A DNA stretch of 64,000 nucleotides, taken from contig NZ_KB905024.1 in NCBI RefSeq assembly GCF_000377405.1, positions 1 through 64,000 of the forward strand, written 5' to 3'. Every line of letters begins with the position of its first letter. Position 1 is the stretch's first letter. A model generated the notes under the pieces. The model saw only the letters and a list, made by a program, of their open reading frames with translations. It was not told the origin of the DNA and searched no databases. This document shows positions 1 to 64,000 of this stretch, one piece after another. Made by a program: the position numbers and the translations under genes. Source of the DNA: Thioalkalivibrio sp. ALE31. GTDB taxonomy: Bacteria > Pseudomonadota > Gammaproteobacteria > Ectothiorhodospirales > Ectothiorhodospiraceae.

Positions 1-160
1 GAAAGCCCCTGGCGCCCGCCCTGCGGGCGCGGCACGCAACGGCCGAGGGCCGAGCGTGCCCAAGATGTCCGAAAAGTTAGCCATCCTCCACTGGCACGAC
101 CGTCGGGACGGCTGTTGTCTTGACCTTGAATCCCCCGTTGTCGTCGCGCCGAGTGGAGAG

Positions 161-367
161 GGTTTTCGCGGGACGATTCAAAATAGAAACGGGGCGCTGG
201 ATGTCTGAGCGAAGCCGAAGGCGTAGCGAGTTCAGCGCCGCCCGCGAAAACCCTCGGAGCGAGGGAAACCCCGGCCCGCGCAGCGGGCCGGGGTCGCGGC
301 AGTCGGGCGTGTTTCTTGGGTACTTCTTTGCACGAGCAAAGAAGCCCGTTTTTGATCAACAACGGGC
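161..367. repeat. hairpin-rich intergenic element upstream of uup
   Basis: The first 548 bases hold no gene I can support. Bases 161-367 contain a series of perfect inverted repeats. A 12-bp outer arm pairs 161-172 with 241-252, and inside it a 7-bp arm pairs 193-199 with 233-239. Further stems are 251-256/260-265, 269-279/283-293 (11 bp, GC-only) and 323-331/336-344 (CTTCTTTGC/GCAAAGAAG). A 24-nt palindrome occupies 344-367. The layout is typical of palindromic intergenic repeats of proteobacterial chromosomes. Its function is unknown. Confidence 0.6.
344..367. repeat. 24-nt palindrome, copy 1
   Basis: The arms are GCCCGTT and AACGGGC around a TTGATCAA core, and only one base pair is mismatched across the 24 nt. 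An identical copy lies at 34279-34302, also between genes. This suggests a dispersed palindromic unit or a protein-binding site rather than a gene-specific terminator. Confidence 0.6.
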
Positions 368-491
368 GCGGCGCGCTGGCGAGTCAGCGCCGGGCAGTAT
401 GTGGACCGAAGGCACCGTAAACACCAGATGACGAAAGAGGACCAGCCACCACGAGGCAGGCGGCTGGACGCAGCCAACCGCACGCCGCAGA

Positions 492-515
492 GCGCCAAGG
501 TGATAGGCTTGGCGC
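492..515 (+). other. hairpin in the uup leader
   Basis: GCGCCAAG (492-499) and CTTGGCGC (508-515) form a perfect 8-bp stem with an 8-nt loop, ending 33 nt before the uup start. No T-run follows, so it is not an ordinary intrinsic terminator. It could be a leader structure. No function is established. Confidence 0.35.
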
Positions 516-548
516 CCGCTACAACACTCGCTCGCGACCGGAACTCGA

Positions 549-2468
549 ATGGCACTGCTCACCCTGCGCAACATCCACCTGGCCTACGGCATGGCCGCCC
601 TGCTCGACGGCATCAACCTGAGCCTGGAACCCGGCGAGCGCGTCGCCATCGCCGGGCGCAACGGAGAGGGCAAATCCACCCTGCTCAAGGTGCTCAACGG
701 CGAGGCGCAGGCGGATTCGGGCGAGATCACCTGCCAGGACGGCCTCACCACCGCCTACCTGACCCAGGAGTTGCCCCCGGGCATTGAAGGGACGGTGTTC
801 GATGTCGTGGCCGAGGGCCTGGGCGAGGCCGGGCGCCTGCTGGAGCGCTTCCACCACCTGAGCCAGGCCGCGGCCGGCGGCGACATGGATGCCCTGGAGA
901 AGATGGGGCCAGTGCAGTCGCAGCTCGACGCCATCGATGGCTGGAGCCTGCAGAACCGGGTGGAGACCACCATCTCCCGCCTGAGCCTGGACCCCGAGGC
1001 GGAGTTCGCCGCGCTGTCCGGCGGACTCAAGCGCCGGGTCTGGCTGGCACGCGAGCTGGTGCAGCGCCCGCAGCTGCTGCTGCTCGACGAACCGACCAAC
1101 CATCTCGACGTGGCCGCGATCCGCTGGCTGGAAGAGTTCCTGCTCGAGAGCGGCCTGACCGTGGTCTTCATCAGCCATGACCGCCAGTTCATGGAGAGTG
1201 TAGCCACCCGCATCCTGGAGCTGGACCGCGGGCAGCTGTATGAACATCCGCCGTCGATCGAGGAATTCCGCCGCCGTCAGGCCGAACGCCTGGAGACCGA
1301 GGCCACCCAGCGCGCGGAGTTCGACCGCAAGCTGGCGCAGGAGGAGGCCTGGGTGCGCCAGGGCATCAAGGCACGGCGTACCCGCAACGAGGGGCGCGTG
1401 CGGGCACTGCAGGCCCTGCGCAAGAAGCGCGCCGAGCGTCGCGAACGCAGCGGCCAGGTCAAGATGAAGCTGAGCCCGGAACAGCGTTCGGGCCGGCTGG
1501 TGATCGAGGCGGAACACGCCGATTTCGGCTACGAAAAACCCATCGTCAGGGACGTGAACCTGCTGCTGCAACGCGGCGATGCCCTGGGCATCGTCGGACC
1601 CAACGGCGCGGGCAAGACGACCCTGCTGCGCGGCCTGCTCGGACAGATGGAGCCGCTGGCCGGTCACGTGAAGCTGGGCACCCAGCTGGAGATCGCGTAC
1701 TTCGACCAGGCGCGCGCGCACCTCGACGAAGACACCACGGTGCAGGACGCGGTCGGCGAGGGGCGCGACCGGGTGATGGTCAATGGCGAGAGCCGGCACA
1801 TTTTGTCCTACCTGGAAGACTTCCTGTTCCCGCCATCACGTTCCCGCCAGCCGGTGTCGGCGCTGTCCGGGGGCGAGCGCAATCGCCTGCTGCTGGCCAA
1901 GCTGTTCCTGCGCCCGGCAAATCTGCTGGTGCTCGACGAACCCACCAACGACCTCGATGTGGAGACCCTGGAGCTGCTGGAACAGCTCCTGATCGAGTAC
2001 ACCGGGACGGTGATCGTGGTCAGCCACGACCGCTCGTTTCTGGACAATGTCGCGACCTCGACCCTGGTCCTGCCGGGCGACGGGTCGGTGGAAGAGTTCG
2101 TGGGTGGCTGGTCCGACCTGCCCGAACGCGTCACGCAGCGGCTGCTGGAGGGCGAAACCGCGGCCGCCGCCCGCCCCGGCGCCCCGGAGCCGCGGGCCGA
2201 GCCCGCTCCCGAACCATCGCCGCAGACATCGGAAAACGCTACGGCGACCCCGCGCAAGCTGTCCTACAAGGATGCGCGCGAACTGGAGGCCCTCCCGGCC
2301 CGGATCGAGGCCCTGGAGACCGAGCAACAGGAACTGACCACGGCGATGACCGATCCCGAGGCCCTGCGCGACGGTGAACGCATGCGCGACCTGCAGGCGC
2401 GGCTCGAGACCGTGGAGGCCGAGCTGGCCCACTGCTTCGAGCGCTGGGAGCAGCTGGAATCCGGTTGA
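549..2468 (+). CDS. uup: ABC-F family ATPase Uup
   Basis: This 639-residue soluble protein has two tandem ABC ATPase domains and no membrane segment. Walker A motifs lie at 36-43 (GRNGEGKS) and about 350-357 (GPNGAGKT). Signature motifs LSGG lie near 156 and 439, and Walker B motifs with DEPTNHLD and DEPTNDLD near 181 and 463. The C-terminal 75 residues are a charged coiled-coil beginning KLSYKDARELE, which is the Uup-type C-terminal DNA-binding or ribosome-associated domain and separates Uup from EttA and YheS. Length matches the family (about 635). Uup proteins act at the ribosome and influence transposon excision and replication-associated recombination. The gene stands alone, followed by a chemoreceptor on the same strand. 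Confidence 0.93.
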   Translation: MALLTLRNIHLAYGMAALLDGINLSLEPGERVAIAGRNGEGKSTLLKVLNGEAQADSGEITCQDGLTTAYLTQELPPGIEGTVFDVVAEGLGEAGRLLERFHHLSQAAAGGDMDALEKMGPVQSQLDAIDGWSLQNRVETTISRLSLDPEAEFAALSGGLKRRVWLARELVQRPQLLLLDEPTNHLDVAAIRWLEEFLLESGLTVVFISHDRQFMESVATRILELDRGQLYEHPPSIEEFRRRQAERLETEATQRAEFDRKLAQEEAWVRQGIKARRTRNEGRVRALQALRKKRAERRERSGQVKMKLSPEQRSGRLVIEAEHADFGYEKPIVRDVNLLLQRGDALGIVGPNGAGKTTLLRGLLGQMEPLAGHVKLGTQLEIAYFDQARAHLDEDTTVQDAVGEGRDRVMVNGESRHILSYLEDFLFPPSRSRQPVSALSGGERNRLLLAKLFLRPANLLVLDEPTNDLDVETLELLEQLLIEYTGTVIVVSHDRSFLDNVATSTLVLPGDGSVEEFVGGWSDLPERVTQRLLEGETAAAARPGAPEPRAEPAPEPSPQTSENATATPRKLSYKDARELEALPARIEALETEQQELTTAMTDPEALRDGERMRDLQARLETVEAELAHCFERWEQLESG

Positions 2469-2626
2469 GCGTCGGCGCGTCTACACTCGGGTTTCCGGCC
2501 ACTCCTCAACTCTGCCGGGGGTCTGCCGTAACAGGGGTTGAATAGCCACCTTTCGGGTCCGCGCTCTCCGAGACCGCGGCCGGTTCGCGAAGCGCCCGGG
2601 ACAGGGCGCGCTGAAGGAGTCATCGC

Positions 2627-4642
2627 ATGCTGGACAAACTCTCCATCCGGGGGCTGCTGATTGCCGGGTTCGGCCTGGTCGTCGCCATCCTGATCATCAA
2701 CTCCCTGCTGGCACTGCGCGCGATGAGCACGGGCAGTCAGGGGGTCGAGCAGCTCACGCAGGCTGACTACCCGGCCGTCGCCCGGGTCAACGATGTCGAG
2801 CAGCTGCTGCAGGAGAGCGCGGCGTTTCTCGGCTTCTACCTGATGAGCGAGGAGCAGTCGCATCGCGATGCATGGCAAAACGCGATGCGCGAGCTCGATG
2901 CGGCCACGCGGGCCCTGAACGAGAATCCGGTCATCGCGGCCGACGAGGAACTCGCCGCCAGCGCGACCGAGGTACGCCGCCTGGTGGATCAGTTCGCCAG
3001 CTTCGAGGACCGCCTGATCGAGGTGGCGGAGAACGCGGCCGAGAACATGCCGGCCCTGGGAATCGCCAACGCCCGGGCCAACCCGGCCAGCCGCGAGATG
3101 ACCCAGCAGACCAACATGATGATCGACGCCGAGATGGCCCTGCCGCGCTTCCAGCGTTCCTGGGACCGTCTCGACACCCTGCATGAGCTGCGCATGTCGG
3201 TGGTCCAGGTCACCTCCAACCTGCGCGGGTTCATCGCCTTCCGCGATGACGCCTTCCGTGAGAACGTGCGCCTGTTCTCGACCCGCACCAACGACATCAC
3301 CGCGCAGCTGATGGACCAGTTCGACGATCTCGACTTCGAACAGCAGATCGCGCTGGAAGACTTCCAGATGGCCCTGGATACCCAGAACACCGCGCTGGAC
3401 GACCTGATCGAGATCCACGGCAGCGAACAGGCCCTGCAGGATGCCTACCTGATTCGGACCGAGATCGGCCCGCTGCTGGTCGAGGCCCGCGATCATCTGC
3501 AAGGACTCAGCGAGCGCATCACTGCCCGCGCCGAACGCAGCGCCGCCGCCCTGACCGCCGACATGCGCGCCACCCAGACGACCCAGGGCATCCTGGCTCT
3601 GATCGGCGTGATCCTCGGGCTGGCCGGCGCGGTGTTCATCATCCTGGTCGTGCGGCGCGCGCTGGCCCACTCCACCGCGGCGCTCGAGGAGATCGCCGAT
3701 GGCGATGGCGATCTGAGCCGCCGTCTGGACGAGAACGGCCTGATCGAAACCGCCCAGCTCGGCCGTGCGTTCAACCGCTTCACCGACAAGATCGCCCAGG
3801 CCATCGGCAATGCCCGCGGCAGCACCGAGACCCTGAACCGGGCCACCGAGAACCTGAATCAGGAGGCCTACGAGGCCCGCGAGGCGGTCTCGCGCCAGCG
3901 CGACGAGACCGAACGTGTCGCCACCGCGATCAACGAGCTGCAAAGCAGCGCCGAGGAGATCGCACGCAACACCGACGCGACCTCCCAGGCCGGTCAGGAG
4001 GCCGGGGATGCGGTGAACAACGGCTCCGAGGTGATGGAGAAGAACATCGAGTCCATGGCCTCGCTGCTCGGCACCGTCGAGCAGGCCGCCGGGACCGTCT
4101 CCAAGCTGGGCGAGGACTCCAAGCAGATCGGGACCATCCTCGAGGTGATCCGCGGGGTCGCCGAGCAGACCAACCTGCTGGCCCTGAACGCGGCCATCGA
4201 GGCTGCCCGCGCCGGCGAGCATGGCCGCGGCTTCGCGGTAGTGGCCGACGAGGTGCGCAAGCTCGCCACCCGCACCCAGGAATCCACCGACGAGATCGAG
4301 TCCATGATCTCGCGCCTGCAGACTGCCACCGACAGTGCGGTCAAGGCCATGCAGCACGGCCAGGACGAGGCCGAGACCACGATGGAACACACCTCCGAGG
4401 TGAATGGCGCCCTGCAGCAGATCCGTCAGTCCGTCACCACCATCGTGGAGATGACCGAGCAAATCGCCGTGGCGTCACGCCAGCAGAGCACCGTGGTCGA
4501 GGACATCAACCGCAACATCGTGCAGATCTCCGACGAGGCGGATCAGTCGGCGAACACCGCTGACCGCGTCAGCGCCGCCTCCGACGAACTCAAGCAGGTG
4601 GAGAAGGAGATCCAGCAGGCGCTGGCCCAGTTCCGCCTGTAG
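2627..4642 (+). CDS. transmembrane methyl-accepting chemotaxis protein
   Basis: This 671-residue chemoreceptor has a first membrane helix at about 8-31. A mostly helical periplasmic sensor (32-318) of unrecognised ligand follows, then a second membrane helix at 320-342, a HAMP domain at 343-395 and a long cytoplasmic coiled-coil signalling domain. The conserved hairpin tip ([19 protein letters not shown]) is at about 513-531. A strong ribosome site, AAGGAG at 2614-2619, precedes the ATG. It lacks a C-terminal CheR-binding pentapeptide (it ends in ALAQFRL), so it would need neighbouring receptors for adaptation. It converges on tmcA with only 9 nt between the stop codons and lies outside the che operon. 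Confidence 0.93.
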
Positions 4643-4651
4643 GCCTGGGCG

Positions 4652-6598
4652 TCAGCGATCCTGCGGTTCCAGCCAGGTCCGGGCGGCGCGCCGCAGCCTG
4701 CGGGTGACACCGCGCCGCCCGGACACCCCCAGCTTGGGCGCCAGCCGGGGCCAGTCGATCGGCGCGGTCAGGCTCGCGGCGAGCAACCGGCCTTCCGGCT
4801 CCACCGGAGGGGACGCCGCCAGCTGCCGCAGCAACGCGGGCAGCACCCACTCCAGCGGCCGCGCGCGCGCGGCAAAGGCCCGCACCTCCGCCCGGTCCGC
4901 GACCGGGTCGACCGGCGCGTCCACGCGAGCCGAATCACCCGCGGGTGACGCCAGCACCGCATCGACCATGGCAGCGGTTGCAGCGGGCAGGAATCGCGGA
5001 TGCCAGACGGGCCAGTCGCGCCGAAAATCCTCCCATGTCGCTTCCAGCCGGGGCTGCAATGCGGGCGCCACCGCACGCAGGACCACGCCGCTGACCTGGC
5101 CGCTGGCCGCATCCGGCTGGGTGCCGACACGCACGAGGCCGTAGCCCGCCCGCCGCCAAAGACGCAGCAGTGCGGGCTGCAGACCGAAGCTGGCGCCGAG
5201 CAGCCCCATGCCTTCGAGTTGGGCCCGGTCCGCGACCGCACGTAGCAATCGGCCGCCCAGCCCTCGCCCCTGCCAGCGGGGGTGTACCGCAATACGCTGG
5301 ATGCGCCAGGCGGCTTCCGCCGCCAGGTCAAAGTCGCCCCGCGCGGCGAGGGTGCAGGGCAGGAAATGCCCCTGCGGGCGCCGTTCGCCCGCCCAGACCG
5401 CCTCGGCCACGGCCGGTTCCAGACCGGCCTCCTCCTGAATCAGGGCCACGCCGAACAGCGCCCCGTCGACCGCCCCCTCCATGCACAACACCCGCACCCC
5501 GGGGTCATCCAGCCAGCGCGCGAGATCGGAGGGCCGGGTACGGTAGTGCGCATCGGCCAGAAGGCCCGTCACGGCCTCCAGGGTCCGCGGCGCATCCGCA
5601 AGGTCCGCGCCTGTGCGCCAGTGCAGACGGACGGCCTGGGCGAGTGGCGGCTGGCTCTCCGCCTCCAGCAGGAACAGCCGATTGAGCCAGTCTTCCAGCG
5701 GATCACCGGCCGCCCAGCGCACCGGGGTCGTCAGAGTTTGCATCTGCACCCGAAAGCCCGCGGCCTCCAGCGCCGGCAGCGCCCGCAACCGGAAGCCCTG
5801 CCCGCTCCCCTCGAAGCCACCGGTCGTGGTCGCCAGCACCAGGCGTCGCGCGCGCCGGGCCAGACGCACCAGGCGTTCCACCGGCAGGTTCGCGGCCTCG
5901 TCCACGATGAGGGTATCCAGCGGCGCCGGGTCGTCCAGCAAGACATCGGTCGCGCGGTAATACCGTTCGGGTTCCGGGGTCCGCTGACGGGCCTGCGCCA
6001 GGAGAGCGTCCACGGCCCGTGGCCCCGGAGCGGTCAGCACGACCCCGGTTGCGGCGCCTTCCGACATGCTGCCCAGGAATTCCCCCAGCAGCGTCGACTT
6101 GCCGCGCCCGCGCGGGGCCGTCAACGCCAGGCACTCACCCGGCTCCAGCCCTGCCAGGCGCTCCAGGGCATCTGCCTGATCCGGTGTCCAGACAAACGAG
6201 GCCGACGGCGTTGCAGGCGCAAGGGAAAGATGTTCCATCGACGCCGGGTCGATCGTCCGGACCCAGGCTTCGGCCAGCGCCGCGCGCCAGCGCCGGGCAA
6301 ACACGCCATCACCAGCCACCCCGTCGAGGATCACCAGGGCGCCACCGCCTCGCAGCAACCCCGCAACCGTGACCAGCGCGTCCACGGCCAGCGGCTCCGC
6401 GGCCTCGAACACCAGGGCCTGCACCTCGTGCCCGAGCCAGTGCCCGGTCTGTGCGGGCGCGACCTGCGGCAGCCCCTCGGGTGCGTGCCCCCCCACCCAG
6501 AGGACCGGCCCCCGGGCCGAGGCCGCCCGCAACCAGGACCCGACCGCCTGGAACGCGTCCGGGGCGGCCGTCAGACAGTAGAGCGAACGCGCTGCCAC
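4652..6598 (-). CDS. tmcA: tRNA(Met) cytidine acetyltransferase TmcA
   Basis: This 648-residue protein has the TmcA layout: an N-terminal DUF1726-like region, a RecD-type helicase/ATPase core and a GNAT acetyltransferase domain. Walker A is APRGRGKST at 161-169 and the Walker B-type motif is IVDEAANLPV near 231-240. The GNAT acetyl-CoA loop is HPRWQGRGLGG near 438-448. The enzyme makes N4-acetylcytidine at the wobble position of elongator tRNA-Met using acetyl-CoA and ATP. It is slightly shorter than the E. coli protein (671) but appears complete. It sits between chemotaxis genes without an obvious functional link. Confidence 0.92.
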   Translation of the reverse strand: MAARSLYCLTAAPDAFQAVGSWLRAASARGPVLWVGGHAPEGLPQVAPAQTGHWLGHEVQALVFEAAEPLAVDALVTVAGLLRGGGALVILDGVAGDGVFARRWRAALAEAWVRTIDPASMEHLSLAPATPSASFVWTPDQADALERLAGLEPGECLALTAPRGRGKSTLLGEFLGSMSEGAATGVVLTAPGPRAVDALLAQARQRTPEPERYYRATDVLLDDPAPLDTLIVDEAANLPVERLVRLARRARRLVLATTTGGFEGSGQGFRLRALPALEAAGFRVQMQTLTTPVRWAAGDPLEDWLNRLFLLEAESQPPLAQAVRLHWRTGADLADAPRTLEAVTGLLADAHYRTRPSDLARWLDDPGVRVLCMEGAVDGALFGVALIQEEAGLEPAVAEAVWAGERRPQGHFLPCTLAARGDFDLAAEAAWRIQRIAVHPRWQGRGLGGRLLRAVADRAQLEGMGLLGASFGLQPALLRLWRRAGYGLVRVGTQPDAASGQVSGVVLRAVAPALQPRLEATWEDFRRDWPVWHPRFLPAATAAMVDAVLASPAGDSARVDAPVDPVADRAEVRAFAARARPLEWVLPALLRQLAASPPVEPEGRLLAASLTAPIDWPRLAPKLGVSGRRGVTRRLRRAARTWLEPQDR

Positions 6599-6722
6599 AT
6601 CAGCACCTCACCAGAACGGAATCACTCGTTGAAAAAATGGGATTTACAGAATAACCTGGCGCCTGATCACATCAGGCTGGGAAAATCCAGACGGTGTTTG
6701 GCATTTCCATGTGAATTAATCC

Positions 6723-6749
6723 TCAAGTTTTCCCGCCTCCAGTCGTACA
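6723..6749 (+). promoter_or_regulatory. possible FliA (sigma-28)-type promoter
   Basis: TCAAGTTT (6723-6730), an 11-nt spacer and GTCGTACA (6742-6749) partly match the flagellar sigma-28 consensus (TAAAGTTT, N11, GCCGATAA). The -35 match is good and the -10 match weak. It lies about 75 nt upstream of the first gene of the chemosensory operon, a plausible place. It is tentative. Confidence 0.25.
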
Positions 6750-6775
6750 AGTTTCTAACCAAGGGCTAAAAACAT

Positions 6776-6794
6776 CTGTACAAATCCTGTACAG
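6776..6794. promoter_or_regulatory. operator-like inverted repeat before the che operon
   Basis: CTGTACA (6776-6782) and TGTACAG (6788-6794) are perfect 7-bp inverted arms around the 5-nt spacer AATCC, 30 nt before the STAS gene start. The 226-nt intergenic region around it is clearly AT-richer than its surroundings. The symmetry and position suggest a dimeric repressor site. The spacing does not fit the gammaproteobacterial LexA box (CTGT-N8-ACAG). Confidence 0.4.
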
Positions 6795-6824
6795 TGCCAA
6801 CAATTTCACCGAAAGGTACAGCAA

Positions 6825-7142
6825 ATGACAGCCATTGCGCTCCCGGAACGCCTGCGCATCGACACCGCAGCCGAGTGCTGGCAAGAACTGCGCGCAGCGC
6901 TCGACGCCGGCGACGGCCTGCAGCTGGAATCCAGTGCCGTGGCCGATATCGATGCCGCCGGCGTGCAGGTCCTGCTGATGGCCCGCCACGCGGCCGTGCG
7001 CAATGCGCAGGACTTTTCGCTGAACGAGGCAAGCGCCAGCCTCGCGCAGGCCTTCCAGGCCCTGGGCGCGGACGACCCGGACGGGCTCTCCGCGGGTGCC
7101 GGACAAGAACACGATACCGATTCAGGAGAACACAATGGCTAA
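6825..7142 (+). CDS. STAS-domain protein, first gene of the chemosensory operon
   Basis: This 105-residue soluble protein is dominated by one STAS fold (about 1-90), recognisable from the pattern ESSAVADIDAAGVQVLLMARHA. The usual phosphorylatable serine (DSSG-type) is replaced: the loop reads DIDAAGVQ. It may therefore be a non-phosphorylated, MlaB-like interaction module rather than a classical anti-anti-sigma factor. STAS proteins are common partners in F7-class chemosensory operons. Its last 8 nt overlap the start of cheY, indicating translational coupling. Confidence 0.75.
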   Translation: MTAIALPERLRIDTAAECWQELRAALDAGDGLQLESSAVADIDAAGVQVLLMARHAAVRNAQDFSLNEASASLAQAFQALGADDPDGLSAGAGQEHDTDSGEHNG

Positions 7143-7497
7143 GGTTCTGGTGGTGGACGATTCCGCCTCGATGCGCCAGATGGTCGCATTCACCCTCAAG
7201 CAGGCCGGACACGAGGTCACCGAGGGGCGCGACGGCAACGACGGCCTGGGCAAGGCCCAGGGGACGAAGGCGGACCTGGTGATCACCGACGTGAACATGC
7301 CGGGCATGGACGGGCTGCAACTGACCCGTGAACTGCGCAAGTTGGGCGACTACAAGTTCACCCCGATCCTGGTGCTGACCACCGAGGCCGGCCCGGAGAA
7401 GAAACAGGAAGGCAAGGCGGCCGGCGCGACCGGCTGGCTGGTCAAGCCGTTCGACCCGGACCAGCTGATGAACACCGTGAACCGGGTGCTGCGCTAG
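7135..7497 (+). CDS. cheY: chemotaxis response regulator CheY
   Basis: This 120-residue single-domain receiver has the acidic pair DD at 8-9, the phospho-acceptor in ITDVNMPGMDG (Asp near 53), the Thr in VLTTE and the Lys in VKPFDPDQL. The start at 7135 is chosen because AGGAG at 7124-7128 sits correctly before it. An upstream in-frame ATG at 7096 would add 13 non-homologous residues. It is phosphorylated by the CheA encoded next. With no CheZ seen, it could act on the flagellar motor or on the downstream output module. Confidence 0.93.
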   Translation: MAKVLVVDDSASMRQMVAFTLKQAGHEVTEGRDGNDGLGKAQGTKADLVITDVNMPGMDGLQLTRELRKLGDYKFTPILVLTTEAGPEKKQEGKAAGATGWLVKPFDPDQLMNTVNRVLR

Positions 7498-7499
7498 TC

Positions 7500-9563
7500 A
7501 TGTCGATCGACATGGCCCAGTTCGTCGATGCCTTTCTCGAGGAGAGCTTCGAGGGGCTGGAGCGCATGGAGACCGAACTCCTGGCGCTGGACGGCGGCGA
7601 TCCGGAGACCCTGAATACCATCTTCCGCTGCGCCCATTCGATCAAGGGCGGGGCCGGGACGTTCGGGTTCGGCGCCATCTCCGAGTTCACCCACGGCGTC
7701 GAGACCCTGCTGGACCGAATGCGCAACGGCGAGCAGGAAGCCGCGCCGGAGACCGTGAATCTGTTGCTGCGCGCGGTGGATATCCTGCGCGCGCAGCTGC
7801 ATGCTGCCCGCGACGGCGGCGAGGCCGACGCCGCCGAGGTTGCGGAGGTGCGCACCCTGATCGAGGCCCACCTGGATGACGCCGCGCCAGCCGCCGGCGT
7901 CCCGAACGCCCCGGCGAATGGTGGATCGGGTGGAGACACCGCCTCCGATAGCAGCGGTGGTGGCGGCAACGGCCCGCGCGGCTGGCGCATCCAGTTCCGT
8001 CCCCATGCGGATCTGATGCGCACCGGCAACGACCCCCTGCGCATGTTCGAGGTCCTGGAAGAACTCGGGCGACTGACCGTGCATTGCGAGACCGATCGCC
8101 TGCCCGACAGCGCGGAGGCCTTCGATCCGGAAGACTGCTATCTCGCCTGGACCCTGGAGCTGGAAGGCGACGCGACCCGTGACCAGATCGAGGAGGTCTT
8201 CGAATGGGTCGAGGACGAATGCGATCTCGTCATTGACCCCCTCGAGGCCGCACCGGTCGCTCCCGACGAGTCGTCCGCGCCCGAGCCCGGAGCCGACGGG
8301 GCTACGCCCGCCCGGCCGGAGACCGCAGCGAAGGGAAGCGGGGGCAGCGCTCGCGGGGCCGAATCCAGCTCCATGCGGGTGAACACCGGAAAGATCGACG
8401 CCCTTATCGACATGGTCGGCGAGCTGGTCATCACCCAGTCGATGCTGACCGATATCAGCGAACAGCTCGAGGAAGACCCGTCGCAAATGGAGGCGCAGAT
8501 CGAGCGCCTGCGCACCGGCCTGGCCGAGCTGGAGCGCAATACCCGCGAGCTGCAGGAAAGCGTGATGAGCATCCGCATGGTGCCAATCGCGCAGGTCTTC
8601 AACCGCTTCCCGCGGCTGGTGCACGACATCTCCGCGCAGCTCGGCAAGCAGATCGAACTGACGCTCAAGGGCGAAGCCACGGAGATCGACAAGACGGTGA
8701 TGGAACACCTGGGTGACCCGCTGGTGCATCTGGTGCGCAATGCCGTGGACCACGGCATTGAGTTGCCAGAGGCGCGTGCGGCGGCCGGCAAGCCGGAGAC
8801 CGGTCAGGTCACCCTGGAAGCCTTTCACCGCGGCGGAAACGTGGTCATCGAGATCCGCGACGATGGCAAGGGCATGGATGCCGACCGTATCCTCGCCAAG
8901 GCGCGCGACGCCGGGATCGTCGGGCCCAACCAGCAGCTGGACCGCCACGAGACCCTGCAACTGGTCTTCGAACCGGGACTGTCCACCGCGGACCAGGTCA
9001 GCGATCTCTCCGGCCGCGGCGTCGGCATGGACGTGGTGAAGAAGAACATCCGCGGCCTGGGCGGCAACGTGGAGTTGGAGTCCGAGCCCGGCAAGGGCTC
9101 GCGCCTGACCATCCGCCTGCCGCTGACCCTGTCGATCATGGACGGCCAGCTACTGAAGATCGGCGACGAGACCTTCGTGATCCCGCTGATCGCGATCGTC
9201 GAATCGCTGCAGACGCTGCCGGAGAGCGTGAAGCAGGCCTTCGGCAAGCTGCCGCTGTATCGCTTGCGCGACGAGTACATCCCGATTGTCGATCTCGCCG
9301 CCATGTTCGGCCGCGCCGAGCCCAGCCCGCTGCCGGAACAAGCCCTGCTGGTCGTGGCCGAGGCCGATGACCAGCGCGTGGCCCTGCGGGTGGACGACCT
9401 GCTGGGCCAGCAGCAGGTCGTGATCAAGACGCTGGAAACCAATTTCCGCAAGGTCCCCGGCACCGCCGGCGCGACCATCCTCGGGGACGGCCAGGTGGCC
9501 CTGATCCTGGATGTCGCGGGGATCGCGCGGATGGCCGCCGGGCGCGACACCCGCGCGGCGTAA
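7500..9563 (+). CDS. cheA: chemotaxis histidine kinase CheA
   Basis: This 687-residue CheA has the P1 Hpt domain (1-105, phosphoryl-accepting His46 in CAHSIKGG). A P2-like CheY/CheB-docking region (about 160-250) is flanked by low-complexity linkers. P3 dimerisation helices, the P4 ATPase domain and a C-terminal P5 CheW-like domain (about 540-680) follow. P4 shows an N box VRNAVDHGIE near 412-421, a G1 box DDGKGMD near 455 and a G2 box GRGVGMDVV near 505. It starts 2 nt after cheY. It should form the receptor-CheA-CheW array with the soluble receptor encoded four genes later. Confidence 0.95.
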   Translation: MSIDMAQFVDAFLEESFEGLERMETELLALDGGDPETLNTIFRCAHSIKGGAGTFGFGAISEFTHGVETLLDRMRNGEQEAAPETVNLLLRAVDILRAQLHAARDGGEADAAEVAEVRTLIEAHLDDAAPAAGVPNAPANGGSGGDTASDSSGGGGNGPRGWRIQFRPHADLMRTGNDPLRMFEVLEELGRLTVHCETDRLPDSAEAFDPEDCYLAWTLELEGDATRDQIEEVFEWVEDECDLVIDPLEAAPVAPDESSAPEPGADGATPARPETAAKGSGGSARGAESSSMRVNTGKIDALIDMVGELVITQSMLTDISEQLEEDPSQMEAQIERLRTGLAELERNTRELQESVMSIRMVPIAQVFNRFPRLVHDISAQLGKQIELTLKGEATEIDKTVMEHLGDPLVHLVRNAVDHGIELPEARAAAGKPETGQVTLEAFHRGGNVVIEIRDDGKGMDADRILAKARDAGIVGPNQQLDRHETLQLVFEPGLSTADQVSDLSGRGVGMDVVKKNIRGLGGNVELESEPGKGSRLTIRLPLTLSIMDGQLLKIGDETFVIPLIAIVESLQTLPESVKQAFGKLPLYRLRDEYIPIVDLAAMFGRAEPSPLPEQALLVVAEADDQRVALRVDDLLGQQQVVIKTLETNFRKVPGTAGATILGDGQVALILDVAGIARMAAGRDTRAA

Positions 9564-9583
9564 AAATCAAGGAGCCGAACGCA

Positions 9584-10105
9584 ATGGCGAACGACGCAAC
9601 CCAGTCCATCCACGATCCGGCCACGGCCGGCCAGGACCAGTACCTGACCTTCATCCTGGCCGAGGAGGAATACGGCGTGGACATCCTGCGGGTGCAGGAG
9701 ATCAAGGGCTGGGAACGGCCCACCCCGCTGCCCAACACCCCGGACTACATCCGCGGCGTGATCAACGTGCGCGGCATGATCGTGCCAATCATCGACATGC
9801 GCCTGCGCTTCGGCATGGAACCGATGGAGTACGGCCCCACCACCGTGGTGATCATGCTGCGGGTGATCAACGACGACCGCGAACGGGTGATGGGCGTGGT
9901 CGTGGATGCGGTCTCCGAGGTCTACAGCATCGGCGCAGACGACCTGCAGCCGGCCCCGGATTTCAGCACCCGGATCGGGATCGACTTCGTGCGCGGCCTG
10001 GCGACCGTCGACGAAAAAATGATCCTGATGCTGGACATCGACACCCTGCTAGGCCCGGGCCTGATCGCCAGCGAGGATGCCATCGCGGAAGGCGCACCGG
10101 CGTAG
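9584..10105 (+). CDS. cheW: chemotaxis coupling protein CheW
   Basis: This 173-residue protein is a single CheW/SH3-like domain that starts near residue 20 ([25 protein letters not shown]). It contains the conserved [17 protein letters not shown] segment. CheW bridges chemoreceptors and CheA. The ribosome site AAGGAG lies just upstream of the ATG. The about 18-residue N-terminal extension and C-terminal tail are unremarkable. Confidence 0.95.
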
Positions 10106-10125
10106 CCCGGTCCCTCGACGGAATC

Positions 10126-10905
10126 ATGCGGACGATCGCAGTGATCAATCAGAAAGGGGGCGTCGGCAAGACGACCGTGACCCTGAACCTGTCGCATGCC
10201 CTGGCCCTGGCCGGGCATCGCGTGCTGGCGATCGACGCCGACCCGCAGGGGCATCTCTCCATGGCCTTCGGGCTGGAGGATCCCGCCGGACTGGACCAGG
10301 TCCTGCAGGGCGGCGCACGCCTGGAGGACGCCTTCAGCGAGGCCGGCAACGGCCTGCAGATCGTCGCCGCCGGGGAACAGCTTCAGGACGTCGAGAACCT
10401 GAACGAAGGCGGAGCCGAGCGGGGCTGGCGCCTGCAGAAGGCCCTGGACAGGCTGGAACAACCCTTCGATTTCGTGCTGATCGACTGCCCGCCCTCGGCT
10501 GGACTGCTGGGCATGAACGCGATCATCGCGGCCGACGAGATGCTGATCCCGGTGGCCGGCGACTTCCTCGCCCTGAACGGCCTGTCGCGTCTGATGCGCA
10601 TCCTTCAGGGCATCGAGGCGCGCCTGGGTACGAGCCGTCGCAAGTGGATCGTGCTGTCGCGCTTTGTCGAACAGCGCCGCCACGCCCGCGAGGTGCGCGA
10701 GCGCATCCGCGAACACTTCGCCGATGCCCTGCTGCCCACCACCATCCGCGAGTCGGTGGTGCTGGCCGAGAGCCCGAGCTTCGGGCAGACGATCTTCGAG
10801 TACCAGCCGCGCCACCGCGCGGCCGCGGACTTCCAGCAACTGGCCGCCGATCTGATCGCGGCCGGGGCACAAACCGACACCCGCCCGACGGCGGCACACG
10901 CCTGA
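10126..10905 (+). CDS. ParA-like ATPase of the chemosensory cluster (PpfA-type)
   Basis: This 259-residue ParA/MinD-superfamily ATPase has a deviant Walker [11 protein letters not shown] (8-17), followed by [11 protein letters not shown] and [15 protein letters not shown]. These motifs mark chromosome- or cargo-partitioning ATPases that cycle on DNA. The start ATG at 10126 immediately precedes the motif-bearing N-terminus; upstream in-frame sequence overlaps cheW. No parB accompanies it. The adjacent soluble receptor is the natural cargo, as with PpfA and TlpT of Rhodobacter sphaeroides, where the receptor N-terminus stimulates the ATPase. The likely role is even segregation of cytoplasmic chemosensory arrays at division. 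Confidence 0.85.
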
Positions 10906-10931
10906 GCCGCGAGCCAGGGAGACCACGGGCC

Positions 10932-13193
10932 ATGACCGCACGCAAACGCAACAAGCTGGGCAACGACCCACTGGGCTGGATAGAGACGCCCGCCGGATCC
11001 AGCGAATCCGGCGAAGACGGCCGCCCGGAAGACGCCAAGGCCCAGGCCGGCGAGGCAGCGCTCGAGGCGGAAGCATCCAACTCGGGACCCACTACCGACA
11101 CCGCCCTGGCGCGGAAGACGGACAAACCCGCGCGCCGCCGTACCCCGTCGACGCGTAAAACGAACAAGCCAAGCGAGGAAACAGCAATGGCCGCCAATCC
11201 GAAAACCAACGTTGCCAGCAACGCGCCAGACGAACTGATGGACAGCCGCTTCATGCAGGCCGCCTGCGAGGATTCGCAGATGGCCGTGATGATGTGTGAT
11301 GCCGACATGAACATCATCTTTGCCAACCCGTCCGTGCTGTCCTTCCTGCGCGACCGGCGCGAGGCCATTCGCCAGGAATTTCCGGACTTCGACCCGGACA
11401 ACCTGGTCGGCCAGTCGATTGACCAGTTCCACAAGGATCCGTCGCATCAGCGCGCGATCCTGCAGAACCCGTCCATGCTGCCCTACACGGCGGAGATCGA
11501 GGTCGGCGGTATCGAGTTCAAGCTGCAGGCCTCCGGCATCACCGACGACCACGGCCAGATCATCGGCAACATGGTCGAGTGGCAGGACGTCACCGAGCTA
11601 AACGAGATGGAACGCGAACGCGCCCGCCTGCGTTCCGCCTTCAAGGGCGCGACCCAGGCCCAGGTGCTGACCGATGAACACCTGAAGGTCGTCTATGCCA
11701 ACCCCGCCGCGATGGATCTGCTGCGGGAACACCGTGCGGCGATCCAGGGGCTGGTCCGCGAGTTCGATCCGCTGAAGCCGCAGGGTTGCGACCTCTCCGA
11801 GCTCTATCAGGACGCCCCGCGCCCGCGCGGCAGCGACCGCCACACCCTGCCGGAGAAATACGCGCTGAAGGCCGCCGAACTGCAGATCGACCTGCACGCC
11901 ACCGAGCTGAAGGACGACGAAGGCGAATTCTCCGGCTACATGATCGAGATGTCGGATGTGACCGACCTGCGCATGGCCGAGAAGGACATCGACGACCTGA
12001 TCCGCGATGCGGCCCGGGGCAAGCTGGACCAGCGCCTGACACCAGATGACTACGACGGCTTCGTGAAGAACATCGCCGAAGGCGTGAACGAACTGCTGGA
12101 CGCGGTGGTGCCGCCGCTGCGCGAGGGCTCGCGGGTGATGCAGGCGATGTCCGAGGGCGACCTGACCGTACGCATGGAAGGGGACTTCAAGGGCGAATTC
12201 GCCGAGTTCCGCGACGCGATCCACACCTCGCTGGAGAACCTCGACCAGCTCGTGGGGCAGATCCTCGAGGGCGCCGGCAACGTCCGCTCGGCCTCGGCCG
12301 AGATCGCCCAGGGCAATACCGACCTGTCCCAGCGCACCGAAGAGCAGGCCTCCTCGCTGGAAGAAACGGCCTCTTCAATGGAAGAGATGACCTCCACGGT
12401 CAAGTCCAACGCGGACAACGCCAAGCAGGCCAATCAGCTGGCCAGCGCCGCGCGCGACAAGGCGCAGGAAGGCGGCGAGGTCGTGGACAAGGCAGTGACC
12501 GCGATGGGCGAGATCAATCAGTCGTCCAAGAAGATCGCCGACATCATCGGCGTGATCGACGAGATCGCCTTCCAGACCAACCTGCTGGCGCTGAACGCCG
12601 CCGTGGAGGCCGCCCGCGCCGGCGAACAGGGTCGCGGCTTCGCGGTGGTCGCCACCGAGGTGCGCAACCTGGCCCAGCGCAGCGCCCAGGCCGCCAAGGA
12701 GATCAAGACTCTGATCAACGACTCGGTGGAGCGCATTGGCGAGGGCAGCAAGCTGGTCGACAACTCCGGCAAGGCGCTGGAGGACATCGTCGAGTCGGTG
12801 AAGAAGGTCTCCGACATCATCGCCGAGATCGCGGCCGCCAGCGAGGAGCAGTCCACCGGCCTGGACGAGATCAACAAGGCCGTGACCCAGCTCGACGAGG
12901 TCACCCAGCAGAATGCCGCGCTGGTCGAGGAGGCCGCAGCCGCCAGCGAGTCGCTGGACGACCAGTCGCGCGAACTGCTCGAACTGATGAGCTTCTTCAA
13001 AGGCAAGCAGGCTGCGGCCGCTGGCCAGGCAATGAAGCAGCCGAGTGCGCGTCCGGCTCCGGCGGGCGCCGGTTCTCAGAGCGGTGCCGCTGCGCTCAAG
13101 CGTCCGACCTCGGGCGAAGGCAACGCCGCCACCAAGCGCCCAGACCCGGCACCCTCGCGCCAGGAGACCTCCGAAGAATGGGAGGAGTTCTGA
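10932..13193 (+). CDS. soluble PAS-PAS chemoreceptor with CheR-binding tail
   Basis: This 753-residue receptor has no membrane helix. A basic, low-complexity N-terminus (1-95, starting [16 protein letters not shown]) is followed by two PAS domains (about 105-222 and 230-345), HAMP-like helices (350-440) and a signalling coiled coil. The hairpin tip [19 protein letters not shown] is at 547-565. The last residues, EWEEF, match the CheR/CheB-tether pentapeptide (xWxxF). A second possible start, Met86 at 11187, has a better ribosome site, GAGGAA. I keep the longer form because the conserved-looking basic head is what a ParA partner would need; two isoforms are possible. Ligand and cofactor of the PAS domains are unknown. 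Confidence 0.88.
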
Positions 13194-13213
13194 GGGTGGG
13201 GGACCGATGCTAG

Positions 13214-14035
13214 ATGGCCGCCTCCGATCGCCTGAGCGAGCGCGACTTCCGGCGCGTTGCCCGCCTGACGCAGGAACGCACCGGCATCATGCTCAACGAG
13301 AGCAAGAAGGAGCTGGTGTTCAGCCGGCTGTCGCGGCGGCTGCGCGTCCTCGGGCTGGAGGCCTTCGACACCTACCTGGACCGGGTCGAGGGCGGTGACG
13401 AGGCCGAGCTCGAGGAGTTCATCAACGCGCTGACCACCAACTTGACCGCGTTCTTCCGCGAAGCGCACCACTTCGACATGCTGGGCGGCCCGGTGCTCAA
13501 GGAGATGCGGCGACTCAACCCGGACGGCCCGCTGAAGGTCTGGTCGGCCGGGTGTTCCACCGGCGAGGAGCCCTATTCCATCGCGATGACCCTGGCCGAG
13601 GCCCTGCCGTCGCCGGAGGACGCACGCATCCTCGCCACCGATATTGACTCGCGCGTGGTCGAACATGCGGATGCCGGGGTGTATGAGGCCAAGCGCGTCA
13701 CCGGCATCCCGCAGGCACGCCAGAAACGCTGGCTGCTGCGCGGCAAGGGGGCCAACGAGGACCGGGTGAAGATCCGCGACGAGCTTCGCGCCATGGTGCA
13801 CTTTCGCCAGCTGAACCTGTTCGACCCCTGGCCGATGAAGGGTCCGCTGGACGTGATCTTCTGCCGCAACACGCTGATCTATTTCGACAAGCCAACCCAG
13901 AAGCAGCTGGTAGAACGCTTTGCGCAGCTGCTGCGACCGGAGGGCTACCTGTTCATCGGGCACTCGGAGTCGTTGTTCCGCGTGACCGAGGACTTTCGCC
14001 TGCTTGAACAGACGCTGTACCGGAGAGTCGCCTGA
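13214..14035 (+). CDS. cheR: chemoreceptor methyltransferase CheR
   Basis: This 273-residue S-adenosylmethionine-dependent glutamate O-methyltransferase has a helical N-terminal domain (about 1-75) and a Rossmann methyltransferase domain. The SAM motif is WSAGCSTGEEPYSIAM (near 115) and the late conserved segment is DVIFCRNTLIYF. It methylates the adjacent receptors and, by family knowledge, can dock on the EWEEF tail of the soluble receptor through its beta-subdomain. Its stop codon overlaps the cheD start by 1 nt. Confidence 0.95.
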   Translation: MAASDRLSERDFRRVARLTQERTGIMLNESKKELVFSRLSRRLRVLGLEAFDTYLDRVEGGDEAELEEFINALTTNLTAFFREAHHFDMLGGPVLKEMRRLNPDGPLKVWSAGCSTGEEPYSIAMTLAEALPSPEDARILATDIDSRVVEHADAGVYEAKRVTGIPQARQKRWLLRGKGANEDRVKIRDELRAMVHFRQLNLFDPWPMKGPLDVIFCRNTLIYFDKPTQKQLVERFAQLLRPEGYLFIGHSESLFRVTEDFRLLEQTLYRRVA

Positions 14036-14658
14036 TGTCCGCCCTGCCCCAGCTGCATGATGACGCCTTTGCGCACATCAATCGCTACTGGGACCGCGTG
14101 CACGCGTGCCCGGCCGCGAAGCTGCTGCCGGGGGAGTGCTACGTCTCGGTCTCGCCGACCGAACTGATCACCACGGTGCTGGGCTCCTGCGTGTCGGCCT
14201 GCGTGTGGTCGCCCAGCGCCGGCATCGGCGGCATGAACCACTTCATGCTGCCGGACGGCGCCCGCGACAGCGGCTGGGGACCGGCGGTGTCCAATGCCAC
14301 ACGCTACGGCACCCATGCGATGGAGTTCCTGATCAACGAGCTGCTGAAGCTGGGTGCGGAGCGAAGCGACCTGCGCGTGAAGATGTTCGGGGGTGGCCGC
14401 GTGATGGCCGGGATGAGCGACGTCGGCGCCGACAACATCGCCTTTCTGCGTCAGTTTCTGCGTGACGAGAACCTGGGGCTGGTGGCCGAAGACGTCGGCG
14501 GGCCGTGGCCACGCAAGGTCTTGTTTTTCCCCGGCTCCGGGCGGGTGCGGGTCAAAAAACTCGTGTCCCTGCACAACAACACCCTGCTCGAACGCGAGCA
14601 GGATTACCGTCGCCGCCTGCAGGACAACCCCCTGCAGGGCGACGTGGAGCTTTTCTAG
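14035..14658 (+). CDS. cheD: chemoreceptor glutamine deamidase CheD
   Basis: This 207-residue CheD carries the catalytic Cys in TTVLGSCVSACVW (Cys52) and the catalytic His in MNHFMLPDG (His69). It deamidates receptor glutamines to methylatable glutamates. Its C-terminus is GDVELF, the same hexapeptide that ends the membrane receptor-like protein two genes downstream. The cheB start follows the stop codon directly, so cheR, cheD and cheB are tightly coupled. Confidence 0.95.
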   Translation: MSALPQLHDDAFAHINRYWDRVHACPAAKLLPGECYVSVSPTELITTVLGSCVSACVWSPSAGIGGMNHFMLPDGARDSGWGPAVSNATRYGTHAMEFLINELLKLGAERSDLRVKMFGGGRVMAGMSDVGADNIAFLRQFLRDENLGLVAEDVGGPWPRKVLFFPGSGRVRVKKLVSLHNNTLLEREQDYRRRLQDNPLQGDVELF

Positions 14659-15738
14659 ATGTCTGCCACTGCCAAGCCCATCCGCGTCCTGGTCGTCGAC
14701 GATTCGGCCCTGATCCGCAAGCTTCTGACCGAGATCCTCTCCCAGGCCGCGGACATCGAGGTCGTGGCCACCGCCTCGGATCCTTTTGATGCGCGTACCA
14801 AGATCAAGCAGCACGAACCCGACGTGCTGACCCTCGACGTGGAGATGCCGAAGATGGACGGTATCACCTTCCTCCGCAACCTGATGCGCCTGCGCCCGAT
14901 GCCAGTGGTCATGGTCTCCTCGCTGACCGAGGAAGGCGCCGATGTGACCCTGGAGGCCCTGGAGGTGGGTGCCGTGGACTTTGTCACCAAGCCGAAGGTG
15001 GACGTCTCTGAAGCCTTGCAGGAGTACGCCGACGTCCTGATCGGCAAGGTGCGCACCGCCGCCGGCATCCGCCTGCAGGCCCGCAGCGCAACCCCGGCAG
15101 CAGCACCGCAGCGCCTCGGCTCCGCGGGCGCGGGGCGCTTCCGCACCACCGACCGGGTGATCGCCCTGGGGGCCTCGACGGGCGGCACCGAGGCCCTGCG
15201 CGAGGTGCTCATGGCCCTGCCGCCGGATGCCCCGGGCATCCTGATCACCCAGCACATCCCCTCCGGCTTCAGCCGTGCCTTCGCCGAGCGCATGGATCGC
15301 AATACCGCGCTCAGCGTGAAAGAGGCCGAGGACGGCGATATCGTGATGCCGGGACATGCGTTCGTTGCCCCGGGTACCGACTGCCACCTGCGGCTCGCGC
15401 GTGACGGCGCCCGCTACGTCTGCCGCCTGGACCGCAGCGGCCCGGTCAACCGCCATCGCCCCAGCGTGGATGTGCTGTTCGACTCGGCCGCGGAACAGGC
15501 CGGCGCCAATGTCGTGGCCGCCCTGCTGACTGGCATGGGCGATGACGGCGCGCGCGGCCTGAAGGCGCTTCGCGACGCCGGGGCCCACACCATCGCCCAG
15601 GACGAAAACACCAGCCTGGTCTGGGGCATGCCGGGCGAGGCGGTCAAGCTGGACGCTGCGGATCAGGTCCTGCCATTGGGCCGGATCGCCGCCGCGCTGA
15701 TCCGCGATCACCGCAACGCCGCCGCAGCCGGCGAATAG
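14659..15738 (+). CDS. cheB: chemotaxis methylesterase CheB
   Basis: This 359-residue protein joins an N-terminal receiver domain (1-125, phospho-acceptor Asp60 in [11 protein letters not shown]) to a C-terminal methylesterase domain. The catalytic residues are the Ser in [11 protein letters not shown] (near 173), the His in [16 protein letters not shown] (near 200) and the Asp in GMGDDGARG (near 295). It removes receptor methyl groups when phosphorylated by CheA. The start codon abuts the cheD stop. Confidence 0.95.
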
Positions 15739-15749
15739 GAGCCACCGAC

Positions 15750-16949
15750 ATGGACGACCGCATGCAATGGCTGACCCGTGACGCCACCCTGAAGGGGCTG
15801 GCGCTCGCCCTCACCGCCTTGCTCCTGATCGCGGCGATCGGCGCCGGACTGAATGGCGCCGGCTGGGCCGCGCTGGGGAGCATGATCCTGGCGGGGCCGG
15901 CGATCCTGCTGGTCGCGGGACTGCACTGGCGCGGGCGGGTCGCGGGTCCCGAACCGGGCGAGTCTACGGTCGGGGACCAGCCCACCGGCGGGGGCGAACT
16001 GTCGGACGAACTGGACCAGGCCATGCGCTTCGAACTGGAACAGCTGGAGGGCGAGATCGGCCGCCAGCGCGGGCTGATCGCCGATGCCGTACAGGAACTG
16101 GGCTCCAGCTTCAACGAGATGCACGAGATCGCCGGGCGCCAGACGGAGCTGATGACCAGCGACGTTGCGCGCGAGGGCGACGACGACCAGGATATGACCC
16201 ATGCCGAGGTCATCACCGAGCTGACCCGAAAGTCGGACGAGACCCTGCAGATGCTCATCGACACCCTGGTGCAGATCAGCCGCCAGAGCGTGGAGAGCGC
16301 CCACCACATAGAGGACATGAGCCAGCACATGGACGGAGTGTTCAAGCTGCTGGACAGCGCCGGCGCGATCGCCGGGCAGACCAACCTGCTGGCGCTCAAC
16401 GCCAGTATCGAGGCAGCGCGCGCTGGCGAGGCCGGACGCGGCTTCTCGGTGGTCGCCGACGAGGTCCGCACGCTGTCGCAGCGTTCCGCGACCTTTCACG
16501 ACGATATCCGCAAGCAGATCGACCAGGCCCGCGAATCGATCAGCAAGGTCCACGGAACCGTGCACGACATGGCCTCGCGCGACATGAGCGACAGCATGAG
16601 CGAGAAGGAGCGCATGGCCCGATTATTGGCCTATGCGCAGCGCGCAACGGACGAGCTCGACGCACGTATCCGCGAGGAGGCCGATTTGAGCGCACGCATG
16701 AACGACGCGGTCGCCACCGCCGTGCGCTCGTTGCAGTTCGAGGACATTGCCCGGCAGTCACTTGGCACCGCCGAGGAGGCCGTGGCCCACCTGCAGGAGC
16801 TTCGGGCCATTCTGCACGAGACCCGCGCCACCGAGGATGCGCATGCCATGGCCGCCCGCGTACGCGAGTGGCGCAACCGCCGCCAGGAGAACTACCACCG
16901 CACTGTGGACCAGCAGAACATGGGTACGGGCGACGTGGAATTGTTCTGA
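15750..16949 (+). CDS. membrane-anchored receptor-like signalling protein with GDVELF tail
   Basis: This 399-residue protein has two close N-terminal membrane helices (about 16-35 and 40-57) with almost no periplasmic loop. A cytoplasmic region follows with a short receptor-type hairpin, [19 protein letters not shown] (near 209-227). It lacks a HAMP domain and external sensor, and the signalling coiled coil is short. The C-terminal part has further helices ([21 protein letters not shown]). It ends in GDVELF, identical to the CheD tail. AGGAG at 15738-15742 precedes the start. It is probably a scaffold or internal sensor tied to this cluster rather than a classical ligand receptor. Confidence 0.8.
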
Positions 16950-17052
16950 GGTTTTGCCGTCGAATCCTCCCAGTCCCCCGTTGTTCGACAAGGGGAACGC
17001 ATCCGAATCCAGCCGGGTATGAAGAAGCCCGCCAGAGCGCCAGGAAACGCAC

Positions 17053-17358
17053 ATGAGTATCGAGCAGCACACCTCCGACGACGGCAAGGAAGTCCGCATC
17101 CGGGTCAAGGGCCGGTTCGACTTCGAGCAGCACCAGGATTTCCGCGCCGCCTACCGCGACACCGGCGGGACCGGCGTGCGCTACATCGTCGACCTCGCCC
17201 ATACCGAGTACATGGACAGCTCCGCACTCGGCATGCTGCTCCTGCTGCGCGAACACGCCGGCGGCGAGTTCTCCGACGTCAGCATCACCGGTGCCTCGGA
17301 GGGCGTGCGCAAGGTACTGGACATCGCCAATTTTGGCCGCCTGTTCCGCATCCAGTAA
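17053..17358 (+). CDS. STAS anti-anti-sigma-type protein (HsbA-like)
   Basis: This 101-residue single STAS domain keeps the phosphorylatable serine motif as EYMDSSALGMLLLLRE (Ser near 56-57). It immediately precedes a gene for a receiver-phosphatase-kinase protein, the pairing seen for HsbA and HsbR of Pseudomonas aeruginosa. There HsbA switches partners between an anti-sigma factor and a diguanylate cyclase according to its phosphorylation. The same switching role is inferred here from gene order and domain match. Confidence 0.82.
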   Translation: MSIEQHTSDDGKEVRIRVKGRFDFEQHQDFRAAYRDTGGTGVRYIVDLAHTEYMDSSALGMLLLLREHAGGEFSDVSITGASEGVRKVLDIANFGRLFRIQ

Positions 17359-17366
17359 CCGGCCCC

Positions 17367-19145
17367 GTGGACGACACCGCCCCCGAGCCGCGCTCGACCC
17401 CGCCCGGTGACCTGATCTCCGGCGAAGGCCGAGTACTGGTCGCCGACGACGACCCGCACAACCGGCGACTGCTGCGCATGATGCTGGTGGGCGCCGGCTA
17501 CGAGGTGCGCGAGGCCTCGGATGGCCGGACGGCCCTGCAGGCCTGCCGGGAACAGGCACCCGACCTGATCCTGATGGACGTGATGATGCCGCTGATGGAC
17601 GGCTATGAGGCGACGTCCCGGATCAAGGCGGAGATGGGGGCCCACTTCATTCCGGTGATCTTCCTGACCGCGCTGGACGACGAGAACGCGCTGCTGCGGG
17701 CGATCGAATCGGGCGGCGACGACTTCCTAAGCAAGCCGCTGAACCTCGCGATCCTGAAGGCGAAGATCCACGCGATGGAGCGCCTGCGCGACCTGCACAC
17801 TGGCCTGCAAAGCCGCAACGCCGCCCTGCTCCGCGCCCAGGCGCGCCAGGCCTGGGAGGAGGAGACCGCCGAAACCCTGTTCTCGCGCGCGATCACCCGC
17901 CGCAACCGCGGGCTGGACCGACTGCAGCTGCATCGCTGCGCGGCCTCCACCTTCAGCGGCGACGTGGTGCTGTCCGACTACACCCCCGACGGGGCCCTGC
18001 GCGTGCTGGTGGGCGACTTCACCGGCCACGGCCTCAGCGCGGCGATCGGCACCTACCCGGTCAGCGAGACCTTCCACACCCTGACGCAGGTGGGCGTGGA
18101 TGACCAGGAGCTGCTGCACGAGCTCAACCATGTGTTGCACGACTTCCTGCCTGCGGCGATGTTCATGGGCGCCCTGCTGGCCACCTTCTCCGCCGACGGA
18201 AGCCGCGTCCGGCTGTGGAACGGCGGCATGCCGGACGCCTGGCTTTGCAACGCGCGCCAGGACCGGGTCCGGCGCATCCAGTCCCGGGCCATGCCCTTGG
18301 GCATCCTCGCCCGGCTGGACCTCGACACCGGGGCACGCAGCTACGAACTCGACGACGGCGACTGGCTGACGCTGGTCAGCGACGGCGTGCTCGAAGCCAC
18401 CGATATCGCCGGAACGGCCTTTGGCGAGGACGCAATCCTTCGCCACTGCCAGGCCGGCGAATCGGCCGGGACCGCCTTCGAGCGCATCCGCGAGGCACTG
18501 GATACCCACTGTGGCGACCAGACGCCGGCCGACGACATGACTCTGGTGACCATCGACTGCAGCCCGGGCGTGGTCACCGAGAGCGAACGACCGCAGAGCC
18601 ACGAGCTTCGGGGCACGCTGCGCTGGTCCCTGGAGGCCAGCGACCAGCGCCTCGCCGAAGTCGACCTGGTCGGCGCAGCGCGCAGCCAGCTGCTCGAATG
18701 GCTGCCGAACCTGGGAGGGGGCCATGCCGAAGCCCTGCAGACCGTGATTGCGGAGCTGTGCAACAACGCCTTCGAACACGGCGTCCTGCGGCTGGACTCC
18801 GGCATGAAGGCCACGGTGGAGGGCTTCGAGCAGTACTATCACCAGCGCGCCGCGGCCCTGAGCGACATCCGCGGCCGGATCGCCCTCTCCCTGCGCTACC
18901 GCCCGCTGGACGGCCAGCACTGCATCCGCATCCGCGTGCGCGACAGCGGACCGGGCTTCGACCACCAGCGGATTCAGGAGGCCCTGGAGGGCCGCGGCGA
19001 CCAGCGCCTGTGGGGGCGCGGACTGACTCTGGTGCGCCAGCTGTGCGAACAGGTGCGCTATCACGGCAGCGGCAACCGGGTCGAGGCGGACTACCGCTGG
19101 CAAGCGGACCCCGACGCCCAGCGCGAATCCGGCGATACGCCATGA
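17367..19145 (+). CDS. response regulator with PP2C phosphatase and HATPase kinase domains (HsbR-like)
   Basis: This 592-residue protein starts at GTG 17367, 8 nt after the STAS gene. Domains in order are a receiver (about 20-140, phospho-acceptor Asp71 in LILMDVMMPLMDG), a coiled-coil linker, a SpoIIE-type PP2C phosphatase (about 190-390, VGDFTGHGLSAAIGT and TPADDMTLVTID) and a GHKL/anti-sigma-type ATPase (about 430-590, AELCNNAFEHGVL and RVRDSGPGF). This combination allows opposing phosphatase and kinase action on the adjacent STAS protein. It ends in an ATGA overlap with the next gene. Confidence 0.88.
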   Translation: MDDTAPEPRSTPPGDLISGEGRVLVADDDPHNRRLLRMMLVGAGYEVREASDGRTALQACREQAPDLILMDVMMPLMDGYEATSRIKAEMGAHFIPVIFLTALDDENALLRAIESGGDDFLSKPLNLAILKAKIHAMERLRDLHTGLQSRNAALLRAQARQAWEEETAETLFSRAITRRNRGLDRLQLHRCAASTFSGDVVLSDYTPDGALRVLVGDFTGHGLSAAIGTYPVSETFHTLTQVGVDDQELLHELNHVLHDFLPAAMFMGALLATFSADGSRVRLWNGGMPDAWLCNARQDRVRRIQSRAMPLGILARLDLDTGARSYELDDGDWLTLVSDGVLEATDIAGTAFGEDAILRHCQAGESAGTAFERIREALDTHCGDQTPADDMTLVTIDCSPGVVTESERPQSHELRGTLRWSLEASDQRLAEVDLVGAARSQLLEWLPNLGGGHAEALQTVIAELCNNAFEHGVLRLDSGMKATVEGFEQYYHQRAAALSDIRGRIALSLRYRPLDGQHCIRIRVRDSGPGFDHQRIQEALEGRGDQRLWGRGLTLVRQLCEQVRYHGSGNRVEADYRWQADPDAQRESGDTP

Positions 19146-21310
19146 CCTGCGCCCTGGAGCCCCGTCAAAGCCCCGCCCCGCTCGATCTGGTGAACGCGCT
19201 GAGCGAGGCGATCCTCTTCGTCACGGCCGACGGCACCGTACGCTACGCCAACCCGGCGGCGGAACGCCTGTTCGGCACCACCGCCTGCAGCCTGGACGGC
19301 CGCAATCTGGCCCGCCTGATCACGCCGCGAGACCCGGCCTTCGACCTGCACGAGCGGCTGCGCGAGGCGACCCGGGCAGAGGGCTGGATCCCGCGGCGCG
19401 ACCCGGTGGACCTGGTCCGCGAGGACGGCCGGCCCCGTCCCGCCCTGATCGACATCGGGACCTGCCAGCACGCCCTAGAGCCGCTGCAGTTCGCGGTCCT
19501 GCGCGAACAGCGCGCGGACCGGCCGGACGACACACCGGAGCAGGCCGAACACCTGCGCGAGGCTATCGACCTGCTGACCCATCAGGTGCAGGAACGCATG
19601 CGCGCCGAGCAGGCCCTGCAGGACAGCCATCAACGCCTGCTGGCCGCACAGCGTGTGGCCCGCATCGGCCACTGGGACCTGGACCTGGAGACCGACGAGG
19701 TCCACCTCTCGCCCGAGGCAAGCAAACTCTTCGGACATGGCGACCAGCCCCGCACCCTGACCCGCGAGGCCCTGGTGGAGGCCACCCATCCGGATGATCG
19801 CGCCGCGCTGGCATTCGCCCTGCTGCGCCTGGCCAACGGCCAGACCCACCGCTTCTCCATCCGGCATCGCCTGCTGCTGCCCCACGGCGAAGAACGCTAC
19901 ATGCTGGCCGAAGGCGAACGCGCAGAGGAGACGCCCACGCGCATCCTCGGCATCCACCAGGACCTGACCGAGCGCGAGAAGACTGAACAGGCCCTGTTCA
20001 AGCTGGTGAATTTCGACGCCCTGACCGGCCTCCCCAACCGGACCGGGCTGCGCACCCGCCTGCGCGCCACCCTCGACGAGGCCGAGCGCCAGGGGGAACC
20101 ACTGGCGGTACTGCTGCTGGACATCGACCGCTTCACCTCGATCAACAGCACCCTGGGACACGACACCGGGGACGCCCTGCTGAACGCACTGGCACAACGG
20201 CTGCAGCATCAGTTGCAGCCACGCGACACCCTCGCACGACTGGCCGCGGACGAATTCGCCCTGGTCCTGACCGCGATCGCGGACCCGGCCGAGGCCCGTG
20301 ATCGCGCGCAGGCCATCCTGCAACACTGCGCCGAGCCGTTCGCTCTGGGGGATGGCCAGCATGTGGCGACGATCAGTGCCGGCGTCAGCCTGTTCCCGCA
20401 GGATGCACGGGGCAAGGACGACCTGCTGCGCCATGCCACCAGCGCCCTGCACGAGGCCAAGAACGCCGGCGGCAACACCTGTCGCTTCTACACGCAGAGG
20501 CTGAACACCCAGGCGCGCGAGCAACTGGAACTGGAGCAGGGGCTGCGCACGGCGCTGCGCCAGTGCGAGTTCGAGCTCCACTATCAGCCGCAGACCGGCC
20601 TGAATCGGGGTGACACGGTCGGCATCGAGGCCCTGGTCCGCTGGCGCCACCCGGAGCGCGGGATGATCTCGCCGGCGGATTTCATCCCGCTGGCGGAACA
20701 GACCGGGCTGATCGTGCCGATCGGCGACTGGGTGCTGCGCACCGCCACGCAACAACTGGTGGAATGGGACCGCAAGGGCCTGCCGGCGCTACGCCTGGCG
20801 ATCAACCTCTCTGCGCGCCAGTTCGCCGACCCCAACCTGCCCGAGCGCATCCTCGAGACGCTTCAGGCAGCCGGACTCGCCCCCGAGCGCCTGGAGGTGG
20901 AGGTCACCGAGAGTGTCCTGGTCGAGGACATCGACGCGGCCGCGGCCATGCTCCAGCGCCTGGTGCACCTCGGGGTGTCGGTGGCCATCGACGACTTCGG
21001 CACCGGACAATCATCCCTGCGCTACCTCCGGCGGCTGCCGCTGACCACACTCAAGATCGACCGCGAGTTCACCTGGGGCATCGGCAACGACCCGGACGAC
21101 GAGGCCATCACCCGCGCCATTATCGGCCTGGGCAAGACCCTCAAGCTGCGGGTGCTGGCCGAGGGCGGGAGACCGAAGCGCAGCACCGATTCCTGCGCGA
21201 GATGGGCTGCGACGAGGTCCAGGGCTTCCTGCTCGGCCGCCCGATGCCGGCGGCCGACCTCGAACGCCAGTGGCGCGAACGCCCCCGTACACCGGGGTAG
21301 ACCTTCTTAA
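19142..21310 (+). pseudogene. PAS-PAS-GGDEF-EAL protein, frameshifted near its 3' end
   Basis: Reading from ATG 19142 gives two PAS-like domains (about 12-120 and 165-280), a GGDEF domain (about 285-450) and an EAL domain from about 465. The GGDEF signature is degenerate (AADEF, 368-372), predicting no cyclase activity. The EAL motif (EALVRW, 496) and later motifs NLSARQF, EVTES and DDFGTG are present. After VLAEG (about residue 675, base 21165) the frame shifts. The missing family sequence (ETEAQHRFLREMGC and QGFLLGRPMP) is readable in another frame to a stop at 21300, consistent with one lost base in GGCG(T)GGAGACC. The frame as it stands runs to 21310 with an unrelated 46-residue tail. This could be a true mutation or a sequencing error. 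Confidence 0.82.
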
Positions 21311-21311
21311 T

Positions 21312-21536
21312 TCACCACGAAGCACCCGAAGGCACGAAGAAGGGCAAGGGCGATTCACAGGAAGACGGGAAGTCTGGAAGGATTTTGGTGGGTACTGGAT
21401 GGGCGGCCGAGGCACATCCGAGATGTCCGGCAAAGCACTCGTGCTTCATCCCATATCCCTCTTCCGGTCTTCGCATCTTCCTGTGCAAACGCTCTTGACC
21501 TGGCCCTTCTTCGTGTCTTCGTGTGCTTCGTGGTAG
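21312..21536. repeat. large palindromic repeat, copy 1
   Basis: Two 31-nt arms (21315-21345 and 21503-21533) are reverse complements with two mismatches and carry the CACGAAGG/CCTTCGTG motif. Inner arms here (CACAGGAAGA near 21355 and TCTTCCTGTG near 21475) differ from the other copies. No gene was found inside. Confidence 0.75.
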
Positions 21537-21572
21537 ACAATCCGCACATTCGAAACCTTGAAGGAGAGCGAT

Positions 21573-22292
21573 ATGCAGGACGGCCGTTTTGGTTCGGCGC
21601 TCGTGACCGGCAACTCCAGCGGGCTGGGCCTGGGGCTGACCCGGGTACTGCTGGAACAGGGCGCACACGTCTATGGCATGAGCCGTCGCGGCTGCCCCGA
21701 GGCCGGGGTCAGCGGTGACGAGCGGGTGGACCTCGGCGACTTCACCGCCACCGGGGCTGCGATGGAACGCCTGCTGCAGGGCGTGGACTCACTGGACCTG
21801 GTGGTGCTCAACGCGGGGCTGTTGGGCCACATGCAGCGCATGCAGGACGCGCCGATGGACGAGCTACGCCTGCTCATGGACGTGAACACCTTCGCCAACA
21901 AGGTGATCCTGGACGCGCTGCTGAAGCACCGCGTGCGGGTCGGCCAGATCATCGCCATCTCCTCCGGCGCCTCGGTCTCCGGACATGCCGGCTGGAGCGG
22001 CTACTCGCTCTCCAAGGCGGCGCTGAACATGATGATGCAGCTCTACGCCCACGAATTCCCGGAAGAGACGGCGATCAACGCCTTCGCCCCGGGCCTGGTG
22101 GATACTGCGATGCAGGACTACCTGTGCGACGAGGCCGACCGCGAGAGCTTTCCGGTCCTCCAGCGCCTGAAAGCCGCGCGCGGCACCCGCGACATGCCCA
22201 ACCCCGAGGACGCCGCCCGCGCCATCCTCGACGTCCTGCCCCGCCTGCACCAGACCACCCGCGGCAGCTTCGTCGACATCCGCCAGCTCTGA
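21573..22292 (+). CDS. short-chain dehydrogenase/reductase
   Basis: This 239-residue classical SDR has a nucleotide-binding motif TGNSSGLG (12-19), NAG (90-92), the catalytic serine in AISSGAS (about 130) and the YxxxK pair at Tyr144/Lys148. The start is set by AAGGAG at 21561-21566. The substrate cannot be predicted, and members of this group reduce diverse ketones. It is flanked on both sides by palindromic repeats and has no operon partner. Confidence 0.85.
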   Translation: MQDGRFGSALVTGNSSGLGLGLTRVLLEQGAHVYGMSRRGCPEAGVSGDERVDLGDFTATGAAMERLLQGVDSLDLVVLNAGLLGHMQRMQDAPMDELRLLMDVNTFANKVILDALLKHRVRVGQIIAISSGASVSGHAGWSGYSLSKAALNMMMQLYAHEFPEETAINAFAPGLVDTAMQDYLCDEADRESFPVLQRLKAARGTRDMPNPEDAARAILDVLPRLHQTTRGSFVDIRQL

Positions 22293-22310
22293 TCTGTCGC
22301 CCCTTTTTGT

Positions 22311-22595
22311 CACCACGAAGCTCACGAAGGCACGAAGAAGGGCAAGGTCAAGGGCAATCGCACCACAGAGGCCACGGAGGACACGGAGGAAAGCGACAGA
22401 TTCCCCAGGGGGCAGGAGGTGTTGAGCGCAGCGAAACGCATCGGGGGCGGGCCGCTCCACGGGATCGATGCGTTTCGCTGCGCCCATCTGCATCCCACCC
22501 GCTACAAAACCGCCCCCGCCTTTCTCCGTGTCCTCCGTGCTCTCTGTGGTGAAAATGCCTTTGCCCTTCTTCGTGCCTTCGTGAGCTTCGTGGTC
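22311..22595. repeat. large palindromic repeat, copy 2 (best preserved)
   Basis: Outer 31-nt arms (22313-22343 and 22563-22593) are perfect reverse complements. Middle arms of about 31 nt (from 22361, and 22521-22551) carry CACCACAGAG and CTCTGTGGTG and are nearly perfect. Inner 18-nt arms (22426-22443 and 22466-22483) are perfect. The whole 285 bp could fold as one long hairpin. It fills the gap between the SDR gene and the cold-shock gene. Confidence 0.8.
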
Positions 22596-22695
22596 AATCC
22601 GCTTTTGACCTGGCCCTGCCTCGTGGAGCCGCGGCTGCCCCACCGGCGTGCGGAAAATCGGCGCTGCAGCGCCAAAAAAAGTTCATGGAGGGGCG

Positions 22696-22725
22696 TTGGA
22701 TTTCGCCGGGGATGCGGCGTATAGT
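22696..22725 (+). promoter_or_regulatory. sigma-70-type promoter for the cold-shock gene
   Basis: TTGGAT (22696-22701) and TATAGT (22720-22725) are separated by 18 nt. Transcription from here would give a 5' leader of about 120 nt before the start codon, the long-leader layout known for cspA-type genes whose leader RNA responds to temperature. Confidence 0.5.
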
Positions 22726-22851
22726 CGGAGACGTGATTCGTGGTTGAGCGGCAACACTAGGAAGTTTCTAGTTTCTGAACCAGTGCTCCCGTTGATCTGT
22801 TGGCAGCATGCCGCGAACACATTTGTTAGTTACATGAAGAGGTTACAAGTT

Positions 22852-23055
22852 GTGAATACTGGTGTTGTGAAGTGGTTCAACGAGAGCAAGGGTTTCGGTT
22901 TCATCACCCCCGATGATGGCGGCAAGGACGTGTTCGTCCATTTCTCCGCGATCAACGGTTCGGGTTTCAAGACCCTGGCCGAAGGCCAGAAGGTCTCCTT
23001 TGAGATCCAGGAAACCGCCAAGGGCCTCGCCGCCGGCGAAGTGACCGCCATCTAA
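22852..23055 (+). CDS. cold-shock domain protein (CspA family)
   Basis: This 67-residue single cold-shock domain has RNP1 KGFGFI and RNP2 DVFVHF and starts TGVVKWFN after the initiator pair. The start is taken as GTG 22852 because GAGGT at 22839-22843 is well spaced and the result matches the family N-terminus. ATG 22834 would add six residues. The protein binds single-stranded RNA and DNA as an RNA chaperone. A good terminator follows. Confidence 0.93.
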
Positions 23056-23100
23056 GGCGCCACTCCCATGGCTGACGGCTCCTTCACTGGACCGTCCAAG

Positions 23101-23125
23101 AAGGCCGCCTCCGGGCGGCCTTTTT
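23101..23125 (+). terminator. intrinsic terminator of the cold-shock gene
   Basis: AAGGCCGCC (23101-23109) pairs perfectly with GGCGGCCTT (23114-23122) across a TCCG tetraloop. A run of T follows at 23121-23125. It lies 46 nt after the stop codon. Confidence 0.9.
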
Positions 23126-23157
23126 CGTGCCCGGCATTCTGATCTCACCACCTGTAT

Positions 23158-23460
23158 TCACCACGAAGCACACGAAGGCACGAAGAAGGGCAAAGGCATT
23201 TTCACCACAGAGCACACAGAGACCACGGAGAAAGCTGCAAAGACTTGAGGTGGATACCGGCCCGGAGGCGGCAGGATGCGGTGAGCGATGCGAAATGTAT
23301 CGATGCCGGGCCGTCCGTTGGGATTGATGCGATTCGCTGCGCTCATCCACATCCCCTTCCACCAAACCAACCCTGTTTTTCTCCGTGCCCTCTGTGCCCT
23401 CCGTGGTGCAAGCGCCCTTGACCTTGCCTTTCTTCGTGCCTTCGTGCCCTTCGTGGTGAA
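23158..23460. repeat. large palindromic repeat, copy 3
   Basis: Outer arms are 23161-23191 and 23426-23456, and middle arms (CACCACAGAG-type) begin near 23203 and end near 23407. The centre (about 23283-23335) holds an imperfect inner palindrome related to copy 2. It fills most of the 511-nt gap between the cold-shock gene and murJ. I see no gene in it. Confidence 0.75.
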
Positions 23461-23567
23461 ATCGCTTTTCACCTGGTCTTTCGTCGCGGGCTTCGTGGCG
23501 AAGGCGGCGGTCCGGCGCGGGTGATTCAAGTACACTGCGGGGCTTTCCCGTCGGCCGCCCGCACGCG

Positions 23568-25148
23568 ATGAACCGCCTGTTCCGCTCCACCGCCGTTGTC
23601 AGTGGCATGACCATGATCTCCCGGATCATGGGCTATCTGCGCGACATGGTGCTGGCGGTCACCTTCGGCGCCGGCCCCGCGACCGACGCCTTCTTCGTCG
23701 CCTTTCGCATCCCCAACTTCCTGCGCCGGCTGTTCGCCGAGGGCGCCTTCAACCAGGCCTTCGTGCCGGTTTTCGCCGAGTTTCGCGAGAAGCGCGGGCG
23801 CGAAGCCCTGCTCGATCTGCTGGATCACACCGCCGGCACCCTGATGACCGTGGTGACCGTGGTGACCCTGATCGGGGTCCTGGCGGCACCGGCGCTGATC
23901 TGGGTATTCGCCCCGGGCCTGGGCACCCAGGAGGCCGGGCGCGAGGATCTGGCCGCCACCATGCTGCGGATCACCTTCCCGTACCTGCTGTTCATCTCGC
24001 TGACCGCGATGGCGGCCGGCATCCTCAACAGCATCGGGCGTTTCGCGGTGCCCGCCTTCACCCCGGTGTTCCTGAATCTGGCGCTGATCGGCGCGGCGCT
24101 GTGGCTGGCGCCGATGTTCGAAGAACCGATCATGGCCCTGGCCTGGGGCGTGTTCATCGCCGGGGCCCTGCAACTCGCCTTCCAGATCCCGTTCCTGTGG
24201 CGCGCGGGACTGCTGCCCCGCCCCCGCTTCCGGCGCGCCCACGAGGGGGTTCGCCGGATCGTGAAGCTGATGCTGCCGGCGATCCTCGGGACCTCGGTGG
24301 TGCAGATCAACCTGCTGGTGGACACCCTGATCGCCTCGTTTCTGGTCGCAGGGTCGATCTCCTGGCTGTACTTCGGCGACCGCTTCGTGGAGCTGCCGCT
24401 GGCGCTGTTCGGGATCGCCATCGGCACGGTGATCCTTCCGCGCCTGGCGCGCCAGTACAACCAGGCCGACCCGGCCGCGTTCGGCCGTACGCTGGACTGG
24501 GCCCTGCGCCTGGCGATGCTGGTGGCGCTGCCGTCCATGGTCGGACTGGTGGTGCTGGCGGTGCCGATCCTGGCCACGCTGATCCAGTACCAGGCCTTCA
24601 CCCAGTTCGACACCTACATGACCGCGATGGCGCTGGCCGCATATGCGCTGGGCCTGCCCGGGTTCATCCTGATCAAGGTCCTGGCACCCGGCTTCTTCGC
24701 CCGCCAGGACACGAAGACCCCGGTCAAGATCGCGATCATCGCCATGCTCTGGAACATGGTGCTGAACGGGGCCTTCGTGCTGCCGTGGTATCTCTCCGGT
24801 ATGCCGGGGGCGCATGCCGGGCTGGCGCTCGCCACCTCGGCCTCCGCCTACATCAACGCCGGGCTGCTCTATCGCGGGCTGATCCGCGAGGGTATCTACC
24901 AGCCGGGCCCGGGCCTGCGCCGGCTGCGGCTCGGGCTGCCGCTGGGCCTGGCCGCGATGATCGGCGTGCTGGCCTGGCTCTCGCCCGAGTTCGGCCAGTG
25001 GACCGAGTGGTCCATCGATACACGCCTTATGGCGCTCGCGGGTCTGATTCTGGCCGGGACCGCCACGCTCGCCGCCACGCTGTGGCTGGCCGGGCTGCGT
25101 CCGCGTCACCTGTTGCTGCGCGAGTCCACGGAAGGCGCGGATCAATGA
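23568..25148 (+). CDS. murJ: lipid II flippase MurJ
   Basis: This 526-residue polytopic membrane protein of the MviN/MOP superfamily is predicted to have about 14 helices. The family N-terminus VSGMTMISRIMGYLRDMVLAVTFG and the loop FFVAFRIPNFLRRLFAEGAFNQAFVPVF are clear. MurJ flips lipid II across the inner membrane for peptidoglycan synthesis. Length fits the family (about 510-530). It is followed after 54 nt by ribF. Confidence 0.95.
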   Translation: MNRLFRSTAVVSGMTMISRIMGYLRDMVLAVTFGAGPATDAFFVAFRIPNFLRRLFAEGAFNQAFVPVFAEFREKRGREALLDLLDHTAGTLMTVVTVVTLIGVLAAPALIWVFAPGLGTQEAGREDLAATMLRITFPYLLFISLTAMAAGILNSIGRFAVPAFTPVFLNLALIGAALWLAPMFEEPIMALAWGVFIAGALQLAFQIPFLWRAGLLPRPRFRRAHEGVRRIVKLMLPAILGTSVVQINLLVDTLIASFLVAGSISWLYFGDRFVELPLALFGIAIGTVILPRLARQYNQADPAAFGRTLDWALRLAMLVALPSMVGLVVLAVPILATLIQYQAFTQFDTYMTAMALAAYALGLPGFILIKVLAPGFFARQDTKTPVKIAIIAMLWNMVLNGAFVLPWYLSGMPGAHAGLALATSASAYINAGLLYRGLIREGIYQPGPGLRRLRLGLPLGLAAMIGVLAWLSPEFGQWTEWSIDTRLMALAGLILAGTATLAATLWLAGLRPRHLLLRESTEGADQ

Positions 25149-25202
25149 TGCCCGGGGTGGCCCCGGCGGGTTATACTCGCGGTTTTGCGCGGGATCGGGG
25201 CG

Positions 25203-26165
25203 ATGCGGCTGATTCGCGGCCTGGGGCCGGCCGACAGCAAGGCGTTCGAGGCGGCCGGCCTGCACGGCGCGGTGGTGACCATTGGCAACTTTGATGGTCT
25301 CCATCGTGGTCATCAGGCTGTTCTGGGGCGCCTGCTCGAGGCGGCGCAGGATCGCCAGGCGCCGGCGCTCCTGATGACCTTCGAACCGCTGCCGCGCGAG
25401 TACTTTGGCGCGCGGACCCAGGCCCCGGCTCCGCCCGGGCGCCTGCAGCGGCTGCGCGACCGCCTGGTCACCCTGGGCGACAGCGCCCTGGATGCCGCCT
25501 GGATCCTGCGCTTCGACGCGCATCTGGCCGGGCTGTCGGCGAACGCCTTCATGGAGGAGGTCCTGTACCAGCGGCTGGGCGCGCGGCACGTCCTGGTCGG
25601 GGACGACTTCCGCTTCGGACGCGGCCGCGAGGGCGACCAGGCCGCGCTGCAGACCGCCGGCCGACGCCTCGGTTTCACTGTGGAGTCCACCCCGACGGTG
25701 CGGGACGCCGAGGGCCGTATCAGCAGCACGCGGGTGCGCGCCGCGGCCGTCGCCGGGGACTTCGCCCGGGTGACCGAGCTGCTCGGCCGGCCCTACCGCC
25801 TGCACGGTCGGGTCGCGCATGGCGAGAAGCGCGGGCGCACCATCGGCTTCCCCACCGCGAACCTGCGCCTGGGGCCCTGGCCGCTGGCGCTGCGCGGGGT
25901 GTACTCCGGCTGGCTGCGACGCGCCTCCGGCGAGTCCCTGCCGGCGGTCGCCAATATCGGCTGGCGCCCGACCGTGGACGGCACCGAACAGCGCCTGGAG
26001 GCCCACGTGCTCGAGGGCCAGCCCGACCTGTACGGCGAGGCCGTGTGCTTCGAGCCGGTCGCGCAGGTGCGCGGCGAACAGCGCTTCGAGGGCCTGGAGG
26101 CGCTGCGCGCACAGATCGCGCGCGACGTCGACACGGCCCGCATGCAACTCTCCGAACTCGACTGA
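25203..26165 (+). CDS. ribF: bifunctional riboflavin kinase / FAD synthetase RibF
   Basis: This 320-residue protein has an N-terminal nucleotidyltransferase domain (VVTIGNFDGLHRGHQAVL near 28-45, and SSTRVR near 175) and a C-terminal riboflavin kinase domain from about 190 (GRTIGFPTANL). It phosphorylates riboflavin to FMN and adenylates FMN to FAD. ATG 25203 is chosen; a TTG 18 nt upstream is less likely. A TATACT -10-like box lies at 25172-25177. The ribF-ileS-lspA order is a common proteobacterial arrangement. Confidence 0.95.
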   Translation: MRLIRGLGPADSKAFEAAGLHGAVVTIGNFDGLHRGHQAVLGRLLEAAQDRQAPALLMTFEPLPREYFGARTQAPAPPGRLQRLRDRLVTLGDSALDAAWILRFDAHLAGLSANAFMEEVLYQRLGARHVLVGDDFRFGRGREGDQAALQTAGRRLGFTVESTPTVRDAEGRISSTRVRAAAVAGDFARVTELLGRPYRLHGRVAHGEKRGRTIGFPTANLRLGPWPLALRGVYSGWLRRASGESLPAVANIGWRPTVDGTEQRLEAHVLEGQPDLYGEAVCFEPVAQVRGEQRFEGLEALRAQIARDVDTARMQLSELD

Positions 26166-26198
26166 AACCGGCCCGCAGGGCCGATCCGGAACTCGCTC

Positions 26199-29045
26199 AT
26201 GGCACGCAAACCGGCACCGCCGAATCCCTACAAGGACACCCTCAACCTGCCCGAGACGGCCTTCCCCATGCGCGCCGGCCTGGCGACGCGGGAGCCCGAA
26301 TGGCTGGAGGCCTGGAAGGCCGAGGACCGCTACCAGCGCCTGCGCGAGCACTGTGCCGGGCGGCCGCGCTTCGTGCTGGCGGACGGCCCGCCCTACGCCA
26401 ACGGCTCGATCCATGTCGGCCACGCGGTCAACAAGATCCTCAAGGACGTGATCGTGAAGAGCCGCACCCTGGCCGGCTTTGATGCGCCCTACGTGCCGGG
26501 CTGGGACTGCCACGGCCTGCCGATCGAGCTGAAGGTGGAACAGAACCTGGGCAAGGCCGGGCGCGACGTGGATGCCGCGACCTTCCGCAAGGCCTGCCGC
26601 GAATACGCCCAGGAACAGGTGGACGGCCAGAGTGCGGACTTCCAGCGCCTGGGCGTACTGGGCGACTGGGACCACCCCTACCTGACCATGAACTACCAGG
26701 TGGAGGCGGACACCGTTCGCGCGCTGGGCACGATCTTCAAGCGCGGCCACGTGCAGATGGGCGAGAAGCCGGTGCACTGGTGCGTGGACTGCGGCTCGGC
26801 CCTGGCCGAGGCCGAGGTCGAGTACGAGGACAAGATCTCGCAGGCGATCGACGTGCGCTTCCGCGTGGTCGACGACATCGACTTCCTGCGCCGCTTCGAC
26901 GGCATCGACGGCTCGCGCGGCCCGATCAGCGTGGTCATCTGGACCACCACACCGTGGACCCTGCCGGCCAACCAGGCGGTCGCCCTGCACCCGGAGCTGG
27001 ACTACGCCCTGGTGGAGCTGGAGCACGAGCGCATCCTGCTGGCGGAGGACCTGGTCGAGGACTGCCTGGCCCGCTATTCGCTGGGCGAGGGCCGGATCGT
27101 CGCCCGCGCCAAGGGCCAGGCGCTGGAAGGCCTGATGCTGCGCCACCCGTTCCTGGACCGCGAAGTCCCGCTGATCCTGGGCGACCACGTGACCACCGAG
27201 ACCGGTACCGGCGCGGTGCACACCGCCCCCGGCCACGGCCAGGAGGACTACGCGGTCGGGTTGCAGTACAGCCTGCCGGTGGAAAACCCGGTGGGCCCGG
27301 ACGGGCGCTTCCTGCCGGACACCCCGCATTTCGCCGGCGAGAACGTGCATCAGGCCAACGGCCATGTGATCGACGTACTGAAGGAACACGGCGCGCTGAT
27401 CGTGGCGGTGAAGTTCGAGCACAGCTACCCGCACTGCTGGCGCCACAAGACGCCGATCATCTTCCGCGCGACCCCGCAGTGGTTCATCAGCATGGAGCGC
27501 GCCGAGCTGCGCGCGGATGCACTCAAGGCGATCGCCGACACCCGGTGGATGCCGAGCTGGGGCCAGGCCCGCATCCACGGCATGGTGGTCAACCGTCCGG
27601 ACTGGTGCATCTCGCGCCAGCGCAACTGGGGCGTGCCGATCCCGTTCTTCGTGCACAAGGAAACCAACCGCCTGCACCCGCACACCGCGGAGCTGGTCGA
27701 GGCGGTCGCGCAGCGCATCGAGCAGGACGGCATCGAGGCCTGGTTCCAGCTGGACCCGAAGGAGTTGCTGGGCGACAAGGCCGACGACTACGTGAAGCTG
27801 AACGACACCCTCGACGTCTGGTTCGACTCCGGCGTGCTGCACTCCACGGTGGTGGAGAAGCGCCCGGAACTCGGCGGACTGCCGGTGGACCTGTTCCTGG
27901 AAGGCTCGGACCAGCACCGCGGCTGGTTCCAGTCCAGCCTGTTGACCAGCGTGGCCATGCGCGGCGCGGCGCCGTACAAGGCGGTGCTGACCCACGGCTT
28001 CACCGTGGACGAGAAGGGCGAGAAGATGTCCAAGTCGCGCGGCAACGTGGTCGCGCCGCAGGAGGTCGTTTCTACCCTGGGCGCGGATATCCTGCGCCTG
28101 TGGGTCGCGGCCACCGACTTCTCCGGCGAGATGGCGATCTCGAAGGACATCCTCGACCGCACCGCCGATGCCTACCGCCGCATCCGCAACACCACGCGCT
28201 TCCTGCTGGGCAACCTCAACGGGTTCGAACCGGCCGAGCACGCCCTGCCGCTGGACGAGCTGCTGCCGCTGGATCGCTGGATCGTCGCCCGCGCGCTGCA
28301 GGTACAGGGCCAGGTCACCAAGGCCTATGACGACTACCTGTTCCACCAGATCTACCAGCGCGTGCACAACTTCTGCTCGGTGGAGCTGGGCAGCTTCTAC
28401 CTGGACGTGATCAAGGATCGCCAGTACACCACGCAGGCGGATTCGCATGCCCGGCGCTCGGCGCAGACCGCGCTGCACCACGTAGCCGAAGCCTTGACGC
28501 GCTGGGTGGCCCCGATCCTGACCTTTACCGCCGAAGAGATCTGGGAGCTGCTGCCCGGCGAGCGGCCGGACAGCGTGCTGTTCGCCACCTGGTACGAGGG
28601 GCTGGCCCCGCTGCCAGAAGACGCGACGTTCTCCGATGGCGACTGGGACCGCATCCTGGAGGTGCGCACCCATGTCGCCCGTGCACTGGAACTGGCGCGC
28701 AACGAGCAGGGCATCGGCGCCTCGCTGAATGCCGAGATCGACCTGCATCTGCCGGCCGACTCCGCGGCGCGCGCGCTGCTGGAGCGCCTGGGCGACGAGC
28801 TGCGCTTCGTGTTGATCACCTCCGAGGCCCGTCTGGCCGAGGGCGCCGCCCCGGAAGACGCGCATACCGCCGAACTGACGGACGGCACGGCGCTGGGCGT
28901 GGTCGTGCACAAGAGCGAACAGCCGAAGTGCGTGCGCTGCTGGCACCGCCGTCCGGATGTCGGCGAGCACGCGCAGCACCCGGAACTGTGCGGACGCTGC
29001 GTCAGCAACGTGGAAGGCCCGGGCGAGACCCGGCACTTCGCCTGA
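26199..29045 (+). CDS. ileS: isoleucyl-tRNA synthetase
   Basis: This 948-residue class I synthetase has the HIGH-type motif [11 protein letters not shown] near residues 69-79, the KMSKS motif near 608-612 and an editing domain between them. A C-terminal zinc-finger (CVRCWHRR...CGRCV near 911-930) is present. It charges tRNA-Ile and edits misactivated valine. Length matches the bacterial type (about 940). Its stop overlaps the lspA start (TGATG). Confidence 0.97.
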
Positions 29046-29548
29046 TGCAACTGCGGGGTTCCGGTCTGGGCCCGGGGCTGCTGATCGCGGCCGCGATCGT
29101 GGTCGCGGACCAGGTCACCAAGATCTGGGCGGAACACGCGCTGACGCTGTTCGCCCCGGTCGAGGTGACGAGCTTCTTCAATCTGTCGCTGGTCTACAAC
29201 CCCGGTGCGGCCTTCAGCTTCCTGGCCGGCGCCGGGGACTGGGGCCGCTGGCTGCTGACCGGCATCGCCGTGGTGATCGGGCTGCTGATCATCGGCTGGC
29301 TGGCCCGCCTGCCGCGCCGGGCGTGGTGGTCGGTGACGGCCCTGGGCCTGGTACTGGGCGGGGCCGTGGGCAACCTGATCGACCGCGTGCGCTATGGCGC
29401 GGTGGTGGATTTTCTCGACTTTCACTGGGCGGGCTATCACTGGCCGGCCTTCAACGTGGCGGACATGGCCATCGTGGTGGGGGCGATCACGCTGATCGTG
29501 GCGACCTTCATCGAGGGTGACCACAGCCATTCCGAAGACAAGCACTGA
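29045..29548 (+). CDS. lspA: lipoprotein signal peptidase LspA
   Basis: This 167-residue inner-membrane aspartic protease has four predicted helices and the catalytic aspartates Asp113 (GNLIDRVRYG) and Asp140 (FNVADMAI). It cleaves prolipoprotein signal peptides after lipidation. It overlaps ileS by 1 nt and precedes fkpB by 14 nt, the standard order. Confidence 0.96.
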   Translation: MQLRGSGLGPGLLIAAAIVVADQVTKIWAEHALTLFAPVEVTSFFNLSLVYNPGAAFSFLAGAGDWGRWLLTGIAVVIGLLIIGWLARLPRRAWWSVTALGLVLGGAVGNLIDRVRYGAVVDFLDFHWAGYHWPAFNVADMAIVVGAITLIVATFIEGDHSHSEDKH

Positions 29549-29562
29549 ACACGGGAGCACGC

Positions 29563-29997
29563 ATGACCACGGCCACCAAGGGCGCGCACATCGAGATGCA
29601 CTATCGCCTGATCCTCGAAAACGGCTTTGTAGTGGACGGGACCGGCGACGAACCCATTACCCTGGAGATCGGCTCCGGCGAGATCCTGCCCGGCCTGGAG
29701 GATCTGCTGGTCGGGCTGGAGGCCGGCGACCACCGGGAATTTGCGATCGAGGCCGGCGTCATGTTCCCGTTCCGGGATCAGGCGGCGGTGCAGCGCATGC
29801 CGCGCTCGCAGTTCCCGGATGACCTGCCGCTGGAGGTGGACTACATCTACGAGTTCAACAGCCCCTCCGGCGAGGCCGTGCCCGGCCGCATCGAAGCGGT
29901 GGAGGACGACACCGTGACGGTGGATTTCAACCACCCGCTGGCGGGGCAACACTTCACCTTCGAGGTGGATGTGGTATCCGTACGGGAGCCACAATAG
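29563..29997 (+). CDS. fkpB: FKBP-type peptidyl-prolyl isomerase FkpB/SlpA
   Basis: This 144-residue cytoplasmic protein is of the SlyD-like group without the histidine-rich tail. The FKBP fold is split by an insert-in-flap chaperone segment, with the conserved core [28 protein letters not shown] and the end [16 protein letters not shown]. It catalyses proline isomerisation and has chaperone activity. It lies between lspA and ispH as in E. coli. Confidence 0.93.
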
Positions 29998-30023
29998 GTC
30001 GCGACCGACCGCAGGAGAACACC

Positions 30024-30974
30024 ATGAGTATCCAGGCCCAGCTCGCCAATCCGCGCGGCTTCTGCGCCGGGGTGGAACGCGCCATCGAGATCGTGGAACG
30101 CGCCCTGGAGATCTACGGCGCGCCGCTGTACGTGCGCCACGAGGTGGTGCACAACCGCCACGTGGTCGGCCGCCTGACGGATGCGGGCGTGCGCTTCGTC
30201 GAGGAACTGAGCGAAGTGCCCGACGGCCAGGTGGTGATCTTCTCCGCGCACGGCGTGCCGCGCCGCGTGCAGCAGGAGGCCGAGGATCGCGGCCTGACCG
30301 TGTTCGATGCCACCTGCCCGCTGGTCACCAAGGTCCATCTGGAGGTGGCGCGCTACGCCCGCGAGGGTCGCGAGGTCGTACTGATCGGCCACGCCGGGCA
30401 CCCCGAGGTCGAGGGCACCATGGGCCAGTTCGACGACTCCCGGGGCGGCTGCATGATGCTGGTCGAGACCATCGCGGACGTCGAGAATCTGGAGGTTGCG
30501 AACCCGGACCGTCTGGCCTTCGTCTCCCAGACCACGCTGTCGATGGACGACACCGCCGGCATCATCGATGCCCTTACCGCGCGCTTCCCGAAGATCGAGG
30601 GCCCGCGCAAGATGGACATCTGCTACGCCACCCAGAACCGTCAGGATGCGGTGAAGGACCTGGCGAAGCAGTGCGACCTGCTGCTGGTGGTCGGCTCGAA
30701 GAACAGCTCGAACTCCAACCGCCTGAGCGAGATCGGCGCCCGCATGGGCGTAGCCTCCTACCTGGTGGACGGTGCCGCCGACATCGACCCCGCCTGGCTG
30801 GAGGGCAAGAGCCGCATCGGCGTCACCGCCGGCGCCTCGGCCCCGGAGGTCCTGGTCAACGAGGTGCTCGACTTCCTGCGCGGGCACGGCGTCGATACCG
30901 TCTCCGAACTCGCCGGCCGCGAAGAGACCATCACCTTCTCCATCCCCTCCGGCCTGCGCCGCGAATCCGCCTGA
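30024..30974 (+). CDS. ispH: 4-hydroxy-3-methylbut-2-enyl diphosphate reductase IspH
   Basis: This 316-residue enzyme performs the last step of the MEP isoprenoid pathway, reducing HMBPP to IPP and DMAPP. The three [4Fe-4S] cysteines appear in [11 protein letters not shown] (Cys14), ATCPLVTK (near 97) and CYATQNRQ (near 198). An AGGAG ribosome site precedes the start. It is last in the ribF-ileS-lspA-fkpB-ispH run and is followed by a palindromic repeat. Confidence 0.96.
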
Positions 30975-31004
30975 CAGGCTTTGCTCTGCCCGGCGTCGCC
31001 TTGA

Positions 31005-31240
31005 TTCACCACGAAGGACACGAAGGCACGAAGAAGGGCAAGGTCAAAGGCGATTGCACCACAGAGTGCACAGAGGACACTGAGAAAGACGACAAATGGT
31101 TATATGGGCAGGAGCGATCCGCTACGCTCATCGGAATCCTGCCCGCCACAAAACCATCGCTGGTTTTCTCCGTGTCCTCCGTGACCTCTGTGGTTAATCC
31201 GCCCTTGCCCTTCTTCGTGCCTTCGTGAGCTTCGTGGTAA
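31005..31240. repeat. large palindromic repeat, copy 4
   Basis: Outer 31-nt arms are 31009-31039 and 31207-31237. Middle arms begin near 31057 (CACCACAGAG) and end near 31195 (CTCTGTGGTT). The centre is shorter than in copies 2 and 3. It fills the 303-nt gap between ispH and purU; no gene was seen. Confidence 0.75.
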
Positions 31241-31277
31241 AACCCGCCCTTGACCTTATCCGGGATACATAAACGAC

Positions 31278-32132
31278 ATGGATGATCGACCGCGTTTTCG
31301 GCTGAGTATTCGCTGCCCGGATCAGCACGGGATCGTCGCGCGCATCGCCAACGCGATCGCCAACACCGATGGCTGGATCACCGAGGCTGCACAACACACC
31401 GATGCCGAGGCCGGCTGGTTCTTCATGCGCTGGGTATTCTCGCTGCCCGTCGATGCCGAGCCCGCCCTGCGCGAACGCCTGGACGAGCTGGCCCTCGATC
31501 TCGGCATGGACTGGTGGCTGGCGGGCGCCGAAACGCGACCACGTGTGGTCCTGATGGTCTCGCGCGAGCCGCACTGCCTCAGCGACCTGCTGGCCCGCTG
31601 GAGCAACGGCGAACTGCCGATGGAGATCCCGGCGATCCTCTCCAACCATCGTGACCTGGAGCCGCTGGCCCGGTGCTACGGCATCCCGTTCGAGCACATC
31701 CCCGTGCCGCGCGAGGACCGCGAGACCGCCTTCGCTACCCTGCAGGCGCGACTCGCCGAACTCGCGCCCGACGCCATCGTACTGGCGCGCTACATGCAGA
31801 TCCTGCCGCCCGCGCTGTGCGACGAATACCCCGAACGCATCCTGAACATCCACCACAGCTTCCTGCCGTCGTTCATCGGCGCACGGCCCTACCACCAGGC
31901 CTTCGCCCGCGGCGTTAAGCTGATCGGTGCGACCTGCCACTACGTCACCGAGGACCTCGACGCCGGCCCGATCATCGAACAGGACGTCACCCGCATCCGC
32001 CATGACGACGGCGTGCAGGACCTGATCCGCAAGGGCCGCGACGTCGAACGATGGGTCCTCGCCCGCGGCCTGCGCTACCACCTCGAAGGCCGCGTCCTCA
32101 CCCACGGCAACAAGACCATCGTCTTCAACTGA
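31278..32132 (+). CDS. purU: formyltetrahydrofolate deformylase PurU
   Basis: This 284-residue protein has an N-terminal ACT domain (LSIRCPDQHGIVARIANAIA, 8-27) and a formyltransferase-fold domain (from about 90) with ILNIHHSFLPSFIGARPYHQAF. It hydrolyses 10-formyl-THF to formate and THF, balancing one-carbon pools. Length matches PurU (about 280-290). It stands alone after a palindromic repeat. Confidence 0.94.
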   Translation: MDDRPRFRLSIRCPDQHGIVARIANAIANTDGWITEAAQHTDAEAGWFFMRWVFSLPVDAEPALRERLDELALDLGMDWWLAGAETRPRVVLMVSREPHCLSDLLARWSNGELPMEIPAILSNHRDLEPLARCYGIPFEHIPVPREDRETAFATLQARLAELAPDAIVLARYMQILPPALCDEYPERILNIHHSFLPSFIGARPYHQAFARGVKLIGATCHYVTEDLDAGPIIEQDVTRIRHDDGVQDLIRKGRDVERWVLARGLRYHLEGRVLTHGNKTIVFN

Positions 32133-32242
32133 ACATTCGGCTTAACGCCTCCGCCGGCCACTACCCGCGTCACCTAACGCACTGCCACCACGACCGGAGA
32201 CGCCTGGCCTAGACTTGGACCATCAACCGGCGGGGGTGGCCC

Positions 32243-33088
32243 ATGAACAATACGACGAGCACGCGATCCGGCCTCTTGTCACCGGCCTCTGCGCCATGCA
32301 CCCGCCCGCGCAAATGGCGGACGCTGAAGGCCCTGGCCGCGGCCAGTCTTCTGGCCCTTCTGGTCGTCCAGCCCCCGGCCGCGGCCGATGCGCTGCCCGA
32401 CACCATCGAGCGCGTCAAACCCTCGGTGGTCAGCATCGCCACCCACCAGCCCGCGCGCAGCCCCCGGGCCCATTACCTCGCCACCGGCTTTGCGGTTGGC
32501 GACGGTAGTCTGATCGTCACCAATCACCATGTGATCCCGACGTCCCTGGATCACGAGAACCGCGAACAACTCGTGGTGGTCAGCGGCGAAGGCCGTGACA
32601 CCTCCATCCACAGCGCGGAACTGGTGGCCCATTCGGCGGACGACGACCTGGCCCTGCTGCGGATTGCCGGGCCCCCGCTGCCACCCCTGCAGCTGGGATC
32701 CTCCGATGCCGTGCGGGAAGGCGAACAACTGGCCTTTACCGGCTTCCCGATCGGCATGGTCCTGGGCACCTATCCCGCGACCCATCGCGCGAGCGTGGCG
32801 GCGCGCACCCCCATGGCGATCACCGCCCGGCGCTCGAGCGAACTGAGCGAGGCGCGCATCCGGCAACTGCGGGCCGGCGCACCCATGGTGTTTCAGCTGG
32901 ATGCCACCGCCTACCCCGGCAACAGCGGGAGCCCCGTCTACCGGATCGACAGCGGCGAAGTCGTCGGCGTGATCAATCAGGTCTTCGTCCAGGGCGGACG
33001 CGAGGCGGCGGTCGGCCACCCCAGCGGGATCAGTTACGCGGTGCCAGCGGACCGGATTCGTCCGCTGCTGGCAAACGCCCGGGAGTAA
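32243..33088 (+). CDS. exported trypsin-like serine protease
   Basis: This 281-residue protein carries a predicted signal peptide: a basic N-region to about residue 29, a hydrophobic core at 30-42 and a likely cleavage after AAADA near 50. A chymotrypsin-fold domain follows with catalytic His96 (TNHHVI), Asp135 (DDDLALL) and Ser228 (PGNSGSPV). No PDZ domain is present, unlike DegP/DegQ. The likely site is the periplasm, and the substrate is unknown. Confidence 0.82.
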   Translation: MNNTTSTRSGLLSPASAPCTRPRKWRTLKALAAASLLALLVVQPPAAADALPDTIERVKPSVVSIATHQPARSPRAHYLATGFAVGDGSLIVTNHHVIPTSLDHENREQLVVVSGEGRDTSIHSAELVAHSADDDLALLRIAGPPLPPLQLGSSDAVREGEQLAFTGFPIGMVLGTYPATHRASVAARTPMAITARRSSELSEARIRQLRAGAPMVFQLDATAYPGNSGSPVYRIDSGEVVGVINQVFVQGGREAAVGHPSGISYAVPADRIRPLLANARE

Positions 33089-33142
33089 CCCATCGACGCC
33101 CGCACACGTCACGGCAGGCCCTGCCCGGTAGAACGCACGCCC

Positions 33143-34102
33143 ATGGCCGCGCCCCCTCTCGACGCCCCCCGCGTCTTTCGTCAGATCCACATCGACGTGG
33201 CGCGCAACGCCACCGATGACTTCAATCCGTTCCATGACGGCGACAAGTGGATGCGGATCCGCGGCAACCCGTTTGGCGGCCCGATTGTGCTGGGCTTTCA
33301 ACTGGAATGCCTCGCCGAGGCCCTGATCACGCAGGTACGCCAGGCGGAGGGCGACAGCGGGAACATCCGCGAACGGCCATTCCGGAACTACCAGTTCACC
33401 TTTGCCGGGGCCCTGCGCCCGGACGAGGCCCTGACCACCGTGGTCAAGCCCACGAACCGGCGCATGGACGAGGCGGGACGGCCGCAACTGTCGAACCGCA
33501 TCGCGATGCGCACATCCGGCGGTCTGGTGCTGCTGGGACACGTGCGCGACACGGCCACCCCCCGCGCGCTGCCGGACGCGGCACTGCCCCTGCCCGCGGG
33601 GTTCGACCTCGACCGGCTCGAGGACCGCCGCGAACTGCCGGACAACGGGTGGTTCCACAAGCGCAAGTTCATGACCAACAGCAACGCGAAGAATCTGCTG
33701 TCGGGTTCGCTCGTGCGCCAGGCGGACTACTTCGACGAGCTGGAGGACCGGGTCAACTTTCCCGACATGTTTCCGGCATCCCTGATCTCCTGCGCGCTGC
33801 TGGAGAAGGCCCATGCCGATGGCCACGATTTCTATCGCGACCCCATGATCTATACCGCGCATCACATCAGCGTCGACCAGCGTCTGGCGCGCGCCCTGCG
33901 CAGCGCCGATGCCCTGCATATGCTGGTGAGCCCGGCCGAACACGTGGACACCTCGGATCGCGGCCTGGCCGGCTCCGGGATGGCACAGCAGCGCTACCGC
34001 TGCCTCGGCCTGGTGGCCGGCCCACGCGTCCTGTTTCGCGCCGAGCTGCTCCTGGCACCCCTCGCCACTCTGGGCCTGGATGGAGACCCAGCCACCGCGT
34101 AA
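33143..34102 (+). CDS. MaoC-like hot-dog fold protein
   Basis: This 319-residue protein has an N-terminal segment typical of MaoC/hydratase-2 hot-dog domains: ARNATDDFNPFHDGD (about 20-34) followed by GNPFGGPIVLGFQ. The C-terminal half (about 190-310, with HHISVDQRLARAL and RGLAGSGMAQQRYRCLGLV) may be a second hot-dog module. Such proteins hydrate enoyl-CoA or act as thioesterases or dehydratases on acyl thioesters. The actual substrate is not evident, and no fatty-acid genes are adjacent. Confidence 0.6.
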   Translation: MAAPPLDAPRVFRQIHIDVARNATDDFNPFHDGDKWMRIRGNPFGGPIVLGFQLECLAEALITQVRQAEGDSGNIRERPFRNYQFTFAGALRPDEALTTVVKPTNRRMDEAGRPQLSNRIAMRTSGGLVLLGHVRDTATPRALPDAALPLPAGFDLDRLEDRRELPDNGWFHKRKFMTNSNAKNLLSGSLVRQADYFDELEDRVNFPDMFPASLISCALLEKAHADGHDFYRDPMIYTAHHISVDQRLARALRSADALHMLVSPAEHVDTSDRGLAGSGMAQQRYRCLGLVAGPRVLFRAELLLAPLATLGLDGDPATA

Positions 34103-34164
34103 GGGCCCGCTGGTCGGGTAGACGGGCGGCGGTCGAGCTGCGGGTTCGGGAGCGCGCGGACCTC

Positions 34165-34509
34165 AGGGAGACGCTGATTGAATCGCACGTCCGCGCTCGA
34201 GTCGCTTTTGCGTGCGAACAAGGCGCGGTGACTGCCGTGCAGTCATTCTGCACAAGGGAACCGCAACGCCGTTCCCGCGCCCGTTTTTGATCAACAACGG
34301 GCGGCCGAGCCCCTGCTTTCAATGGCTTGTGGGGTTGGTGCCCCCCGATTCTGAATGAATATGGCCCGATCCTGCGTTGCGCCCCGAATCCATCCAAAAC
34401 GGGCGGGTAGAACCACTACCCGCTGCACGACGCGCCTTGTCTCGGAACGTTTGTCTCGAACAACTGGGGGGGCACCAACGCGGACGTGCGATTCAATCAG
34501 CGTCTCCCT
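34165..34509. repeat. hairpin array bounded by 31-nt inverted repeats
   Basis: The arms 34165-34195 and 34479-34509 are perfect 31-nt reverse complements, and the right arm overlaps the stop codon of the nucleotidyltransferase gene by one base. Inside are small hairpins GTGCAG/CTGCAC and GGGAAC/GTTCCC (about 34232-34275), the 24-nt palindrome (34279-34302) and GGGTAG/CTACCC (about 34405-34421). There is no open frame of note. The arms would suit a non-autonomous mobile element, but no target duplication was identified. Confidence 0.6.
34279..34302. repeat. 24-nt palindrome, copy 2
   Basis: This is identical to the palindrome at 344-367 (arms GCCCGTT/AACGGGC, core TTGATCAA). Two exact copies 34 kb apart in unrelated intergenic settings indicate a dispersed unit. 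Confidence 0.6.
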
Positions 34510-35615
34510 CAGGGTTCGGGCCGTTCCCGCTTCCCCTTGCGCTGGTCCTTGACCGCCTTGCGCACCAGATGAGGCAGGAGCAGGTGGAGCGGCATGCGCA
34601 GGTAGTGGGAACGCACGTACAACAGCCAGCGCGCGGCGCCGGACCCGACGCCATCGCAGCTCCAGTGATGGGGTATCAGGCCGCGCCGGAACAGCCCGTC
34701 CATCAGCCCACGCAGAGGCGCCGACGGGCGCGCGCGGGCCAGGGCCGCGAAGGCCGAATCGGGCACGGGGGTCTGCAGGAATTCGCGGCCATAGCGCAGG
34801 GCGTAGAAGAGCGGGCGTGCCAGATCCATCTCGAAGGCGCGCGCCGTCAGCCGCTCCCAGAAACCCGGATCCTCGGCCACAAAGTACCGCAGCAGCGCAT
34901 CCAGATCGGCCAGGTCCCGCAGCCCGTTCTCCAGCTCGCCGTCGTGGAACAGGTGCGTCGCGCTGTGCAGGACCATGTCCACCGGAGCCGGGATATACAC
35001 ACCCGGGTGGTCGTCGAGCGGCAGCGCCGCCTGCCACAGAAGATCCGGGTCGGGATGCAGCCGCGCGGTCGGCGGCAGGATGGTGTGGTGCACGTCCAGC
35101 ACGCTCTTGCGCTGGATATGCGTGAGCGGCGGCAGTTCGTGCATCCACTGGCGGTAGTACCGCTGGTCATAGGCATCGTAGCCCTCGCAGACCCAACCCT
35201 GGACAAACAGGTGCTGCTCCGCCTGCTCAATCCGCGCCTGCGGGACGAGGATGTCGACATCGGAGAACTGACGCCCCGGGGCGCAGGGCAAGCCCGCCAT
35301 GACATAGGCAGCGCCCTTGAGCAGCATCATCGGGATCGCCTCGGGCGCCAGGGCCTCGTGGATCCGCGCCACCTCCCAGCGGACCATGGCGTGCTGACGG
35401 TCCGCCAGGACCCGGGCCGCGTGCAGGTGCCGTCGCGGCGCCGGTGGCACCTCGGGCAGTGTCCCGGCCTCCTCGATCAATGCATGCAGCCGCCCTTCCA
35501 GGGAGGCCACCCGCGCCACCCGCACCAGCAGGTCCCAGTCCGCCAGCGAAAGCCGCCCGGCCGACTTCGGAGCGCCCAGGACCGCGAGCAGTTGCGTCAG
35601 CGCGGAGGATGTCAC
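34509..35615 (-). CDS. nucleotidyltransferase family protein of the HPr-rel-A operon
   Basis: This 368-residue protein of the NTP_transf_5 type has the nucleotidyltransferase signature in RQFSDVDILVPQARIEQAE (about 140-158) preceded by LLKGAAYV. The start is taken as GTG 35615, which overlaps the stop codon of the kinase gene (GTGA); upstream Met codons would run into that gene. Homologues occur beside HprK-related kinases in exosortase-bearing genomes and in some peptide-modification clusters. It probably transfers a nucleotide or nucleotide-derived group, and the acceptor is unknown. Confidence 0.78.
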   Translation of the reverse strand: MTSSALTQLLAVLGAPKSAGRLSLADWDLLVRVARVASLEGRLHALIEEAGTLPEVPPAPRRHLHAARVLADRQHAMVRWEVARIHEALAPEAIPMMLLKGAAYVMAGLPCAPGRQFSDVDILVPQARIEQAEQHLFVQGWVCEGYDAYDQRYYRQWMHELPPLTHIQRKSVLDVHHTILPPTARLHPDPDLLWQAALPLDDHPGVYIPAPVDMVLHSATHLFHDGELENGLRDLADLDALLRYFVAEDPGFWERLTARAFEMDLARPLFYALRYGREFLQTPVPDSAFAALARARPSAPLRGLMDGLFRRGLIPHHWSCDGVGSGAARWLLYVRSHYLRMPLHLLLPHLVRKAVKDQRKGKRERPEP

Positions 35616-36517
35616 GCGCCCCCCGCGGTCAGGTCGTTCAGCAGCCCCAGGGTGGCATCCAGATCTGCGTACTCGAGCTCGAGGCACGCACTCTGCTCGA
35701 TCAGGTCGGCCGCGGCCTCGAAGCCCGCGGCCCCCACCACGCTGTAGTTGAACGACGACCCGACCAGCCGCTGCAGGGCCACGGCCCGGTCCAGCGGCGC
35801 AAGGTGGTCACGGCCCCCCGCGGCAAAACGCGGGAAGACCAGCCAGGCCGGTCGCGCCGGGTCGTGCATCTTCTGAATACTCGCATCCGGCGGTCTCAGA
35901 TGCGCCACGGTCCCCTTGCTGGTGTCATGCGAGGCGGGCCCGATGACCGCCTGCGGGTAGCGCTCGCGGATCAGGTCAATGGCTGCATTCTTCAGGCTGA
36001 CCGGGCGCGGCAGGGCCACCAGCTGCCCGTCCGTCAGGGAAAGCAGGGCGAATTCGTCCGACAGCAGGCGCCAGCCGGACAGGGTCAGCGCGGCGGTCAG
36101 CGTGCTCTTCCCCGCCCCCGGCTCGCCCGGCATCACCAGCGCCCGACCGTTACGTTCCAGCACCGCCGCGTGGATCATCAGGAAGTCGTGGGCGTGCTGG
36201 GCAATGCACCAGTTCAGTCCCCACTCGAACAGCGGGTAGGCGTGGGCCAGCGGGAGGGGGCGAAACGGTGATCGACCGTCGAGGAAGAATCGCGCCTGCG
36301 GGCGCCAGAGCCAGTGCAGACCGGAGGCCCGTGCGAGCGTGATGTGAAAATCGGCAAACGCCGCCTGTTCCGGCGGCAGCAACTGCCGGTCGTAGAACAG
36401 GGCCAGCGCGCGTTCGACCCGGTCCAGCCGCGAACGCAGCCGGACCACGAACGGGCCCACCTGAAGGGCCACCCCGGCGCCGCGCAGCCCCGCGCGCAGG
36501 TCTTCTGGGGCTGTCAC
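35612..36517 (-). CDS. HprK-related kinase A
   Basis: This 301-residue protein is related to the kinase domain of HPr kinase. It has HAAV at 116-119, Walker A GEPGAGKST at 131-139 and an acidic SDEF motif at 153-156. The region MHDPARPAWLVFPRF lies further on. It lacks the N-terminal domain of true HprK, and no HPr or PTS gene lies nearby. It overlaps the PqqD-like gene by 4 nt. Related kinases phosphorylate serine in modified peptides, for example lasso-peptide C-termini, so a peptide or protein substrate is plausible. Confidence 0.88.
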   Translation of the reverse strand: MTAPEDLRAGLRGAGVALQVGPFVVRLRSRLDRVERALALFYDRQLLPPEQAAFADFHITLARASGLHWLWRPQARFFLDGRSPFRPLPLAHAYPLFEWGLNWCIAQHAHDFLMIHAAVLERNGRALVMPGEPGAGKSTLTAALTLSGWRLLSDEFALLSLTDGQLVALPRPVSLKNAAIDLIRERYPQAVIGPASHDTSKGTVAHLRPPDASIQKMHDPARPAWLVFPRFAAGGRDHLAPLDRAVALQRLVGSSFNYSVVGAAGFEAAADLIEQSACLELEYADLDATLGLLNDLTAGGA

Positions 36518-36816
36518 GCGTCCCGCGAGTCCGCCGGATCACAGATCAGGTGATGCTCCCGCAACTGACTCAGGCCGGCCTGCATCGCATCCTCCAGCTC
36601 CCCCTCGGCGGCTTCGTAACGCTGTTCAAGGTACTCGAACAGGGCCGTCGGCGTCATCGGCCCCTCTTGCAGGGCCTGGAAGAGCTCGGTGAGGGGCGGT
36701 TGCAGCACGTGTGTCTCGCCACAGCGCTGATCAAAGACGACCACGGATTCGCCCCACGCCCGCACGTGAGCGACCGGCAGCGAAATCAGTTCGAGGGGTT
36801 CTTCGGGAACGGACAA
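36514..36816 (-). CDS. PqqD-like protein of the HPr-rel-A system
   Basis: This 100-residue winged-helix PqqD-family protein (VVVFDQRCGETHVLQPPLTELFQAL, then a helical C-terminal half) matches the HPr-rel-A system PqqD family. PqqD proteins bind leader peptides and deliver them to modifying enzymes. Here the candidate recipient is the HprK-related kinase, with which it overlaps by 4 nt. The gene starts 52 nt after the Cys-rich exported protein gene in the same transcription unit. Confidence 0.85.
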   Translation of the reverse strand: MSVPEEPLELISLPVAHVRAWGESVVVFDQRCGETHVLQPPLTELFQALQEGPMTPTALFEYLEQRYEAAEGELEDAMQAGLSQLREHHLICDPADSRDA

Positions 36817-36868
36817 GTGCGCCTCGTTTACCGTACGGCCAGCCGTACCCGGGGCAGCGCCCCGCAGG

Positions 36869-37636
36869 TCAGCGATTGCCCTTCTGGTTGGACGTGGTGG
36901 TCCGCACCTCTACGCATACGCCCAGTTCGTTGCGCGAGTATCCATCCTCGCAGTCGCCCTGGCTGTTGATTGGGCAGAAGCGCTCGTTCATGTAGACGAA
37001 GACGTTCTTCACGGCCGTGTACTTGTCCGCGTCATCGCGGGCCATGGAATAGGCCTTCACCACCTCATCCACCGAGGCGCCAAAGTCGATCGAGGTGCAG
37101 GCCGCGTTCAGGACCGCCCCCACCGCATGCCAGTCCAGCGATCCACTGCACACGCCACTGGCCTGCAGCACCTCCATCAGCGACGGCGAGCCACTCAGAC
37201 ACTCCGGCTTGTAGCCGAACACCGACTCGAAGGAGGTCGCGCCACCGGGATGCACCGTCGCATCGAAGCTGCGGCACTGGTTGCCCGGTGGATTGGTCTT
37301 GTGGCAGGTCCCCGGCGAGTAGCCGGTGCAGTCCCAGGCGAACCAGTTGTTCTTCCAGAAGCCCGGCGTGCAGCCATCGCCCTCGGTGCACTCGTGGTCG
37401 ATATTGGAGACGTTGGCGGAGAAGATATTACCCGACAGCGAACACTGCCCCTGTGCACCCCAGACCGACTTGGCGGGGAGAGACACCAACATCGCGCCAC
37501 CCAGGCCGGCGGTGGTCAGGCGGCGGCGAGTCCGGCTGCGCGGGCCGGACGAAGCCTCGTCCCGATCCACGGGGCTGCCGGACGGATCCTCGCCCTCCGG
37601 GCCATGGCTGTGGTTCTGATCGTGTTCGTCGCTCAT
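36869..37636 (-). CDS. Cys-rich exported protein with CTPGFWKNN motif, possible HPr-rel-A substrate
   Basis: This 255-residue protein is first in the HPr-rel-A operon. It has an acidic, histidine-containing head (1-34), a basic RTRRR stretch (35-39) and a short hydrophobic segment (43-53). A possible cleavage site SVWGA follows at 57-61; this resembles a Tat-type leader without the full RRxFLK motif. The mature part has about a dozen cysteines and the motif CTPGFWKNNW (89-98), found in assorted secreted proteins. The start at 37636 is set by a GGAG-containing ribosome site; an upstream in-frame Met is less likely. The function is unknown. Being a PqqD/kinase substrate is inference from context. 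Confidence 0.7.
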   Translation of the reverse strand: MSDEHDQNHSHGPEGEDPSGSPVDRDEASSGPRSRTRRRLTTAGLGGAMLVSLPAKSVWGAQGQCSLSGNIFSANVSNIDHECTEGDGCTPGFWKNNWFAWDCTGYSPGTCHKTNPPGNQCRSFDATVHPGGATSFESVFGYKPECLSGSPSLMEVLQASGVCSGSLDWHAVGAVLNAACTSIDFGASVDEVVKAYSMARDDADKYTAVKNVFVYMNERFCPINSQGDCEDGYSRNELGVCVEVRTTTSNQKGNR

Positions 37637-37753
37637 TCTTGCCTGCTCCAGGTCCGTCCCCGGCGTCACGCCGTTCGCGCCAGGGCACCCGCCTCCACCC
37701 GCACCGGGGGAATTTCGGGGCACACTGCAATCAGACGCTTTCTACCAAGAGTT

Positions 37754-37769
37754 AGCAAGCGCAATGCCA
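37754..37769 (-). promoter_or_regulatory. sigma-54 (-24/-12) promoter of the HPr-rel-A operon
   Basis: On the minus strand the site reads TGGCATTGCGCTTGCT, a near-consensus sigma-54 promoter with GG and GC exactly 10 nt apart. It lies about 118 nt upstream of the Cys-rich protein gene and points at it. It implies control by an enhancer-binding activator; the PEP-CTERM regulator PrsR is the obvious candidate from family knowledge but is not in the window. Confidence 0.7.
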
Positions 37770-37890
37770 CTCCATCGAATAACGGGTAACTCACTGATAT
37801 CGAGGGCCGCCTCATCAGGCCTCGGGTTCGCAAGGGCGCTCGTCGCCGCCAAGTGCAAAATTTCCCGACAGGGGCCGGACGGCCGGTACA

Positions 37891-38625
37891 TCACGCCCTG
37901 CGCAAGCGCAGAATGAACGAATGGCTCAGCCATGCCCCGGCGACCGGGACCGACTGCAGCACACCACGGGTGCCCCGGTTCTCCAGCAGTGGCTGCAGGC
38001 GCGCGAGACGCCCGGGTGCCAGCGGCAACCAGTCCAGCTCCAGCGCCACCAGACCCGCGGCCTCGGCCGTCGCGCGCAAGGCGGCGGGATCGTCGTAGCG
38101 CAAATGCGGCGGCTGTCCCCGGCGATGGCGCCGCCACTCCCGAAGCGCCGTGGGCAGACACCGCAGGTTCAGCGCATCGACCCAGGCCTCGCCACCGGGA
38201 CGCAGGACCCGCCGGATCTCCGCCAGTGCCGGCGCAGGCTCCGACAACGCCTGCATTACGCCAAAGCAGAGTACCCCGTCGAACGCGGCATCCGGCAGCG
38301 GGAGCTGCTGGATATCCGCCGCCAGCCACGGGATCGTCGGATTGCTGCGATCCCTCGCCTTCGCCAGGGACGGGGTGGAGTAGTCCAGCCCCCACACCGC
38401 ATGACCCTGCGCATGCAGCATCCGCGTGTAGGTACCCGCGCCACAGCCGATATCGAGCCAGCGTCCGGGCGCATGGGCCGCGTCCCGCCAGAGACGCTCG
38501 AACTGCCGCACGCGGCTGTTCAGGCCGGTCGGCGTCCAGCCGGCGATCCCGGCGTCATCCTCCAGGCTCGCTCCGCGTTCGAGGAAACGCTGGCGCCAGC
38601 GGCGCTCGAATCCGGTGTCCTTCAT
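37891..38625 (-). CDS. class I SAM-dependent methyltransferase
   Basis: This 244-residue Methyltransf_11-type protein has the SAM-binding motif GRWLDIGCGAGTYTRML (about 54-70), the acidic strand-end LDYS, and ADIQQLPLPDAAFDGVLCF. Substrate is not evident; similar enzymes occur in polysaccharide and quinone pathways. It is 13 nt downstream of the GAF-domain gene on the same strand, so the two are probably co-transcribed. Confidence 0.85.
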   Translation of the reverse strand: MKDTGFERRWRQRFLERGASLEDDAGIAGWTPTGLNSRVRQFERLWRDAAHAPGRWLDIGCGAGTYTRMLHAQGHAVWGLDYSTPSLAKARDRSNPTIPWLAADIQQLPLPDAAFDGVLCFGVMQALSEPAPALAEIRRVLRPGGEAWVDALNLRCLPTALREWRRHRRGQPPHLRYDDPAALRATAEAAGLVALELDWLPLAPGRLARLQPLLENRGTRGVLQSVPVAGAWLSHSFILRLRRA

Positions 38626-38638
38626 GGCACCCTCGCCG

Positions 38639-39361
38639 TCATTCCCGCCCCTCGCTCACCTGGCCGATCAGTTCGGTCGCGGCCGTCAGCACATGATCGC
38701 GGGAAAACCCGGCGCGGCTCATCTCGTCGTACAGCGTGCGCGCGAGCAACCGGGCCACGCGCTCCGGTGCGTGGGTAATGGGCCCCGTCGCCGCTCCCGG
38801 CTGACGGGCCAGCGCCATTTGCGTGAAACTGGTGCGCAGCAGCCCCTTCAGCCGATGGACCAGTACGGACTTGGCCACCACCAGCGCCAGGATCGATGCC
38901 ATGCGCAGATCCTCCTGCGTCAGCCGCCGCTGATCGCGCGGGGAATCAATATTGATCACACCGATCACCTCGCCATCGAGCACCACCGGCACCGCGATCA
39001 CGTCGACCGCCTCCACCTCGTGGCAACGGCGGGCGTCGCCGGCAAATTCGGAATGGTGGAGATCGTTGATCAGGAGTCCTTTGCCGGATGCGGCGACCTG
39101 TCCCGCGATGCCGGTCCCGAAACGCTGGGACTCCCCGTAGGCCTGCGGCACGAGCGCCCCCTGGTGCGCCTCGACCCGGAGGCGTGGTTCGCCGGTCTCC
39201 GGATCCTGTTTGACCAGCATGATCGAGCAATGCCGGCAGTCCATGGCGTGGCCCACCAGGACCGTCAACTGGTGCAGCCCCTTCTCCATGGACTCGGCTT
39301 CTTCAACAAACCGGGCCAGCTCGAGCAGGTGCTCGTCAAACGCCTCGAAGGCCTTGTTCAT
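38639..39361 (-). CDS. GAF-domain protein
   Basis: This 240-residue soluble protein has a GAF domain at about 20-165 (CSIMLVKQDPETGEPRLRVEAHQG, GTGIAGQVAASGKGLLINDLH, AVPVVLDGEVIGVINIDS). A helical C-terminal region of about 70 residues has no recognisable output domain. GAF domains bind small molecules such as cyclic nucleotides. It probably acts through a partner. It precedes the methyltransferase gene in the same unit. Confidence 0.8.
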   Translation of the reverse strand: MNKAFEAFDEHLLELARFVEEAESMEKGLHQLTVLVGHAMDCRHCSIMLVKQDPETGEPRLRVEAHQGALVPQAYGESQRFGTGIAGQVAASGKGLLINDLHHSEFAGDARRCHEVEAVDVIAVPVVLDGEVIGVINIDSPRDQRRLTQEDLRMASILALVVAKSVLVHRLKGLLRTSFTQMALARQPGAATGPITHAPERVARLLARTLYDEMSRAGFSRDHVLTAATELIGQVSEGRE

Positions 39362-39467
39362 CTCCCGGGATCCAAGGAAGGTCGGTCAAACGAGAGTAGC
39401 AGCGGGATTTCCCGACAGGTACCCGCCCCGGGCCATGCCGTCTGCGCGACCGTGAGCCGACACGAAA

Positions 39468-39502
39468 AACCCCCGGTCTGGCGAAAAGCCAGCACCGGGG
39501 GT
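39468..39502 (-). terminator. intrinsic terminator downstream of the VanZ/ligase gene
   Basis: Minus-strand transcript from the preceding gene would form a long stem (ACCCCCGGT with ACCGGGGGT, extended by CTGGC/GCCAG) around a TTTTC loop. A run of T follows. It begins 12 nt after the stop codon at 39514. Confidence 0.8.
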
Positions 39503-39513
39503 TACCGGCCAGC

Positions 39514-42500
39514 TCAGCTGGCTCCAGGCCCGGCCCGCGCCGAAACAGCGTTAGCATCCAAACCGGCTCGCAGCGGCGCCGACGCCACGCCCAGCAACAG
39601 CGTCAGGTAAAACAGCAGCGCGATTCGTGGCGAGAAGAACAGCGTGCTGAACAGTCCGATAGCCAAGGCCCCCGTAAGTGCGGCGGCGGCCCCCAGCGCC
39701 ACCCGATCGCCCGTCAGGCCACGCCGCAGCAGCAGGACGAGGGCGGCCAGGGTGAGCCAGACGAAGGCCAGCAGGCCGAGCCCGCCCTGGTCGAAGTAGA
39801 TCTCCAGCCACTGATTCTCGACGCGCCATGGCCAGAGGTGATCCGTGGTGAAGTACCAGTGGCGGCCCAGGTGCCGGAAATCGCCATTGGCCACATATTC
39901 GCGACCGGCCGAATCCCGGATCTGCACCCTGTAAAATTCGACGACAGACTGCTGACGTGCGTCGACTGCCAGCGACAGCACGAGGCCGCGCTGGAATGGC
40001 CAGGGACGCGTCTCCATGGGATCCAGATCGAAGGCCCACTGGAAGCTCTGACGCCCACCATCGTCCAGGCGCATCCCCTCGCTGCGACAGACGAAGGAAT
40101 GGCGGATGGGCTTCTCGCAGATGAACACCCGGAATCCCGCTGGCCGCTCGCTGGCCGCCTCCACCGTTACGGTAAAGCGCCGGTCACGGGGCAGGCTCAC
40201 GCGCTGATTCACGAACAGCGAATCGCCGCCCCCGATCTGCAGGCGCGGCACATCACCCTCGTGGGTGAACGCCAGGTTCCCGGGTACGCGCCCGTCGCGG
40301 TTACCCGTGCGATAGTGCTCGGGGAAACTGCCGACACCCCGGCCCAGAAGCGGCGCCAGCGGCCCGGCACCGGGTAACTCGAGCGCGGCACGCCAGTGAT
40401 CCAGGCGACTGCCGAAGTCGCGTTCGATCTGACCCAGTCGCTGTTCGGCAAACCCGCCCAGCGTCGTGCCCGCGATCAGCGCAATCGCCACGACCGGCAA
40501 CAGCACACCGGCCACCACGGCCCCGGCCGACCGCATGCGCCCATGCATTGCCGCCAGCAGCATCCCGGCCGCCAGCACCGCAACCGCCACCGCGAGTCCC
40601 AGATACCCGCCGCGCGAATAGGTCATCGCGACCGCATAGGCGGTCCCGACCGCCAGCACGGCCGATCCGGCGAGCAGTACGCCGGGGCGCTGCCGCCAGC
40701 ACCAGACCAGAGCGAGCGGGAAGGCCAGCACCAGGAAGGTCTCGATGCTAGGGCCGCCCGCCTGCATCTCGGAGAAGATCCCGGAGAGGCGATAGCCGCT
40801 GTCGAAGTTCAGCAGGCCGGGATAGGTGATCCGCTCGCGCACCACGAAGGCCAGCTGCGCCAGCAGGGCGAGCCCCACGCCCGGGAGAAACCAGCGTGTC
40901 ACCTGCTCCCGGACCGGAATGGGCGCCACGCGCAACACTGCCAGCAGCACCACCGCCCACAGCAGGCCCTTGGCGACCCGCAGGGCATTCCAGTCGTGGG
41001 CAAAGTGCACCGCTGCGCCGGGGTTCCAGCCTCCGGGCGGCCACAGGGCCAGCCCCAGGCCGATCAGGGTGGAGACGACCAGCAGCCCCAGTGGCCAGCG
41101 GATCCCGCGCGGCAGCAGCGATACGCCCGCATGCAGCGCATGGGGCCCCCGCCACAGGGCCACGGCCAGGGTCATCAGCAGGAACAGATCCAGCTCGGAG
41201 ACGAACAGGCGCCCGTGGTAGAGGGTCAGGTCCAGCGTGGCCAGCAGAACCGGGATCACGACCAGCCAGGCCTGCGGGCGCCAGGCCAGCAAAGCGGCGT
41301 AGGCCAGCAACCCCGCGGCCAGCGCGACCGGCGCCACCGGCCAGGTCACCGCCGCCAGCACGGCCACCAAAGCCAGGAGACCGCCAAGGGCCTGCCGCAA
41401 CCGCTGCAGAGAACCCTTGACGGGGCCGGGGTCGCTCGGTCCCGGGCCAGCATCGAGGGGCCCGGCTCGCGACGCCACGACCGGTTGCGCGACACCCGCC
41501 ACGCTCGCGCGTTCCAGCCACTGCAGTGAGGCCGCCATGAGCCCGGCCGCCAGCCCGGCCAGGACCAGGCTGGCCGGGTCCGGTCGGGCACCGTCCACAA
41601 ACAGCTTGGCGGCCTCGACCGCCAGTGCCAGCGCACCCCCCGCGACGACCGCCAGCAGGTTCAACGCGGCCGGTTGCAGTGGATGACGCAACTGCCAGAG
41701 CCAGACCAGCATCCCCAGAGGCGCGTACATGGCCAGGTGCAGCGCGGTACTGCGCAGGGCGTGGATCTCGTCCACGTGGTAGTGGTAGTAGAACGGCCAC
41801 AGGTTCAGGTCGGCCCACTGGGCACGGACCGCCTCCCCGTCGGCGTGAAACGCACCGAAGCCGTGGTTGAGTGCGACCAGCAGCAAGGCATAGGCGACAG
41901 CGCCGGTCACAAGCAACGGGGTGGCGAACTGCTGCAGCGTCCGGATCACGCCATGGGGATGCGCGGGCAGGCGCCGGAACAGGACGAGGCCGATCCCCAT
42001 CCCCAGTGCCCGCAGCAGCACGGAACGTCCTTCGGCAATCCCCGACAGAGTCGCCAGATTCAACAGCTCCAGCAGGCCCGCCAGCAGCAGGGCCAGGGGA
42101 ATCCCGGCCCCTAGCAGCGAAGCTCCGCGCCGCTGCAGCCAAAGCGCCAGGAGCAAGCCCACCGGTACACTGACCACCACCTCCAGCGTCAGCCAGCTGA
42201 TACAGCGGAGACCACCCGTGCAGGCGCCGGCCGCCACCCACCAGCCCCAGGCATCCGATGCCAACCGGGCCCGCAACTCGTCCGCGGCCAGTACAAAGTC
42301 AAAGGGGACGAAGCCAATCAGCACGTAGAGCGCGGCATAGACCACCAGACCGGCGGTCAGGGTCTGCGCACCCGCGCCTTCCAGCACCTGCCGCCAGCGC
42401 ACCAGCGGATCGCGCAGGGCCAGCCAGACGAGCGAACCGGCCACGGCCCCGGAAAAGTTACCGGCAATATCGGCGCCCGCGGGGTGCCGATAGGGCAGCC

Positions 42501-42849
42501 AGACCTGCAGGAACTCCACGCTCGCCGTAACCGCCAGCCCCAGGGCTGCCACGAAGGTGAACACCGCAAACGCCGTCAGTCGATTCCGGCGGCCATGGGT
42601 CAGCCAGGCGGTCCAGAAGAACCCCAGCGGCAGGAACATCAGGGCATTGGCCATAAACTGCTGGCGGCCGCTGGTGCCGGGGCCGGTCAGGCTCATGCCG
42701 CGGTAGATCTCCCAGGCGCGTTCCAGACTCATCGAGCCGAATTCGAACGGCAGCAGCGTCAGATAGATCGCCGCCCCCAGCGACAGCCAGGCCCACAGCG
42801 CACAGGTGCGCAGGGACAAGGGCTCGTCTGCATTCGCCATCGCGTTCAT
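39514..42849 (-). CDS. VanZ-like / O-antigen-ligase fusion membrane protein
   Basis: This 1111-residue polytopic membrane protein has repeated VanZ-like membrane modules (about 15-145, 165-290 and 310-435; the motif MANALMFLPLGFFW is near 66-79). A Wzy/WaaL-type ligase region runs from about 490 to 850, with TYSRGGYLG at 743-751 and GRGVGSFPEHY at 837-847. A soluble, beta-rich domain (about 862-1000) interrupts the last helices (1022-1095). Ligases of this type join polysaccharide repeats or transfer glycan to proteins or lipids in the periplasm. VanZ and ligase genes are frequent in exosortase loci, and the three-part fusion is unusual. Confidence 0.8.
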   Translation of the reverse strand: MNAMANADEPLSLRTCALWAWLSLGAAIYLTLLPFEFGSMSLERAWEIYRGMSLTGPGTSGRQQFMANALMFLPLGFFWTAWLTHGRRNRLTAFAVFTFVAALGLAVTASVEFLQVWLPYRHPAGADIAGNFSGAVAGSLVWLALRDPLVRWRQVLEGAGAQTLTAGLVVYAALYVLIGFVPFDFVLAADELRARLASDAWGWWVAAGACTGGLRCISWLTLEVVVSVPVGLLLALWLQRRGASLLGAGIPLALLLAGLLELLNLATLSGIAEGRSVLLRALGMGIGLVLFRRLPAHPHGVIRTLQQFATPLLVTGAVAYALLLVALNHGFGAFHADGEAVRAQWADLNLWPFYYHYHVDEIHALRSTALHLAMYAPLGMLVWLWQLRHPLQPAALNLLAVVAGGALALAVEAAKLFVDGARPDPASLVLAGLAAGLMAASLQWLERASVAGVAQPVVASRAGPLDAGPGPSDPGPVKGSLQRLRQALGGLLALVAVLAAVTWPVAPVALAAGLLAYAALLAWRPQAWLVVIPVLLATLDLTLYHGRLFVSELDLFLLMTLAVALWRGPHALHAGVSLLPRGIRWPLGLLVVSTLIGLGLALWPPGGWNPGAAVHFAHDWNALRVAKGLLWAVVLLAVLRVAPIPVREQVTRWFLPGVGLALLAQLAFVVRERITYPGLLNFDSGYRLSGIFSEMQAGGPSIETFLVLAFPLALVWCWRQRPGVLLAGSAVLAVGTAYAVAMTYSRGGYLGLAVAVAVLAAGMLLAAMHGRMRSAGAVVAGVLLPVVAIALIAGTTLGGFAEQRLGQIERDFGSRLDHWRAALELPGAGPLAPLLGRGVGSFPEHYRTGNRDGRVPGNLAFTHEGDVPRLQIGGGDSLFVNQRVSLPRDRRFTVTVEAASERPAGFRVFICEKPIRHSFVCRSEGMRLDDGGRQSFQWAFDLDPMETRPWPFQRGLVLSLAVDARQQSVVEFYRVQIRDSAGREYVANGDFRHLGRHWYFTTDHLWPWRVENQWLEIYFDQGGLGLLAFVWLTLAALVLLLRRGLTGDRVALGAAAALTGALAIGLFSTLFFSPRIALLFYLTLLLGVASAPLRAGLDANAVSARAGPGAS

Positions 42850-43013
42850 GTGGCGCTCGGGGATGGGGCCGGGTCATCACTGTATACCCGGTGGAGTCCG
42901 CGGAGCAGTAGCGCACAGGAATCGCGACAAGCGTCACGAACCTTTACACCGGCAAGGCCGAACCCTCTCGTATGCCCCGTTGAATCCCGACAAGTCAGTG
43001 AGTTGCAGCGCAA

Positions 43014-43029
43014 TGGCACGATTGCTGCT
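43014..43029 (+). promoter_or_regulatory. sigma-54-type promoter of the PEP-CTERM gene
   Basis: TGGCACGATTGCTGC has the invariant GG and GC exactly 10 nt apart. The -24 box is consensus and the -12 box (CTGC) differs by one base from TTGC. It lies 38 nt before the PEP-CTERM start codon. Sigma-54 control with PrsK/PrsR is known for PEP-CTERM systems. Confidence 0.6.
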
Positions 43030-43067
43030 TCGGACGGGACCCAGGATGCCAACAAGGGAGTCGCAGC

Positions 43068-43853
43068 ATGAAAGGACCACTCGCTATTGCACTGATCGCC
43101 GCGGGGGCGATGCTAGCCGGAACCTCGGCCCAGGCCGCGTTCATCACTTATTTCGGAGAGGATCTGAACAACTCGGCGACCGTTCCGTTGTCTGAGACCC
43201 CCAACTCCGATGCGGCCGAAAGCGCCTTTCTCGGGTCGCTCAGTGGCGTCGGAACCGAGGACTTCGAAGGCTTTGCCACGGGGACCACTGCGCCACTGAA
43301 TCTGACCTTCCCCGGCTTCGGTGGTGGCACGCTTGACGCGACCCTTACGGGGGACGGCCGCATCAAGACCGTCTCCGAGGGCAGCGCCTTCGCTGGTCGG
43401 TACTCCGTATCGGGCACCAACACTTGGCGGGCCGATGCGACGGGAGACGACGGATTCGGCGTGGACTTCGGACAGGACATCGCCGCCTTCGGGTTCTACG
43501 GGATCGACATCGGGGACTTCGGCGGGCAACTGCTGATCAATTTCAACCTGAGTTCGGGAGGCGTCCACCAGGAAATCGTCCCGCACACCGTGGGATCCGG
43601 CGGATCTACGGACGGCTCGGTCTTCTACTTCGGCGCAATCGCCTCAAGTGAGGACTTTCTGTTCACTTCGCTCGACTTTGACCTGGTCGCAGGGCCGACG
43701 ACCGACATCTTCAGCTTCGACAATATGACCATCGGTGAACTCGAACAAGTTACGCCAGTCCCGACGCCCGGCACTCTAGTATTGTTTGCTAGCGGTTTGC
43801 TGGTAGCCGGATCGATGCTCTGGCGCCGCAAGCGGTCCGACAGCGGCAGCTGA
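43068..43853 (+). CDS. PEP-CTERM sorting-domain protein
   Basis: This 261-residue exported protein has a signal peptide (about 1-24, ending SAQAA). The mature domain (about 25-225) is glycine- and aspartate-rich and predicted beta-rich. A C-terminal sorting signal follows: PVPTPGTLVLF at about 233-243, a hydrophobic helix and a basic end WRRKR. Thr replaces the usual Glu of the PEP motif. Exosortase A is expected to cleave here and export the protein with the exopolysaccharide. AAGGGAG at 43054-43060 precedes the ATG. Confidence 0.87.
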   Translation: MKGPLAIALIAAGAMLAGTSAQAAFITYFGEDLNNSATVPLSETPNSDAAESAFLGSLSGVGTEDFEGFATGTTAPLNLTFPGFGGGTLDATLTGDGRIKTVSEGSAFAGRYSVSGTNTWRADATGDDGFGVDFGQDIAAFGFYGIDIGDFGGQLLINFNLSSGGVHQEIVPHTVGSGGSTDGSVFYFGAIASSEDFLFTSLDFDLVAGPTTDIFSFDNMTIGELEQVTPVPTPGTLVLFASGLLVAGSMLWRRKRSDSGS

Positions 43854-43868
43854 AACATCCACCACGGA

Positions 43869-43904
43869 GATCTTCGACGGGCTCTGTACCACCCGTCGAA
43901 GATC
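43869..43904 (+). terminator. terminator-like hairpin after the PEP-CTERM gene
   Basis: GATCTTCGACGGG (43869-43881) and CCCGTCGAAGATC (43892-43904) form a perfect 13-bp stem with a 10-nt loop, followed by GTTT. The T-run is short, but the stem is strong and it lies 15 nt after the stop codon. Confidence 0.65.
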
Positions 43905-43977
43905 GTTTCGTCGCAAGACCGGGGCGACACCGAACGATGGATTCGATGCCTCCCTGCGAGTGCATCCCGAACCGCTG

Positions 43978-45297
<1,320 letters not shown>

Positions 45298-45345
45298 GCG
45301 GCACCCCGGCGGGGGCCGTTCTGTCCCTGGACCTCATCCGGCTCC

Positions 45346-45370
45346 GGGAAACATGGTATCCATGTTTCCC
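45346..45370. other. perfect hairpin between two exopolysaccharide genes
   Basis: GGGAAACATGG (45346-45356) and CCATGTTTCCC (45360-45370) form an 11-bp perfect stem with a 3-nt loop. It lies directly after the stop codon of the beta-helix gene, which shares base 45370. It has no T-run in either direction, so it may be an mRNA-stabilising or protein-binding structure. Confidence 0.4.
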
Positions 45371-46791
45371 TATTGGCAGGGCGCGCAACCCGGCACGCGC
45401 GGCCCGATCCCCTCCACGCGCCCCGGATTGGGACCCGGCGGACCGGCATAGGCTCCCCAGACCGGTCGTTCGCGCAGGCGGCCATTGTAATCGCGATCCG
45501 CGCCCGCGATTGCGGGCGAACTCACGCTGTCTCCACGTTCCTGCAAACCGCCCGCGCGCGGGTAGAGATCCAGCTCATCCAGTCCCGCATCCGGTGCCTC
45601 CAGATACCGGGCCGCGTCTTCCCGCGGTGCGGTGTAGTTGTGGTCACCGGCGATACCGCCTGAAAGCTGCAGGGGGTTCCCGGCAAACACGGCATTGCCC
45701 TCCACCACCTGCTCGTATGCCTGGTCGGGCTCGTCCATCCGAATCCCGAACCCGCTTGCCAGGACCGTGTTGTTCACAATGCGGACCTCGCGAGGCAGGT
45801 GATTGTGCGGGCGGACCAGCACCGCATCGCCGACATCATTCACGAACAGGTTGTCGTGGATCAGGAGGTTGCCCTCGCCCTGGAACAGTCGCTCGTGCGG
45901 GTTCTGATAGAACAGATTCCCTTCAATGCGATAGCGGTCTTCAGACCCCGGGCCGGTGGGCGGGAAATGCCCCACCAGCAGATTGGGGCGGGCCCGGGCC
46001 CCGTCGCTCCCGCGTTCTGCCTTGTTCAGAAAATTGAAGCGAATCCGCGTCTCGCGCGGGCCCGGGTCCTGATCCGGAATCATCTCCCTTTCCGTCTGGT
46101 GCTTGATCTGGATGTTGTACCCCAGAGTGCGGTGCACATGGTTGTGCTCGATCACGCCACCGACAAACGGGCTGGTGCCATCCGGCTGTCCGAGATACAT
46201 CCCGGTACCCACATCATGGATCTCGTTGTGCCGGATCACCCAGCCCCAGGCCGGCACGCGCGTCGTGATCCCCGTGTTGCCCTGCGAACGGTCATAATGG
46301 CGGATGGTCAGGTGCTCCAGCGTCACGTGATGCACCCCGTCACCGCGCGCCTCCGCCACCACCCCCGCAACCGGTTCCCCGCCGCCATCCAGCGTCAGAT
46401 GCCGGATCACCAGATGTTCCGCATCCACCAGGCTGATCGTGTTCTCCCCACGTCGCCCGCGCAGCACGGCCGGCTCACCCGCCGCCGGCCCGCTGATCAC
46501 GATGGGCCGCTCCGGCGTCCCGCGCACCCCGTGCAACCGCAGCGAACGCGGATAGTCCCCCGGCTCCAGCTGCAACCAGTCACCGGGCCCCAGCGCAGCC
46601 ACCGCCGCCCGGTAGTCCTCCGGCCCAGCCTGAACGACATTCCAGCCCTCATCCGGCAGACCACCGCCAGGACTCGCCGATACCGCCTCAGCGACGATAC
46701 CGGCAGCGGCCACCGGCATCCAAAGCAGCAAGACGCACGCCGCAAACATTGCGCAAAGCCACTTAAGCAGTACGTGCTCGAAACACCCCAT
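45370..46791 (-). CDS. exported right-handed parallel beta-helix protein
   Basis: This 473-residue protein has a signal-like N-terminus (hydrophobic 8-27, ending MPVAAAG). A beta-helix follows, seen in the repeating pattern HLVIRHLTLDG, HHVTLEHLTIRHY, WVIRHNEIHDVGTGMY, GVIEHNHVHRT, LLIHDNLFVND and VRIVNNTVLASG. Such folds occur in pectate or alginate lyases and C5-epimerases, so an exopolysaccharide-modifying role is likely. The start at 46791 is preferred because GAGG lies 7 nt upstream and it places the signal at the N-terminus; an ATG at 46890 would add 33 residues. Confidence 0.78.
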   Translation of the reverse strand: MGCFEHVLLKWLCAMFAACVLLLWMPVAAAGIVAEAVSASPGGGLPDEGWNVVQAGPEDYRAAVAALGPGDWLQLEPGDYPRSLRLHGVRGTPERPIVISGPAAGEPAVLRGRRGENTISLVDAEHLVIRHLTLDGGGEPVAGVVAEARGDGVHHVTLEHLTIRHYDRSQGNTGITTRVPAWGWVIRHNEIHDVGTGMYLGQPDGTSPFVGGVIEHNHVHRTLGYNIQIKHQTEREMIPDQDPGPRETRIRFNFLNKAERGSDGARARPNLLVGHFPPTGPGSEDRYRIEGNLFYQNPHERLFQGEGNLLIHDNLFVNDVGDAVLVRPHNHLPREVRIVNNTVLASGFGIRMDEPDQAYEQVVEGNAVFAGNPLQLSGGIAGDHNYTAPREDAARYLEAPDAGLDELDLYPRAGGLQERGDSVSSPAIAGADRDYNGRLRERPVWGAYAGPPGPNPGRVEGIGPRVPGCAPCQ

Positions 46792-47071
46792 CACCGAACC
46801 TCGGTACCGGTATGCGGATTCACGCAGTTCGTGCCGCACCCGTCTTCTGGATCCAACGATGAGCGCCTCCCACTCGGTTGTCACGCGCAAACCCGCATCC
46901 CGGATCTAACGAGCTATTCACGAACGGTGCCGCGCGTTCCTGCCGAAACGATAAAGTGATTCGACAGGGATCCGGACCGGGCCGACGAACCCGACAAGGA
47001 TGCCGAGCCGCGCCCGTTGGCGTCGTCGCGAGCGGGCCCGCCCATGCGCCCACAGGATGTCTCGATAGCCC

Positions 47072-48226
47072 ATGACTGCCCAGCCGCAATGCGAAATCCT
47101 GTGCGTGGTCGGCGCACGGCCGAACTTCATGAAGATTGGCCCGGTGATGCGCGCGCTGACAGACGCCGGCATCAGTGCCCAGCTCGTGCATACCGGCCAG
47201 CACTACGACCCGGCGATGAACGAGCGTTTCTTCACCGATCTGAACATCCCGTACCCGGACATCAACCTGGAGGTCGGCTCCTCCTCCCACGCCGTCCAGA
47301 CCGCCGAGGTCATGAGCCGCTTCGAACCGGTACTCGACCGCCTGAATCCACAGGCCGTTCTGGTCGTGGGCGACGTAAACTCCACCATTGCCTGCGCCCT
47401 GGTCGCGGCCAAGAAGGGGATCGGCGTCATCCACGTAGAGGCCGGCCTGCGCAGCTATGATCGACGCATGCCGGAAGAGATCAACCGGGTCCTGACCGAC
47501 CAGATCTCCGATCTCCTGTTCACGACCGAAGGACACGCCATCGACAACCTCGCCCGCGAGGGGATCGATCGCGAGCGCGTCCACTTCGTCGGCAACGTGA
47601 TGATCGACACCCAGCTCCACAACCTGGACCGGGCCGTCCCCTGGAGCGAATCCCTTCAGGCCGCGGGCGTGGACCCGGCCCGCTTCGCCCCGGACGGCGC
47701 CTATGGCGTACTGACCCTGCACCGCCCGTCCAATGTCGATGATCCGGCAACCCTGGAACGCCTGATCACCACCCTCGCGAGCATCGCCCGCGAGCTGCCC
47801 CTGGTCTTTCCACTGCACCCCCGTACTCGTGACCGGCTGCGGGCATCCGGGCTGGAACATCACCTGAACGAGGCGGCCATCGCGGTACTGCCACCAGCGG
47901 GCTATCTGGAAATGCTGGGCCTGATGAAGGACGCGCGAGTGGTCCTCACCGACTCCGGCGGCATGCAGGAAGAGACCACCGCCCTGGGCGTCCCCTGCAT
48001 CACTCTGCGGGAGAATACCGAGCGGCCCATCACCATCGACGCTGGCACCAATGTCCTGGTTGGCAACGATCCGGAACGTCTGCAGGCCGCCTTTCGCGAG
48101 GTCATGGATCATGGAGGCAAGAAGGGCTGCATCCCGCAGTACTGGGATGGCCGGGCCGGGGAACGCATCGCGGCCGTCCTCGCCCGATGGCTGGGGCACG
48201 AGCCACGCGCCCGCGCCACGGGCTGA
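47072..48226 (+). CDS. wecB: UDP-N-acetylglucosamine 2-epimerase (WecB-type)
   Basis: This 384-residue non-hydrolysing epimerase converts UDP-GlcNAc to UDP-ManNAc. Family segments are GARPNFMKIGPVMRAL (14-29), HTGQHYD, VVGDVNSTIACALVA, HVEAGLRSYDRRMPEEINR and LTDSGGMQEETTALGVPC. It is upstream of a deacetylase and divergent from the beta-helix and dehydrogenase genes. Together with the dehydrogenase it could supply UDP-ManNAcA. Confidence 0.93.
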   Translation: MTAQPQCEILCVVGARPNFMKIGPVMRALTDAGISAQLVHTGQHYDPAMNERFFTDLNIPYPDINLEVGSSSHAVQTAEVMSRFEPVLDRLNPQAVLVVGDVNSTIACALVAAKKGIGVIHVEAGLRSYDRRMPEEINRVLTDQISDLLFTTEGHAIDNLAREGIDRERVHFVGNVMIDTQLHNLDRAVPWSESLQAAGVDPARFAPDGAYGVLTLHRPSNVDDPATLERLITTLASIARELPLVFPLHPRTRDRLRASGLEHHLNEAAIAVLPPAGYLEMLGLMKDARVVLTDSGGMQEETTALGVPCITLRENTERPITIDAGTNVLVGNDPERLQAAFREVMDHGGKKGCIPQYWDGRAGERIAAVLARWLGHEPRARATG

Positions 48227-48231
48227 CCACC

Positions 48232-49197
48232 ATGCTGCTGCGCTCGCTGCTGTCCCTGATGTCGCCCGGCGGCTCCCGCGCGCGCCTGTCCATCCTGATC
48301 TACCACCGCGTCCTGCCGGCGCCCGACCCACTACTGCCCGGCGATCCACACGCCGATGACTTCCGCTGGCAGATGCGCCTGCTCGCCCGCACCATGAACC
48401 CGCTTCCGCTGGAGGAAGCCGTGGACCGCCTGCGGGCCGGCACCCTGCCCGCCCGAGCGGTCAGCGTGACCTTCGATGACGGCTATGCCGACAACGCCGA
48501 GGTCGCCCTGCCCATCCTGCGTGAGGAGGGCGTCCCGGCCACCTTCTTCATCGCCACCGGGTATCTCGACGGCGGACGCATGTTCAACGACACCCTGATC
48601 GAGACCGTGCGCCACCTGCCGCCGGGACTCATCGATCTGACGCCGGAGGGCCTGGGACAGCGGCAGCTGGACACGATCGCCGACCGGCGGGAGTTGATCC
48701 GCGACCTGATCGGCCAGTTCAAGTACCAGCCCGCCGAGGAGCGCACGGCCGGCACCGAGGCACTGGCCGTGCGCTTCGGGCTGGACCTGCCAGACGACCT
48801 GATGATGACCCGCGCCCAGGTCCGCGAACTGGCAACGGCGGGCATGGGGATCGGCGGGCACACCGCCACCCACCCGATCTTGACCGAAGTGGATGCCGAT
48901 ACCGCGCGCACCGAGATCCAGCGCGGCAAGACCGATCTGGAAACCCTGCTGGACCGACCCCTGCGCCTGTTCGCCTACCCGAACGGCCGCCCGGACCGCG
49001 ACTACGCCGCCGAACACATCCAGATCGCGCGCGACTGCGGCTTCGACGCCGCTGTCTCCACCGCCGCGGGTGCCGCACGCACCGATTCCGACCCGTTCCA
49101 ACTCCCGCGCTTCACGCCCTGGGACCGCACGCCCCTGCGCTTCGGCCTGCGCCTCGCCCGCAACCTCGCCGAACCCCGCGAGCGCCAAGCGGCATGA
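48232..49197 (+). CDS. polysaccharide deacetylase (NodB-type)
   Basis: This 321-residue NodB-homology protein has the metal-binding/catalytic motif VSVTFDDGYADNAEVALP (about 77-94), a second motif GIGGHTATHPIL and the late motif LFAYPNGRPDRDY. It is expected to remove N- or O-acetyl groups from the exopolysaccharide or a lipid-linked precursor. The start at 48232 is 5 nt after the wecB stop; an in-frame ATG at 48187 lies inside wecB. Its end overlaps the next start by 4 nt (ATGA). Confidence 0.88.
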   Translation: MLLRSLLSLMSPGGSRARLSILIYHRVLPAPDPLLPGDPHADDFRWQMRLLARTMNPLPLEEAVDRLRAGTLPARAVSVTFDDGYADNAEVALPILREEGVPATFFIATGYLDGGRMFNDTLIETVRHLPPGLIDLTPEGLGQRQLDTIADRRELIRDLIGQFKYQPAEERTAGTEALAVRFGLDLPDDLMMTRAQVRELATAGMGIGGHTATHPILTEVDADTARTEIQRGKTDLETLLDRPLRLFAYPNGRPDRDYAAEHIQIARDCGFDAAVSTAAGAARTDSDPFQLPRFTPWDRTPLRFGLRLARNLAEPRERQAA

Positions 49198-49442
49198 GCA
49201 CCCGCGTCCATATCACCGTCGACACCGAGTTCAGCATCGGCGGGGCCTTTGCCGTTCGGGAAAACCGGCGACCGGTCGGCGCTTCGCCCCTCTACTGCGA
49301 GCGCCATGAAACTCCGGAAGGTCTTCGCAACCTGATGAGCTCACCTGCGCGGGAGGCCCCTCGCAAAACATACTCAGCCAGGTTTTCCTGCCAGCCCACC
49401 GATCGGAAGCGCTTGGCTAACCTCATACCATTCACCTTCTAA
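49194..49442 (+). pseudogene. truncated WalW-like polysaccharide deacetylase, N-terminal fragment
   Basis: Only 82 codons remain. Residues 1-43 (RVHITVDTEFSIGGAF, RRPVG, YCERHETPEGL) look like the N-terminus of a second deacetylase family in which the VDTE motif carries a catalytic/metal aspartate. After about base 49325 the similarity stops and the frame runs on in unrelated sequence to a stop at 49442. The ATGA overlap with the upstream gene shows it was once coupled to it. The breakpoint marks the left edge of an AT-richer insert or deletion. Confidence 0.6.
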
Positions 49443-49467
49443 ACCAAAACCAAAACCAAAACCAAAA
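49441..49467. repeat. hexanucleotide tandem repeat (AAACCA)n
   Basis: Four and a half copies of AAACCA run from 49441 to 49467, about 98 nt before the glycosyltransferase start, directly after the truncated deacetylase frame. Short tandem repeats can change copy number by slippage and alter promoter spacing. Confidence 0.75.
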
Positions 49468-49565
49468 AGGTGCGCACTGCGCGGCCTGGAAGTCCACAAA
49501 CTCTGTGCAATTCGCACGACACTGACGGGAGGGCATCGTGATGCCAATGAAGTATGAGTTGACCA

Positions 49566-50384
49566 ATGTCTGACCGATTACTGGCTTTTCTTGTCCCTCT
49601 GGTACATCCAGACGCCGCGCGCTCATGGCCCGAGGTGTGTGCCCGCCTTACCGAAACAGTGAATTGTCTACTCGCTGACCACCCAACGGAGTCCGTCCAC
49701 GTCTTCGTGGGCGTCAATCGCGGGTCGCCACTCCCGCCGATGCCGAGCGGCGTCTCCGTGCTGGAGCTGGATCTACCGCTCCCAAGCACTTCGATTTACA
49801 AGTCCCGCGGACAACACGAAAGTGATCGACTTCGGGCAACCCGCGAAGACAGAGGAAAAAAGCGTCTAGCCGGGCTTCAGGCTGCCAGAGGACGTGGATT
49901 CGAGTACGTTATGAACGTCGACGCCGACGACCTCGTTAGCCGGAAACTACTCCACTGGGTAAGAGCGGGGCGCGGTGAGCCCGGCTGGTATATTACCGAA
50001 GGATGGCTGTATCGGATGGGCTCCCGGCTGATCCATAAACAATCAAACTTTCACAAGCTCTGTGGATCTTCCCATATTCTACGTACCGAACTTCTTCACT
50101 GCCTCTGCTCTCCGGAGGATGCCGATAATCTAGAAAATATACCCCTCTTACTCGGGGAGCACACAAAAACCGCCGACCTTATGGCCTCGTACGGCTACCA
50201 GATCACTCCACTACCATACCGGGCCGCCTGCTATCGCGTAGGGCATGCCAACAATGCCTCCCTTCGAAAGCGTCATGTGGAGCTCTGGATGCTTCGCAAA
50301 AAACCATCTTTGTTGGTGAGATCGGCCACCAAAACAAGATTTCTAACCCGAAAACTCAGGCGTGAATTTTTAGTAGGCCAATAA
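49566..50384 (+). CDS. glycosyltransferase-like protein on an AT-richer patch
   Basis: This 272-residue protein resembles GT-A glycosyltransferases. It has a hydrophobic first strand (LLAFLVPLVHPD), a conserved-looking middle with FEYVMNVDADDLV (DxD at Asp119-Asp121), and an acceptor-side region with WYITEGWLYRMG and KLCGSSHILR. The nucleotide-sugar donor is unknown. Codon use and base composition are more AT-rich than the flanking exopolysaccharide genes, suggesting recent acquisition. It has no close co-oriented partner. Confidence 0.68.
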   Translation: MSDRLLAFLVPLVHPDAARSWPEVCARLTETVNCLLADHPTESVHVFVGVNRGSPLPPMPSGVSVLELDLPLPSTSIYKSRGQHESDRLRATREDRGKKRLAGLQAARGRGFEYVMNVDADDLVSRKLLHWVRAGRGEPGWYITEGWLYRMGSRLIHKQSNFHKLCGSSHILRTELLHCLCSPEDADNLENIPLLLGEHTKTADLMASYGYQITPLPYRAACYRVGHANNASLRKRHVELWMLRKKPSLLVRSATKTRFLTRKLRREFLVGQ

Positions 50385-50794
50385 AACATGACTCAAAACA
50401 AAGACGCCCCCTCATTTGTAGCGAATCGGGTGTCAGCGATGGCAGAGCGCCAAGAGAACAATTGTGGAACCCAAATTCGATTCAAGGCTGAGGCGCAGCT
50501 TCGAGAAGTTCACGATTAACCTAATATAAACATGCGCCGCCCACGAGCAGCTTGCTGCACTGACGCTGCGGAACGACTTGCGCCTGTTGCATACCTATCG
50601 CCAAAATTCCTTGCGAAAAAAGCTCCTTGCGCTTAGGCCTACGGTAGGCCTGCAACCTCACCGATTCCCGGGAAGACGCGCAGCCTAAACCCACGCTAGA
50701 ACCGATTGGCCCCTGAGCGGCATGGGCGCAAAGCGAAGAGCCAAGCGCGGGCTACGCCCAATGGGCCTCCCACCACGCGATATCCCTCACCGCG
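50385..50794. other. 410-nt intergenic gap with no gene seen
   Basis: This is AT-richer sequence on the left, returning to high GC near 50720. I found no plausible coding frame or RNA gene. A small palindrome, AGGCCTAC/GTAGGCCT, spans 50635-50651. The segment looks like the right flank of the acquired patch that starts near 49325. Confidence 0.5.
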
Positions 50795-52030
50795 TCAGAC
50801 CAAGATTTCGACGGGATCCGGGTGACTCAGAAAACGTGTGGGGCTCGCGGTACAACCATAGGCACCCGACTGGAAGACCACGATCAGATCGCCCACATCG
50901 GCACGCGCCAGCTCCATCTGCTGGGCCAGTACGTCCAGCGGGGTACACAGCGGGCCGACCACGTTCACCACCTCGCGCTCGTGGCCACGCACGCGGTTGC
51001 CCACCACCACCGGATAGTTCTTGCGGATCACCTGGCCGAAGTTGCCGGAGGCCGCCAGGTGGTGATGCAGGCCGCCGTTCGTAACCAGGAAGACCTGACC
51101 ACGGGATTCCTTGCGGTCCAGCACCTCGGCCACGTAGATGCCGGCCTCGCCGACAAGATACCGACCCAGCTCCAGCATGATCTCCGCGTCCGGCAGCGCA
51201 TCGCGTACCGCCAGCAGGCGATTCTCCAGGTGTTCCGCGATGGGCCCGAGATCCAGCGGCTGGTCGCCGGGAAAATACGGGATGCCGAAACCGCCGCCGA
51301 TATTCAGCATCTCGACCGGCCCCGGTGCCGACTCGGCCAGGCGCAGGGCGAGATCGAAGGTATGCCCCTGCGCCTCGACCAGGGTTTCCGGGCGCAGGTT
51401 CTGCGAGCCGGAAAAGATGTGAAACCCGCGGAAGTGCAAGCCCAGCTCGCCGATGCGGGCCAGCAGCTCGGGCACACGCTCGGCATCCACGCCGAAGGCC
51501 TTGGGCCCGCCGCTCATGCGCATGCCGGAGCTTTTCAGCTCGAAGTCCGGGTTCACCCGGACGGCCACGTGCGCCTGATGCCCGGTGCGCGCCGCGATCA
51601 CGCCCACCCGCTCCAGCTCGGTGGGCGATTCCAGATTGAGGGTGATACCGGCCGCGATGGCGGCCTCCAGCTCGGGGATCGACTTGCCCGGCCCCGCGAA
51701 GCTGATATCCCCGGGGCGGGTCCCGGTATCCAGCGCCACCTGCATTTCCCGCTGCGAGGCCACATCCAGGCCGTCCACCAGACCGGCCATATGCTGCACA
51801 ACGGCCGGCATCGGGTTGGCCTTGATCGCGTAATGCAGCGACAGACCGTCCGGCAGCCCGGCGCGCAATTGCGCCACCCGCCGGGTCATCGCCTCCCGCG
51901 AGTAGGCGTAGAAAGGGGTCTGCCCCACACGTGCGGCCAGATCCACGAGCGACTGGTCGCCGATCTGAAGACAGTCGTCCACCACCACGAACTGGTCCAT
52001 CGCACTGTGACTGGGGCGGGTATCGTTCAT
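50795..52030 (-). CDS. pyridoxal-dependent decarboxylase, exosortase A system-associated
   Basis: This 411-residue fold-III PLP decarboxylase (ornithine/diaminopimelate decarboxylase type) has the PLP lysine in HYAIKANPMPAV (Lys70) and the phosphate-binding GGGFGIPYF near 243. A late Cys-containing segment VVGPLCTPLD is present. It matches the exosortase A-associated decarboxylase family encoded with the adjacent acyl-CoA ligase. Together they are thought to build an amino-acid-derived group for the exopolysaccharide or carrier. The genes overlap by 4 nt. Confidence 0.92.
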   Translation of the reverse strand: MNDTRPSHSAMDQFVVVDDCLQIGDQSLVDLAARVGQTPFYAYSREAMTRRVAQLRAGLPDGLSLHYAIKANPMPAVVQHMAGLVDGLDVASQREMQVALDTGTRPGDISFAGPGKSIPELEAAIAAGITLNLESPTELERVGVIAARTGHQAHVAVRVNPDFELKSSGMRMSGGPKAFGVDAERVPELLARIGELGLHFRGFHIFSGSQNLRPETLVEAQGHTFDLALRLAESAPGPVEMLNIGGGFGIPYFPGDQPLDLGPIAEHLENRLLAVRDALPDAEIMLELGRYLVGEAGIYVAEVLDRKESRGQVFLVTNGGLHHHLAASGNFGQVIRKNYPVVVGNRVRGHEREVVNVVGPLCTPLDVLAQQMELARADVGDLIVVFQSGAYGCTASPTRFLSHPDPVEILV

Positions 52031-53628
52031 GCCGGAATGCCCTCCCGGAACAGATCACCAAATTCCGCGGCAAGCAGCTTGCGGTCGATCTTGCCGTTGG
52101 CATTACGCGGCAGCGGCTCGGCGCGCAGCCCGACATGCGCCGGCAGCATGAAGCCCGGCAGGCCGGGGCGCAGCGCATCGATCAGGGCCTCCGGGCTCAA
52201 GTCCGGCTGCTGCGGCAGGGCCACCAGCACGATGGCCTGCCCCAGCGTCGGATGCTCCACCCCGAGCGCGGCGACCTCGGCCACCAGCCCGGAGGCATAG
52301 ACCGCCTCTTCCACCTCGTTGGGGCTCACACGGTATCCCGAGGTCTTGATCATCTCGTCCCGGCGGCCCACGAAGTACAGGAAGCCATCTTCGTCCATGC
52401 GCACGGTGTCGCCGGACCACACCGCGATCTCGGGCAGCGGAGCACCGAACGGCTGGCCCGGCGCCGGGCGGAACCGCTCGGCCGTACGCTCCGGGTCGTT
52501 CCAGTAGCCCATGGCGACCAGGGCGCCACGATGCACCAGCTCACCCGGCTCCCCGGGGGCGCAGGGGCTGCCATCCTCGCGGACCACCTGGATCTCCGCA
52601 TTGGGGATCGCCCGGCCCATGGAGCCGGGGCGACGATCGAGCTCCGTGGGCGGAAGATAGGTGGACCGAAACGCCTCGGTCAGGCCATACATCAAATAGC
52701 AGTCGGTTCCGGGCAGTGCGGCTCGCAGGGCCGACAGCGTCTCCTTCGGCATCGCGCCACCGGAGTTGGTGAGATAGCGCAACGTCTCCCGCGCCGCCTC
52801 GGGCCATTCCAGACGCGCAAGCTGAATCCAGAGCGGAGGCACGGCCGCCAGCCCCGTGATGCCGTAACGCTCCACCGCCCGAATCACGTCGCGCGGGAGC
52901 AGATAGTTCAGCAGAACGGTCTGGGCCCCGGTGCGAAACGCCGTGGTCAACTGGCTCAGGCCATAGTCGAAACTGAACGGCAGTACGGCGAGGAGACGAT
53001 CCTCGCGCCGGTTCTCCAGATAGGTCGCAACGCTTTGCGCACCCGCCACCATGTTGCGATGCGACAGCACAACCCCCTTGGGGCGCCCGGTACTCCCGGA
53101 GGTGTAGAGGATCGCCGCCATGTCGGTATCGATCACCCGGTGCGGGCGTAGACCGTCATGCTCCGGCGCGGCATCCCACATATCCACTCGCACACGTCCG
53201 ACCTCGGCATCGCCCGAGTCCTGGCTAGGCTCCCGCCCCACAAGCAGCACCGTGTGCAGATCGGGGCAGCCGGCGAGGACCGGACTCAGCGCCGAAAGGC
53301 GGTCCGCTGAGGTAACGAGGATGCGCACATTGCAGTCGCGCAGGATATGCGCCACCTGCTCCGCCTTGAGCAACGGGTTCACCGGCACGAAGACGCCACC
53401 GGCCCGGGCGGCGCCGAACAGGGCATGCACCGTCTCCGGACGCTTGTCGAGGTAGACCGCCACCCGTTCCTGACGCCCCAGACCGCACCCCAGAAGGCGC
53501 GTAGACGCCCGCTCGATACCGGCCGCCAACGTCGCGTAGTCCTCGCCCTCCTCCCGAAAGCGCAGGGCCGGGGCGGCCGCTGCGCTATCGGCTTGCATCC
53601 ATACGGAATCGTGCACAAGAAAGGACAT
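52027..53628 (-). CDS. acyl-CoA ligase (AMP-forming), exosortase A system-associated
   Basis: This 533-residue adenylate-forming enzyme has the P-loop AILYTSGSTGRPKGV (about 170-185), YGLTEAF, the YRVSPNEVEE hinge region and the catalytic C-terminal lysine region NANGKIDRKLL. It activates a carboxylic acid as acyl-AMP and transfers it to CoA or a carrier. It belongs to the exosortase A-associated ligase family and is co-transcribed with the PLP decarboxylase. The acyl carrier protein gene usually found with this pair is not in the window. Confidence 0.92.
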   Translation of the reverse strand: MSFLVHDSVWMQADSAAAAPALRFREEGEDYATLAAGIERASTRLLGCGLGRQERVAVYLDKRPETVHALFGAARAGGVFVPVNPLLKAEQVAHILRDCNVRILVTSADRLSALSPVLAGCPDLHTVLLVGREPSQDSGDAEVGRVRVDMWDAAPEHDGLRPHRVIDTDMAAILYTSGSTGRPKGVVLSHRNMVAGAQSVATYLENRREDRLLAVLPFSFDYGLSQLTTAFRTGAQTVLLNYLLPRDVIRAVERYGITGLAAVPPLWIQLARLEWPEAARETLRYLTNSGGAMPKETLSALRAALPGTDCYLMYGLTEAFRSTYLPPTELDRRPGSMGRAIPNAEIQVVREDGSPCAPGEPGELVHRGALVAMGYWNDPERTAERFRPAPGQPFGAPLPEIAVWSGDTVRMDEDGFLYFVGRRDEMIKTSGYRVSPNEVEEAVYASGLVAEVAALGVEHPTLGQAIVLVALPQQPDLSPEALIDALRPGLPGFMLPAHVGLRAEPLPRNANGKIDRKLLAAEFGDLFREGIPA

Positions 53629-53833
53629 CTCGGCGCCCGGGGCTATCGGAAACTGACGGCTCGATCATACCCCAGGCACCAGCGGCTTCCGGCCGCAGCC
53701 CAGGCGCACCGTTAGTAGCCCGTTCGTCGGCCCGGGGTTACACGGGAGCGGCCGCGTGTAACATGCGACGAAACGGGCCATGAGCCAGCCCCTATCGCCT
53801 GAACCAGCCACAGCGGCGCGAGGTTCGAACTGC

Positions 53834-55294
53834 ATGCGTGACTACCTGCTCGCCCTGATCGTCGTCGTGCTCGTGCCCCTGATCGTGCGCTACGCGTGGA
53901 TCGGCATCCTGGCCTGGTTCTGGGTCGGGCTCTTTGCGCCCCAGTGGCACACCTGGACCTTCATGCGCGGCGCACCCCTAGCCACCTACTTCGGCGGTGC
54001 CACCCTGATCGCACTGTTCCTGGCGAAGGACCGGAAGCCGTTCCCGTTCACCCGCGAGACGGTGATGCTGTTCGCTCTTGCGGGCTACTTCGCGATGACC
54101 AGCTATTTCGCGGTCAACTCCAGCGGGGCGTGGGACTTCTGGTTCCATTTCATGAAGATCCTTCTGATCACCTTCATCACCCCGCTACTGATCTACGGCG
54201 AGCGCCGCATCGTCTGGCTGCTGCTGGTCATTACCGCCTCGCTCGCCTTCTATGGGTTCAAGGGCGGCATCTTCGCCATCCAGACCGGCGGCGCCCACAT
54301 GGTCCTCGGCCCCACCGGATCGTATCTGTCCGGCAACACCTATATCGGGCTGGCCATGCTGATGATCCTGCCGCTGATCCTCGTATCCGCCCGGATGTTC
54401 CATCAGCGCTGGTCGGCCAACCTTGGCTTCGAGTTCCTCAGTCGCTTCTCGCGCCCGATCGGGTGGTTCCTCTACGGCGTCTTCTGGCTGACCGTCATCG
54501 CCATCCTCGCGACCCACTCGCGCGGTGCATTCGTCAGCCTAATAGCGATCGTGCCCCTGTTGTTCTGGCACATGCACAAGAAATGGCTGATGGCGCTTGT
54601 CGGATTCTTCCTGGTCGCGGTCGTCGGCGTGACTGCACCGGAGCCCCTCGTCGAGCGCTGGCAGACCATCGAGACCTACGAGGAAGACCAGTCTGCCATG
54701 CAGCGAATCCAGTCGTGGGGCGTAGCTTGGAACATGGCCATGGATCGCCCACTCACCGGGATGGGCTTTAGAAATACCGCACTGGGTTATGACTGGTGGA
54801 TCTCCTACGCGAACTTTGAAGGCGGGTGGCGACACGTCCTATCCCCTCATAGCGTTTATTTCGGCATCCTGGGCCAGCACGGCTTTGGTGGGCTGGCCGT
54901 GTTTCTCTTGCTAGTTGGATTTACCTTTTCCACGTTGAACCGCGTGCGCAAAACAGCTCATGGGCGTACGGGGCAAGTCTGGCTGTCCGAGTACGCATGG
55001 GCGTTGCAGATCGGCCTGGTCGGGTATCTGGTGGCCGGGGCATTCCTAGACGTGGCCTATTTCAACCTGCTGTATGCATTTATCGCTCTCGCGGTGATCA
55101 TGCGGCGAGAGCTTGAAAGTGTCCCGCTGACGGCTCAGACGGCCACGACCACCGTAAGTACCGCCAGGTCAGCGCCTTCCGAACCGCAAGCAAAACCGGC
55201 GCTCCCCGCTGAGCCCACACCAGGCCCACAAGACACCGTCATGTCCGGCTCACTGATGAGCAACCCCGGTCGCAATGCACCCTCCACTCGATGA
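53834..55294 (+). CDS. putative O-glycosylation ligase, exosortase A system-associated
   Basis: This 486-residue polytopic membrane protein is of the Wzy/WaaL superfamily. It opens MRDYLLALIVVVLVPLIVRYAW, with about ten helices, GFKGGIFAIQTGG in the middle and the conserved late segments ATHSRGAFVSL and LSPHSVYFGILGQHG. The family is specific to exosortase A systems and is proposed to ligate polysaccharide to exported proteins or to polymerise it. The start at 53834 follows GAGG and fits the family N-terminus; an upstream ATG at 53780 is possible. Its end overlaps the next gene by 20 nt. Confidence 0.88.
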   Translation: MRDYLLALIVVVLVPLIVRYAWIGILAWFWVGLFAPQWHTWTFMRGAPLATYFGGATLIALFLAKDRKPFPFTRETVMLFALAGYFAMTSYFAVNSSGAWDFWFHFMKILLITFITPLLIYGERRIVWLLLVITASLAFYGFKGGIFAIQTGGAHMVLGPTGSYLSGNTYIGLAMLMILPLILVSARMFHQRWSANLGFEFLSRFSRPIGWFLYGVFWLTVIAILATHSRGAFVSLIAIVPLLFWHMHKKWLMALVGFFLVAVVGVTAPEPLVERWQTIETYEEDQSAMQRIQSWGVAWNMAMDRPLTGMGFRNTALGYDWWISYANFEGGWRHVLSPHSVYFGILGQHGFGGLAVFLLLVGFTFSTLNRVRKTAHGRTGQVWLSEYAWALQIGLVGYLVAGAFLDVAYFNLLYAFIALAVIMRRELESVPLTAQTATTTVSTARSAPSEPQAKPALPAEPTPGPQDTVMSGSLMSNPGRNAPSTR

Positions 55295-57149
55295 ACTCGA
55301 TGTGGGGACCGAACCGCCATCCTCCGGGTGCACTTGCACCGCCTTTGACGTCCCCATGCTGGATGCCACGCTGCGGCAGCTGACCAGCGCCCTGCGCGAT
55401 CACATCAGCCCCGGCATTGGGCTGTGGGACCCCGAGGACCGGGCATCCACCCCCAAGGACCATTACGGTCAAACCGCCGCGGCGCTCGCCTTGACCCTCC
55501 TGGAAGGTGACGACTCGGCGGCCGCGCGTCACGCGCTGGAGGCCTGGCGATCGCTTGCCCCGGCGGAACGTGGACACGCGCCTTTCAACCGATTTCTGCT
55601 GAACCTTCTGGTCGAACATCGAGCCAGCAGAACTGGCAACCAGCACAACTCGGCTCCCGTTCGCGCGCGCGGCAGCGAGTGCCTCCTCGCGCGAAGGTAT
55701 CCCTCGAATAACTGGACATTGCTGGCACGCCTTTGCGAACTCCAGGAAGCACGCGGAAGCCACAGGACGCGCGTTGCGCGCCGACTACTGCATCTTCTGA
55801 ACGACTGGTCCTACCCTGACGGCGCCTTTATCGACTACCCCGCGCGTCCGGACCGTGCCAGAGCCGGCGCCACCCCAGCCGCCTACCATCACAAGGCACT
55901 ATTCGTGGCCGTGGCGGCTGCGGAATACGATACGGCGAACGACTGGCAGCCAACCGTGAAACGCCTGCTGCAGTGGAGCCTGCAAGCTTGGGATGGTCAC
56001 GGTCATGTTGGCGGTCTCGGCCGCAGCAGCCACGCCCTGTTCGGCGATGCCTGCCTGGTGGCCAGCCTGATACTGCTGGGCGCAAACCAGGCGCAGGCGC
56101 GCGGCACGCCTGCCGACCGGATGTTACTGGGCATTCTGCAACGCTGGCAGAAGCAGGCCCTACCGGATGGTTTTATCGCATTGAACCCAGCCGACCGGGA
56201 TGCACCTGGAACAGGCTGGGACAACTACATGCACCTTTCGGTCTACAACGCTTGGGCGGCCGCAATCGTCGCCTGGGCGAGAGACCGATCCGCACGCGCG
56301 GACCGCACCGCTCTCCCCATCGACCTGCGACCCATTGGGCCGACCACGACGGACGAGCCCCAGGCAGCGCAGTTTCGTGTGGGCAATCCCAGCGCGGCCT
56401 TCGCCCTAGTGTCTGGTCGCGGCCAGCCCCCCCAGGCCTTCAGCCGAAGCGAGGTAGAACTGCGCTACGCCGGGGGCATACCGCTACATGTCACCTGGCA
56501 AGGTCGCCCGTTGTGTCCGGCACCCATACGGACCTCCAGGCACGCGCTGGTGGCCAACGCGGCATTGGCAGGGTGGACACCAATATTCGAAACGGAGGGC
56601 ACGCTGTTCGGTCTGACCGATTTCGACTGGAGCGAGATCGAGCGCAGCAAACAAACCGTCCGGATCCGCCTCTCGGGCCAACCCCGAGGCCTGTTGTGCC
56701 CCACCGCGAGCGGCCTGGGCCCACGCGCGCTGGCCGCGCTGGACTGGCGCCTCTTGGGCGGCGCGCTGGGCCGCAAGGCCGCGCTACACCGCCCGAAGCT
56801 TGTGCACGTCACGGGGCACCTAGAATGGATCATCCACCTGGAACGGCCGCGCATCGAACAACGCCTGACCCTAGAGAATCGCGGTGGCCAAGTCGTGCGG
56901 TACCTGAATCCCGGCGGCCACGCGGTCACCAGCACGGCAGCTTCCGAATCCTATTTTCTGGCGGGGTCTGAACTTGCCAAACAGCGGCAAAGGTCCGTTA
57001 CCGATGCCTGGCTCGCGACACCGCTGCCATCCGCTACTGCAGGCGCCATCGGTCGCAGCCTGCCCTCAATGGAACTACCCCGTGGTCGTTACCACGCGGA
57101 GCTCATCGTTAACTGGACGAATCTTCAAGCCCCTTGCGAATCGCGCTAA
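55275..57149 (+). CDS. unrecognised 624-residue protein, possible alpha-barrel lyase
   Basis: I do not recognise the family with certainty. The first 370 residues show repeated helical pairs with aromatic and His/Asp residues (KDHYGQTAAALALTLL, YPSNNWTLLARLCEL, YHHKALFVAVAAAEYD, GWDNYMHLSVYNAWAAAIVAW). This resembles an (alpha/alpha) toroid of polysaccharide lyases or glucuronyl hydrolases. The C-terminal 250 residues look beta-rich, as in heparinase II/III-like proteins. There is no signal peptide. Overlap with the O-ligase gene suggests coupled expression and a role in exopolysaccharide processing. Confidence 0.55.
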   Translation: MHPPLDELDVGTEPPSSGCTCTAFDVPMLDATLRQLTSALRDHISPGIGLWDPEDRASTPKDHYGQTAAALALTLLEGDDSAAARHALEAWRSLAPAERGHAPFNRFLLNLLVEHRASRTGNQHNSAPVRARGSECLLARRYPSNNWTLLARLCELQEARGSHRTRVARRLLHLLNDWSYPDGAFIDYPARPDRARAGATPAAYHHKALFVAVAAAEYDTANDWQPTVKRLLQWSLQAWDGHGHVGGLGRSSHALFGDACLVASLILLGANQAQARGTPADRMLLGILQRWQKQALPDGFIALNPADRDAPGTGWDNYMHLSVYNAWAAAIVAWARDRSARADRTALPIDLRPIGPTTTDEPQAAQFRVGNPSAAFALVSGRGQPPQAFSRSEVELRYAGGIPLHVTWQGRPLCPAPIRTSRHALVANAALAGWTPIFETEGTLFGLTDFDWSEIERSKQTVRIRLSGQPRGLLCPTASGLGPRALAALDWRLLGGALGRKAALHRPKLVHVTGHLEWIIHLERPRIEQRLTLENRGGQVVRYLNPGGHAVTSTAASESYFLAGSELAKQRQRSVTDAWLATPLPSATAGAIGRSLPSMELPRGRYHAELIVNWTNLQAPCESR

Positions 57150-57157
57150 CCCGGCCC

Positions 57158-58177
57158 TTAGCGGCTCTTTCGCGCCCTACGGGCGCCCCCCCGGTTCGTC
57201 AGGAGATCCGCAGTCAGCCGAAGGACATTCGGCCCCACCAGCAGCGCACCTACAGGATCATTACGAAACGTCTTCGCCACCACCGACCAGTCCAGCGGCT
57301 TGCGATGCCGAACTTGATGCAACACACCGGCTAGGAAACCTCGCCGCGACTTGCCAAGCTGACCGCGCACAAACGCTCTTTGCCTGGCATTAAGCGGAAT
57401 CTCGTCCAGAATCATGTGCGCCAACGTGACGTAATTGGCCATCAACCCAAGGTAGCCCTCGGTGTTCCAGCCAGACTTGTCGAAGATGTTTACCCCTTCG
57501 CCCTCTTCCGCGTACACCCTCGGCGAGAAGGCAACGTGAGGCCTGTTTTGACCTAGTCGCAGCTTGAACAGGCGATCTTCGCCCTGGATCAGGTTTTCTG
57601 GGAAACGTACGTCCGGAAATCGATCCACACGATAGGCCATTGTATTCGGACCAATGACATTACTGCGCCGGACCACAAGATCGAAAAAATCCCCGACGAA
57701 CTCATAGAGATCGTATTCCGACTGTATCTGTCGGTGTTGGCCGAGCTGTATGTTTTCGGCATCCGATCGCCCCCAATGGAACCGGGTACCCGGAACCCTT
57801 CCCCTCTGACTATCGCCAATAAAGAGGTCGTAGCCCTGTTCCAGTGCGCGGACCGCATCCTGCAGAAACGACCCCGTCCACTGATCATCCGAGTCTAGAA
57901 AGGTCACAAAGGGCGTATCTCCCACGTGGTCCAGCCCAGTATTGCGCGCTGCAGCGGGCCCGGCATTTTCCTGCGGGATAATGCGGACCGTATAGCCATC
58001 CTGCAGATCGCCGATCTCCTCCGTTGCAGGAAGCGGTGACCCATCATCCACCACCAAGATTCGCACGGAAACCCGACCCCGTGTATCCAGAACCGACTGC
58101 ACACACTGCCGCAGCAGCCCGGGCTCCCGCTGGAAGTACGGTACAATGATTGCAATTTCTGATTCGTGGACTGACAC
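57158..58177 (-). CDS. family 2 glycosyltransferase
   Basis: This 339-residue GT2 protein has the N-terminal strand IAIIVPYFQREPGLLRQCVQSVL, the acidic VVDDGSP (43-47) and the DxD motif FLDSDDQW (Asp95-Asp97). It probably adds one sugar of the repeat unit on the cytoplasmic side. It converges on the 624-residue protein gene with only 9 nt between stops and is divergent from the pyruvyltransferase-like gene. Confidence 0.88.
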   Translation of the reverse strand: MSVHESEIAIIVPYFQREPGLLRQCVQSVLDTRGRVSVRILVVDDGSPLPATEEIGDLQDGYTVRIIPQENAGPAAARNTGLDHVGDTPFVTFLDSDDQWTGSFLQDAVRALEQGYDLFIGDSQRGRVPGTRFHWGRSDAENIQLGQHRQIQSEYDLYEFVGDFFDLVVRRSNVIGPNTMAYRVDRFPDVRFPENLIQGEDRLFKLRLGQNRPHVAFSPRVYAEEGEGVNIFDKSGWNTEGYLGLMANYVTLAHMILDEIPLNARQRAFVRGQLGKSRRGFLAGVLHQVRHRKPLDWSVVAKTFRNDPVGALLVGPNVLRLTADLLTNRGGARRARKSR

Positions 58178-58284
58178 GCTTTATCCCCCGGAGCGGGCGC
58201 GCCCATGTGCCGGACGGCGGCCCTGCTGCGCAGTCCCGCGGACAACATGGCAAGGCGTCCAAAAGCATTCTGCTGGAGAGCTCA

Positions 58285-59118
58285 ATGTATCTCTACCGCT
58301 ACCGCAAGCGGCCAAACTTCGGCGACGAGCTGAATGACTATCTCTGGCCCCGGTTTATCCAGGCACCAATGGAAATTGAGCCCGGTTCCGACGATGTCCT
58401 GGTCGGGATCGGCACGCTACTAAACGAACGCCTACCGGCTCTCGGCAGATTGCACATCCTTGGTACGGGCTATGGCTATGGCCGTTTGCCAACGCCGGAT
58501 GCGATGCGCCGCGCAAAGGTCCACTTTGTACGCGGTCCGCTGACCGCCAAAGCGCTGGGTATCAACCCCGCTCTGGCCATATCGGACCCCGGCATCCTAC
58601 TGCACCGCACCGAAGACATCGACCGCAAGAAAGATATCGACTGCGCTTTCATGCCGCATCACAGTATGCACTCCGACCGTATGACATCGCTATGCGAAAA
58701 GGCCGGAGTGCATTTCGTCGATCCTGAGGCCCCCTGCGAGACCGTTATCGACCAGATTGGCCGGTCGCGCAGACTGATCTGCTCTGCCATGCATGGCGCC
58801 ATCACGGCGGAGGCCCTGCGTGTGCCCTGGATGCCCGTCATCACAAATCACGAGATCCTCGAGAACAAGTGGCATGACTGGGCTATGAGCATGCAAACTG
58901 ACATCCATTTCCGGAAGTTACCGACGATCTGGGGGCACACCCAACCTTCGCTGCGCGGTCGGTTAGCTTCAAGACTCAAGGCGTCAGCCTTCTCGCGAAT
59001 GCTCGCCAGAATGGCAACAAGCGCTCATTTTCAACTCGGTCCGGACGCAATTCTTGAGGAGCGTCTCCGCCATATCGAAGAAAAACTTGAAGCTTTCAAC
59101 TCACACTATTCAGACTAG
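58285..59118 (+). CDS. polysaccharide pyruvyl transferase-like protein (ExoV type)
   Basis: This 277-residue protein begins MYLYRYRKRPNFGDELNDYLWPRF, the start typical of ExoV-like pyruvyl transferases. Other segments are GIGTLLNERLP, FVRGPLTAKALG, ISDPGILL and RRLICSAMHGAITAEALRVPW. It would transfer a pyruvyl ketal from PEP to a sugar of the exopolysaccharide. The start is set by GGAGAG at 58275-58280; longer in-frame versions upstream are not conserved. The C-terminal 20 residues form a short coiled coil. Confidence 0.82.
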   Translation: MYLYRYRKRPNFGDELNDYLWPRFIQAPMEIEPGSDDVLVGIGTLLNERLPALGRLHILGTGYGYGRLPTPDAMRRAKVHFVRGPLTAKALGINPALAISDPGILLHRTEDIDRKKDIDCAFMPHHSMHSDRMTSLCEKAGVHFVDPEAPCETVIDQIGRSRRLICSAMHGAITAEALRVPWMPVITNHEILENKWHDWAMSMQTDIHFRKLPTIWGHTQPSLRGRLASRLKASAFSRMLARMATSAHFQLGPDAILEERLRHIEEKLEAFNSHYSD

Positions 59119-59173
59119 ACTGCGCCAACCACAACTCGGAAGGGAAAACGATCAGGGGGTGACGAACCTCTCC

Positions 59174-60718
59174 TCAAAGCCCCTGGACCTCTCCCACAGC
59201 CTGCTCCAGCACCAAGCCTCTTAACAGCGGGTGTAAATACCAAAGCTTGCCCGGGTGCCTGACCACCGCCGACCGCGCCAACAACGCCGAAAAGCGCGTT
59301 GTCCTTACCAGACTCGACCGCATAAACCCGGGGTTCCTAGCCAGATACACTAACGTCTCGCGTGCCGCCTTGCGGTAATACCGATCCAACTCGCGCCGTC
59401 CCGGCGCAGTCGTGCTTCGACCTTCATAGGGTACTTCCGCATAGTCCGGGTAGCTGCGACGAATCGTCTCGTCATGCAGGCCTTGGCTAGCGTAGGCTGG
59501 CTCCAGACTCATCAGGAAGTCGAACAGATCATGGTCGAGATAAGGGCAGAAGACCGTCGCCACGTCACGCAAGATGCCGAAAGGGACTAGCCCGATGTTG
59601 CGCCGGGTGCGATTCCAAAACACGAAAGATAAAAACGGGTTCGATGTGGTGCGATGCTTTTCCAATTCTCTTGCTAACCGATCAACCGCCAATGATCGGG
59701 AAATACGTTTCGTGAACTCGGATGGCAAACATGCATGAATAAAATCCTCATTACCCGATTCACCCAGAAGCTCATTAGCGAGTTGGGACGTCTGGCCGGA
59801 GAGGAGCAATTCTTGTTTCGCTTGACTCTGCGCATGAGCTGCCGACAGCACATCACCCGCAATTCCGTCGTATATACATTGCGTTCCGCGAGACTCAAAG
59901 TAGCCTGCAAGCGCATTCAACCAAGTGTGCCCGCTCGCGCAGAACTCGGTAAGCTCAATATCCTGAAGCGTGGCCTCAAAATAGGACGACGGATACTCAA
60001 CTTCGTCGTGCTGTTGACCAGCGGCTTGCGCAAGCTGCCGTGCGATCATTCGATCCTCACCAGCGATCGGAGGATAGCCTTGTACCGTGACAGTTCGACG
60101 AGGCGAGCGCCCTTGATCCAGCAGCTCAAGAAAGATATGCCTTGAGTCCCGCCCCCCACTCAGCGCGAGGTCAAACCCTTCAGCTGGGGGGGGTCTGCGA
60201 CTGATTGCCTGCGCGAACAGGTGTGCGTATTGGTCGACTGCCTCGTCAAAATCTCTCACTTTCACAGGGGCGCCGGATGCTCCAAAACAACGGGATTCCA
60301 AGGAACTCTTCGCATCCGACCAGACAAGCCGAACGCCCGGGGGCAGCACTTGTACGTGTTCGAAGGGTGTGTCGTTCCCCAGGAAGATCCCCATCCGTTG
60401 AAATACCGCCAATGCCGCGAAATCGAGTGTCTTCGGGAAGGAGCCATCCAGCACATGCCGGATTGATGGAGAAATCCGTATCTCGCCCCCCCACATGCTG
60501 TAGAACAGCGGGTACATGCCGTACCGATCGTTTTCCACGACCAACGTTTTTCCGTCCCACTCCCAGCGGCCGAAGATCCCATCCAATTCTCGCCCGTGAC
60601 CGAGATCGACTTCATGCCCTAGCCGAACCCGTTCAGTCCCCTCGACGCGAACGCCCGAAGGCGTCCTCCGGGCAGCAAAAAATGGCAACGGGCTAGGTGC
60701 TTTAGGTAGATATTGCAA
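59174..60718 (-). CDS. asparagine-synthase-like protein without glutaminase Cys
   Basis: This 514-residue protein combines an N-terminal nucleophile-like domain (to about 150; DGIFGRWEWDG and ENDRYGMYPLFY) with an Asn-synthase/beta-lactam-synthetase ATP domain carrying the PP-loop LSGGRDSR (186-193). The N-terminus starts MQYL and lacks the catalytic Cys2 of glutamine-hydrolysing AsnB, so it cannot use glutamine in the usual way. Such proteins form amides from free ammonia or an amine and are frequent in exosortase/exopolysaccharide loci. The substrate is unknown. Confidence 0.8.
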   Translation of the reverse strand: MQYLPKAPSPLPFFAARRTPSGVRVEGTERVRLGHEVDLGHGRELDGIFGRWEWDGKTLVVENDRYGMYPLFYSMWGGEIRISPSIRHVLDGSFPKTLDFAALAVFQRMGIFLGNDTPFEHVQVLPPGVRLVWSDAKSSLESRCFGASGAPVKVRDFDEAVDQYAHLFAQAISRRPPPAEGFDLALSGGRDSRHIFLELLDQGRSPRRTVTVQGYPPIAGEDRMIARQLAQAAGQQHDEVEYPSSYFEATLQDIELTEFCASGHTWLNALAGYFESRGTQCIYDGIAGDVLSAAHAQSQAKQELLLSGQTSQLANELLGESGNEDFIHACLPSEFTKRISRSLAVDRLARELEKHRTTSNPFLSFVFWNRTRRNIGLVPFGILRDVATVFCPYLDHDLFDFLMSLEPAYASQGLHDETIRRSYPDYAEVPYEGRSTTAPGRRELDRYYRKAARETLVYLARNPGFMRSSLVRTTRFSALLARSAVVRHPGKLWYLHPLLRGLVLEQAVGEVQGL

Positions 60719-60740
60719 CCGGCGCTCCTGAGTCTATCTG

Positions 60741-61736
60741 CTAGACAAGTCTACTTTTGAGGCCTTTGGACCAACGCCACAACCGGTTGCGCAGCAGGAC
60801 GCCCCCATCGACAGCTGTCCCAACAGCCACTGGGATCTTCCGTGCGACCTTCGGGCCTGCGGACCACCTTTCGAAGGACTCCCTTATCTCGCCGGATAAA
60901 AGCTTTACCCACCGATCCCGCGTATTCTCTCGGCTACCGACCCTGGTCAGACGGCGGCGGCCCTCAGCGATAGCATCCTTTCCTACCCTTGGTTGGTGAG
61001 ACAGAACCGCCAGCAGGCTCTCCAACTCTCCCACATCCGAGGCAACGAAGTGGTCCTGTCCGGCCACACCTATTTGCTGGTAGGCGGAATCCGCACCGCC
61101 AATAAAGACACAACCGGCGAGCCAGGCATTAATGAGTTTTGTTGGCGGTTTGTTGTCGTAGGCCTTGTTGCCGAAGCTTCTGATACCAACGGCTACATCT
61201 ACATCTCTATAATCGTTCCATTCGGATGGGGCGCGAATCGAAAACTTCATGCCATGCCGGCGACAGACTTCCCGCCACCACCGCTGGTCCCCCTCCAAAT
61301 TCCGAGCCAATCCAAAAAACACGACGTTGGAAAAATGCTTTCGTTCCGGGTCGCGTCTCAGCAAACCAGGCTGAGGCCAGTGCGGCACCCAAAACGCCCG
61401 CCTTCCCGCCTGTCTCTGATTCTGAACGACGAAACGGTTGGACCAGCGTGCCCTCAGTTGGTCCGCATCCACACTGACTCGGAAGCAGTCAGCGGAACGC
61501 GGCAATGAGCGGAGATCGGCGGCAAGCCCCACGTTTATCGAATCCGGGCGAAGCGTGCCGCCAATGGTCACTTCCAGGCCGGCGTCTCGCATCAACAATG
61601 CCGTCTGTGCAATCCACGCCCAGCCGCTGTTGGTGAAGCGCTCATACTCGGCATCGATCAATCGACCCGCATCGTTGCCAGATGCCGCGTAAAAAAACTC
61701 CGAAATCTCCTCTCCGGCTATAAAGTGATAGCGCAT
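60741..61736 (-). CDS. glycosyltransferase-like protein (GT-B type, tentative)
   Basis: This 331-residue protein has features of a GT-B fold: a middle Rossmann-like segment HFSNVVFFGLARNLEGDQRWWREVCRR and the C-terminal donor-side motif KAYDNKPPTKLINAWLAGCVFIGGADSAY. It lacks a clear family signature at the N-terminus. By position it would add a sugar to the exopolysaccharide. It lies 22 nt upstream of the asparagine-synthase-like gene on the same strand. Confidence 0.6.
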   Translation of the reverse strand: MRYHFIAGEEISEFFYAASGNDAGRLIDAEYERFTNSGWAWIAQTALLMRDAGLEVTIGGTLRPDSINVGLAADLRSLPRSADCFRVSVDADQLRARWSNRFVVQNQRQAGRRAFWVPHWPQPGLLRRDPERKHFSNVVFFGLARNLEGDQRWWREVCRRHGMKFSIRAPSEWNDYRDVDVAVGIRSFGNKAYDNKPPTKLINAWLAGCVFIGGADSAYQQIGVAGQDHFVASDVGELESLLAVLSHQPRVGKDAIAEGRRRLTRVGSRENTRDRWVKLLSGEIRESFERWSAGPKVARKIPVAVGTAVDGGVLLRNRLWRWSKGLKSRLV

Positions 61737-61838
61737 CTTGTGTTCCTAGACGTCTGGCTCGTTTGGGCGATATCAAGACTGCGCGAACACGCGCAGATTA
61801 CAGAGAACCGGCCGACCCAAAGGCCATAAACGTCGCCC

Positions 61839-62774
61839 TTAAGCGCGCGGCTGCCGAAAGTCTTTAAGGAAATCTGTGACATCGAGACCCCTGCATACCT
61901 CCTGCAGGTCATAATTGAAGGACAAATCCTTACTGAGGTCCCGTCGAACATCATTGGGTGACTGCGCCACATAACGTGGATTTCCAATGCGCGTGCAGTG
62001 CCCCTCATCTAATGGCTTTGCTTTTATCGGCACCACATCGCCCCTATGGCGCTCGTGCCATATGAGAATACCCACACCGTGATCCATCATGTAACGCGCG
62101 CGCGCGGCGCGTTCTTCCTCCGATGGGCAGTTGGGGTGATGTGCCGGACGGCGCCACCAGCCACACCCCTTCTGGTATTGGTCATAACTGGCCTGGCGTG
62201 TCGTACACCCGAGGAGCTCCCAATACCGGCCCCGAAAACCGGCCCAACGCCGATACCATCGTGTCCTGAGATCCACAGCCGCAGTCTGGCCGGGCTTTAA
62301 CTGGTCGAAGCGGGTTGCCATCTTGGTCAGCAACGGCATTCGGACAATCAGATCCGAATGCCAGAAAGCGAGGCGATCATCTACGAACAGAAATGCCAGC
62401 TCCAACGGGAACATCATCGACATCGAGGGCAATTGCAGCTTCTCGTTGAAGTCAATCAAGACGCCGCCCTTGATCACCGGTGGGGGCCCGACCCGGGGGT
62501 CGAAGCCGACCACTGGAGTCCAGCCCAGGTGCGCGGCCATCCGTTGTTGAACAAGACACCAGTCAGCATCCACGTTCCAACACAGCCACGGCCGTTCAAC
62601 TCCCCGCAAAGCAGGCGACCATCGCTCCTCCGCATCGACCAGGGCAACGTGGAGTTCCTCCCTCGTAAGAGCCGCCCAGCTGCCTCTTCCTGCAGCCAAA
62701 CGTCGCTGAGTGTCGTCTTTGAACAGGCTCTTGGCGAGACCAGTGGCCGGTTCTGCATTCATGTAACGATCCAT
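61839..62774 (-). CDS. unrecognised 311-residue protein of the exopolysaccharide locus
   Basis: I do not recognise this family. The protein is soluble, rich in Trp and Arg, and has an acidic segment ELAFLFVDDRLAFWHSDLIVRM (about 120-141). A CGWWRRPAHHPNCPSEEE stretch has two Cys and two adjacent His that could bind metal. A second possible start is Met5. It lies between the GT-B-like gene and the ABC exporter on the same strand, so a role in glycan synthesis is likely but unproven. Confidence 0.6.
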   Translation of the reverse strand: MDRYMNAEPATGLAKSLFKDDTQRRLAAGRGSWAALTREELHVALVDAEERWSPALRGVERPWLCWNVDADWCLVQQRMAAHLGWTPVVGFDPRVGPPPVIKGGVLIDFNEKLQLPSMSMMFPLELAFLFVDDRLAFWHSDLIVRMPLLTKMATRFDQLKPGQTAAVDLRTRWYRRWAGFRGRYWELLGCTTRQASYDQYQKGCGWWRRPAHHPNCPSEEERAARARYMMDHGVGILIWHERHRGDVVPIKAKPLDEGHCTRIGNPRYVAQSPNDVRRDLSKDLSFNYDLQEVCRGLDVTDFLKDFRQPRA

Positions 62775-62852
62775 GGTTTAACGGTACAGCCAAGGCGACT
62801 CTCGGCGGCTGAGCGATACACAACGCTCGCCTGAAAGCCCTGAAAGTCCTTC

Positions 62853-64000
62853 TCAGGCGGCACCGGCAGCCAGTCTTTGGAACGACGCGCTCCTGCCTGA
62901 AAGATCTTCCCAGACCCCCTCGTCCATAAGATGTCCTTGCTCGAAGACGAAAATTCGAGAACAGGGGCGCACAGTGCTCAGGCGATGCGCGATGAGTACG
63001 ACCGTCTTTTGGCCGGACAGGTTGTGGAGAGCGTCCATAACGGCACGTTCAGTGGCGTTGTCCAGCGCACTGGTGGCTTCGTCGAAGAAGAGCACATCGG
63101 GATCGCGATAGAGCGCTCGGGCGATGCCGATTCGCTGGCGCTGGCCGCCAGAGAGACGGGTGCCGCGCTCCCCGATTATGGTGGCATAGCCACGCGGCAG
63201 TTCAGTCGTCACGAAGTTGTGCAAATTAGCGAGGCGAGCGGCCCTCTCTACAGCGGCCTGGTCGATCCTGTCCTCGGGTACTCCCAGGGCGATGTTCGCG
63301 GCGACACTCTGATCCGCCAGAAAAATATGCTGCGGTACATAGCCCAGTGCCGCCTGCCAGTTGCGAGCGTTATTACGTGTCAGTGGCTCACCGTCGATGA
63401 GGATTTGTCCTTCGTCAGGCTCCAGAAGGCCCAAAAGGAGATCAACCAGAGTGCTCTTACCCGCCCCGGAGGAACCCACAAATCCCACGGTGGTTCGTGC
63501 GGGGATCTCCAGCGAAACATCCTTGAGGGCCGGTTGTTCATGACCTGGGTAGTGATAGGAAAGGCCCTTCACCTCGATGGACATGGACGGTGCGAGGGGC
63601 TTCGGCTGGTCATGGCGCTCGATCATGGGTGTGCTGTCGGGGCGACTCCCCAGATCCTTCAGAATGTTGTCCACCGCCGCGGTATTGAAGCGAAGCGAAG
63701 CGATCTGCTGGAAGATTTTCTGGAATGCGGGGATGAGCTGCCGCCCAGCGAGCGCATAGAGGCCGATCAACGGCAAAGCCTGGGCAAGTCCTCCGTCACC
63801 TGCCATTAGGAAAAGGACGAGAAGAAGCACCCCGCCAAAGGCAATGGCCTCGATCGCATACTGAGGAAGGTTTTGCAGCAGCATTGCGTTCGCCTGGTGA
63901 CTGGCAAAGCGCTTGGATGGGTGGCGATAGCGCTCCAGATAGTCGCGCTCCCGCCCCAGCAGGCGGATTTCCTTTGCACCTGCGAAGGCTTCCGCTGCAG
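62853..64000 (-). CDS. ABC exporter with fused ATPase (PglK/MsbA-like), 5' end outside the window
   Basis: The window holds the C-terminal 382 residues; the frame is open through the right edge. It begins within the membrane domain (AFAGAKEIRLLGRERDYLERY). An ATPase domain follows with Walker A GSSGAGKSTLVDLL, Q-loop YVPQHIFLADQS, signature LSGGQRQRIGIARAL and Walker B DVLFFDEATSALD. The coupling-helix sequence and context fit a lipid-linked oligosaccharide flippase of the PglK group rather than a drug exporter. It would move glycan intermediates across the inner membrane. Confidence 0.87.
   Translation of the reverse strand, partial: AAEAFAGAKEIRLLGRERDYLERYRHPSKRFASHQANAMLLQNLPQYAIEAIAFGGVLLLVLFLMAGDGGLAQALPLIGLYALAGRQLIPAFQKIFQQIASLRFNTAAVDNILKDLGSRPDSTPMIERHDQPKPLAPSMSIEVKGLSYHYPGHEQPALKDVSLEIPARTTVGFVGSSGAGKSTLVDLLLGLLEPDEGQILIDGEPLTRNNARNWQAALGYVPQHIFLADQSVAANIALGVPEDRIDQAAVERAARLANLHNFVTTELPRGYATIIGERGTRLSGGQRQRIGIARALYRDPDVLFFDEATSALDNATERAVMDALHNLSGQKTVVLIAHRLSTVRPCSRIFVFEQGHLMDEGVWEDLSGRSASFQRLAAGAA

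Follow-up and report, generated by a model that had tools for sequence, protein, structure and literature searches.

A PrsR-type sigma-54 promoter upstream of the HPr-rel-A operon of Thioalkalivibrio suggests regulation together with PEP-CTERM genes

The PEP-CTERM regulon was outlined by Haft et al. (2006), who describe a 17-nt motif ending in TTTACA that precedes a sigma-54 motif at a mean distance of 62.8 nt (range 32-92), report it before 99 of 167 proteobacterial PEP-CTERM genes, predict PrsR as the activator, and give promoter-to-start distances with a mean of 71, a minimum of 23 and a maximum of 221 (PMC1569441). For one PEP-CTERM gene, pepA of Aquincola tertiaricarbonis, a promoter with the elements TGGCAC and CTGCTT has been mapped and its dependence on RpoN1 established by experiment (PMC9850573). 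In lasso peptide biosynthesis, an HprK-like kinase phosphorylates a C-terminal serine, and pseudomycoidin further receives one or two hexoses from a nucleotidyltransferase (PMC8498205, PMC7533575). The HPr-rel-A system is named in the curated library (NCBIfam TIGR04352, TIGR04353); to it the present analysis adds a probable class-wide placement in the PrsR regulon and a candidate substrate gene. A literature search that covered neither papers behind subscription nor the comment fields in family databases returned no paper with HPr-rel-A, HprK-related kinase or HprK-rel-A, none that pairs PEP-CTERM with HPr kinase, and none on exosortase together with PqqD; the link between the operon and PEP-CTERM may therefore already be noted in those sources.

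We compared with these systems a 64-kb stretch of the 2.77-Mb genome of Thioalkalivibrio sp. ALE31 (hereafter the window), the features of which are collected in Table 1. The locus resembles the PrsK/PrsR regulon in its motif 1, its -24/-12 motif 2, their spacing, the distance to the start codon and the presence of PrsR, PrsK, PrsT and exosortase, and differs in that a target here is a four-gene HPr-rel-A operon instead of a PEP-CTERM gene, in the TTTGCA or TTTCCA of the Thioalkalivibrio box, and in an operon spacer of 84 nt, compared with the published mean of 62.8 and maximum of 92 (PMC1569441). The PEP-CTERM promoter of the window has both pepA elements, TGGCAC and CTGCTT, whereas the pepA experiment, as far as the available text of that paper goes, covers rpoN dependence of a PEP-CTERM gene only (PMC9850573).

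Table 1. Coordinates of the promoter elements and genes in the window.
Feature	Positions	Strand	Remarks
HPr-rel-A operon promoter, sigma-54 type (-24/-12), TGGCATTGCGCTTGCT	37754..37769	minus	consensus match and conservation
PEP-CTERM gene promoter, sigma-54 type (-24/-12), TGGCACGATTGCTGCT	43014..43029	plus	consensus match; ALE14 counterpart TGGCACGCTTGGTGCT
PrsR-type PEP-CTERM box (motif 1), TGTCGGGAAATTTTGCA	37854..37870	minus	start lies 101 nt before that of the operon -24/-12 site
PrsR-type PEP-CTERM box (motif 1), CGTCACGAACCTTTACA	42932..42948	plus	start lies 82 nt before that of the PEP-CTERM -24/-12 site
IHF-like site, TATCAGTGAGTTA	37787..37799	minus	exact WATCARNNNNTTR, between box and promoter
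IHF-like site, AGTCAGTGAGTTG	42993..43005	plus	one mismatch; not kept base for base in ALE14
First gene, predicted exported protein with Tat-type signal, C-x-SG...C...CTPGFWK	36869..37636	minus	candidate substrate
HPr-rel-A system PqqD-family protein	36514..36816	minus	TIGR04353, PF05402
HprK-related kinase A	35612..36517	minus	TIGR04352
NTP_transf_5 family nucleotidyltransferase	34509..35624	minus	PF14907; start codon uncertain
PEP-CTERM gene, divergent tail (PVPTPGTLVLFASGLL...RRKR)	43068..43853	plus	TIGR02595

The operon consists of four closely packed genes on the minus strand (34509-37636), the last three of which overlap by a few bases in turn, while the first and second are separated by 52 nt. 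As in the curated HPr-rel-A system, the kinase (387.2 bits, cut-off 200) and its PqqD partner (64.8 bits, cut-off 35) pass the curated cut-offs, and the P-loop and SDE motif of the kinase are invariant in 14 aligned proteins; the near-universal first gene for a predicted exported protein and the PrsR-type promoter are additions to the system as curated. On its own strand the operon contains two weak terminator-like stems (counting both strands, the region has three, against 1.1 expected). The first-gene product matched nothing in NCBIfam or Pfam at E ≤ 0.01, and a profile iterated on its own hits (weakest members 43-49 bits) placed a homologue at the head of the operon in 40 of 41 loci, the remaining one being at a contig edge. 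The consensus of these proteins reads sRRRLlKaal.AaPvimTLaSRPalA....CTlSG.lSGNlS.p....C.G.sPGYWkn, and 28 of 40 carry a TPGxW-like motif. The Tat signal motif is S/T-RR-x-F/L-x-K; in the signal consensus sRRRLlKaal..P the two arginines are kept in 39/40 and 40/40 proteins, and the window protein reads RRRLTTAG, without the lysine. This pattern fits a Tat signal, so that export is predicted. The residues that follow the arginine pair are more conserved than is usual for signal peptides, as would be expected if a partner, for instance the PqqD protein, recognised them. A RiPP-style reading is weakened by the lack of a conserved leader ahead of the RR motif. AlphaFold gave a poor model of the first protein (mean pLDDT 56), which had no PDB match at E ≤ 0.001; in PDB sequence searches, neither the kinase nor the NTP_transf_5 protein had a relative at E ≤ 0.1, and the best hit of the first protein (E 0.023) was not convincing.

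The gene content recalls the paeninodin and pseudomycoidin clusters, which likewise combine an HprK-like kinase, a nucleotidyltransferase, a PqqD-like protein and one precursor (PMC8498205, PMC7533575). Unlike those clusters, the operon lacks genes for a lasso cyclase, a protease and a transporter (a family scan of its four genes gave no match to lasso cyclase or leader protease), and its putative substrate is mostly ~190-240 aa long with a Tat-type signal; because the lasso genes are missing, we take the likeness to be one of working principle and not of membership. The first protein is quite possibly, if short of probably, the substrate of the co-encoded enzymes, and it is possible, with more reservation, that the operon performs phospho-sugar chemistry. 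Alternatively, the system might be a sugar- or energy-sensing phosphorelay like that of HprK and HPr which merely responds to the matrix programme, with the first protein an unrelated passenger. We consider this unlikely: the kinase is homologous to HprK at the level of its family name, but no HPr family match was found among the four genes, the exported first gene heads the operon almost throughout, and partners such as PqqD and NTP_transf_5 are more in keeping with the tailoring of a peptide or protein.

With respect to the promoters, a pattern search confirmed that both sites proposed in the earlier note, TGGCATTGCGCTTGCT and TGGCACGATTGCTGCT, are present where it placed them with GG and GC 10 nt apart. 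They lie 117 nt (operon, gene start 37636) and 38 nt (PEP-CTERM gene, gene start 43068) from the start codons, distances that the note had called sensible and that fall inside the 23-221 given by Haft et al. (PMC1569441). TGGCATTGCGCTTGCT is the sole exact match to TGGCAYN5TTGCW within the window, and TGGCACGATTGCTGCT, with one mismatch, is one of four such. Genome-wide, 121 places match with up to one mismatch, compared with 82 for the reversed control pattern. The -24/-12 consensus alone is not significant and stands at chance level. Thus the note's use of the -24/-12 match as evidence stood only in part: the sites are real, but the match by itself is insufficient, since with up to two mismatches the window holds 33 matches against 45.7 expected and 98 of 100 shuffles gave at least as many. 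What raises the two sites above chance is the box upstream of each and their conservation, neither of which figures in the note.

We rebuilt motif 1 from sequences, the published logo being a figure, and combined 14 boxes and 9 promoters of PEP-CTERM genes from the genomes of the family into a matrix; the two other PEP-CTERM genes of this genome were in the training set and both window promoters were kept out. When 728 overlapping tiles of the window were scanned on both strands, the highest score fell on the PEP-CTERM promoter (32.7) and the second highest, 30.0, on that of the operon; the next place reached 20.3. The boxes themselves score 17.0 (operon) and 16.8 (PEP-CTERM gene), and both lie within the published 32-92 nt upstream of motif 2, the PEP-CTERM spacer being 65 nt. 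CGTCACGAACCTTTACA is nearly identical in strain ALE14.

A whole-genome scan with the box-plus-promoter patterns TGTCR-N6-TTTNCA and CGTC-N7-TTTNCA followed by TGG-N10-GCW at 60-90 nt gave six hits (2 + 4), and the controls gave none. Four of the six correspond to the two promoters of the window, to one further PEP-CTERM promoter and to that of a PilZ/exosortase-acyltransferase pair; on inspection of the letters, the other two lie within coding sequence or across a gene start. Motif 1 is found upstream of all three PEP-CTERM genes that pass the cut-off in a six-frame model search of this genome. The product of the window gene is a borderline TIGR02595 member (18.4 bits in the six-frame search, 14.0 bits by hmmscan, cut-off 16), and the third gene has a start-to-start spacing of 132, outside the patterns. 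In the pair (L156 1501-3095, from C5:92760 onward), a PilZ-domain gene is followed by an exosortase-associated acyltransferase (TIGR03694, 121.6 bits, cut-off 111.95) behind a box-plus-sigma-54 promoter, and is likely a further member of the regulon. One candidate for a fourth PEP-CTERM gene (L004) was rejected, as it scores 15.0 bits, below the cut-off, and coincides in frame with the middle of a 292-aa ORF on the minus strand, which by eye resembles a UbiA-type prenyltransferase. The regulon gene set (rpoN, prsK, prsR, prsT, exosortase A) is present in the genome: rpoN has a single match, and PrsT, PrsR, PrsK, EpsB_2 and the exosortase A cluster lie at 76-112 kb of the contig that holds the window.

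The closest named relatives by kinase are five Thioalkalivibrio strains (81-90% identical), in which the operon is arranged as it is here. Thioalkalivibrio versutus AL 2 (L050), a cultivable strain, carries both operon and promoter. All six Thioalkalivibrio operons compared preserve the box, the IHF-like block and the promoter: invariant columns number 14/17 in the box, 19/23 in the IHF-like block and 12/16 in the promoter, against 62/193 in the remainder. The PEP-CTERM gene is at this place in one of the five strains only (L049, by protein search), where its box and promoter are kept.

Across the class, 41 of 369 genomes have an HprK_rel_A kinase over the cut-off and 106 have PrsR over the cut-off. 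PrsR is found in 40 of the 41 operon genomes, compared with 66 of the 328 without the operon (Fisher p = 1.3e-23, kinship ignored, so that for these related genomes the value overstates independence); the sole exception is a genome that is 75% complete, and PrsR is found in 2 of 11 genomes that have only below-cut-off relatives of the kinase. Where kinase and PrsR share a contig, they are at most 71 kb apart in 12 of 19 genomes, contig sizes being unadjusted. We scored the matrix upstream of the first gene after dropping two operons, G303 (contig edge, without the upstream gene) and G405 (93 bases upstream). In 33 of the 39 testable operons, the window included, its score was higher than that of every one of 100 dinucleotide shuffles of that region, and in 28 it exceeded the pooled 99.9% null (22.3). 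The best control scores were 17.2 in 11 below-cut-off HprK loci, which offered longer stretches (in a twelfth, G343, the stretch was too short for scoring), and 15.2 when all 41 loci were read on the opposite strand. Several of the 33 have weak -24/-12 scores in the region tested (G152 -2.7, G167 1.5, G134 2.2, G286 2.2). No convincing box was found in six testable operons, of which G291, G293, G330, G192 and G398 carry PrsR and G054 does not.

A second scan covered the window, 14 named loci and two genome stretches (17 sources, 357,765 bases, both strands). It gave 34 entries above 18 and 21 at or above 24, a threshold chosen after the list was seen; one of the 21 is a shadow of another. The 20 distinct sites divide into 10 before an HPr-rel-A first gene and 10 before a PEP-CTERM or PEP-CTERM-like gene, and include one promoter from the training set, in L163. 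In 10 of the 14 sources having upstream sequence, which L061 lacks, the operon promoter reached 24; those below were L055 (19.6), L057 (12.9), L058 (11.2) and L060 (5.6). PEP-CTERM-type neighbours passed the curated cut-off in five of the seven tested (L053, L054, L056, L058, L061; below it, L048 and L057). From these comparisons, the predicted PrsR-type promoter is a widespread feature of the HPr-rel-A operon in the class.

The earlier note's central proposal, that the operon belongs to the PEP-CTERM sigma-54/PrsR regulon, is supported by the box, by its conservation in 6/6 Thioalkalivibrio operons, by its recurrence in 33/39 operons, by PrsR in 40/41 genomes and by the regulon gene set of this genome, and we consider it very probable that operon and PEP-CTERM gene share this regulon. 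An operon promoter answering another NtrC-family activator with a similar box is improbable. Such an activator is conceivable in that the genome encodes 14 PrsR-like proteins at E ≤ 1e-20, just one of them above the PrsR cut-off, and the Thioalkalivibrio operon box departs from the PEP-CTERM consensus in its core (here TTTGCA, one mismatch to TTTACA); against it, the box ends in the full TTTACA in most other genomes tested and the operon tracks PrsR as described. That both -24/-12 matches are chance and an unseen promoter drives the operon is highly improbable in view of the conservation, the upstream box and the cross-class recurrence, even with the consensus count no higher than expected, and the lack of a sigma-70-type match in 34400-38000 says little because only 0.3 was expected.

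Between box and promoter, both window promoters have an IHF-like site; WATCARNNNNTTR is presumably the IHF consensus. An activator site, a bend and a sigma-54 promoter form the usual layout. With up to one mismatch, WATCARNNNNTTR was found in 33 of 46 box-promoter spacers, compared with 14% of mononucleotide-shuffled spacers. Many start-to-start distances between box and promoter lie near 69, 81, 92 and 102, in steps of about one helical turn, and the spacing is phased near 10.5-11 nt (Rayleigh p at 10.5 nt, 1.1e-4 for 33 operons and 2.9e-8 for 46 promoters, kinship ignored and independence again overstated, the genomes being related). As an example of such kinship, G067 and G321, of one genus, have identical box and promoter. 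The three longest spacings (146-148, in G358, G258 and G137) were kept as scored; by eye, each of these operons has a nearer second box at ~102-104 carrying a TGTAA...TTTACA dyad, which points to a TGT-N11-ACA inverted repeat as the form of the PrsR box. A 10-mer beside both promoters, TCAGTGAGTT, followed by TGGCA 5-25 nt downstream at only these two places genome-wide, was ruled out as a private regulator site, as it is not kept upstream of the ALE14 PEP-CTERM gene; given this and the fit of the longer operon form to the IHF consensus, we treated it as IHF-like and not as the link.

For the shared PrsR/sigma-54 regulon we propose the following sequence of events. PrsR, with its kinase PrsK, would bind the 17-nt box, an imperfect TGT-N11-ACA dyad, and DNA looping, probably aided by IHF at the middle site, would bring it to activate the RpoN polymerase, so that PEP-CTERM gene and HPr-rel-A operon would be switched on together. 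Because their switch-on signals are common, the operon products and the surface-matrix proteins are probably made together. The operon would yield a Tat-type exported protein and three cytoplasmic-looking proteins (PqqD-like, HprK-like kinase, NTP_transf_5), which may modify the first protein with a phosphate and then a sugar or nucleotide before it is exported folded, and the modified protein may join the exosortase-dependent matrix. By association, the operon may serve the PEP-CTERM/exopolysaccharide matrix. A fuller version, which we regard as doubtful, is that the operon is a tailoring arm of the exosortase-A programme: PqqD would guide the HprK-like kinase and NTP_transf_5 protein to place a phosphate-linked sugar or nucleotide on a folded cytoplasmic protein, which, exported by Tat, would join or be covalently attached to the matrix as a second class of matrix protein besides PEP-CTERM, with P-V-I-M-T-L-x-S-R-P as the recognition element. 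The proposal turns uncharacterised genes into a testable hypothesis on floc and biofilm matrix building in exosortase bacteria, and would extend the PEP-CTERM-box regulon of 2006 to a specific, recurrent non-PEP-CTERM target.

Several neighbours of the operon were noted. Between it and the PEP-CTERM gene lies, on the minus strand (39514-42849), a gene for a membrane protein of 1111 aa, which has a VanZ domain and matches Wzy_C below the threshold. A 35-nt inverted repeat close to the NTP_transf_5 gene end (34161-34195 and 34479-34513, 97% complementary, 283 nt apart) looks like the remnant of a small mobile element. On the plus strand, 32243-33088 by eye encodes a trypsin-like secreted protease, which recurs as a neighbour: homologues adjoin the HPr-rel-A operon in the Alteromonas loci L056-L058, and a fragment that looks similar by eye lies upstream in G101.
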